A stretch of 34,138 bases of DNA from positions 1 through 34,138 of the forward strand of contig DATIKP010000019.1 in the NCBI GenBank assembly GCA_035477455.1. Reading direction: 5' to 3'. Below, in pieces: positions 1 through 34,138 of this stretch. Under the pieces are notes generated by a model that searched no databases, was not told the DNA's origin, and worked only from the letters and a program-made list of their open reading frames with translations. Made by a program: the position numbers and the translations under genes. Source of the stretch: Atribacteraceae bacterium (lineage in GTDB: Bacteria; Atribacterota; Atribacteria; Atribacterales; Atribacteraceae). The number at the start of each line of letters is the position of its first letter. The stretch's first letter is position 1.

Positions 1-2
1 CC

Positions 3-68
3 CGCGAAGCGGCCACGGTTATCGGGCAACCCCTTCCCGAGCAGGACAGCGGCATCGTTGTTGTTTGA
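3..68 (+). CDS. C-terminal tail of an unidentified protein, cut by the window edge
   Basis: An open frame enters from the left edge and stops with TGA at 66-68. The tail has 21 residues, ends in GIVVV, and reads like a real protein end. It is too short to assign a family. GC content matches the accessory genes that follow, so it may belong to the same patch. Confidence 0.25.
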   Translation, partial: REAATVIGQPLPEQDSGIVVV

Positions 69-289
69 CTTTTTGAGCGTTTGGCGGTATATCTTTAAGT
101 TGCCTCTACAGGAGGCGAGAACGCCACGGTACGTGTCTTCCCCTTCAATGGGCTTGGCACCGTGGCGTTGATCACATGCTCGCATGGCGGTGTAAAAACG
201 CTGTGCCAGCAAGGGTTTGGAAGGGCGGCGGGTGCCGACGTCGGCGCCAACCTGATCGACGGGCACGGAAGCTGGCCGGGAAACGATAA

Positions 290-716
290 CGTTGGACACC
301 AGGTGTCGACGTCAAGACCACCGACGGCGATCCATTCCCAAAACCCGTCAATATAAACCGGGGCATCCTTGACGCCATCCCAGATGACGAGTTTAAACAG
401 CTTGCTGAAAACGAAGCCAAGCGGCCCGAACCAACGGCTGCTCACGTGGCCAGGGCATTCGAGCGGTTCCTGCGCACGAATCTTAGGCAAGGGTATCCCC
501 CTCGTCTTATCCAATCCGGAGATGCTCTTTGCCTATCACATCAAGCTGAACCTGCTACGAACCATGGCGGCGGACGAGGACCGGGTTTTGCTCCTCTTGC
601 CCGGCCGGAGATCGCACGGCCGCATCATCATGTTTCATGAAATGGACGAGGGCGACTACACACTGCCCACGAATCTGATTGCTGAAAACCATCTGTGGGA
701 GATTAGGGAAGGATGA
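290..716 (+). pseudogene. decayed, frameshifted gene of unknown function
   Basis: Two consecutive reading frames give one continuous protein-like sequence. The first runs from about 305 (starting VDVKTTDGDPFPKPV) through an Ala/Glu/Arg-rich helix ending near NLRQGYP. The second takes over at about 498 with LSNPEMLFAYHIKLN and ends at TGA 714-716. The switch falls in a run of five C at 497-501; skipping one C restores a single frame. No good start codon precedes it: the first frame is closed by TAA at 287, and a third frame (about 99-290) carries protein-like sequence upstream. The family is not recognised. A C-terminal fragment of an accessory or defence protein would fit the TA neighbours, but that is inference. 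Confidence 0.4.
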
Positions 717-787
717 ACGCGGAATGAAGGATGCGGAAGTGGTGGGCAAAGGCGAGATGATTTCAATTATCCGATAAGAGGTAATTT

Positions 788-1114
788 ATGCACAACGAAA
801 TCCAAAAAGTTCTCGATGAAGTGAAGCATCGAATTGTTTCCAGATTCCAGCCCCAACGCATTATTCTTTTCGGGTCTTATGCCGGAGACAAACCCGGACC
901 GGACAGCGACCTTGACATTCTTGTCGTCATGGAAGTGAAGGGCTCCACCAGGCAGAAGGCAAATGAAATTGATCTGCTGATGGCAGACCGGATCGTTCCA
1001 ATGGATTTTATCGTATTGACACCCGAACAATACGAACAACAGAAAAACATTATCGGTACGATGGTACGACAGGCCGACCGGGAAGGAAAGGTGATCTATG
1101 AACGCGCCGCCTGA
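788..1114 (+). CDS. MNT-type nucleotidyltransferase, antitoxin of an MNT/HEPN pair
   Basis: This 108-residue protein has the minimal nucleotidyltransferase signature. GS is at residues 29-30 in ILFGSYAGD and the metal-binding pair is D41 and D43 in DSDLDILV. Size and motif fit the stand-alone MNT proteins encoded with HEPN partners. In studied pairs the MNT protein neutralises its HEPN partner by adding AMP units; that activity is taken from the family. An AGAGGT ribosome-binding site lies just upstream of the ATG. The gene overlaps the start of the HEPN gene by 17 bases, so translation is probably coupled. Confidence 0.85.
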   Translation: MHNEIQKVLDEVKHRIVSRFQPQRIILFGSYAGDKPGPDSDLDILVVMEVKGSTRQKANEIDLLMADRIVPMDFIVLTPEQYEQQKNIIGTMVRQADREGKVIYERAA

Positions 1115-2330
1115 GATTAAGGCCGAAATTCAGCGATGGGTTAATAAGGCGGAAAATGATTTTCGCAATGCCGAATACGTCTTGACCCTGGAGGAAAACT
1201 GTCCTTTCGACACGGTGGCTTATCACTGCCAGCAATGCGCGGAAAAATATCTGAAGGCAGTTTTGATTTGGCGGGGCGTGGAGTTTCCAAGAACTCATGA
1301 CCTGGTCGTGCTTTTCAACTTGCTGCAAAAAACGGAGCCATTACCTCTTCGTGTGGAGAATGTGCAGCCACTCAATCGCTACTCGATCGAAGCGCGTTAT
1401 CCCGGCAACTGGGAACCGATTGACGAAGGCGAAGCCCGGGCCGCATTTGAAATGGTAAAAAGAATCAGGGAAGCGGTCAGAGCACGATTGCTTCCGGTAG
1501 TTACAGCGACACCGGACACGAGGTGTTCCTCGGGCTGCGACCTGTCGCCGACGGAAGGGCCTGACATGAACGGACCCCCGCCGCGCTTCTGGCCGATCTT
1601 TTTCGAGGTATTCGAGGCGCTGCCCCGACAAGGTCCGGGCAACCGCACCTGTGCTGTCAAGGCGCTCGCCCTGTGTCGCGATCTGCCGCCTGCGCCCGTG
1701 GTGCTTGATCTGGGATGCGGCGTCGGCGGGCAGACCCTCCATCTCGCCGGACTCACATCAGGAACCATCGTTGCCGTGGACAGCCACGTTCCGAGTATCG
1801 AGCGATTGCGCGCGGCGGTCGCCGAGCTTGGGCTCACGAAACGAGTTTCGCTGGTGGTCGGCGACATGGCCAACCTTGGGCTATCGCCTGCGAGCTTCGA
1901 CCTCGTCTGGTCCGAGGGGGCGCTCTACAATATCGGCATCGAGAACGCCCTGCGTGTCTGCCACAAGCTGTTGCGTCCCGGTGGCTACCTCGCCTTCACC
2001 GACGCGGTCTGGCGCAAAGAGAACCCGCCGCCCGAGGTCAAAGCGAGCTTCGACTTGGACTACCCGACCATGGGCCGAGTCCCCGACGTCCTGGCGGCGA
2101 TCGAGAGCTGCGGTTTCTCGCTCATAAGCCACTTCACCCTGCCGGACGAGGCGTGGTGGGATGATTTTTACACGCCGATGCAAAGCCGCATCGAGGAACT
2201 CCGCGGCAGATACGCGGGCGACGGCGAAGCGCTCGCCGTGCTTGATCAGCTCGCGCAGGAGCCCGAGATGCATAAGAGGCACTCGGACTACTACGCCTAT
2301 GAGTTCTTCGTGGTGCGCCGGGTGGAGTGA
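1098..2330 (+). CDS. HEPN domain fused to a class I SAM-dependent methyltransferase
   Basis: The 410-residue frame joins two unrelated domains. Residues 8-130 are a HEPN domain with the typical YHCQQCAEKYLKA helix (about 42-54) and RTHDL at 65-69; a canonical R-X4-6-H pair is not obvious. Residues 157-410 form a Rossmann methyltransferase with motif I VLDLGCGVGG at 202-211 and a later LRPGGYLAF strand. It resembles the compact methyltransferases starting near PRFWPIFFEVFEALPRQGPG. The joining segment, about residues 132-156, looks like non-domain sequence. The ATG at residue 157 (base 1566) is preceded by a GGAAGGG-like site, so the methyltransferase could also be made alone. GC content rises clearly in the second half. 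Either this is a true fusion, or a HEPN gene lost its stop codon by recombination. Confidence 0.8.
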   Translation: MNAPPEIKAEIQRWVNKAENDFRNAEYVLTLEENCPFDTVAYHCQQCAEKYLKAVLIWRGVEFPRTHDLVVLFNLLQKTEPLPLRVENVQPLNRYSIEARYPGNWEPIDEGEARAAFEMVKRIREAVRARLLPVVTATPDTRCSSGCDLSPTEGPDMNGPPPRFWPIFFEVFEALPRQGPGNRTCAVKALALCRDLPPAPVVLDLGCGVGGQTLHLAGLTSGTIVAVDSHVPSIERLRAAVAELGLTKRVSLVVGDMANLGLSPASFDLVWSEGALYNIGIENALRVCHKLLRPGGYLAFTDAVWRKENPPPEVKASFDLDYPTMGRVPDVLAAIESCGFSLISHFTLPDEAWWDDFYTPMQSRIEELRGRYAGDGEALAVLDQLAQEPEMHKRHSDYYAYEFFVVRRVE

Positions 2331-2379
2331 ATGAACCGGAAATAGAGTTACCCTCAAAACTTGGGTATAGCCAAATCTG

Positions 2380-2810
2380 AGCGAACTCCTCCGGGAAGAG
2401 AAGCCCGCAGACTGCTGGTCATAGCCGGGAAGCGGCAGGGGAGGAGTTTATAGTCCCACACCACGCTACCCGGGTGGCGGAATTGGAGAAAGGATGGGGG
2501 AAAGGCCTTTCCCCCCAGACGATGGCCGGCTGAGGGCCCGCTGGAAGAGGAGTTCACCGCCTGGAGAAAAAGAGATCTTTCCCGGAAACGTTACGTCTCC
2601 TGGTAGGGGGACGGGGTGTACCTGCCTGCCGGCAGGCAGGCCTGAACGCCCGACTTGGAAAAGAAGACCGGTGGGTTGGTGAGTAGCGGGGCTACCTGAG
2701 ACGGGCAAAAAGAACTTTTGAGCCGGGAAGACGGCTACCGGGAAAGTGCACAATCCTGGAAAGAAGTCCTCCTGGCTTTGAAAAGGCGAGACTTTGCCCT
2801 TGGCAAGTTC
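2380..2810 (+). ncRNA. candidate structured RNA, about 400 nt, unassigned
   Basis: No convincing gene lies between 2331 and 3093, but local inverted repeats are unusually dense. AACTCCTCC (2384-2392) pairs with GGAGGAGTT (2440-2448). There is a 20-base palindrome at 2496-2515 and another at about 2621-2640 (cctgcctgccggcaggcagg). Short stems GTAGC/GCTAC and AGCCG/CGGCT follow near 2690-2735, and TTGCC/GGCAA near 2796-2808. Purine-rich unpaired stretches (GGGAAG, GAGAAA, GGAAAC) favour the plus strand. I could not match it to RNase P RNA, tmRNA, SRP RNA or group II intron domain V. It could also be a decayed mobile element, and the boundaries are approximate. Confidence 0.35.
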
Positions 2811-3093
2811 TGATTTGCAAGATCTGAGATTGCGAACATCAGGGCGCGTTATCCATAATCTGAATTATAATCCACGCTTGATTTATATGTGGGTTTTGTT
2901 ACAATTTACTCATCAGTTGCGTGGACGTTGCCGGTAAAGATAGAATGAACGTCTAAGAGCATGATAGTTGGACAGGCGGTGGAATGCCTTCAGACGGGGG
3001 AAACAATCATCGCTGAGTTGGTATGCCGATACTACATTCCCGCACAAGAAGCCGGGTGCGAGTGGATGTGATGAGTCGCGTGAGGTGTGACCC

Positions 3094-3747
3094 GTGTTGT
3101 TGATCGAATCCCAGCAGACCGAAGGGCGGACAGACACCCTTGGGGAGAAACTCAAGGTCCTGATTGGCAATTTGCCACCAACAGGTGTGACGTTAGCCGC
3201 GATTCGCGACCTGGTCGGACAGGACGGCTTACTGGTTCTGGCAGCTTTCCTTACGATTGTCTTTATGGTGCCCATCTCGATTCCGGGTGTCAGCACCGTC
3301 TTTGGAGCCGCGATCCTGCTCATCGGTATCAGTCTTCTCTTCGACCGCAACGTGTGGTTACCGAAACGTATCGCACAGCGCATCCTGTCAGCCGACAAAC
3401 TAAGGGCAGCATTTAGCCGGGGAGGCACATGGCTCCATGTACTGGAGCGTATAAGTCGCCCTCATCGCCTGAACTGGCTTGTCTACACGCGGCTGGCGCA
3501 GATTGTGAACAGCTGCGCTTTCATTGCCGGAGCAGTCCTGCTCATGCTACCGTCTGGACTGATCCCCTTCAGCAATACTTTACCTGCCCTCGCTCTATTA
3601 TTTTTCTCCATCGGCCTTTTGCAGCGCGACGGTCTTTGCGTCCTTTATGGGCATCTTCTGAACCTGGCTACGCTCATCTACTTTGTCTTTCTTGTGTTCG
3701 GTGGCGGCGCAGCCATTCGTGAGGCGTTGCGGCAACTGATGAACTAA
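3094..3747 (+). CDS. ExoD-family integral membrane protein
   Basis: This 217-residue protein starts at GTG 3094, directly after an in-frame TGA at 3088, so no earlier start is possible. The N-terminal third is soluble and begins with a conserved-looking LGEKLKVLIGNLPPTGVTLA segment. At least four hydrophobic segments follow (about residues 46-85, 135-155, 160-180 and 185-205), separated by a charged loop with WLPKRIAQRIL. Length and layout fit the ExoD/exopolysaccharide-synthesis family. The biochemical role of that family is poorly defined; its name comes from a rhizobial exopolysaccharide mutant. The gene stands alone, with the candidate structured RNA upstream and a convergent methyltransferase gene downstream. 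Confidence 0.7.
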   Translation: MLLIESQQTEGRTDTLGEKLKVLIGNLPPTGVTLAAIRDLVGQDGLLVLAAFLTIVFMVPISIPGVSTVFGAAILLIGISLLFDRNVWLPKRIAQRILSADKLRAAFSRGGTWLHVLERISRPHRLNWLVYTRLAQIVNSCAFIAGAVLLMLPSGLIPFSNTLPALALLFFSIGLLQRDGLCVLYGHLLNLATLIYFVFLVFGGGAAIREALRQLMN

Positions 3748-3962
3748 GGGCCATGTACAACGAGGATGGACGCTCGGTATTTGGAACAGACACACTGACC
3801 ATCCAGTACGTCGAGATTACAAGCTGTTTTATGAACTTCGCGCCTTTGCGTTGAACTTCTTCAAATGTTAACCCCGACTTATGTCAAGTCCAATAGCTTC
3901 TTTTTTATTCTGCCCTCGCAAGGGTAGAACGCTCAGGGAGCTTCACATTCCTTAATGACAGT

Positions 3963-5102
3963 TCAATGTCCCCGGGGCGGCCGCTCCCCGTAAAATTGAA
4001 AGTAATTCACTTGAATGGTTCCATTGAAGAGTTTTCGTTTCCGGTCCGCCTTCTTTCCATACAATCGTTCGAAATCGTTTTCCGGACTGAGGACATAGAC
4101 CGACCAGGTCGGGTCGCTTCGGAAGATCCTTCCTATTTCCCGGCAGAGGTGCTGGACTGTTTCCCGTTTGCCGGTTCGTTCTCCGTAAGGTGGATTGGTG
4201 ATAACGACACCATACCGCTGGGCAAGATCAGTTTTTTCCAAAGGTCGGACCGAAAAGTGCACTGCATCCATGACCCCGGCTTTTCGAGCGTTTTCACGTG
4301 AGATTCCAACCGCCCGCTGGTCGATATCAAAGCCGTGAATGACGAGCTTGCTTGACCGGTTGATCAACCCCTCCGCCTCCTCACGGACACTTTGCCAAAA
4401 ACATCCGGGCACCGCCGGCCAGCGTTCGGAAGCAAAAGTGCGATGGAGACCAGGCGGGATATTGTGGCCGATCAAGGCGGCCTCGATGAGGATGGTCCCG
4501 GATCCACAAAAGGGATCGACAAGGAGTCGGTCAGCGTTCCAGAAACTGAGCTGAACCATGGCCGCGGCCAGGGTTTCCTTCAAGGGGGCCTCCACTGCCT
4601 TGTTCCGGTAACCTCGTTTATGGAGCGCAATTCCGCTGGTATCGATCGTCAAGTTGGCAATGTCGTTAAGGAGGGAGACTTGGACGGGGAAAGACGGCCC
4701 CGATTCCGGGAAACGCTCCACATGGTAATTGGCTTTCATTTTCTCGACAATGGCTTTCTTGACGATTCCCTGGCAGGCGGGAACACTGGAAAGGACGGAT
4801 TTGGAGGATTTTCCGCTGACCGGAAAGGAACCATCTCTACTGATCCATTCGTCCCAGGGAAGGGCCCGGGTTCCTTCAAACAGCTCATCGAAAGTCCGGA
4901 CGGGAAACGAACCCATATTTAAGAGGATCCGGTCGGCTGATCGGATCCACAGGTTGGTGCGGGGAATATCTTCTTTGCGGGCTGTAATAGTGACTTTGCC
5001 ATCGGAAACTTCGTCGACCCGGTATCCCAAATTCTGCAGCTCCCGTTTTACGATAGCTTCGAGCCCGAAGGTGGTGGTGGCGGTCAGTTCGATCGGTAGC
5101 AT
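3963..5102 (-). CDS. THUMP-domain 23S rRNA (guanine-N2)-type methyltransferase, RlmL/YpsC family
   Basis: The start is placed at ATG 5102: it follows GGAG with a six-base gap and gives MLPIELTATTTFGLEAIVK, the usual N-terminus of this family. A longer frame reaches 5165 but adds only atypical residues. The 379-residue product has an N-terminal ferredoxin-like/THUMP region (about 25-155). The C-terminal methyltransferase carries DPFCGSGTILIEAA at about 196 and the N2-guanine motif NPPYGER at about 303-309. The family uses SAM to methylate a guanine in 23S rRNA in the cytoplasm. It is encoded convergently to exoD and divergently from the DUF1622 gene. Confidence 0.88.
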   Translation of the reverse strand: MLPIELTATTTFGLEAIVKRELQNLGYRVDEVSDGKVTITARKEDIPRTNLWIRSADRILLNMGSFPVRTFDELFEGTRALPWDEWISRDGSFPVSGKSSKSVLSSVPACQGIVKKAIVEKMKANYHVERFPESGPSFPVQVSLLNDIANLTIDTSGIALHKRGYRNKAVEAPLKETLAAAMVQLSFWNADRLLVDPFCGSGTILIEAALIGHNIPPGLHRTFASERWPAVPGCFWQSVREEAEGLINRSSKLVIHGFDIDQRAVGISRENARKAGVMDAVHFSVRPLEKTDLAQRYGVVITNPPYGERTGKRETVQHLCREIGRIFRSDPTWSVYVLSPENDFERLYGKKADRKRKLFNGTIQVNYFQFYGERPPRGH

Positions 5103-5156
5103 AGTCATCTCCATCATCCTATAAATATTCCTCAAAAACTCATAGACGAGCGCAGA

Positions 5157-5203
5157 ATGAGGCAATTCGGCATGTTGACAGGCTTAATCCGTCTCGGCAT
5201 GAT
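5157..5203 (+). promoter_or_regulatory. putative promoter with a 13-bp upstream element, shared with the opp leader
   Basis: ATGAGGCAATTCG at 5157-5169 is followed after five bases by TTGACA (5175-5180), a 17-base spacer and CATGAT (5198-5203), a 4/6 match to the -10. The same 13-mer sits at the same distance from TTGACA before the opp operon (6215-6238). It would read toward the DUF1622 gene about 240 bases away. Confidence 0.45.
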
Positions 5204-5385
5204 CATGACAGAATGAATAATCACTTGTCAAATTGTTACATCGTGACATCATTTAAGCGGGAAGCGGCCGGTCTTTCCTTAGAGAAAGAAGGCTTGGAGG
5301 TGTTGACGATTTTTCCGTAGGCGGCATACATCGGGCTGTAAAAATACTACTGAGAAAGAACTGATCGGCAGTCTACCGAGAAAGA

Positions 5386-5414
5386 CTGACTATTCTTAGC
5401 TTCTCCGATACAAT
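5386..5414 (+). promoter_or_regulatory. sigma70-type promoter for the DUF1622 gene
   Basis: CTGACT (5386-5391) and TACAAT (5409-5414) are separated by exactly 17 bases and lie about 33 bases before the chosen ATG at 5447. The -10 matches 5/6 and the -35 matches 4/6. Confidence 0.45.
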
Positions 5415-5446
5415 AAGTAAAAAACTTGCTTGGGGGATTGGGAGAT

Positions 5447-5824
5447 ATGAACATCATCGAAATCGTAGATCATATAGGTCTGGCCATCGATATTTTGGGG
5501 ATCGCAGTCATGGTGGGAGGGGGAGTAGCCGTTAGCGCCGATTTTATATCCCGGCTCCGGAAAGGCAGTTCTTTCAAAGATCTCTATATCCCATATCGGC
5601 ACGGAATTGGCCGCTCGATAATTTTGGGTCTGGAGTTCCTGGTTGCTGGAGACCTCATCCGAACCGTAGCCGTTCAGCCAACCTACTACAGCGTTCTCAT
5701 CTTAGCCATGATTGTAGGTATCCGGACCTTTCTGGGTGTCATCTTGTCCATGGAGATCGAGGGACGATGGCCGTGGCAGGGAGGGCCGCTCAGAGAACGG
5801 CGAACCACCGCTCGGGGAGGGTAA
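5447..5824 (+). CDS. DUF1622 family membrane protein
   Basis: The product has about 125 residues and three hydrophobic segments: near residues 9-30 (IGLAIDILGIAVMVGGGVAV), 52-72 and 76-98. The central RSIILGLEFLVAGDLIRTV and later IVGIRTFLGVILSMEIEG stretches are the hallmark of DUF1622. Function in the family is unknown. I chose ATG 5447, giving MNIIEIVDHIGLAIDILG, over a TTG at 5426, because purine-rich GGGGGA/GGGAG sites precede the ATG and the extra residues are atypical. The tail after residue 105 is basic and probably disordered. It is divergent from the RlmL-type gene and followed by nearly 700 bases without a clear gene. Confidence 0.75.
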   Translation: MNIIEIVDHIGLAIDILGIAVMVGGGVAVSADFISRLRKGSSFKDLYIPYRHGIGRSIILGLEFLVAGDLIRTVAVQPTYYSVLILAMIVGIRTFLGVILSMEIEGRWPWQGGPLRERRTTARGG

Positions 5825-5904
5825 ATCGTGCATGTCAGGGAAGAATCCCGGGTGAATACGTACATTTCAAGTCAGCCCATTCGATAATTCATGTTTAATC
5901 CTCG

Positions 5905-6065
5905 TAATGTCCAGGATCTGACAGAAGTCTCCCGGGGGCTTCCCCCGTCAGGAGCCACCCGGTCTCCACTGCCAGAAAGCCGGGGAGGGTCGTCCTTCAC
6001 ATCCCCCAGCGTTGAGCACAGAACCGGCAGAGGCCCGCTGGTACCCGGTGAGTCGGATGAATTCA
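5905..6065. other. GC-rich structured intergenic element, unassigned
   Basis: The gap 5825-6513 has no credible gene. Inside it, CTGAC (5918-5922) pairs with GTCAG (5947-5951), enclosing CGGGGG/CCCCCG at 5933-5947. The stretch CCGGCAGAGGCCCGCTGG at 6024-6041 resembles CCGGCTGAGGGCCCGCTGG at 2526-2544 in the candidate RNA, with one substitution and one indel. Its GC content is higher than that of the AT-rich sequence after it. A small minus-strand frame here (5872-6066) matches nothing I know. Confidence 0.3.
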
Positions 6066-6214
6066 TCTAACATCGTTTTCTCTTTTTTACCGGCCTTCTG
6101 ATATGCCATGCCTCACCTCTCATCACACCTTCCCTCGATCAGACTCTGGAAGGCATGATAAAGTATCTTTAGAATTTTTGGTGAGGCAACGATTGAATTT
6201 CCTTAAGATAATTG

Positions 6215-6261
6215 ATGAGGCAATTCGCGGGATTGACAGGGGTGCGTTTTTTCCAGATAAT
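6215..6261 (+). promoter_or_regulatory. strong promoter with shared 13-bp element for the opp operon
   Basis: TTGACA (6233-6238), a 17-base spacer and GATAAT (6256-6261) make a near-consensus sigma70 promoter. Five bases before the -35 lies ATGAGGCAATTCG (6215-6227), identical in sequence and spacing to 5157-5169. A partial copy, TGAGGCAA, occurs at 6182-6189, 34 bases upstream of the same octamer. Transcription would begin near 6268, leaving a leader of about 245 bases before oppA. Confidence 0.6.
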
Positions 6262-6513
6262 TCAAGTTGAGCATTTAAGTTGGCAACCGGTGCTGTATTT
6301 TTCGCGTACGATGTCAGAAAACAAGATGAAATTTCCTCCCCAAGGGGAAAGAAAATTTTCTAAAGGGAAAATAGGTTGGGTTTCTATTCGGAGAAGAGAT
6401 TGTGAGAATAGATCAGAAGAGAGGGGAGGAGGTGAGGAAATACTGTTTAATAGGTAATATTCAGGTGTTAGTAGGCGGAGAATGAAATTTGAATATCTGA
6501 GGAGGTTTCTACT

Positions 6514-8067
6514 ATGTCAGGCATGCGTATAAAGATGATTGTCATTGCAATGATTCTGGTTCTCGCTTCGTTGCTTTTCGCGCAAGGTGCTTTTGCCGTA
6601 TCTCAGGATATGGTGATCGCTATTGGGGCCGAGCCGGAAAATTTGGATCCGCTGAAGATGATGTCCGCACCGGCGGCGACGATTGCCGAACATATGGTGG
6701 AGACATTGATTTACCTGGATGTGGACGGTACGCTTCAACCTGCTCTGGCGGTTTCCTGGGAGCCGGCGGAGGACGATATGTCCTGGTTAATCAATCTGCG
6801 GGAAGGGGTCAGGTTCCATGACGGAACTCCCTTCAATGCCGAAGCGGTGAAGTATAACCTGGACCGCTTTATGGGGGTTGAAGATCCTGCCAAGGCAGCT
6901 ATTTTTTCCTTCCTGCTCGGCGAAGTTTCCTCGGTGGAAGTCGTTGATGAATACACAATTCAAGTACATCTGAAAAAACCCTTTGCTCCGATTGCTTCTC
7001 ATCTGTCGCATTCCTTTATCGGCATGCACAGTCCAGCCTCTTTGGAAGCTCTGCCGGAGGGTGAATTCGCCCAGGCTCCGGTGGGTACCGGGCCATTTAA
7101 ATTTGTTTCCTGGGACCGCGGCGAACAGATCACGATGAGGCGGAACGAGGATTATTGGGATGGAGCCCCTAAGCTCGATACCGTAACTTTCAAGTTTGTT
7201 CCCGAAGCAGGGTCCCGGGTCATCATGCTGGAAACCGGAGAGGTCCACGCTATCATGGCCGTTCCGCCGACGGATATCGTCCGCCTTGATGAGGATCCCG
7301 ATATCGATATCGTCCGTCAAACAAGTGTGCGGCTGATTTACATCGGCTTCAACCTGGAACGTGAAATATTTCAGGATGTGAGAGTGAGAAGGGCTATCAA
7401 CCACGCAGTGAATAAAGACGTGCTTATCGAAGCTATTTTCCAGGGTGTCGGCGAACCTTCCTCAGCACCAATCGTCCCAGTGATTTTTGGTTATCACACA
7501 GTCGGACCGTATGAATACGATCCGGAAAAGGCAAGAGCGTTGCTGGCCGAAGCCGGCTATCCCGACGGTTTTGAAATCGAACTCTTCCACCCGACCGGCC
7601 GGTACCCCCAGGATGCCACGGTTACTGAAGCAGTCCAGGCTATGCTCCAGGAAGTAGGTATCACCGCCCGATTGACGACCTATGACTGGGGTACCTATCT
7701 GGCTACAGTCATCGTCCCTCCAGAACAGGCCGAACACGATATGTATATGCTCGGGTGGGGAACGGTAACCCTGGATGCTGACTATGGCCTATACGCTCTT
7801 TTCCATTCCAGCCAGTGGCCACCCCGGAATAACGTCTCTTATTATGCTAACGCAGAAGTGGATGCCCTTCTTGATGAGGCGCGGATCACTCCCGACCGAG
7901 GAGTACGCGAGCAACTCTATGCCCAGGCCATTGAGCTGATCTGGAACGATGCTCCTTGGCTTTTCCTTTACAACGAAGGACAGGTTAACGCAGTCCGGTC
8001 CAATGTCAAAGGGTTAATCCATCATCCTCTGGAAAACATTCTGGCTTGGGATGCCTGGATCGAGTAA
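6514..8067 (+). CDS. dipeptide/oligopeptide ABC transporter substrate-binding protein (SBP family 5)
   Basis: This 517-residue protein has a signal peptide (about residues 1-28, ending AQGAFA) with no lipobox cysteine. The mature protein has the family 5 layout: LDPLKMMSAP near the N-terminus, LREGVRFHDGTPFNAEAVKYNLDR (about 97-120), then GTGPFKFVSWDRGE and VRRAINHAVNK. It would capture peptides or related solutes outside the membrane and deliver them to the permease pair encoded next. AGGAGG lies a few bases before the ATG. It is the first gene of a five-gene operon, and a hairpin after its stop may raise its level over the membrane genes. The true ligand cannot be read from sequence; nickel, heme or oligosaccharide binders share the fold. 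Confidence 0.93.
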   Translation: MSGMRIKMIVIAMILVLASLLFAQGAFAVSQDMVIAIGAEPENLDPLKMMSAPAATIAEHMVETLIYLDVDGTLQPALAVSWEPAEDDMSWLINLREGVRFHDGTPFNAEAVKYNLDRFMGVEDPAKAAIFSFLLGEVSSVEVVDEYTIQVHLKKPFAPIASHLSHSFIGMHSPASLEALPEGEFAQAPVGTGPFKFVSWDRGEQITMRRNEDYWDGAPKLDTVTFKFVPEAGSRVIMLETGEVHAIMAVPPTDIVRLDEDPDIDIVRQTSVRLIYIGFNLEREIFQDVRVRRAINHAVNKDVLIEAIFQGVGEPSSAPIVPVIFGYHTVGPYEYDPEKARALLAEAGYPDGFEIELFHPTGRYPQDATVTEAVQAMLQEVGITARLTTYDWGTYLATVIVPPEQAEHDMYMLGWGTVTLDADYGLYALFHSSQWPPRNNVSYYANAEVDALLDEARITPDRGVREQLYAQAIELIWNDAPWLFLYNEGQVNAVRSNVKGLIHHPLENILAWDAWIE

Positions 8068-8109
8068 GTATCCGGTAATGAGGCAAAACGCATAAAGCGC
8101 CTATGACTC

Positions 8110-8164
8110 AAGGGACAGGGTCGGTGGGGGGGCATTTGCACCCGTGGCCGCCCTGTCCCTTTTG
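8110..8164 (+). terminator. terminator-like hairpin inside the opp operon
   Basis: AGGGACAGGG (8111-8120) pairs perfectly with CCCTGTCCCT (8151-8160), extended by A8110-T8161, and TTT follows. It lies between the oppA stop and the first permease start. The downstream genes lack an evident promoter, so partial termination or mRNA stabilisation would favour excess binding protein, a common ABC-operon arrangement. Confidence 0.65.
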
Positions 8165-8192
8165 TTACGAAAATGATCAGGGAGCTAATGAG

Positions 8193-9128
8193 ATGTATAG
8201 TTATATTATAAGGAGGCTTTTGCTGACTATTCCGGTCTTAATCGGAGTGTCGATCCTGGTTTTTTCCATTATCCGTTTTATTCCCGGTGATCCGGCCAGA
8301 GCTATCGCCGGAGTTCATGCGTCACCGGAATACATCGAACAGGTCCGGAGAGATCTTCTGCTGGATCAAGCTCTGCACATACAGTACTTTGTTTATATGC
8401 GGAACCTACTGCGGGGCGATCTGGGAAGATCGACGTTTACACGCAGACCAGTAACAACCGAACTCCGTGAACGCTTTCCGAACACCGTACAATTAGCTGT
8501 TGCTGCAATGGTAATCGCCACTCTCGTCGGTGTTGGAGCCGGAATTATCTCGGCAACCAAGCGATACTCGCTTTTCGATAACGTCAGCATGATCGGTGCG
8601 CTGATCGGAGTCGCCGCTCCGGTCTTTTGGCTGGGGGCGATGTTTCAAATTTTCTTCTCGGTACGCTTGGGCTGGTTGCCCTCGGGAGGGATGGGTACCT
8701 GGGCCCACCTCATTTTACCGGCACTGACCCTCGGCCTGGCCACCGCCGCCCTTATCGCCCGAATTACCCGATCGAGCATGCTCGAAGTTCTGAGTCAGGA
8801 GTATATCACCACGGCTCGTTCCAAGGGGCTGAACGAACGAGTCGTCATCTATAAACACGCTTTGAAAAACGCGCTCATCCCTGTGGTTACGGTCATGGGG
8901 TTGCAGTTCGGGACTCTTCTGGGGGGGGCCGTATTAACCGAAACAGTGTTCTCCTGGCCGGGAATCGGGCGCTTGATGGTCGATTCGATCCTAACCAGGG
9001 ATTATCCCCTCGTCCAAGGCGCGGTACTCCTCATAGCCGTGTCCTTTGTCTTGATCAACTTAGTGGTCGACGTGATTTACGCCTTCCTTGATCCCAGGAT
9101 CAACTACGGAACTCAGGAGGTCGATTGA
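8193..9128 (+). CDS. ABC transporter permease, OppB/DppB type
   Basis: I placed the start at ATG 8193 (MYSYIIRRLLLTIPVLIGVS). The longer open frame from 8103 reads through the hairpin and adds a non-membrane 30-residue leader. The 311-residue protein begins with the typical DppB first helix followed by IIRFIPGDPARAI, and has about six membrane segments. The cytoplasmic EAA-like loop is near TARSKGLNERVVIYKHALKNA, which contacts an ATPase subunit. With the next gene it forms the heterodimeric channel of a peptide importer. Its stop is three bases from the next ATG, so the two are probably translated together. Confidence 0.92.
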   Translation: MYSYIIRRLLLTIPVLIGVSILVFSIIRFIPGDPARAIAGVHASPEYIEQVRRDLLLDQALHIQYFVYMRNLLRGDLGRSTFTRRPVTTELRERFPNTVQLAVAAMVIATLVGVGAGIISATKRYSLFDNVSMIGALIGVAAPVFWLGAMFQIFFSVRLGWLPSGGMGTWAHLILPALTLGLATAALIARITRSSMLEVLSQEYITTARSKGLNERVVIYKHALKNALIPVVTVMGLQFGTLLGGAVLTETVFSWPGIGRLMVDSILTRDYPLVQGAVLLIAVSFVLINLVVDVIYAFLDPRINYGTQEVD

Positions 9129-9131
9129 GCC

Positions 9132-10022
9132 ATGCAGCTCGCTGAGACGGAAATCAAAAAGAACTGGTTTCGGGGAGACAGCGAGCTTGCCCAGATCTTG
9201 CGAAATATACGTCGTAACCGAATCGCCATAGTCGGCTTATTCATCCTGAGCTTCTTTTTTCTCTGCGCCCTGCTGGCACCGATATTGACGCCATACAGCC
9301 CTACGTCCCCTGATTTTTCACGGGTTTTAGATGCACCTTCCCGTGAACACTTCTTGGGTACGGATGAGCTGGGAAGAGATGTCTTCGCCAGAATATTGTA
9401 TGGTTCACGCATATCCCTGGCTATTGGATTTATCTCGGTCAGTATCGGGATGCTAGTTGGAATACCCATCGGATCGCTCTCCGGATATTATGGCGGGAGA
9501 TTCGACCTTTTCATACAACGGATTGTCGACATTATGATCGCTTTTCCGGGAATCCTCCTGGCCATCGTCGTGGTCACAATTCTCGGGGTCGGCGTGGAAA
9601 ATGTGATGATCGCCACCGGCATCGCTTCGATTCCTATTTATACTCGTATGGTGCGGGGTTCCGTGCTTATGGTGAAAAAACAGGGGTATGTTTCCGCAGC
9701 GAAAGCGTTGGGCATCGGCAACTTCCGAATAATCATCCGTCACATTCTCCCCAACTGCCTGGGACCAATCATTGTTCAATCAACTTTTCAATTCGCCACC
9801 GCTATTCTCTGGGCTGCGGGATTAGGATTTTTAGGGCTGGGAGCCCAACCACCCGATCCGGAATGGGGGGCCATGCTCAGCAGGGGTCGGGAGTACATCC
9901 GGGTTGCTCATCACCTGACTACGTATCCTGGCTTAGCGATTCTTTTTATGATCCTGGGGTTTAACCTGCTTGGTGACGGATTACGCGACGCTCTAGATCC
10001 GAAATCGAGAAAATTTCTATAA
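9132..10022 (+). CDS. ABC transporter permease, OppC/DppC type
   Basis: The 296-residue inner-membrane protein shows the DppC pattern: a short cytoplasmic N-terminus, a first helix near IAIVGLFILSFFFLCALLAP, then the periplasmic signature HFLGTDELGRDVFARILYGSR. The EAA loop is AAKALGIGNFRIIIRHILPN and the C-terminus is LGDGLRDALDPK. Six membrane segments are expected. AGGAGG sits at the end of the preceding permease gene, serving this ATG. It pairs with the OppB-type protein to form the translocation pore. Substrate is inferred only from family and operon. Confidence 0.93.
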   Translation: MQLAETEIKKNWFRGDSELAQILRNIRRNRIAIVGLFILSFFFLCALLAPILTPYSPTSPDFSRVLDAPSREHFLGTDELGRDVFARILYGSRISLAIGFISVSIGMLVGIPIGSLSGYYGGRFDLFIQRIVDIMIAFPGILLAIVVVTILGVGVENVMIATGIASIPIYTRMVRGSVLMVKKQGYVSAAKALGIGNFRIIIRHILPNCLGPIIVQSTFQFATAILWAAGLGFLGLGAQPPDPEWGAMLSRGREYIRVAHHLTTYPGLAILFMILGFNLLGDGLRDALDPKSRKFL

Positions 10023-10032
10023 AGGCCGGCCG

Positions 10033-11028
10033 ATGGAATTTCTCCTGCAGGTAAAAGATTTAAAAACGACCTTTTATTTAGAAGATACGGTTATCCGGGC
10101 AGTCGACGGCGTTTCCTTCACAGTGCGCCCCGGTGAGGTCATGGGGCTGGTCGGTGAATCGGGCTGTGGAAAAAGCGTGGTTTCCCTGAGCATCCTGCGG
10201 CTGGTGTATTATCCGCCGGGCAGGATCGAAGGAGGTGAGGTTCTTTTTAAAGAAAAGAATCTTCTTGACCTGAATGAAGCGGAGATGCGGCGGATTCGCG
10301 GGAACGAAATCGCCATGATCTTTCAGGAGCCTATGATTTCCTTCAATCCGGTCTATACGATCGGTGACCAGGTCGCTGAAGTGATACGGCTGCATCAGGG
10401 TTTAGAACAGAATGCGGCCGCGAAAAAAGTGGTGGAGATGCTCCGCTTGGTCGGTATCCCCCGACCGGCTGAGGTCCTCAATGAATATCCCCACCAGCTC
10501 AGCGGGGGCATGCGCCAGAGGGCTATGATCGCTATGGCCTTATCCTGCAATCCCAGCCTGTTAATCGCCGACGAGCCGACCACGGCTCTTGATGTGACCA
10601 TCCAGGCGCAAATTCTGGAACTCATGAAAGATTTGAAGCAACAAATCAACACCGCCATCATTTTTATCACTCACGATTTGGGAGTGATCTCGGAGATGGC
10701 TGAACACGTGGTGGTCATGTACGCCGGAAAAGTGGTGGAGGACACCGACATCGTTTCCTTGGTCAGCAGACCGCTCCACCCGTATACCGTAGGATTAATC
10801 AATTCAAAGCCTTCGCTTGAAGACGAGAAAGAAATTCTCGATTTTATACCGGGGTCCGTCCCTAATCCCACGGCGATGCCCGCCGGCTGTTCCTTCCACC
10901 CCCGGTGTCCCCACACCATGGATCTTTGTCGCAGAGAAATGCCCGGGGTCTTCGAAGTTGAATCCGGTCGAAAGGTCCGATGCTGGCTTTACAATAGAAT
11001 AAAGGATCATTCCCATGCCGACCGCTGA
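10033..11028 (+). CDS. ABC transporter ATP-binding protein, OppD/DppD type
   Basis: This 331-residue ATPase has Walker A GESGCGKS at 41-48, the Q-loop in IFQEP, signature LSGGM at 157-161, Walker B LLIADEP at 176-182 and the switch histidine H214 in ITHD. The C-terminal oligopeptide-transport extension carries four cysteines (286, 292, 299, 317), in the arrangement that binds a 4Fe-4S cluster in characterised DppD homologues; cluster binding here is inference. It powers import together with the next gene, which starts inside its last codons. The ribosome-binding site is weak (AAGG), consistent with coupling to the permease gene ten bases upstream. Confidence 0.94.
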
Positions 11029-12007
11029 ACCGATGCTTAAGGTCCGGGGACTGAAAAAGTATTTTCCGATAACCACCGGGGTCTTTTCCCGGGTGATCGG
11101 ATATATCCGGGCAGTGGATGGGATCGATCTGGATATTTACCCTGGTGAAGCGTATGCTCTGGTCGGTGAATCCGGCTGCGGAAAGACGACGACTGGACAT
11201 ACCATCCTGAAGATGCTGACACCGACTGCGGGTACTGTTTTTTTTCAGGGTCAGGATGTCTTCCTCATGGGAAAACACCAACTTCGGACCCTGCGTAAGG
11301 AAATCCAGATAATTTTTCAAGATCCTTACAGTTCCCTCAACCCGCGCATGGTCGTTGGTGAGGCGATCGGTGAAGCGTTGGAGGTCCACGGCATCGCCCA
11401 CGGGAAAGAACGAAAGAAAAAAACAGAATCTATTTTGGAAGTATGCGGTCTGGCTCCCTACCACTACAACCGCTATCCTCACGAGTTCTCCGGAGGTCAG
11501 AGGCAACGGGTGGTGATCGCCCGGGCATTGGTTCTCAATCCTCGGTTTATTGTAGCTGATGAGCCAATATCAGCGCTTGATGTATCCATTCAATCTCAAA
11601 TCATCAACTTGTTGAAAGAATTGAAGAAGACCTTCGGCTTGACTTTCCTTTTTATTTCTCATGATCTGAGCGTGGTGAAACATATGTCGGACCGGGTGGG
11701 GGTCATGTATCTTGGATCGCTGGTCGAACAGGCGCCCAAAAACGATTTTTACCGGAATCCGCTGCATCCCTATTCCCAGACGCTTCTTTCGGCGGTCCCG
11801 GTCATGGACCCATTCCGCAAAAAGAAACGGATCATCCTGGAAGGCGACGTTCCCAGCCCGGCAAATCCCCCGGCTGGATGTCGGTTTCACACCCGCTGTC
11901 CCTATGTCAAGGATTTTTGTGCCCGGAAACAACCGGAACTCAAGGAAGCGTTTCCTATGCATCTTGTTTCCTGCCATAAAGTGCACGAAGAGACGGAATA
12001 CGTCTGA
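11015..12007 (+). CDS. ABC transporter ATP-binding protein, OppF/DppF type
   Basis: The 330-residue partner ATPase has Walker A GESGCGKT at 51-58, IFQDPYSSLNPR, the signature FSGGQRQR, Walker B FIVADEP and switch histidine in ISHD. Its C-terminal extension has the same four-cysteine arrangement as its partner (PPAGCRFHTRCP and two later Cys). It overlaps the preceding gene by 14 bases, and an AAGGA ribosome-binding site lies within that gene. A nested hairpin begins at its stop codon, marking the probable end of the operon or a processing point before the threonine genes. Confidence 0.94.
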   Translation: MPTAEPMLKVRGLKKYFPITTGVFSRVIGYIRAVDGIDLDIYPGEAYALVGESGCGKTTTGHTILKMLTPTAGTVFFQGQDVFLMGKHQLRTLRKEIQIIFQDPYSSLNPRMVVGEAIGEALEVHGIAHGKERKKKTESILEVCGLAPYHYNRYPHEFSGGQRQRVVIARALVLNPRFIVADEPISALDVSIQSQIINLLKELKKTFGLTFLFISHDLSVVKHMSDRVGVMYLGSLVEQAPKNDFYRNPLHPYSQTLLSAVPVMDPFRKKKRIILEGDVPSPANPPAGCRFHTRCPYVKDFCARKQPELKEAFPMHLVSCHKVHEETEYV

Positions 12008-12089
12008 CTACCCCGGGGAAACCGGAAAAAGGGTGATCTTGAGTCGCCCGGAAGCGATCGATCTTTTTCCGGCCGTTTGCCGGGTAGTC
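12006..12089 (+). other. nested RNA hairpin between oppF and the apgM-like gene
   Basis: GACTACCC (12006-12013) pairs with GGGTAGTC (12082-12089), enclosing a second perfect stem CCGGAAAAAG (12022-12031) with CTTTTTCCGG (12063-12072). No T-tract follows, so it is not a classical terminator. It may be a stabilising or processing structure, or a cis-regulatory element for the threonine genes. Confidence 0.5.
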
Positions 12090-12203
12090 CTGCTCAGGTT
12101 ACTTGTTTTATGTGCGGCGGCCGGGATGGTAATTCTTAATCATGTTCTGGTTGTGGTAAAAAGCGGCATACCGAATGCATCGTTTCGAAAAGAGGTGACA
12201 ATA

Positions 12204-13460
12204 GTGAAATATATCGTGATCCTGGGAGATGGAATGGCCGATTATCCGATTCTGGAACTGGACGGTCGGACTCCCCTCGAAGAAGCGCATACACCCTGTA
12301 TCGATTCGTTGGCCGAATGGGGCGTATTGGGACTGGTGAAGACCATTCCCGACGATCTGCCGGCGGGGAGTGACGTGGCCAACCTATCGGTTCTCGGCTA
12401 TGATCCTCATCTTTTTTACAGCGGCCGCTCACCATTCGAGGCGGCCAGCATGGGGATTGACCTTCAGGATGAGGATATCGTCTTCCGAGTGAACCTGATC
12501 ACCCTGACTGAAGAAAAAAATTACCGGGACAAAACAATCCTCGACCACAGTGCCGGGGAGATATCGACCGAGGAAGGAAAGGCCCTGATCGAACTTATTA
12601 ACCAGGAGTTGGGAAGAGATGGGTTCACTTTTTATCCGGGGTTGAGTTATCGTCATCTCTTGGTCTGGAACGGGGGGCCGGACACATGGGACCTTACGCC
12701 TCCTCACGATATTCTGGGACGAGTCATTGGAGATTTCCTCCCCAAGGGGGAGTACAGTGAGGTATTCTTGGATATCATGCAACGAAGCGGCGGTTTGCTG
12801 CAGAACCATCCCCTGAACAGAAGAAGAGAAGATCAGGGTTTGTATCCGGCGAATTCCATCTGGATTTGGGGCGAGGGCAAGAAACCTTCATTGCAGAGCT
12901 TTCCGGAGAAATATGGCGTGAGAGGTTCGGTTATTTCCGAAGTTGATTTGATCAAAGGCCTGGGAATCTGTGCAGGTCTTGAGTCGATCAATGTCCCGGG
13001 AGCAACCGGGGATTTCCATACCAACTACCGGGGGCTGGCGACCGCGGCCTTGCAATGCCTGCAGCAAGAAAACGATTTTGTTTTTGTTCATATTGAGGCT
13101 CCTGATGAATGCAGCCATCGGAATGAATTGTCGAAAAAAGTAAGGTCGATTGAGCTGATCGACAGAGAAGTCGTTGAGGTTATTGTGAATGCTCTGAACC
13201 AGGAGAAGAAAGTCTACAGCATCCTCTTCCTTCCCGATCACGCCACACCGCTTTCTGTTAGAACTCATACCCGGGACGCAGTCCCTTTTTTGATCTTCCG
13301 GAGTCACGAAAAAAGGAACTTTGTGGGGAGAGGATATTCAGAAAAATCCGCCCTGGAAACTGATTTGATGATACCCGATGGACACCGCCTCATGGATTAT
13401 TTTTTGGAAAAGGTTCCATTCTCCACCATTCCTGTTTCTGTTCCTACTCATGTGGATTAG
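12204..13460 (+). CDS. ApgM-like alkaline-phosphatase-superfamily protein; proposed homoserine kinase
   Basis: The start is GTG 12204, preceded by AGAGGTG; an upstream extension of the open frame overlaps oppF and is not family-like. The 418-residue protein opens with VKYIVILGDGMADYP, carrying metal ligand D9. It has the nucleophile-type serine S62 in ANLSVLGYDP, then FVHIEAPDECSHRNE and LPDHATP, which carry further metal ligands. These are hallmarks of cofactor-independent phosphoglycerate mutase of the archaeal type. A bacterial branch of this family is annotated as a proposed homoserine kinase (TIGR02535) because it sits beside threonine genes. Here threonine synthase starts 18 bases downstream, and no classical GHMP homoserine kinase is in the window. 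A phosphoglycerate mutase role cannot be excluded. Confidence 0.85.
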   Translation: MKYIVILGDGMADYPILELDGRTPLEEAHTPCIDSLAEWGVLGLVKTIPDDLPAGSDVANLSVLGYDPHLFYSGRSPFEAASMGIDLQDEDIVFRVNLITLTEEKNYRDKTILDHSAGEISTEEGKALIELINQELGRDGFTFYPGLSYRHLLVWNGGPDTWDLTPPHDILGRVIGDFLPKGEYSEVFLDIMQRSGGLLQNHPLNRRREDQGLYPANSIWIWGEGKKPSLQSFPEKYGVRGSVISEVDLIKGLGICAGLESINVPGATGDFHTNYRGLATAALQCLQQENDFVFVHIEAPDECSHRNELSKKVRSIELIDREVVEVIVNALNQEKKVYSILFLPDHATPLSVRTHTRDAVPFLIFRSHEKRNFVGRGYSEKSALETDLMIPDGHRLMDYFLEKVPFSTIPVSVPTHVD

Positions 13461-13478
13461 ACCGAAAAGGAGTGTCCA

Positions 13479-14969
13479 ATGTCGAATCTTTTCTATACCA
13501 GCACTCGTGGAAAGTCCGCTAAACAATCATCCGCCGGCGCGATCCTTTCTGGAATCGCTTCGGATGGGGGCCTCTACGTGCCCGATCCGCTTCCACTCGA
13601 TTCGCTCGATCCACTCGAGATAGTGAACAAGTCCTATCAGGAAATCGCTTTGGTAGTGATGGCCGAATATTTCACCGATTTTTCTGATGCCGACCTTAAA
13701 GCCTGTATCGACCTTGCCTATTTAAATACCTTCGATACTCCCCATATCGCCCCGCTGGTGAAACGAGACGATGTGTATTATTTAGAGCTTTTTCACGGAC
13801 CGACGCTGGCTTTTAAAGATGTGGCCCTGACGATCCTGCCCCATCTTATGAAACAGGCCGCGCGCATGTCCGGAACCGACCGGGAGATCGTCATCCTGAC
13901 GGCAACCTCTGGGGATACCGGCAAGGCCGCCTTGGAAGGATTTGCCGGGGTGGAAGGAACGAAAATCATCGTTTTTTTCCCCGAGCATGGAGTGACTCAG
14001 ATCCAAAAAAGACAAATGGTAACTCAGCATGGAGAAAACGCTTATGTGATCGGCATCGAAGGTAACTTTGACGACGCCCAGGCGGGAGTAAAAGCAATTT
14101 TTACCGATCCCGCCTTGTCGGCAAAGTTGTACCAGTCGAACTATATGTTTTCGTCGGCCAATTCGATTAATATTGGACGGCTTGTCCCCCAGATCGTTTA
14201 TTATTTTTTTGCCTATACCCAACTCCTCCGTTCCGGGGAGATCAAGCGGGACGAACCGATTGATTACGTTGTGCCTACCGGAAACTTCGGAAACATCCTG
14301 GCTGCCTATTACGCCAAGCAATTGGGATTACCAGTAAACCGTCTGATCTGTGCGTCTAATGAAAACCGGGTGCTTTTTGACTTTTTCACGAGCGGGACCT
14401 ATGATAAGAACCGTGACTTCGTGATGACCATGTCTCCCTCTATGGACATTCTGGTCTCCGGCAACCTGGAACGCCTTCTCTATCATGCCAGCGATGATGA
14501 CTCGGCATCGGTCAGGCAAATGATGGACCGGTTGAATCTTACTGGACGTTTCGATATTTCGCCAATTATGCGAGAAGCACTTTCTGATTTTTACGCTGGC
14601 TTTGCAACGGAGGAGGAGACATCGCAAAGCATAAAACAAGTGTATGAAAGTTCCGGTTATTTGATCGATCCCCATACCGCCGTCGGTCATGCCGTTTACT
14701 CCGGATATCGGGAAAAGACCCAGAACCCAACCAAGGCCGTCATCGTCTCCACCGCCAGTCCATTCAAATTTACCGCATCGGTAATGAAGGCTCTGGGAAG
14801 GGATTACAAGGCCGATGATTTCGAACTTATCGACATTCTCTCCCGGGAAACCGGCCTTTCTGTACCCACCCCTCTCGTAAAGCTTGCTACCGAGCCGGTT
14901 CGCCACCGGAAAATTTGCCGGAAGGAAGAAATGAAAAAGCAGGTTTTAGAGATACTGGGAATTTCCTGA
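13479..14969 (+). CDS. thrC: threonine synthase
   Basis: The 496-residue PLP enzyme matches the long (class I) threonine synthase. It starts MSNLFYTSTRG and has the early GGLYVP segment, the PLP-binding lysine K113 in LAFKDVALT, ATSGDTGKAALEGF (phosphate/PLP clamp) and NSINIGRLVPQ. It converts O-phosphohomoserine to threonine in the cytoplasm. AAGGAG precedes the ATG. It follows the ApgM-like gene by 18 bases, so the pair would carry out the last two steps of threonine synthesis. A terminator lies only after the next gene, so the three are probably one transcript. Confidence 0.95.
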   Translation: MSNLFYTSTRGKSAKQSSAGAILSGIASDGGLYVPDPLPLDSLDPLEIVNKSYQEIALVVMAEYFTDFSDADLKACIDLAYLNTFDTPHIAPLVKRDDVYYLELFHGPTLAFKDVALTILPHLMKQAARMSGTDREIVILTATSGDTGKAALEGFAGVEGTKIIVFFPEHGVTQIQKRQMVTQHGENAYVIGIEGNFDDAQAGVKAIFTDPALSAKLYQSNYMFSSANSINIGRLVPQIVYYFFAYTQLLRSGEIKRDEPIDYVVPTGNFGNILAAYYAKQLGLPVNRLICASNENRVLFDFFTSGTYDKNRDFVMTMSPSMDILVSGNLERLLYHASDDDSASVRQMMDRLNLTGRFDISPIMREALSDFYAGFATEEETSQSIKQVYESSGYLIDPHTAVGHAVYSGYREKTQNPTKAVIVSTASPFKFTASVMKALGRDYKADDFELIDILSRETGLSVPTPLVKLATEPVRHRKICRKEEMKKQVLEILGIS

Positions 14970-15015
14970 GGTGACTTTTCGGGTATAACCTTTCAGTTAC
15001 GAAGGAGGCCAAATC

Positions 15016-16266
15016 ATGGATAACAGAGCAAGTTTTGGTGGTCCAGGATCATACCTGATCGGGGAAGAAGAAAAGAAGGAATTAATGGAAGTCATCGAAT
15101 CCGGCTACCTGTTCCGCTACGGAGCGACCGACGATCCGCGCTTCAAAAAGAAAGTCGTCACCCTGGAACAAGAATTCGCCAAGCTTATCGGAGTGCGCTA
15201 CGCCGTTGCGGTCAACAGTGGAACCAGTGCCCTGTTGACCGGTCTTGCCGCTTTGGGGATCGGTCCCGGAGACGAGGTGATCGTACCCGGCTACACCTTT
15301 ATTGCCTCCCTCTCCAGCATCATCATGGCCCGGGCTATTCCTACCCTTGCTGAAATCGATGAATCGTTGACTCTCGATCCGGCCGATGTCGAGCGGAAAA
15401 TCACCGACAAAACCCGGGCGATCATGGTCGTGCACATGCTGGGAAATCCCTGTCGAATGGATGAGATCATGGAGATAGCCCGGGCCCGAAATATCCTGGT
15501 GATCGAAGATTGCGCACAGGCTGCCGGAGCCTCCTATCGAGGCAACAGAGTGGGAAGCATTGGCGATATCGGTGCTTTTTCTTTGAACGTATACAAGACG
15601 ATCACCGCCGGAGACGGGGGAATGGTGGTAACCGATGATTTTGGTTGGTATGAAAGGGCGTTCGGATTTCACGATCAGGGGCACAAGCCGCTGCGCACCG
15701 GTGTGGAAATCGGCCAACGAAGCATTGTCGGTCTTGACTTCCGCATGAATGAGCTGACCGGAGCGGTTGCCCTGGCCCAGCTTCGGAAATTGGATCATAT
15801 TCTCGCCATTCTTCGGTACAAAAAGAAAAAACTCAAGGACGCGCTTACCGGAATTTCCGGCATAGGTTTTCGGACCATCAATGACGAGGAAGGGGAATGC
15901 GCAACCCTTCTCACCCTTATTTTCCCGGACCGTAAGACCGCCGATGCCTTTGGGGATAGAGTGGGGACCAAGACGATTGCCCACTCCGGGTGGCATGTCT
16001 ACAACAATATGGAACAAATTCTGAATAAACAAACCGTTACCCAATTTTCCTGTCCCTATGCTTGTCCGCAATATGGCAAATCCGTCGAATACCATGCCCA
16101 CATGCTACCCCAAACCGATGATATTTTGAACCGTTCCATCAACGTGAGTGTTGGAGTAGTGGATAAGGGATTAGGATCCGGTTTCGGAATCAATGTCACC
16201 TCGAGCGATCAGGAAATCGAGGTAGTAGCCGAACGTATTACTTCGGTTATGAAGGAAATCGGTTGA
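15016..16266 (+). CDS. DegT/DnrJ/EryC1-family PLP aminotransferase
   Basis: The 416-residue protein has the sugar-aminotransferase layout: VNSGTSALLTGLAALGIGPG (about 67-86), VIVPGYTFIAS, DCAQAAGASYRG with the PLP-contacting Asp/Gln, and the Schiff-base lysine K194 in NVYKTITAGDGG. Members transfer an amino group from glutamate or glutamine to keto-sugars for surface polysaccharides or antibiotics. No sugar nucleotide genes are adjacent, so the substrate is open. The C-terminal 100 residues, with SGWHVYNNMEQIL, are less standard and may define a subfamily with different substrates. AAGGAGG precedes the ATG, and a terminator-like hairpin lies 68 bases after the stop. Confidence 0.87.
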   Translation: MDNRASFGGPGSYLIGEEEKKELMEVIESGYLFRYGATDDPRFKKKVVTLEQEFAKLIGVRYAVAVNSGTSALLTGLAALGIGPGDEVIVPGYTFIASLSSIIMARAIPTLAEIDESLTLDPADVERKITDKTRAIMVVHMLGNPCRMDEIMEIARARNILVIEDCAQAAGASYRGNRVGSIGDIGAFSLNVYKTITAGDGGMVVTDDFGWYERAFGFHDQGHKPLRTGVEIGQRSIVGLDFRMNELTGAVALAQLRKLDHILAILRYKKKKLKDALTGISGIGFRTINDEEGECATLLTLIFPDRKTADAFGDRVGTKTIAHSGWHVYNNMEQILNKQTVTQFSCPYACPQYGKSVEYHAHMLPQTDDILNRSINVSVGVVDKGLGSGFGINVTSSDQEIEVVAERITSVMKEIG

Positions 16267-16333
16267 TCGTTCGACTTCACAAGGGAGTCAATCGGTCACT
16301 ACCTGGCGGCAGCAAGCATGAAAATCGAGGAGG

Positions 16334-16371
16334 GAGTGGAAGGCGTAAGGCTTTTCACTCTTGTCTTCTTA
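16334..16371 (+). terminator. intrinsic terminator-like hairpin after the aminotransferase gene
   Basis: GAGTGGAAGGC (16334-16344) pairs over 11 positions (two G-U) with GCTTTTCACTC (16350-16360) around the loop GTAAG, and a T-rich stretch TTGTCTTCTTA follows. It ends the thrC-aminotransferase transcript. Confidence 0.55.
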
Positions 16372-16417
16372 TACGCTTCTACCATCTATTTACAGAGGAG
16401 AGGAGAGGAGGCAATTG

Positions 16418-16987
16418 GTGAATACACGAAAACCTGAACGTGAGGATGCCCTATCCCTTTTGAAGGAATTCACCACTGATCGATCTCTCATCAACCACGC
16501 TCTTGCCGTCGAGGCGGTAATGAGATATATAGCCAGAAAACACGGAGAAGACGAGGAAAAGTGGGGGGTTGTCGGCCTTATACATGACCTCGATTACGAA
16601 AATTATCCGAACCGCCACTGTCAAAAAACCCAGGAGATTTTGGAAGAGCGGAATTGGCCGGCGGAATACATCCGGGCCGCTGTCTCTCATGGATGGGGTC
16701 TGTGCTCGGAAATAAAGCCGGAGACTCTGCTGGAGAAAACTCTCTATGCCATTGATGAGCTGACCGGCTTGGTCGCCGCCTGCGCCTTGGTGCGTCCTTC
16801 AAAAAGCGTCTTGGATCTTGAGGCGAAGTCTGTACTAAAAAAATGGAAACAAAAAGGATTTGCTTCAGGGGTGAACCGTGACGTGATCCAGAAAGGAACC
16901 GCGATGCTTGGAATTGAGCCGGCTGAATTGACCGAAGAGGTCATAATGGGCATGCGGGAGGTTTCTTTGGAGATTGGTCTGGGATAG
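16418..16987 (+). CDS. HD-domain phosphohydrolase
   Basis: The start is GTG 16418, preceded six bases away by AGGAGG; the longer frame from 16361 runs through the terminator. The 189-residue protein has H27 (INHALAVE), the HD pair H56-D57 (GLIHDLDYENYP), H91 (VSHGWG) and D113 (AIDELTG). These are the full metal-binding set of an HD hydrolase. Compact proteins of this type are usually annotated as HDIG-domain hydrolases of unknown substrate. The P-type ATPase starts 23 bases after its stop, so the two are probably co-transcribed; whether they work together is unknown. Confidence 0.85.
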   Translation: MNTRKPEREDALSLLKEFTTDRSLINHALAVEAVMRYIARKHGEDEEKWGVVGLIHDLDYENYPNRHCQKTQEILEERNWPAEYIRAAVSHGWGLCSEIKPETLLEKTLYAIDELTGLVAACALVRPSKSVLDLEAKSVLKKWKQKGFASGVNRDVIQKGTAMLGIEPAELTEEVIMGMREVSLEIGLG

Positions 16988-17010
16988 AGACAGAATAGGA
17001 GCGTGACAGG

Positions 17011-19602
17011 ATGTGGGATTTCCACTGTCTGACAACCGAAGATACGATGAAGGTTTTGGCCGTCAGCGATCAGGGGCTCAGTAACCGAGAGGTTGTTCAG
17101 AGGCGAGAAAAATACGGAATGAATGAATTGTTGGAAACTGTAAAAGAGAGCGTTTTGCAGACATTCTTGAATCAGTTTAAAGATTTGTTGGTGCTGATCC
17201 TTTTGGCTGCAGCTGTTATTTCCGCTTTTTTAGGTAAATTCGATAGTGCTGTTGTGATAATCATTGTTGTGTTGCTGAACGCCACGCTGGGCACTTTGCA
17301 ACATGTAAAAGCGGAACACGCACTGCAAGGTCTGAAGAAGCTCTCAGAACCTGTCGCGGAAGTACTGCGGGACGACAAAAGATTTGAAATAGCCTCTCGT
17401 GAGCTTGTTCCCGGCGATATCCTGTATCTGGATGCCGGGGACTATGTCAGTGCGGATAGCCGTATCCTGGAATCCCATAGTCTGCAGGTTAATGAAAGTT
17501 CACTAACGGGGGAATCGATCAGTGTTTCGAAGGTTACCGAGCCCATCCAACAGGCTGATGTGGCCATCGGCGATAGAAAGAATATGGTTTTTTCGGGAAG
17601 CTATGTCACATATGGACGAGCGGTTGTAGTTGTAACCCAGATTGGTATGAATACGGAAATCGGAAAAGTAGCGCATCTGCTGGAGACGGCCCAGGAGAAT
17701 AAAACTCCTCTGCAGGTAAGCCTCGAAGAGTTTGGCCGAAAGCTGGCTATAGTTGTCTTAGCCATTTCTGCTCTGGTATTTGGACTTAATCTCTTTCACG
17801 GCAGAGAACTGATCACCTCGTTTTTATTTGCGGTTTCCCTGGCGGTAGCGGCAATACCGGAAGCACTCAGTTCCATCGTGACCATTGTTTTGGCCTTGGG
17901 AACACAAAGGATGGCCAAGAAGAATGCCATCGTCAGAAAACTGTATGCCATCGAAAGCCTTGGCTGTATCACGGTTATCTGTTCCGATAAAACGGGCACG
18001 TTGACACAGAATAAAATGACCGTCAGGAAAGCTTATGTTGACGAGACTGTACTGGAGTCCACAAAGTTAAACCCGGATAAAGAGTTGGAAAAGAAGCTGG
18101 TGCTTATAGCCTTGCTTTGTAACGATGCGGTTACTTTTGAACAAAAGGAAATGGGTGACCCAACAGAAGTGGCCCTCGTTAATTTGGGTGAGATGTATGG
18201 CCTTGATGAACTGGCTATACGGAAAGAGTATCCACATGTCGGGGAAATTCCCTTTGATTCCAACCGAAAACTCATGAGTACCGTGAATCGGGTCAAGGAT
18301 AAAACATTTCTGATTACCAAGGGGGCAGTGGATACGATGCTGTCCAGAATTAAAAGGATTGATACGTCTGATGGCGTGAAATTGCTTACCCAAGATCATG
18401 TGGATGAAATCAAGCGGAACAACAGTGAATTTGCTGAAAACGGCCTGCGCGTTTTGGCTTTCGCTTTTAAAGAGGTGTCGGAAGAAACCATCCGTTTTGA
18501 AGATGAAACGGATTTGACTTTTATCGGACTGATAGCCATGATGGATCCGCCAAGGCCTGAAACTGCCGGGGCGGTGGCCAGCTGTATCCAAGCCGGGATT
18601 CGACCGGTTATGATCACGGGTGATCACAAAACCACCGCTTCCACAATTGCACGACAAATTGGTATCCTCACTGGCGAATTTGGTGCGATGGAAGGTTCTG
18701 AACTGGAAAAGTTAACCAATGAAGAGCTTCAGAAACGAGTAACTGATATTTCTGTTTTCGCCCGGGTATCCCCGGAACATAAAATCCGGATAGTCGGAGC
18801 CTGGCAACAAAGGGGCGATGTGATAGCCATGACCGGTGACGGGGTAAACGATGCCCCGGCACTGAAACAAGCGGATATCGGCATTGCCATGGGCATAACC
18901 GGGACAGAGGTAGCAAAAGAAGCCGCGGTCATGGTTCTGGCCGATGATAATTTCTCTACTATTGTGGACGTCATTTCAACTGGACGCAGTATCTTCGCCA
19001 ACATCAAAAACGCCATTAAATTTCTGCTGGGAGGGAACACCGCCGGTATTTTGTCCGTACTTTATGCTTCACTCCTGGGCCTGCCTGTACCGTTTACCCC
19101 CATCCACCTCCTTTTTATCAATCTGATTACCGACAGCTTGCCGGCTATTGCCATCGGGCTCGAACCTCATAACCCGCTTCTAATGCAGGAAAAGCCGCGC
19201 AATATCAAGGTTCCTATTCTCAATAAAAAATTTGCAACGGAAATTATCAGCGAAGGACTGTTGATTGCCTTGAGTACCATGACCGCATTCCACCTTGGAC
19301 TCGCCGGTGGCAACCCTCATATTGCCAGCACAATGGCTTTTGCCACCTTGTCTCTGTCTCGGCTGATACACGGCTTTAATTCCCGTTCCAAGACATCCAT
19401 TTTTAAAATAGGGGTTTTTACGAACCGCATCCTCTGGGTTGCCATACTTCTCGGTTATCTTCTGTTACGGGTGGTACTGACCTTTCCTCCTGCCATGCAA
19501 ATCTTTGAAGTGGCCCCTCGGCTGCCCATCAGCATACGATGGTACTTGTGCTTTCTTTCATTCCGCTGGTGGTCATCCAAACGTTTAAACTATTCTTCGT
19601 AA
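17011..19602 (+). CDS. type II P-type ATPase, probable Ca2+ exporter; C-terminus frameshifted
   Basis: This 863-residue protein has the actuator TGES at 166-169, the M4 PEA motif (P283, E284), the phosphorylated D326 in DKTGTLTQ, the KGA nucleotide site, TGDGVND at 608-614, and NLITD at 704-708 in M6. E284, N704, T707 and D708 match calcium site II of SERCA. The M5 motif NTAG lacks the SERCA site I glutamate, which suggests one Ca2+ per cycle, as in PMCA-type pumps. The last residues after ISIRWY are atypical. The frame one base back instead gives VLVLSFIPLVVIQTFKLF and stops at 19616, the normal hydrophobic M10 end, so one base is probably missing near 19541. Confidence 0.9.
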   Translation: MWDFHCLTTEDTMKVLAVSDQGLSNREVVQRREKYGMNELLETVKESVLQTFLNQFKDLLVLILLAAAVISAFLGKFDSAVVIIIVVLLNATLGTLQHVKAEHALQGLKKLSEPVAEVLRDDKRFEIASRELVPGDILYLDAGDYVSADSRILESHSLQVNESSLTGESISVSKVTEPIQQADVAIGDRKNMVFSGSYVTYGRAVVVVTQIGMNTEIGKVAHLLETAQENKTPLQVSLEEFGRKLAIVVLAISALVFGLNLFHGRELITSFLFAVSLAVAAIPEALSSIVTIVLALGTQRMAKKNAIVRKLYAIESLGCITVICSDKTGTLTQNKMTVRKAYVDETVLESTKLNPDKELEKKLVLIALLCNDAVTFEQKEMGDPTEVALVNLGEMYGLDELAIRKEYPHVGEIPFDSNRKLMSTVNRVKDKTFLITKGAVDTMLSRIKRIDTSDGVKLLTQDHVDEIKRNNSEFAENGLRVLAFAFKEVSEETIRFEDETDLTFIGLIAMMDPPRPETAGAVASCIQAGIRPVMITGDHKTTASTIARQIGILTGEFGAMEGSELEKLTNEELQKRVTDISVFARVSPEHKIRIVGAWQQRGDVIAMTGDGVNDAPALKQADIGIAMGITGTEVAKEAAVMVLADDNFSTIVDVISTGRSIFANIKNAIKFLLGGNTAGILSVLYASLLGLPVPFTPIHLLFINLITDSLPAIAIGLEPHNPLLMQEKPRNIKVPILNKKFATEIISEGLLIALSTMTAFHLGLAGGNPHIASTMAFATLSLSRLIHGFNSRSKTSIFKIGVFTNRILWVAILLGYLLLRVVLTFPPAMQIFEVAPRLPISIRWYLCFLSFRWWSSKRLNYSS

Positions 19603-19652
19603 AGCTGCAAAGGTAGCTCGTTTAAAAGAACCGGGAAATCTTGGGCGTCAGG

Positions 19653-19689
19653 GTCTAAAATGTCTAAAACATTGATTTGCCGTCTAAAA
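19653..19689. repeat. three GTCTAAAA direct repeats
   Basis: GTCTAAAA occurs at 19653-19660, 19662-19669 and 19682-19689 in the 300-base gap between the ATPase and hydrolase genes. It could be an operator cluster or chance in AT-rich sequence. Nothing else is recognisable in this gap. Confidence 0.3.
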
Positions 19690-19916
19690 ATATCTTATTG
19701 ATCCGAATCAAGCTAAAAAATGTTAGGGGAGCCAACCTGTCGGTGGCCGCCGGTTTCGAGCGTGAAAATGAATATCGGATTCAGTTTACAAGACATGGTT
19801 TACTCCTGTTGGGACAAAACTAAATAAGCCGGATCTGGAATCCCAAAGCTGCTGCCTGCTGAAGTGGAGAAGTATTGAAGACCGGCATAGAACGATATTG
19901 AAAGAGGGTGGTTTGC

Positions 19917-20831
19917 TTGTCGAGCCAGGAAAAAGAAAATTCTCGCCAGGAATTACTGGGCTTGCTGGGAGATCTGCCTCCCCACGACCGTCCGGTTTCC
20001 TGTGACTACGTTGCCGTCGATGATCGCCCGAAATTCCGGATCGAAAGATTGCTTCTTGAGCTCAACGGGATTGAACCGGTTCCGGCTTATTTTATGACTC
20101 CCACCGTAAAACAGTCGAAACTACCGGCCATCCTGTATAACCATGCCCATGGCTTTGAATATCATATCGGAAAAGAAGAGATTATCCAAGGAAGGACCTT
20201 TTTGCAGAATCCGCCTTATGGGGAAGTTCTTTGCAGTCAGGGTTACGCCGTTTTATGCATCGACCATTGGGGTTTCGGTGAACGGCAGGGCCGCACCGAA
20301 ATGGAAATTTTCAAAACGATGCTCTGGGAAGGAAAAGTGATGTGGGGGATGATGGTCTATGACAGCCTTCGGGCGTTAGACTATCTTGTCTCTCGTCCGG
20401 AGGTGGATGGTGAACGGGTGGGAACTCTGGGAATATCCATGGGAAGCACCATGGGTTGGTGGATCTCCGCCCTCGATGATCGCATCAAAGCGTGCGTGGA
20501 TCTGTGTTGTCTTACCGATTTTCAAGCGTTGATCGCAACCCGGGGTCTCGACGGCCATGGAATATATTACTATGTTCCCCGTTTACTGAAACATTTTACG
20601 ACCACTCGGATAAACGCTTTGATCGCCCCCCGGCCTCATCTCAGCCTGGCTGGGTTGTACGATCCACTTACCCCCGTTGCCGGTCTTGACCGGATCAATC
20701 AGGACCTGCAGGAGATTTATCGCAGGGAGGGCGCCCCCGAAGCCTGGCGGTTGATTCAGTCCCATACCGGACATTTCGAAACCGCAGCCATGAGAAGCGA
20801 GGTACTGGCCTTCCTGAAACGGTGGCTATAA
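19917..20831 (+). CDS. alpha/beta hydrolase (dienelactone hydrolase/acetyl-esterase-like)
   Basis: I prefer TTG 19917 because the AGAGGGTGG ribosome-binding site lies just ahead; GTG 19908, inside that site, is the alternative. The 304-residue product has the nucleophile elbow GISMGS (S174), a probable acid in GLYDPLTP and a terminal histidine in [22 protein letters not shown] lies before the nucleophile, as in large esterase-like hydrolases. There is no signal peptide, so it is cytoplasmic. Substrate is unknown; candidates are acyl or acetylated sugar esters. It stands alone, with gaps of about 300 and 480 bases on its sides. The downstream gap holds only a weak 64-codon frame that I do not accept. 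Confidence 0.82.
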
Positions 20832-21226
20832 CCTTTATTCTTTTAAAGCACCGAACGTCAGACCTCTGACCAAAATTGTTGTTCTTTCATATTAACCGTT
20901 GAAACGGGAGACCACGACTGTTAATATCCAGAAATTCCCTCCCGTCATAACGCTTGCGAAAATCAAATCGTTTCGGGAAAAGACGAAATTAAGAATAACT
21001 AATGCAAATAACTGAGGCATCAGACGAAATAAAACATCGGCAGCATCAGTGGCTGATCAGAGCGTTGCAACCAAAACCGGCCTTTTCCCAACGTGATCAG
21101 GTCGGCTTTTATTGCCTGGTGCCTCCTGACCCCGGTAAAACATTGGTCTCTCGATTTCGGTGTTCTGGAATAACTGCCGATGATCCGGGAGAGTGAAAAC
21201 GCTTGTCACTGCATCGTCAAGGAGAA

Positions 21227-21235
21227 TGGTACAAT
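21227..21235 (+). promoter_or_regulatory. extended -10 promoter for the PAC2 gene
   Basis: TGGTACAAT at 21227-21235 is an extended -10 (TGnTATAAT with one mismatch) about 80 bases before the GTG. No good -35 is present, as is common with an extended -10. An imperfect hairpin (CGTCC/GGACG with GGAA/TTCC) lies in the leader near 21249-21275. Confidence 0.4.
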
Positions 21236-21315
21236 AGAGTGAGCTTCTCGTCCGGGAAGAAGTGTTCCGGGACGGCTTACATACTAAACGTCGATTAATA
21301 AGGGGGGCATGAACT

Positions 21316-22176
21316 GTGGAAGGAGTTCAGTATCTTCATCGTCCAAACCTGAATGAGGCCGGCATGGTCATTGGTTTTTCCGGTTGGATGGACGGAGGAG
21401 ATGTTTCAACGGGAATGATAAAATACTTAGTGCGAAAACTCCAGACAGAAAAATTTGCCCATATCGATCCGGAAGTGTACTGTGTTTCCAATTTGTCCGG
21501 CACCATGGAACAGGTGGCTCAGTATCGACCGTATGTGAGAATCGAGGAAGGTCTGATCAAGGAATTCTTGATGCCGGAAAACATCTTTTATTGTTCAGAA
21601 GCGAATAATCTTGTTCTTTTTTCAGGAAAGGAACCAAATCTTCGTTGGAAATCATTCGCTCAGGCTATGTTCGAAGTCGTGGAGATATGCAATGTTCGGC
21701 GAATTTATTTTGTCGGGAGTGTCGGGGGCTTGACTCCCCATACCCGGGACCCCCGAGTTTTCTGTTCTCTTTCCGACGAAACATTCAAATATCGTCTGAA
21801 TGATCTTGACGTACGTTTTTCGGATTACGAGGGCCCTTCCAGTTTTGTCAATCTTTTGAATGTCGAGGCTGCAAAACGGGGGTTGGAGATGATCAATTTT
21901 GTCGTAGACATACCTACGTATGTGCAGGCTACCAATCCGCGGGGGATTGCCACGGTGCTCAAGCGAATTGTCCGTTTGCTCGATCTCGATATCAGCCTGG
22001 AAGAACTGGTAATTCTGGGGGATGAGTTTCAAAAAAATATTGACAAACTGGTGGCGAAAATGCCTGATTTGCTTGAACAGATAAAAAGGCTTGAAGAAAA
22101 TTATGACAAGGAAATTTGGGAAGATGATCAGAGCTTTCAGGAATGGCTCAAGCGACACGGTATCGATAAACTTTAA
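21316..22176 (+). CDS. PAC2 family protein
   Basis: The 286-residue protein starts at GTG 21316, about eight bases after an AGGGGGG site. It has the PAC2 features: GFSGWMDGGDVSTGMIKYL near the start, then the core strand IYFVGSVGGLTPHTRDPRV, YEGPSSFVNLLNVEAAKRGL and the C-terminal charged coil with IDKLVAKMPDLLEQIKRLEENYDKE. PAC2 proteins are related to eukaryotic proteasome-assembly chaperones, but bacterial members occur without proteasomes and have no agreed role. The treZ remnant begins at its stop and the GH57 gene follows, so it may be in a glucan-metabolism transcript. Confidence 0.85.
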   Translation: MEGVQYLHRPNLNEAGMVIGFSGWMDGGDVSTGMIKYLVRKLQTEKFAHIDPEVYCVSNLSGTMEQVAQYRPYVRIEEGLIKEFLMPENIFYCSEANNLVLFSGKEPNLRWKSFAQAMFEVVEICNVRRIYFVGSVGGLTPHTRDPRVFCSLSDETFKYRLNDLDVRFSDYEGPSSFVNLLNVEAAKRGLEMINFVVDIPTYVQATNPRGIATVLKRIVRLLDLDISLEELVILGDEFQKNIDKLVAKMPDLLEQIKRLEENYDKEIWEDDQSFQEWLKRHGIDKL

Positions 22177-22177
22177 A

Positions 22178-22436
22178 ATGAAGCGAGGCCGGTGCGGGTT
22201 GGGGCCTTGTACCAGGGTAGAAGCCGGTGTGAGTTTGTCGTATGGGCTCCTCAGGGAAAGTCACTACAGTGCACTTCGTAATGTCTCGTTATAATGCTGT
22301 CCGCTCCGGCTTTTTTTCTGACCGGAAGGTGTTTTTAGGAAGCGGCACCACGCTTCCGGAAACTATCGAAAGGGGTATGGAATTGATCGTTCCAACCCGG
22401 AGTTGTGCGGTGTATGAAATGGAGGTATGGAGATGA
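22178..22436 (+). pseudogene. relic of treZ-like malto-oligosyltrehalose trehalohydrolase: N- and C-terminal ends joined
   Basis: Between PAC2 and GH57, one frame (about 22183-22259) reads VGALYQGRSRCEFVVWAPQG, the N-terminal CBM48-like start of trehalohydrolase or branching-type enzymes. A second frame (22242-22436) continues with VTTVHFV and then reads LGSGTTLPETIERGMELIV and CAVYEME, which resembles the C-terminal end of TreZ. The catalytic barrel (normally over 400 residues) is missing. The stop at 22434-22436 overlaps the GH57 start, suggesting that GH57 was once translationally coupled to an intact treZ. Assignment is from remembered family features. Confidence 0.55.
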
Positions 22437-24868
22437 AGAGGTTTGTCTGCATTCACGGTCATTTTTATCAACCACCCCGTGAGAATCCCTGGCTTGAGGC
22501 CATCGAGACACAGGATGCCGCCCACCCCTACCACGATTGGAATGACCGGATAACCACCGAATGCTATGCTCCCAATGCCGCTTCCCGGATCCTGGGTCCG
22601 GAGGGCAAGATACAAAACATCGTCAATAATTATTCCCGAATCAGCTTTAATTTCGGGCCTACCCTATTGTCCTGGCTGGAAAAAAATCGACCCGACGTTT
22701 ATGAAGCGATCCTCAGGGCGGACCGGGAAAGCATGCTTCGGTTTTCCGGTCATGGATCCGCACTGGCGCAAGTCTATAATCATATCATTATGCCCCTCGC
22801 CAATCGACGAGACCAGGAAACCCAAGTGATCTGGGGAATCCGTGATTTTATTTCCCGCTTTAAGCGCCCTCCGGAAGGCATGTGGCTCCCGGAAACGGCA
22901 GTGAACCTGGCAGTTCTCGAAGTATTGAAACAGCATGATATTCGTTTTACCATTCTTGCTCCCCATCAGGCTTACCGTATTCGACGCCTGGGTGAACAAC
23001 AGTGGATCCACGTCGGTGATGGTCGCATCAATCCCAAACGACCCTATCTTTGCCGGTTGTCTTCCGGTAAAAATATTGTTCTGTTTTTTTATGATGGACC
23101 GATTGCCCATGAAGTCAGTTTTGGAAATATCCTTAATGACGGCGGGGCGTTTGCTGACAGGCTGACCGCCGTTTTCTCGCCCGAGGCAGATACACCCCAA
23201 CTGGTCCATATCGCTACCGACGGTGAAAGCTACGGCCACCATCACCGGTTTGGAGATATGGCTTTGGCTTACTGTCTTGATCGTATTGAATCGAACAAAA
23301 AGGTCGAGTTGACCATCTATGGTGAATATCTCGATCATGTCATTCCACAATATGAAGTGGAAATTTACGAAAACACGTCCTGGAGTTGCGTACACGGCAT
23401 CGAGCGCTGGCGGGATCATTGCGGCTGCCATTCGGGTTTACACCCGCGGTGGAAACAGCTCTGGAGGAAGCCGTTGCGCAACGCTTTAGAAGCTCTCCAT
23501 ATAAAACTAGCCAATTTGTATGAACAACGGTTAGCCCCCTTGGTTATCGATCCTTGGCATATGCGGAATGAGTATATCGATATCATTCTGGATCGGGAAC
23601 AGGACAGGATAGAGGCTTTCCTAAGGAAACATCTGAATGGTCATTATAATATGGAAACCGCAGTATTGTCCCTGAAGCTTCTGGAAATGCAGCGCCACTC
23701 TCTTTTAATGTTTACCAGCTGTGGGTGGTTTTTCGATGACATAGCCGGTATCGAAAGCAAGCAAATTCTTCTTTTTGCCGCCCGGGCCATCCAGTTAGCC
23801 CAGGAATTCGGTGAGCTTGATCTGGAGGAACCGCTCAAGAGAGAACTCGCACAAGCTCCGGGTAATCAGCCGGAATATCTGGACGGACAAGCGGTTTGGA
23901 ATTCCTTCGTCAAGCCTTCGGTAATTGACCTCCTCAGAGTGGGGGTCCATGTTGCTGTTTCCTCCCTTTTTCAGCCTCCCAACGGGGAAAGGGGAGAAGA
24001 AAAACTATACTGTTATCAATACCGGAAAGAGGTATTGACGATGGTGGAATCCGGAAAAGAACAGCTTCTGTTCGGCAAGATCCATATCAGATCTACCTTT
24101 ACTTGGGAAGAATTGACAGCGTGCTTTGCCATGGTCTACTTTGGAGACTATAACCTGATGGGGGGAGTGCGAAAATACCTGCCTGATGGATGTTCAAAAG
24201 AGTTTGCCGATCAATTGAAAGCCGCATTCAACCGGCTCGGTATTCCGGAAATCGTCCGTCTCATGGACGGCCATTTCGGTACCCATCATTACACCTTCCG
24301 GCATCTTTTTCGGGACGAGCAGCGACAGATATTGGAACAAGTCATGAGTACGACGCTGGGGAGCGTCGAATCAACTTACCGGCAAATATATGAGCAAAAT
24401 TATCCCATCATGCAGATAATGAGAGAGTTGCAAATCCCTCTGCCCAAGGCAGTCAGAACGGCCGGGGAATACATTTTAAACCGTGATATGATCAGTGCGC
24501 TGGCCCCCGATGTTCTGGATTTTGAGTGGTTGTCCCGCCTGGTGGAAGAAATGAAACAATGGAGCATGGATATTGACCGGGTTACCATAGGTTATGTCGC
24601 CGAGAATACGATAAACCGATTGATCGATCAATGGGTGAAAAATCCTGAGGAAACGATAGTCCTTGAAAAACTTGCTCGTCTGGTCGGAATTTTTGAAAAA
24701 CTTCCGATCGAGCCGGATTTTGGGTATGCTCAAAACCTGTTCTTTCAATATGGCCGGAAAATGTACTCATCTCTAAGCCGCCTGGAAGTATCTGGGGAGG
24801 AAAGAAGGCATGTACAGGTTATGTTGTTGCGGAAACTTGCCGAATATCTGCGGGTGAGTGTCTCGTGA
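22433..24868 (+). CDS. glycoside hydrolase family 57 protein with DUF3536 C-terminal domain
   Basis: I chose ATG 22433 because GGAGGT ends six bases before it; ATG 22427 is too close. The 811-residue protein begins with the GH57 signature CIHGHFYQPPRENPW. It has the probable nucleophile E154 in GMWLPETAV and the acid/base-type D263 in HIATDGESYGHHH. The following 450 residues, rich in conserved aromatic and acidic positions, fit the DUF3536 type. GH57 enzymes act on alpha-glucans as amylases, branching enzymes or 4-alpha-glucanotransferases; which of these applies is unknown. No signal peptide, so glycogen or maltodextrin in the cytoplasm is the likely substrate. The adjoining treZ relic supports a glucan/trehalose context. 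Confidence 0.9.
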   Translation: MKRFVCIHGHFYQPPRENPWLEAIETQDAAHPYHDWNDRITTECYAPNAASRILGPEGKIQNIVNNYSRISFNFGPTLLSWLEKNRPDVYEAILRADRESMLRFSGHGSALAQVYNHIIMPLANRRDQETQVIWGIRDFISRFKRPPEGMWLPETAVNLAVLEVLKQHDIRFTILAPHQAYRIRRLGEQQWIHVGDGRINPKRPYLCRLSSGKNIVLFFYDGPIAHEVSFGNILNDGGAFADRLTAVFSPEADTPQLVHIATDGESYGHHHRFGDMALAYCLDRIESNKKVELTIYGEYLDHVIPQYEVEIYENTSWSCVHGIERWRDHCGCHSGLHPRWKQLWRKPLRNALEALHIKLANLYEQRLAPLVIDPWHMRNEYIDIILDREQDRIEAFLRKHLNGHYNMETAVLSLKLLEMQRHSLLMFTSCGWFFDDIAGIESKQILLFAARAIQLAQEFGELDLEEPLKRELAQAPGNQPEYLDGQAVWNSFVKPSVIDLLRVGVHVAVSSLFQPPNGERGEEKLYCYQYRKEVLTMVESGKEQLLFGKIHIRSTFTWEELTACFAMVYFGDYNLMGGVRKYLPDGCSKEFADQLKAAFNRLGIPEIVRLMDGHFGTHHYTFRHLFRDEQRQILEQVMSTTLGSVESTYRQIYEQNYPIMQIMRELQIPLPKAVRTAGEYILNRDMISALAPDVLDFEWLSRLVEEMKQWSMDIDRVTIGYVAENTINRLIDQWVKNPEETIVLEKLARLVGIFEKLPIEPDFGYAQNLFFQYGRKMYSSLSRLEVSGEERRHVQVMLLRKLAEYLRVSVS

Positions 24869-24968
24869 GCTGGGGTACTTTTGCTCCTTGCCGTGTACCC
24901 AGAAGGCATTACCTTCGGTGAGAGGACCTGAATGATTCCACGGTTGTCCCCTCTATTTGATATATTTG

Positions 24969-25176
24969 ATTTTGCTGCAAAAACTCATTTCAGCAAAGCC
25001 CCGTTGCCCTCAGCCCCGCCTCATCTGGCATTTTCTCGCACGCATCAATGACCACGTCCGGTTGCAGTGATGCTGAAAAGGCCGTCCTTGGCCTTTTTGC
25101 TGCGGAAATGCGGTGATTTCGGCGGCTGATTCAGGCAGCTCAGGCCCAGGCTTCCTTCGTTCTTTTGCAGCAAAAT
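24969..25176. repeat. palindromic MITE-like element with 14-bp terminal inverted repeats
   Basis: ATTTTGCTGCAAAA (24969-24982) is an exact inverted copy of TTTTGCAGCAAAAT (25163-25176). Inside, sequence near 25009-25040 pairs imperfectly with 25099-25135, and the centre is the hairpin AAAAGGCC/GGCCTTTT. The whole 208 bases can fold into one long stem. It carries no gene. No target-site duplication is obvious. Confidence 0.5.
25076..25098. terminator. bidirectional terminator-like hairpin
   Basis: AAAAGGCC (25076-25083) and GGCCTTTT (25090-25097) flank the loop GTCCTT, with a further T after. The symmetry would allow termination in both directions. It is about 210 bases after the GH57 stop and lies at the centre of the palindromic element. 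Confidence 0.5.
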
Positions 25177-25221
25177 TACTTATTGCAGTAGAATCATGTT
25201 TTATGCCTTGGAAAACCGGAT

Positions 25222-25250
25222 TTTACGACGAGAAAGACAGATGTTATACT
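25222..25250 (+). promoter_or_regulatory. promoter of the glutamate dehydrogenase gene
   Basis: TTTACG (25222-25227), a 17-base spacer and TATACT (25245-25250) form a plausible sigma70 promoter. AAGATAT-T-ATATCTT (25263-25277) is a perfect palindrome just downstream, placed where a repressor or initiation-control site could act. Confidence 0.5.
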
Positions 25251-25257
25251 CAAAGAC

Positions 25258-25520
25258 AAAATAAGATATTATATCTTCTCAGAATATTTCCCGCCCTTTC
25301 GTTGGGAGATCGGCCGAAATGGCGTAATAGTGGAGGTGGTTAGCGAAACCTAACGTCAACAAGATGGCGGTTTTTTCGATCCGTTGGGACACAACGATGG
25401 TGTCTTGACGGGATTGCTCAAGGCTCAGTGAAGAGACCTTATGATGTATCTCAAGGGAGAGGACAGGCTCGTCCCAGTGTCGGGATCTTTATTATTACTA
25501 TTCATAGAGGAGGTCGTTGG
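25258..25520 (+). other. long structured leader of the glutamate dehydrogenase mRNA
   Basis: About 260 bases separate the promoter from the GTG start. The leader contains the palindrome at 25263-25277, GTTAG/CTAAC (about 25342-25357) and CGTTG/CAACG (about 25382-25396). No T-box antiterminator sequence or known riboswitch core was recognised. Confidence 0.35.
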
Positions 25521-26768
25521 GTGGTCGAGCAAAATCCCTTTCAAATGGCACAACAACAGCTTGATGATTGTGCCCGAATTATACGAATGGACGCCGGGGT
25601 GCATATGTTGCTCCGGTATCCTAAGAGAGAGATCCATGTTTCTATACCGGTACGGATGGATGATGGAACTCTGAAGGTGTTCCAGGGCTTTCGGGTGCAA
25701 TACAACGATGTGCGGGGTCCAACTAAAGGAGGAATCCGCTTTCACCCTGAAGAAACAATCGACACGGTGCGGGCTCTGGCGGCTTGGATGACTTGGAAGT
25801 GTGCTGTTGTCGATATACCCCTGGGAGGAGCCAAGGGAGGGATCATTTGTGATCCTAAAAAACTTTCCAAGGGTGAATTGGAACGCTTGAGCCGGGGTTA
25901 TATTCAGGCTATGTGGCCGATGATCGGACCGGATAAAGACATCCCCGCACCTGATGTTTACACCAATCCTCAGGTGATGGCCTGGATGATGGATGAGTAT
26001 TCCCGTTTTTTTGGGGCGAACCAGTTTGGAGTCATAACTGGAAAGCCACTGGCCATCGGAGGCACGAAGGGCCGGATTGAAGCAACCGCAAGAGGCGGCA
26101 TGTATGCCCTTGAGGAAGCGGCGGGAGTGTGTGGAATCGACCTTGCTAAAGCCACGATCGCCGTTCAGGGATTCGGGAATGCCGGATATTATGCCACTAA
26201 GTTGTGTAAGGAACTATTTGGTTCCCGCATTGTCGCATTAAGTGACAGTTCTGGAGGAATATACAGCGAATTAGGGTTGGTCCCGGAAGCCGTCCTGGAG
26301 CATAAACATAAAAACGGTTCAGTCATAGGCTTCCCTGGAACACGGGAAATAACTAATGAAGAAATCCTGGAACTGAATGTTGATGTTTTGATTCCATCTG
26401 CCCTGGAAAAAGTGATCCACGAAAACAATGCAGATAAGATCCAGGCCAAGATTATCGCTGAATTGGCCAATGGACCGACTACCCCGGAGGCGGACAGAGT
26501 GCTCTATGAAAGAGGGATTCACGTCATCCCCGACTTTCTCTGCAATGCAGGCGGGGTCACTGTCTCATATTTTGAAATGGTTCAGAACTTTTATATGTAC
26601 TATTGGGAAGAAGCGGAAATAAACCAGAAACTCGGCAGAAAAATGGCGGACGCTTACCATGTCGTGTACAATGCCTCCCGGGAATTCGGTGTGAATATGC
26701 GGCAGGCTGCGTATATCGTAGCTGTAAAAAGGGTTGTGGAGGCCATGGAACTACGCGGTTGGATATGA
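25521..26768 (+). CDS. glutamate dehydrogenase
   Basis: The start GTG 25521 follows AGAGGAGGT by six bases and yields [16 protein letters not shown], the normal N-terminus. The open frame upstream to 25428 is leader sequence. The resulting 415 residues equal the length of bacterial and archaeal hexameric GDH. Active-site lysines are in GPTKGGIRF (K69), TWKC (K93) and GGAKGG (K105); the Rossmann motif GFGNAG is at 217-222. It interconverts glutamate and 2-oxoglutarate plus ammonia, and is central when amino acids are fermented. With the peptide transporter it points to peptide catabolism. NAD versus NADP use is not decided here. A 14-bp hairpin starts five bases after the stop. Confidence 0.95.
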
Positions 26769-26773
26769 CCGCC

Positions 26774-26807
26774 GACCGGTTCTCGTCGTTATTGACGAGA
26801 ACCGGTC
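26774..26807 (+). terminator. perfect 14-bp hairpin after the glutamate dehydrogenase gene
   Basis: GACCGGTTCTCGTC (26774-26787) is the exact inverse of GACGAGAACCGGTC (26794-26807) around the loop GTTATT. No T-tract follows, so it may stabilise the mRNA or terminate weakly. The next gene starts 59 bases after it, so read-through is possible. Confidence 0.55.
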
Positions 26808-26865
26808 CGGTTGCCCGACAGGCGTGCGGTTTTCCATATCGAACACGACCGGTCTACCCACAAGG

Positions 26866-27267
26866 ATGGAACAAGAAAAGTTACTATTGAATAAAGCGGT
26901 GCTTTCAAAGCTGATCAACGATATCGTAGACGCCCTTCCCGATAAAATCAGGGACAACCTGGTGAATGTCGAATTTTTGATTGAAGAGAGGCCCTCCTTC
27001 GATACGATCAGATCGGCCGGCTCCAGTCAACTTCTCGGTCTTTACCATGGGATACCACTGAATAAGAGGGGTCGTGGATACACCTTTGTTCTTCCCGATC
27101 GAATTATCCTTTACCAAAAAAACATCGCCCGGATTTCCCGGACATTTGATGAATGGCGTAACAATGTACGGAAGGTTGTTCTCCACGAAATCGGTCACTA
27201 TTTCGGATTTAACGAACGCGAGATTCGGGAGTTGATGAACGAATACCCGGAAGAACCGACTGGATAG
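26866..27267 (+). CDS. zincin-like metallopeptidase, DUF1025-type
   Basis: The 133-residue product has the zinc motif HEIGH at 107-111 followed by YFGFNEREIREL, with an acidic residue near 118 as the likely third ligand. Short proteins of this kind are minimal zincins (Zincin_1/DUF1025 family) with unproven substrates. The start at ATG 26866 is chosen because the family begins near a short N-terminal helix. Its ribosome-binding site is poor (AAGG abuts the ATG), and the open frame continues upstream through the gdh hairpin. It precedes an HD-domain gene by 21 bases and probably shares its transcript. Confidence 0.78.
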   Translation: MEQEKLLLNKAVLSKLINDIVDALPDKIRDNLVNVEFLIEERPSFDTIRSAGSSQLLGLYHGIPLNKRGRGYTFVLPDRIILYQKNIARISRTFDEWRNNVRKVVLHEIGHYFGFNEREIRELMNEYPEEPTG

Positions 27268-27288
27268 GATCAAGGAAGAGGTTATTAA

Positions 27289-27783
27289 ATGGAAGATAAT
27301 GAATATTACTGGAAAGCGGTACATTCTGTCTTTGTCGAAGATCCGTCAATGATTGAACATACTCGGGAAGTCATCGAGCATGCACTAGCGCTTTGTACGG
27401 AATTGAACTGTGACGACGTGACGAAAAAAATCGTTTTTCTCTCCGCACTCCTGCATGATATCGGAATCTGTGAAGCCTTCCGTAAACACGGTTCGCGGGA
27501 GGGAAAATACCAGCATATCGAAGGACCACCCATAGCCAGGAAAATTCTGGAAGAGGGGAGGGAGGATCCGTCGATTAGCGAACGGGTTATTTACTTGGTA
27601 GGCAATCATCATAATTTCGACAACGTGGACGATCTGGACTTCCAAATACTTATTGAGGCGGACATGCTGGTTAACCTTCGCGAAGAAAATCTCACGCCCC
27701 GGGAACTTAATGACTTTATCGAACATTTTTTCAAAACTGATTCCGGTAAAAAAAGGGCCAGATCCCTTTATCTCGGCTTTTAA
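27289..27783 (+). CDS. HD-domain phosphohydrolase
   Basis: The 164-residue protein has the HD metal set: H24/H31 region, H56-D57 in LLHDIGI, H76, NHHNF at 106-110 and D125 in EADMLVNL. It matches small stand-alone HD hydrolases that act on phosphate esters or nucleotides; the substrate is unknown. GAAGAGG precedes the ATG. It is distinct from the HD protein at 16418-16987: the motif spacing differs and the residues between motifs are not alike. It is probably co-transcribed with the zincin gene. Confidence 0.85.
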   Translation: MEDNEYYWKAVHSVFVEDPSMIEHTREVIEHALALCTELNCDDVTKKIVFLSALLHDIGICEAFRKHGSREGKYQHIEGPPIARKILEEGREDPSISERVIYLVGNHHNFDNVDDLDFQILIEADMLVNLREENLTPRELNDFIEHFFKTDSGKKRARSLYLGF

Positions 27784-27796
27784 AATCCATGAATTA

Positions 27797-27805
27797 TGCT
27801 ATAAT
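27797..27805 (+). promoter_or_regulatory. extended -10 promoter of the ferredoxin gene
   Basis: TGCTATAAT (27797-27805) is a perfect extended -10 about 45 bases before the ferredoxin ATG, in the gap after the HD gene. No strong -35 is present. Confidence 0.6.
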
Positions 27806-27850
27806 TCTGTCTGTTTTTCCAAAATGAAAAAATAAGAAGGAGGAGATATC

Positions 27851-28033
27851 ATGGCGGTTAAAATTGATGAAGAACTCTGTATTGGTTGTGAACTTTGCGT
27901 GCAAATTTGCCCGGATATGTTCGATATGAACGGTGAAGGCAAGGCAGTTGCCAAAACAGGAGCTGATGAAAGCCTCGATTGCGTCGATGAAGCACTGGAC
28001 TCCTGTCCTACCAGCGCAATCATCAGGGAGTAA
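27851..28033 (+). CDS. single-cluster 4Fe-4S ferredoxin
   Basis: The 60-residue acidic protein has cluster ligands C10, C13 and C16 (CIGCELC) and C52 in SCPTSAI. C20 and C44 occupy the positions of the second, degenerate cluster, where related ferredoxins of sulfate reducers can form a disulfide. It would carry electrons for low-potential reactions such as oxidation of 2-oxoacids from amino acids; the partner is unknown. AAGGAGG lies eight bases before the ATG, and its own extended -10 promoter precedes it, so it is expected to be strongly expressed. Confidence 0.93.
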   Translation: MAVKIDEELCIGCELCVQICPDMFDMNGEGKAVAKTGADESLDCVDEALDSCPTSAIIRE

Positions 28034-28094
28034 TGAAACGAGAAAAACTGTCCAATCGTTCAAACCCCGGTCAGAAATTATTTTTTGTCAAGAC

Positions 28095-28123
28095 TTGCCG
28101 AATTCTATGTTTTTCTATACAAT
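28095..28123 (+). promoter_or_regulatory. promoter of the tRNA-Glu gene
   Basis: TTGCCG (28095-28100), a 17-base spacer and TACAAT (28118-28123) end 32 bases before the tRNA. Confidence 0.5.
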
Positions 28124-28155
28124 AGGCTTTGTTTTTTAAAAGAATAGAGTAATGG

Positions 28156-28232
28156 GCCCCCATCGTCTAGCTTGGTAAGGACACCGCCCTTTCAAGGCGG
28201 CGACAGCGGTTCAAATCCGCTTGGGGGCGCCA
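28156..28232 (+). tRNA. tRNA-Glu (anticodon UUC)
   Basis: The acceptor stem GCCCCCA/TGGGGGC, the anticodon loop CTTTCAA with anticodon TTC, the T loop GGTTCAAATCC and encoded CCA at 28230-28232 are all present. A run of seven T follows directly and could end transcription. Confidence 0.96.
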
Positions 28233-28305
28233 TTTTTTTATCGGGGTTTTTTAAAGCGGCAATTTTAATATCGTCACAACCAGAGTTGCCAGAAAGATGG
28301 ATTTG

Positions 28306-28334
28306 TTGTAAAATCCCGTTGTCGATGGTACAAT
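28306..28334 (+). promoter_or_regulatory. promoter of the tRNA-Thr/tRNA-Lys genes
   Basis: TTGTAA (28306-28311), 17 bases and TACAAT (28329-28334), with TG one base ahead of the -10, lie 22 bases before tRNA-Thr. The extended -10 is the same as that at 21227. Confidence 0.5.
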
Positions 28335-28356
28335 TCCGTTGCCGTATCGCTAAGGG

Positions 28357-28432
28357 GCCGGTGTAGCTCAATTGGCAGAGCAGCGGAATCGTAATCCGCA
28401 GGTTGTCCGTTCAAGTCGGATCGCCGGCTCCA
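28357..28432 (+). tRNA. tRNA-Thr (anticodon CGU)
   Basis: The acceptor stem GCCGGTG/CGCCGGC, the anticodon stem GCGGA/TCCGC around loop ATCGTAA (anticodon CGT), and encoded CCA at 28430-28432 are present. Position 32 of the loop is A, slightly unusual. It is read with tRNA-Lys 40 bases downstream. Confidence 0.95.
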
Positions 28433-28472
28433 CATAAGATCGGGATAAGTCGATAAGTCGTTCAAATACGGT

Positions 28473-28548
28473 GGGCCATTAGCTCAGTTGGTAGAGCACC
28501 GGACTTTTAATCCGGGTGTCGAAGGTTCGAATCCTTCATGGCTCACCA
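28473..28548 (+). tRNA. tRNA-Lys (anticodon UUU)
   Basis: The acceptor stem GGGCCAT/ATGGCTC (one G-U), D arm AGCTCAGTTGGTAGAGC, loop CTTTTAA (anticodon TTT) and encoded CCA at 28546-28548 are all present. Confidence 0.96.
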
Positions 28549-28684
28549 ATGTGGCCTTGTAGGGCGAAATACGGGCCTTTCTCTCGCGCTCATTTTAATG
28601 CTCATATAAGGGTGGTCTTGGGACAAGGTAAGTCCTCGGATTTAAAATCGAAATAACTTAATTTGCGATACCGGAAACCTCCGC

Positions 28685-29279
28685 TCAATGGTGAGCAATA
28701 GTGTAGCGCATGATCGGACGAGTTGGCGATCTTCGAGCCACCTCTTCAAAGCCGACTCTGCGAAATACCGTATCCCTTCCGGTGTAAGCGAAGGTATCTG
28801 GGTAATTGGCTTTTTGGGAGGCTACCGGATACCCCTCTACGACTTGAGCACCGCGGCTTCCAGCATATTCTACGGCGAATTGCAACAGGCATTCCGAAAG
28901 CCCCTGTCGGCGATAAGGTCTAGCGACAAAAAAGCAGACCACGGACCACACCGGTTTATCGTCAACTCTTTTCAGGATACGGGACCGCTCTAAAGTTGGA
29001 AAAGCATTCCGCGGTTCCACGGCACACCAGCCTACCGCTTCGCCATGCGCATAAACCAGAAGCCCCGGAATCTCCCCGGCGAAGACTCTCTGCCTGAGCG
29101 CTTTTTTATTTTCTTCTCCCTTTCGCTGCTCGAATTGTGATCGAGTCAGCTTCCACCACATACACCAACACCCTCCGCAGGCCCCCCCGTTCCCCGAAAA
29201 GCCTTTCCAGATCCGACCACCGATTGGTGGTTAAAGGGAATACCTGTAAGTCATGAAGTGAAAATGATCGAAAAGACAT
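28685..29279 (-). pseudogene. GNAT-family acetyltransferase with a one-base frameshift
   Basis: The gene runs on the minus strand from ATG 29279 (GGAG eight bases before it). The first frame reads FPLTTNRWSDLERLFGERG, a typical GNAT-subfamily N-terminus, then becomes nonsensical. One base off, the sequence continues as ACGGCWCMWWKLTRSQFEQ and runs to 28685 through WSVVCFFVARPYRRQGLSE, the acetyl-CoA binding motif (R-x-x-G), and VFRRVGFEEV. The shift falls in a seven-C run at 29182-29188; six would restore one frame of about 198 residues. This could be an assembly indel, slippage-based phase variation or true decay. The acceptor substrate is unknown. Confidence 0.75.
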
Positions 29280-29420
29280 AAACCTCACTCCAATGGGTAA
29301 TCATATAACGATCTTGGTATTATATCATCTTTGTTTTTTTAAGATTTTTCATCAGACAACCGGTTGATTTCGTCATGTATACTGAAATACAACACTTTTA
29401 TTTTTACCTTTCTGGTGTAC

Positions 29421-29426
29421 TATAAT
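29421..29426 (+). promoter_or_regulatory. -10 element before the serine hydrolase gene
   Basis: A perfect TATAAT (29421-29426) lies about 82 bases before the ATG at 29508. No convincing -35 is visible at the proper distance. Confidence 0.35.
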
Positions 29427-29507
29427 GTATGTGCGGTATCCATCGATTACCCATGATTGTTTGGCGTTTGTCCAAGATCCCTGCACGTTCAGAAAGGAGA
29501 GATCAAA

Positions 29508-31331
29508 ATGGCTCAAATCGAAATGCATAAGAAAAATCGGATTGTTTTAGCCATAACCGGCGTCTTCATTCTCTTTTTATACACTCTATCAGCAATTGCT
29601 GCCGTCCCTTCTGAGGATCCCCTGGCTGGTTTCGGAGAGTATGTGGTGGAAACTATGGAAGAATGGAAGGTGCCGGGTGTGGCGGTGGTGATTGTCAATA
29701 ACGGAGAAGTGGTTTTTCAGGAAGGATTCGGTTTCCGGGATGTGGAAAATGCTCTGCCGGTCACCGAACAGACTATATTTGGTTTGGGTTCGTCTACCAA
29801 GGCTTTCACCGCCACGCTTCTCATGTCCTTGGTAGAAAATGGAATTCTTGACCTGGACTGGCCGATACGTCAATACATGCCATTTACCTTGGGCGATCCG
29901 TTTACGGCCAGCCTGATAACAGCCAGAGATCTTCTGTCTCATCGCTCGGGACTACCCCGCTTTGATATGACCTTCCTGTTCAATCCGGAGCTCTCACGGG
30001 ATGAGCTTTTGGATAAACTCCGCTATATGATGCCGGTTCTGGGTCTGCGCACTACCTTCTTTTACTCCAATTACGGTTATGCCGTGGCCGGTATTCTTTA
30101 TGAGGAGATATCCGGCCAAACTTGGGAAGAGGGGATACGGAGCCGAATTTTCCAATCACTGGGTATGAGCGGTAGCAATCTGAGTGTCGAGGAAATGCTG
30201 GCCTCTCCCGATTTTGCACGAGGTTACTACCGGGAAAACAATCAACTGCGGGAGGTCCAGTATCTGGAGCTTAACGCGACGGCTCCGGCTGGCGCGGTCA
30301 ACGCCGGGGTTGTCGATCTGGCGCGCTGGCTTCTAAGCAACCTAGATCTACCTGGGGAATCGGGCATTACCCCACTACTCGGCTCAGCGAGTCTTCAGTT
30401 TATGCAAAGCCCGGTAACCCCCATATTAGGGCGCTTGAGCCCGCATGTTTCCCATCTTAGTTACGGTTTAGGCTGGATGGTCGGGGATTACCGGGGACAT
30501 TACCATGTGCATCACGATGGAATGGTTCCAGGGTACTCAACCATGGTTTCTCTTTTCCCCGATGAAGGCATCGGAGTTGCCGTTGTGTGCAATCTCAATG
30601 GTTCTCCCCTCCCCGTTATCCTGGCAAATGAGGCGTCCGACCGGCTCCTGGGTCTGGATCCGGTAGATTGGAATGCTTTGACCAAAGAGGCACACGAGAC
30701 CGCGGAGGCACTCCTGAATAACTTATCCGTCCTTGATCCGTTGACCAGGAAAACCGGCACTTCCCCTGCACACGCTCTCGATGACTTCACGGGCATTTTT
30801 CAACATCCCCTCTATGGAACGTTCCATATTACCCGCGAAGACGAGCAGTTGACAGCCACCTATCACCGGGCCACCATTCCTCTTGAACACTGGCATTTCG
30901 ATGTATTTACCGGCTGGGTTGATTACTTTATACCCATGCAGCTTGCCTTCCGGTTCGTGACCGATATTCACGGCAACCTGAACGGACTGGAAGTGGATCT
31001 CGATCCGTTTTCCTTCGTCAATCCAATAACCTTCATTCGACAACCCAATCGTGAGCAACCAGACCCAGAAGTATTATCCCGGTTGGCTGGTGAATACCTG
31101 GTAATGGGTACCCTGGTTACCATTCAAATCACTGAAGACGAAAAGTTGATTATGACCGTTCCCGATCAGCCTGAGTGGCACCTGGAGCCGCTTGGTAACC
31201 TGAGCTTTCGGATCCGGGGGTTGAGTGGATCTGAAGTACAGTTTACCCTCGCTGAAACCGGAATGGAAGAGGATATGATAACTCTGATTCAGCCTCAGGG
31301 GACTTTTTCTGGAAAGAGAGTAAAGAGTTGA
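29508..31331 (+). CDS. secreted class C beta-lactamase-like serine hydrolase with C-terminal extension
   Basis: The start ATG 29508 follows AAGGAGA; the longer frame from 29457 is leader. The 607-residue protein has an N-terminal hydrophobic signal (about 11-32, ending AIAA). Its catalytic triad motifs are SxxK at 95-98 (SSTK), YxN at 186-188 (YSN) and the KTG-equivalent HDG at 336-338. The C-terminal 200 residues form a beta-rich extension with FTGIFQHPLYGTFHI and a second repeat-like LAGEYLVMGTLVTIQI, as in DUF3471-type domains. It would act in the periplasm or outside as a peptidase or esterase; antibiotic resistance cannot be inferred. The isomerase stub begins six bases after its stop. 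Confidence 0.9.
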   Translation: MAQIEMHKKNRIVLAITGVFILFLYTLSAIAAVPSEDPLAGFGEYVVETMEEWKVPGVAVVIVNNGEVVFQEGFGFRDVENALPVTEQTIFGLGSSTKAFTATLLMSLVENGILDLDWPIRQYMPFTLGDPFTASLITARDLLSHRSGLPRFDMTFLFNPELSRDELLDKLRYMMPVLGLRTTFFYSNYGYAVAGILYEEISGQTWEEGIRSRIFQSLGMSGSNLSVEEMLASPDFARGYYRENNQLREVQYLELNATAPAGAVNAGVVDLARWLLSNLDLPGESGITPLLGSASLQFMQSPVTPILGRLSPHVSHLSYGLGWMVGDYRGHYHVHHDGMVPGYSTMVSLFPDEGIGVAVVCNLNGSPLPVILANEASDRLLGLDPVDWNALTKEAHETAEALLNNLSVLDPLTRKTGTSPAHALDDFTGIFQHPLYGTFHITREDEQLTATYHRATIPLEHWHFDVFTGWVDYFIPMQLAFRFVTDIHGNLNGLEVDLDPFSFVNPITFIRQPNREQPDPEVLSRLAGEYLVMGTLVTIQITEDEKLIMTVPDQPEWHLEPLGNLSFRIRGLSGSEVQFTLAETGMEEDMITLIQPQGTFSGKRVKS

Positions 31332-31336
31332 TTTCC

Positions 31337-31549
31337 ATGAAAATCAGCCGTTGCTGGTTGTACGCGATAAGTAAGTACGGGTACCCACCAGCGCTTCAGG
31401 ACACGTACCGGGCGTTGGTAGACATGAAGAGATTGGGCTTTGAATACGTGGAGGTACCTTAGCATCAGAAACTCTCCCCGTGGCTTGAAGGAGGAGTACC
31501 GGGGGCTGGGGATGGCGGGTCTTATCCTACCGCTTACCGGGGGGGGTTA
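31337..31549 (+). pseudogene. truncated N-terminus of a sugar phosphate isomerase/epimerase (xylose-isomerase-like barrel)
   Basis: A 41-codon frame from ATG 31337 to TAG 31460-31462 reads MKISRCWLYAISKYGYPPAL and then LVDMKRLGFEYVEV, the first beta-alpha unit of the AP-endonuclease-like sugar isomerase family. A shifted frame continues with RGLKEEYRGLGMAGLILPL, resembling the second unit, and stops near 31548. The rest of the normal 270-300-residue protein is absent, and the end of bcsB follows immediately on the other strand. A deletion joining the two loci is likely. Confidence 0.55.
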
Positions 31550-33734
31550 AGCGGAAATACAGGTACAGGCAGAAAATGAGAAGCGCCATGAGAAGGATAA
31601 TAGAAATCGGAATCCGGATTTTCTGGTGCCAGTTGAACCAGGACAGAACCGGAACGGGCCGCCACCTGGTATCAGCATCGATGGTTAGATCGCTCCATCC
31701 TTCCTGGGACAGCAGAATGACATTGCCGGTGAGCGAGCGAAGCGTCTCCGGACCGCGAAAATGTCGGAAAAAGTATTCCATGGCCAGGTCTTCCCGGCCC
31801 AGCGTAGTGAGAAAAACGGCCGGTTTATCTCCCTGGCGCTTTACTGCCATAATCGCCAGTGGTTCGTCAGGGGTGACACGGAAACTCGGTTGACTCTCGG
31901 GTTGAGAAAAGAAAGTCAAGGAATCATCGGTCGGGAGGACGGGGATCGCTTCTGGAAAGCGGCTGAGATCCGGGCGGATGAACAGAAAATACTCGGGCAT
32001 GGGGATCGCCTCCATCTTCGGAAAGAGAAGATCGCAGGGAAAGCGGAGTATTCGGAAAAGCCCTTTGCCGTACTCGGTGAGAGAAACAGTCAGCCAGGTC
32101 CGCCATTCAGCGAGTCCGTTTTCTGCGCCCGAAATTTCTTCACGAACCCGGCTGGGTATGCGGGCGAGATCCTGCCACAAAGGTCTGAAGCTGGGCCGGT
32201 CGAGGAAGGGGAGATGTCCGAACCTGGCCAGCCAATGTTCTTGTGCAAGGAAAAGGTCCATTCCTTCGGCGCTTTCGTGGATTTTGATCAGAATAGGGGT
32301 ATTGTCCAATTCTCGAAATGTCGAGATGAGTAATGCCGCCGCTTTGAGATCCTTGACCGTGAATTGCTCTGGAAGAACGATGTGGCCCTTACCCCAGAAC
32401 ACCGTGGGAACGTCCATCATGGTCAATGGATCAGGCAAAAGGGTGATCCCCCGGTATTCGAGGAAGGAGTCACCGGACAAGAACGCCTCCAGAGGAATGG
32501 CTCCCACCATACAATTCTCTTTCCCCGGAAAATAGGAAAACATCAGTTCCAGCGTGTTTTCCCGTTGTATCAGATGAGCGGGCAATTCCACGATTCGCTG
32601 GCTGAGGGGACCGCTGGGGGCGTCAGACAAACGTTCAGTCAGGACGAGCTGGTTGTTGAACCAAATCTTCAGGAAACCGTTACCTCCGAAGGCCGCCAAG
32701 GGTTTTTGGACGTTTTTGAACAGATGCAGAAAGAGAGACTCGGGTATGCCTCCCAGGTCCGAAGCCGGGAAATGGAGCTGAGCACTCAAATCCCCGATTC
32801 CACGAAAATAAAGGTCACCGGCTCCAAGATCTCGAAAAGTCAGTTGCGGGTGGTACTTGGAAATATCTTCCATCTCCAGAACGACCGTTCCGCTTCGTCC
32901 TGTCATCGCAACTCGATAGGGCGACAAGAGTCCCTTCACGCCTTCCGGGGTAAGGTACAGTCGGTTTCCCAGAAGATGGTAGTCCCGCATTGATGGAGAT
33001 CGGAGATAAATTCGCCGCTTGAGCCGATCTTCCCTCTCTTCAGGTGTCATCTCGTCAAAGAGCAACGTGGTAATCTCCCTGGCCTGGATATTTTCGGGTC
33101 TTTTCAGAAAACTCATTAGTTTAATATAAGCTGTTGCGATTTCCCGGTCCCACTCTCCACCCGGTAAGATTATTTCGAGCTCCGTAGTGGGAAACAGCAG
33201 AAACTCGTCGATGGAAACCGGGAGATCTCGGATAGCCCCGTTAAACATGAAATGGCTTTTTTTCATGATCATCATCCAAAGGTTGCCGGAAGCCAGGTCT
33301 TCACAGGGATTTCGGGAAATGAACAGCGTGGGCCTGATATCAACTTTGATCCACCGTTCGCCCGGGGAAGAGATTAAAAGATCCAAGGGAATGCGAAGGT
33401 TGCCGGGCTGCCCGGGGCGAAGCGGGAGGTTTTGCAAAGTCTGGGAAAAGAGAAGATCGTCATTCATAAAGACGGCCAGAGTGGATTCCGGGTGCAGAGC
33501 ATCAGAAAACCAGACTGTGAGGTTCAAAGCGCTTTGCGTCCAATCGATCCCCGGCAGAACCGGGACAAAAAGGGTGGTTGAAGGGGTCAACCCGGTCAAT
33601 CTGAGATTTTGTGTGATACCCAGATCCCGGTCAAATCTCCACTCGATTCTTTTCCATTCCTGCGCCGGAGACGATCCGGACAGCGGAAAACACAACAGGA
33701 AGAGAAACACGATTCCCCTCCACACTTTATGCAT
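31527..33734 (-). CDS. bcsB: cellulose synthase regulatory subunit BcsB-like protein
   Basis: The 735-residue protein has an N-terminal signal peptide (about 1-24, VFLFLLCFPLSGSSPA), a long periplasmic region of repeated beta-rich carbohydrate-binding and flavodoxin-like units (for example LYFRGIGDLSAQLHFPASDL, LEIILPGG), and a C-terminal membrane helix (about 708-732, ISIILLMALLIFCLYLYF). This is the BcsB layout. In cellulose synthase it guides glucan through the periplasm beside BcsA. GGAGGT lies nine bases before the ATG. No bcsA is in the window: the isomerase stub lies downstream and an HD-GYP gene upstream. It may serve a different synthase or have its partner elsewhere. Similarity to BcsB is moderate. 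Confidence 0.8.
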   Translation of the reverse strand: MHKVWRGIVFLFLLCFPLSGSSPAQEWKRIEWRFDRDLGITQNLRLTGLTPSTTLFVPVLPGIDWTQSALNLTVWFSDALHPESTLAVFMNDDLLFSQTLQNLPLRPGQPGNLRIPLDLLISSPGERWIKVDIRPTLFISRNPCEDLASGNLWMMIMKKSHFMFNGAIRDLPVSIDEFLLFPTTELEIILPGGEWDREIATAYIKLMSFLKRPENIQAREITTLLFDEMTPEEREDRLKRRIYLRSPSMRDYHLLGNRLYLTPEGVKGLLSPYRVAMTGRSGTVVLEMEDISKYHPQLTFRDLGAGDLYFRGIGDLSAQLHFPASDLGGIPESLFLHLFKNVQKPLAAFGGNGFLKIWFNNQLVLTERLSDAPSGPLSQRIVELPAHLIQRENTLELMFSYFPGKENCMVGAIPLEAFLSGDSFLEYRGITLLPDPLTMMDVPTVFWGKGHIVLPEQFTVKDLKAAALLISTFRELDNTPILIKIHESAEGMDLFLAQEHWLARFGHLPFLDRPSFRPLWQDLARIPSRVREEISGAENGLAEWRTWLTVSLTEYGKGLFRILRFPCDLLFPKMEAIPMPEYFLFIRPDLSRFPEAIPVLPTDDSLTFFSQPESQPSFRVTPDEPLAIMAVKRQGDKPAVFLTTLGREDLAMEYFFRHFRGPETLRSLTGNVILLSQEGWSDLTIDADTRWRPVPVLSWFNWHQKIRIPISIILLMALLIFCLYLYFRLTPPGKR

Positions 33735-33941
33735 GTTGCTTGTACCTCCAAAATGAGAGGATGAAGGGAGAGGGGGAAGAAGAGAAAAATACTGGTACCA
33801 CTAACGGCGTGCTCCCCTGGCGTGATTGGAGTTCGTTTGCCTGCTCTCGCCCGCTCCCTGGTCAATATTAGGCTGACTGATGGAAAATAGTTCGATAGAA
33901 AAAGTCTACTTCACAACGTTCTTAGGTACAAGTGCACGCAG

Positions 33942-34138
33942 TTACGTCAGGCAACGGCCCTTAGAGTAATTTTTACACTGATCACCCCCGATTACCTCCC
34001 CCACAAACCTCTCCACCAGCGCCGGGTCGAACTGAGTACCGGCACAGCGCCTGAGTTCACCCAGGGCCTCATCCGGGCGCAAGGTCTCCCGGTAGGGGCG
34101 GTGATTGGTCATGGCATCGTAAGCATCCACGATGGCGC
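33942..34138 (-). CDS. HD-GYP domain protein, C-terminal part, cut by the window edge
   Basis: The minus-strand frame enters from the right edge with AIVDAYDAMTNHRPYRETL, then DEALGELRRCAGTQFDP and ALVERF, the diagnostic end of the HD-GYP domain after the GYP motif. These domains hydrolyse c-di-GMP; the catalytic histidines lie beyond the edge. The tail after VIGGDQ is unusual. Proximity to bcsB, whose family is c-di-GMP-linked, makes a functional link plausible. The bcsB gene is downstream on the same strand after about 207 bases without a gene, in which I see no clear terminator or promoter. Confidence 0.85.
   Translation of the reverse strand, partial: AIVDAYDAMTNHRPYRETLRPDEALGELRRCAGTQFDPALVERFVGEVIGGDQCKNYSKGRCLT

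Follow-up and report, generated by a model that had tools for sequence, protein, structure and literature searches.

HEPN proteins of the PF05168 family that are paired with minimal nucleotidyltransferases (MNT) of the PF01909 family have been described as Class II HEPN/MNT modules, defined by a GSX10DXD motif in the MNT and a HEPN without RX4HXY, and no biochemical study of them was available by then (PMC7641770). In type VII MntA-HepT systems (Class I), the HEPN belongs to PF01934/PF08780 and carries RX4HXY; it acts as a toxin, which the MNT neutralizes by nucleotidylation. Alternative residues have been noted for the PF05168-type HEPN family (PMC3710099), and fusions to nucleic acid methylases are on record for HEPN-M, a different HEPN family (PMC3710099, Table 1).

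Here, we analyzed a locus of an Atribacteraceae bacterium in which an MNT gene overlaps by 17 nt an open reading frame of 410 aa (1098 to 2330) encoding a HEPN domain followed by a methyltransferase (MTase2). The window, i.e., the whole stretch of DNA analyzed, is the 34,138-nt contig DATIKP010000019.1 of assembly GCA_035477455.1 (forward strand). An initial annotation had interpreted the locus as an MNT antitoxin with a HEPN toxin fused in frame to the methyltransferase, and had proposed either a three-part toxin-antitoxin system or a recombination that removed the HEPN stop.

The layout given in that annotation was correct. Both domains are whole in the 410-codon frame as judged from the ORF and the Pfam matches, zero stops lie between them, and the coordinates and motif I were accurate. 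Likewise, the methyltransferase half is richer in GC (about 0.65, against about 0.50 before the junction), and the internal ATG at 1566 (residue 157) has a ribosome-binding-like GGAAGGG just 5' of it. The linker corresponds approximately to residues 132 to 156. All features are listed in Table 1.

Table 1. Features of the fused locus, in window coordinates
Feature	Position	Strand	Description
MNT (minimal nucleotidyltransferase) gene	788..1114	+	108 aa; NTP_transf_2; GSX10DXD motif
HEPN gene body, residues 1-134, own stop lost	1098..1499	+	PF05168; homologue lengths
HEPN gene/methyltransferase locus junction	1500..1502		Start of DNA match to six relatives
MTase1 remnant	1502..1564	+	Final 20 codons of MTase1, YSDTGHEVFLGLRPVADGRA, with the stop TGA; frame differs from HEPN
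MTase2, complete class I SAM methyltransferase	1566..2330	+	254 aa; own ATG; ribosome-binding-like GGAAGGG
Decayed IS256-family (Mutator-type transposase) remnant, abutting the methyltransferase end	2345..2788	+	Terminal and internal IS matches

The HEPN belongs to a Class II MNT-HEPN pair

The MNT matched NTP_transf_2 (PF01909, 1.1e-10) and kept GSX10DXD, its motif GSYAGDKPGPDSDLD being located at residue 29, and the HEPN matched PF05168 over residues 12 to 128 (5.4e-26). We searched the HEPN part of the frame for an R-X4-6-H motif and found it to be absent; H67 and R100 were invariant across 31 aligned sequences. The pair thus has the composition of a Class II module, with a PF05168 HEPN beside a PF01909 MNT, the MNT gene coming first and overlapping, GSX10DXD in the MNT and no RX4HXY in the HEPN. 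However, the HEPN of such modules is typically, though not by strict definition, a stand-alone protein of about 130 to 150 aa, whereas the one in the window has no stop and continues into the methyltransferase to give 410 aa. Gene order and the nucleotidyltransferase partner are also those of type VII MntA-HepT, but the window HEPN is of PF05168 rather than PF01934/PF08780 and is without the RX4HXY of HepT. Furthermore, the MNT reached 30 bits with the MntA NCBIfam model, whose cut-off is 60. As the HEPN is of the PF05168, or Class II, type without R-X4-6-H, its initial designation as a toxin is unproven, and toxin activity is a possibility rather than a result. The same genome harbors a second MNT-HEPN pair (L137, G000:C17, match near 1419-1763), whose HEPN is about 33% identical and of normal length.

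We then read the HEPN homologues, which were at most 49% identical, to their stops. Most ended 3 to 16 residues past the equivalent of window residue 131, and a few had longer tails. This is in good agreement with the earlier statement that HEPN partners of MNT proteins normally have about 130 residues, the homologues being about 130 to 150 aa long. The longest open frame among the HEPN matches besides the window had 248 codons. An MNT gene lay directly upstream of nearly all homologues examined, and MTase2 was present in none of the HEPN loci examined.

Almost all MTase2 relatives are stand-alone enzymes

The second half of the frame matched Methyltransf_25 at residues 201 to 300 (9.3e-17), with motif I, VLDLGCGVGG, starting at residue 202. 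Motif I and a Rossmann-type domain with solved relatives identify it as a class I SAM-dependent methyltransferase. These relatives (PDB 3t7r, 3e7p, 3kkz, and 3f4k) align end to end with MTase2, over approximately residues 16 to 251 of its 254 aa and with E values down to 5.5e-46, but they are separate stand-alone proteins.

Scanning the contigs of 84,980 species with exact peptide patterns, an approach that a distant fusion could escape, we retained the best 80 methyltransferase loci, which were about 58 to 88% identical and came from many phyla. Such a spread over unrelated phyla suggests frequent horizontal transfer or, else, mis-binned contigs. The tblastn matches of these loci started mostly at or near residue 157, which corresponds to the ATG at 1566, and almost all were stand-alone genes starting at or near this position. 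Directly upstream of the methyltransferase we found a GNAT acetyltransferase gene in 13 of the 80 and another methyltransferase gene, MTase1, in 8, and a HEPN or MNT match in none (0/80).

The initial annotation had suggested looking for the same fusion in other genomes, with separate genes throughout speaking against it. Homologues of both halves proved to be separate genes. An association of HEPN and MTase2 was not found among the best 80 loci of the contig scan nor in sets of 61 and 386 genomes; plasmids gave no match with 80% coverage, and viral contigs contained none. The same architecture was therefore not recovered from any other genome in these collections. HEPN-M-methylase proteins also combine a HEPN and a methylase within one protein, but they involve another HEPN family and nucleic acid methylase domains, going by their published description.

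Several loci deserve mention on their own. At L026:131-1576, a GNAT acetyltransferase and an MTase2 relative share one open frame (481 codons); here, too, the methyltransferase seems to have been joined to a gene upstream of it. The methyltransferase match is broken at one position in L066 (2996), and L068 has two match pieces about 385 bp apart (1065-1451). Distant relatives of the methyltransferase (27 to 32%) appear under MerR family regulator annotations in plasmid records, e.g., NZ_CP045340.1 and NZ_CP063315.1.

The linker is the tail of another gene read out of frame

DNA identity to the methyltransferase loci begins at 1501 for L005 and at 1502 for L012, L013, L016, L066, and L068. In all six relatives, the stretch that precedes the methyltransferase ATG is the 3' end of MTase1. 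In L005, L013, and L068 it closes a long MTase1 frame, and that of L013 matched Methyltransf_25 (3.6e-10). The corresponding DNA of the window can be read in two ways, as YSDTGHEVFLGLRPVADGRA followed by a stop in the MTase1 frame and as TATPDTRCSSGCDLSPTEGPD in the HEPN frame. In the former, all 17 residues compared with L013 MTase1 were identical, and the three base differences in the first 17 codons were all silent and at third positions. The 53 differences from the six relatives were distributed 17/10/26 over positions 1/2/3 of the MTase1 frame; since they fall mostly at third positions, we identified the stretch as MTase1 sequence. The substitution pattern in this remnant does not by itself date the junction.

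Because the linker DNA is an MTase1 tail read out of frame, residues 136 to 156 have no history as a linker. All of MTase1 has gone from the window except this tail and its stop. This agrees with the second proposal of the initial annotation, a recombination that removed the HEPN stop. In L006 (1-215), MTase1 sequence likewise breaks off with the MTase2 start region directly after it, most of MTase1 being lost; this independent parallel supports the view that the junction is accidental. The MTase1 frame of L012 (3511-4062) looks reduced, with 183 aa versus about 257.

To obtain the fusion, a join must leave 22 codons open in the linker frame, counted back from the MTase2 start. This was so in six of the seven relatives with this tail (L004, L012, L013, L016, L066, and L068) and not in L005. 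Given a one-in-three chance of the correct phase, somewhere between a quarter and a third of random joins would be open, an estimate of our own that is based on few sequences. The open frame is thus no more than a random join would readily give.

The fused frame is probably a recombination scar

On the other side of MTase2, homology to the closest methyltransferase loci stops at 2337-2339. Positions 2345-2376 are the terminal 32 bp of an insertion sequence (IS), an end found about 20 times across the genome, often close to the edge of a contig (L147-L161), and 2379-2788 matches internal IS DNA at 65 to 85%. A less damaged copy (L158) encodes a Mutator-type transposase (PF00872, 1.2e-49). The methyltransferase piece looks like acquired DNA, flanked by the MNT-HEPN pair on one side and by an old IS on the other.

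We consider it probable (about 0.76) that the 410-residue frame results from an accidental junction of two unrelated genes, a recombination scar in phase by chance. Several observations argue for this: methyltransferase relatives are separate genes from about the ATG at 1566, with no HEPN or MNT match in any of the 80 loci; HEPN relatives stop shortly past residue 131 and lack MTase2; upstream of the ATG, identity to the MTase1-MTase2 loci reaches 1501-1502 and no further; the linker reads as the MTase1 C-terminus in another frame; an open frame is expected in about a quarter of random joins; and on its other edge the methyltransferase adjoins a decayed IS whose family has about 20 copies. From the homology, its boundaries, and the frames, we infer that the Class II pair (788 to about 1500) was joined to the right portion of a mobile MTase1-MTase2 locus, by deletion or other illegitimate recombination at about base 1500. 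The HEPN stop and nearly all of MTase1 would have been lost in this event, leaving a HEPN frame that reads the remaining MTase1 codons out of frame and, by chance, shares the phase of MTase2. MTase2 is most likely still translated from its own ATG at 1566. Some fused product may arise too, and its domains would then fold separately, presumably with no evolved joint function. Against this reading, the window is the sole sequence found with the junction. Moreover, the frame is still open and neither domain is truncated, as would also be the case in a functional fusion, and the GNAT-MTase2 frame of L026 shows that other N-terminal domains can become attached to this methyltransferase elsewhere.

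The main rival is an assembly or binning chimera, in which the HEPN and methyltransferase sides come from different molecules misjoined at about 1500. The genome is fragmented (174 contigs) and probably stems from a metagenome assembly, the GC content changes in a step where the two sides meet, the closest methyltransferase relatives among the best 80 loci occur in assorted other lineages, and the searches gave no independent example of the junction. However, positions 1440-1640 occur just once in the genome, so that no repeat was there to mislead an assembler, and on its other side the methyltransferase abuts an IS remnant of a family repeated in the same genome. We therefore hold a chimera to be unlikely and real recombination to be the likelier origin.

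The functional three-part system of the initial annotation, in which methylation would modify a target or control the pair, has in its favor the complete, in-frame domains and the precedent of the HEPN-M fusions. Yet the association is absent from relatives of either half, the linker is what is left of a gene, read out of frame, the methyltransferase can be aligned end to end with stand-alone enzymes, and this type of HEPN is not a demonstrated toxin. Such a system is not supported and very improbable, although the open frame itself is present in the sequence. It is hardly to be expected, too, that the MNT-HEPN pair captured the methyltransferase as a very recent, lineage-specific, and expressed fusion. 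A functional fusion would link methylation to MNT-HEPN modules, and nothing that we found points there. Instead, this case shows that a GC-rich gene tail read out of frame can yield a long open fusion by chance, and comparing the linker frame with relatives decides the question.

Other features of the window

Region 2331-3090 at first resembled a structured RNA or a novel repeat, a reading that we rejected because a decayed IS256-type element makes up its first half. No RNA element was found at or downstream of the junction, the only Rfam matches being tRNAs at 28 kb; these are three clustered tRNA genes, all on the + strand (28156-28545). An ExoD-family protein is encoded at 3094-3747 (PF06055, 9.6e-47).
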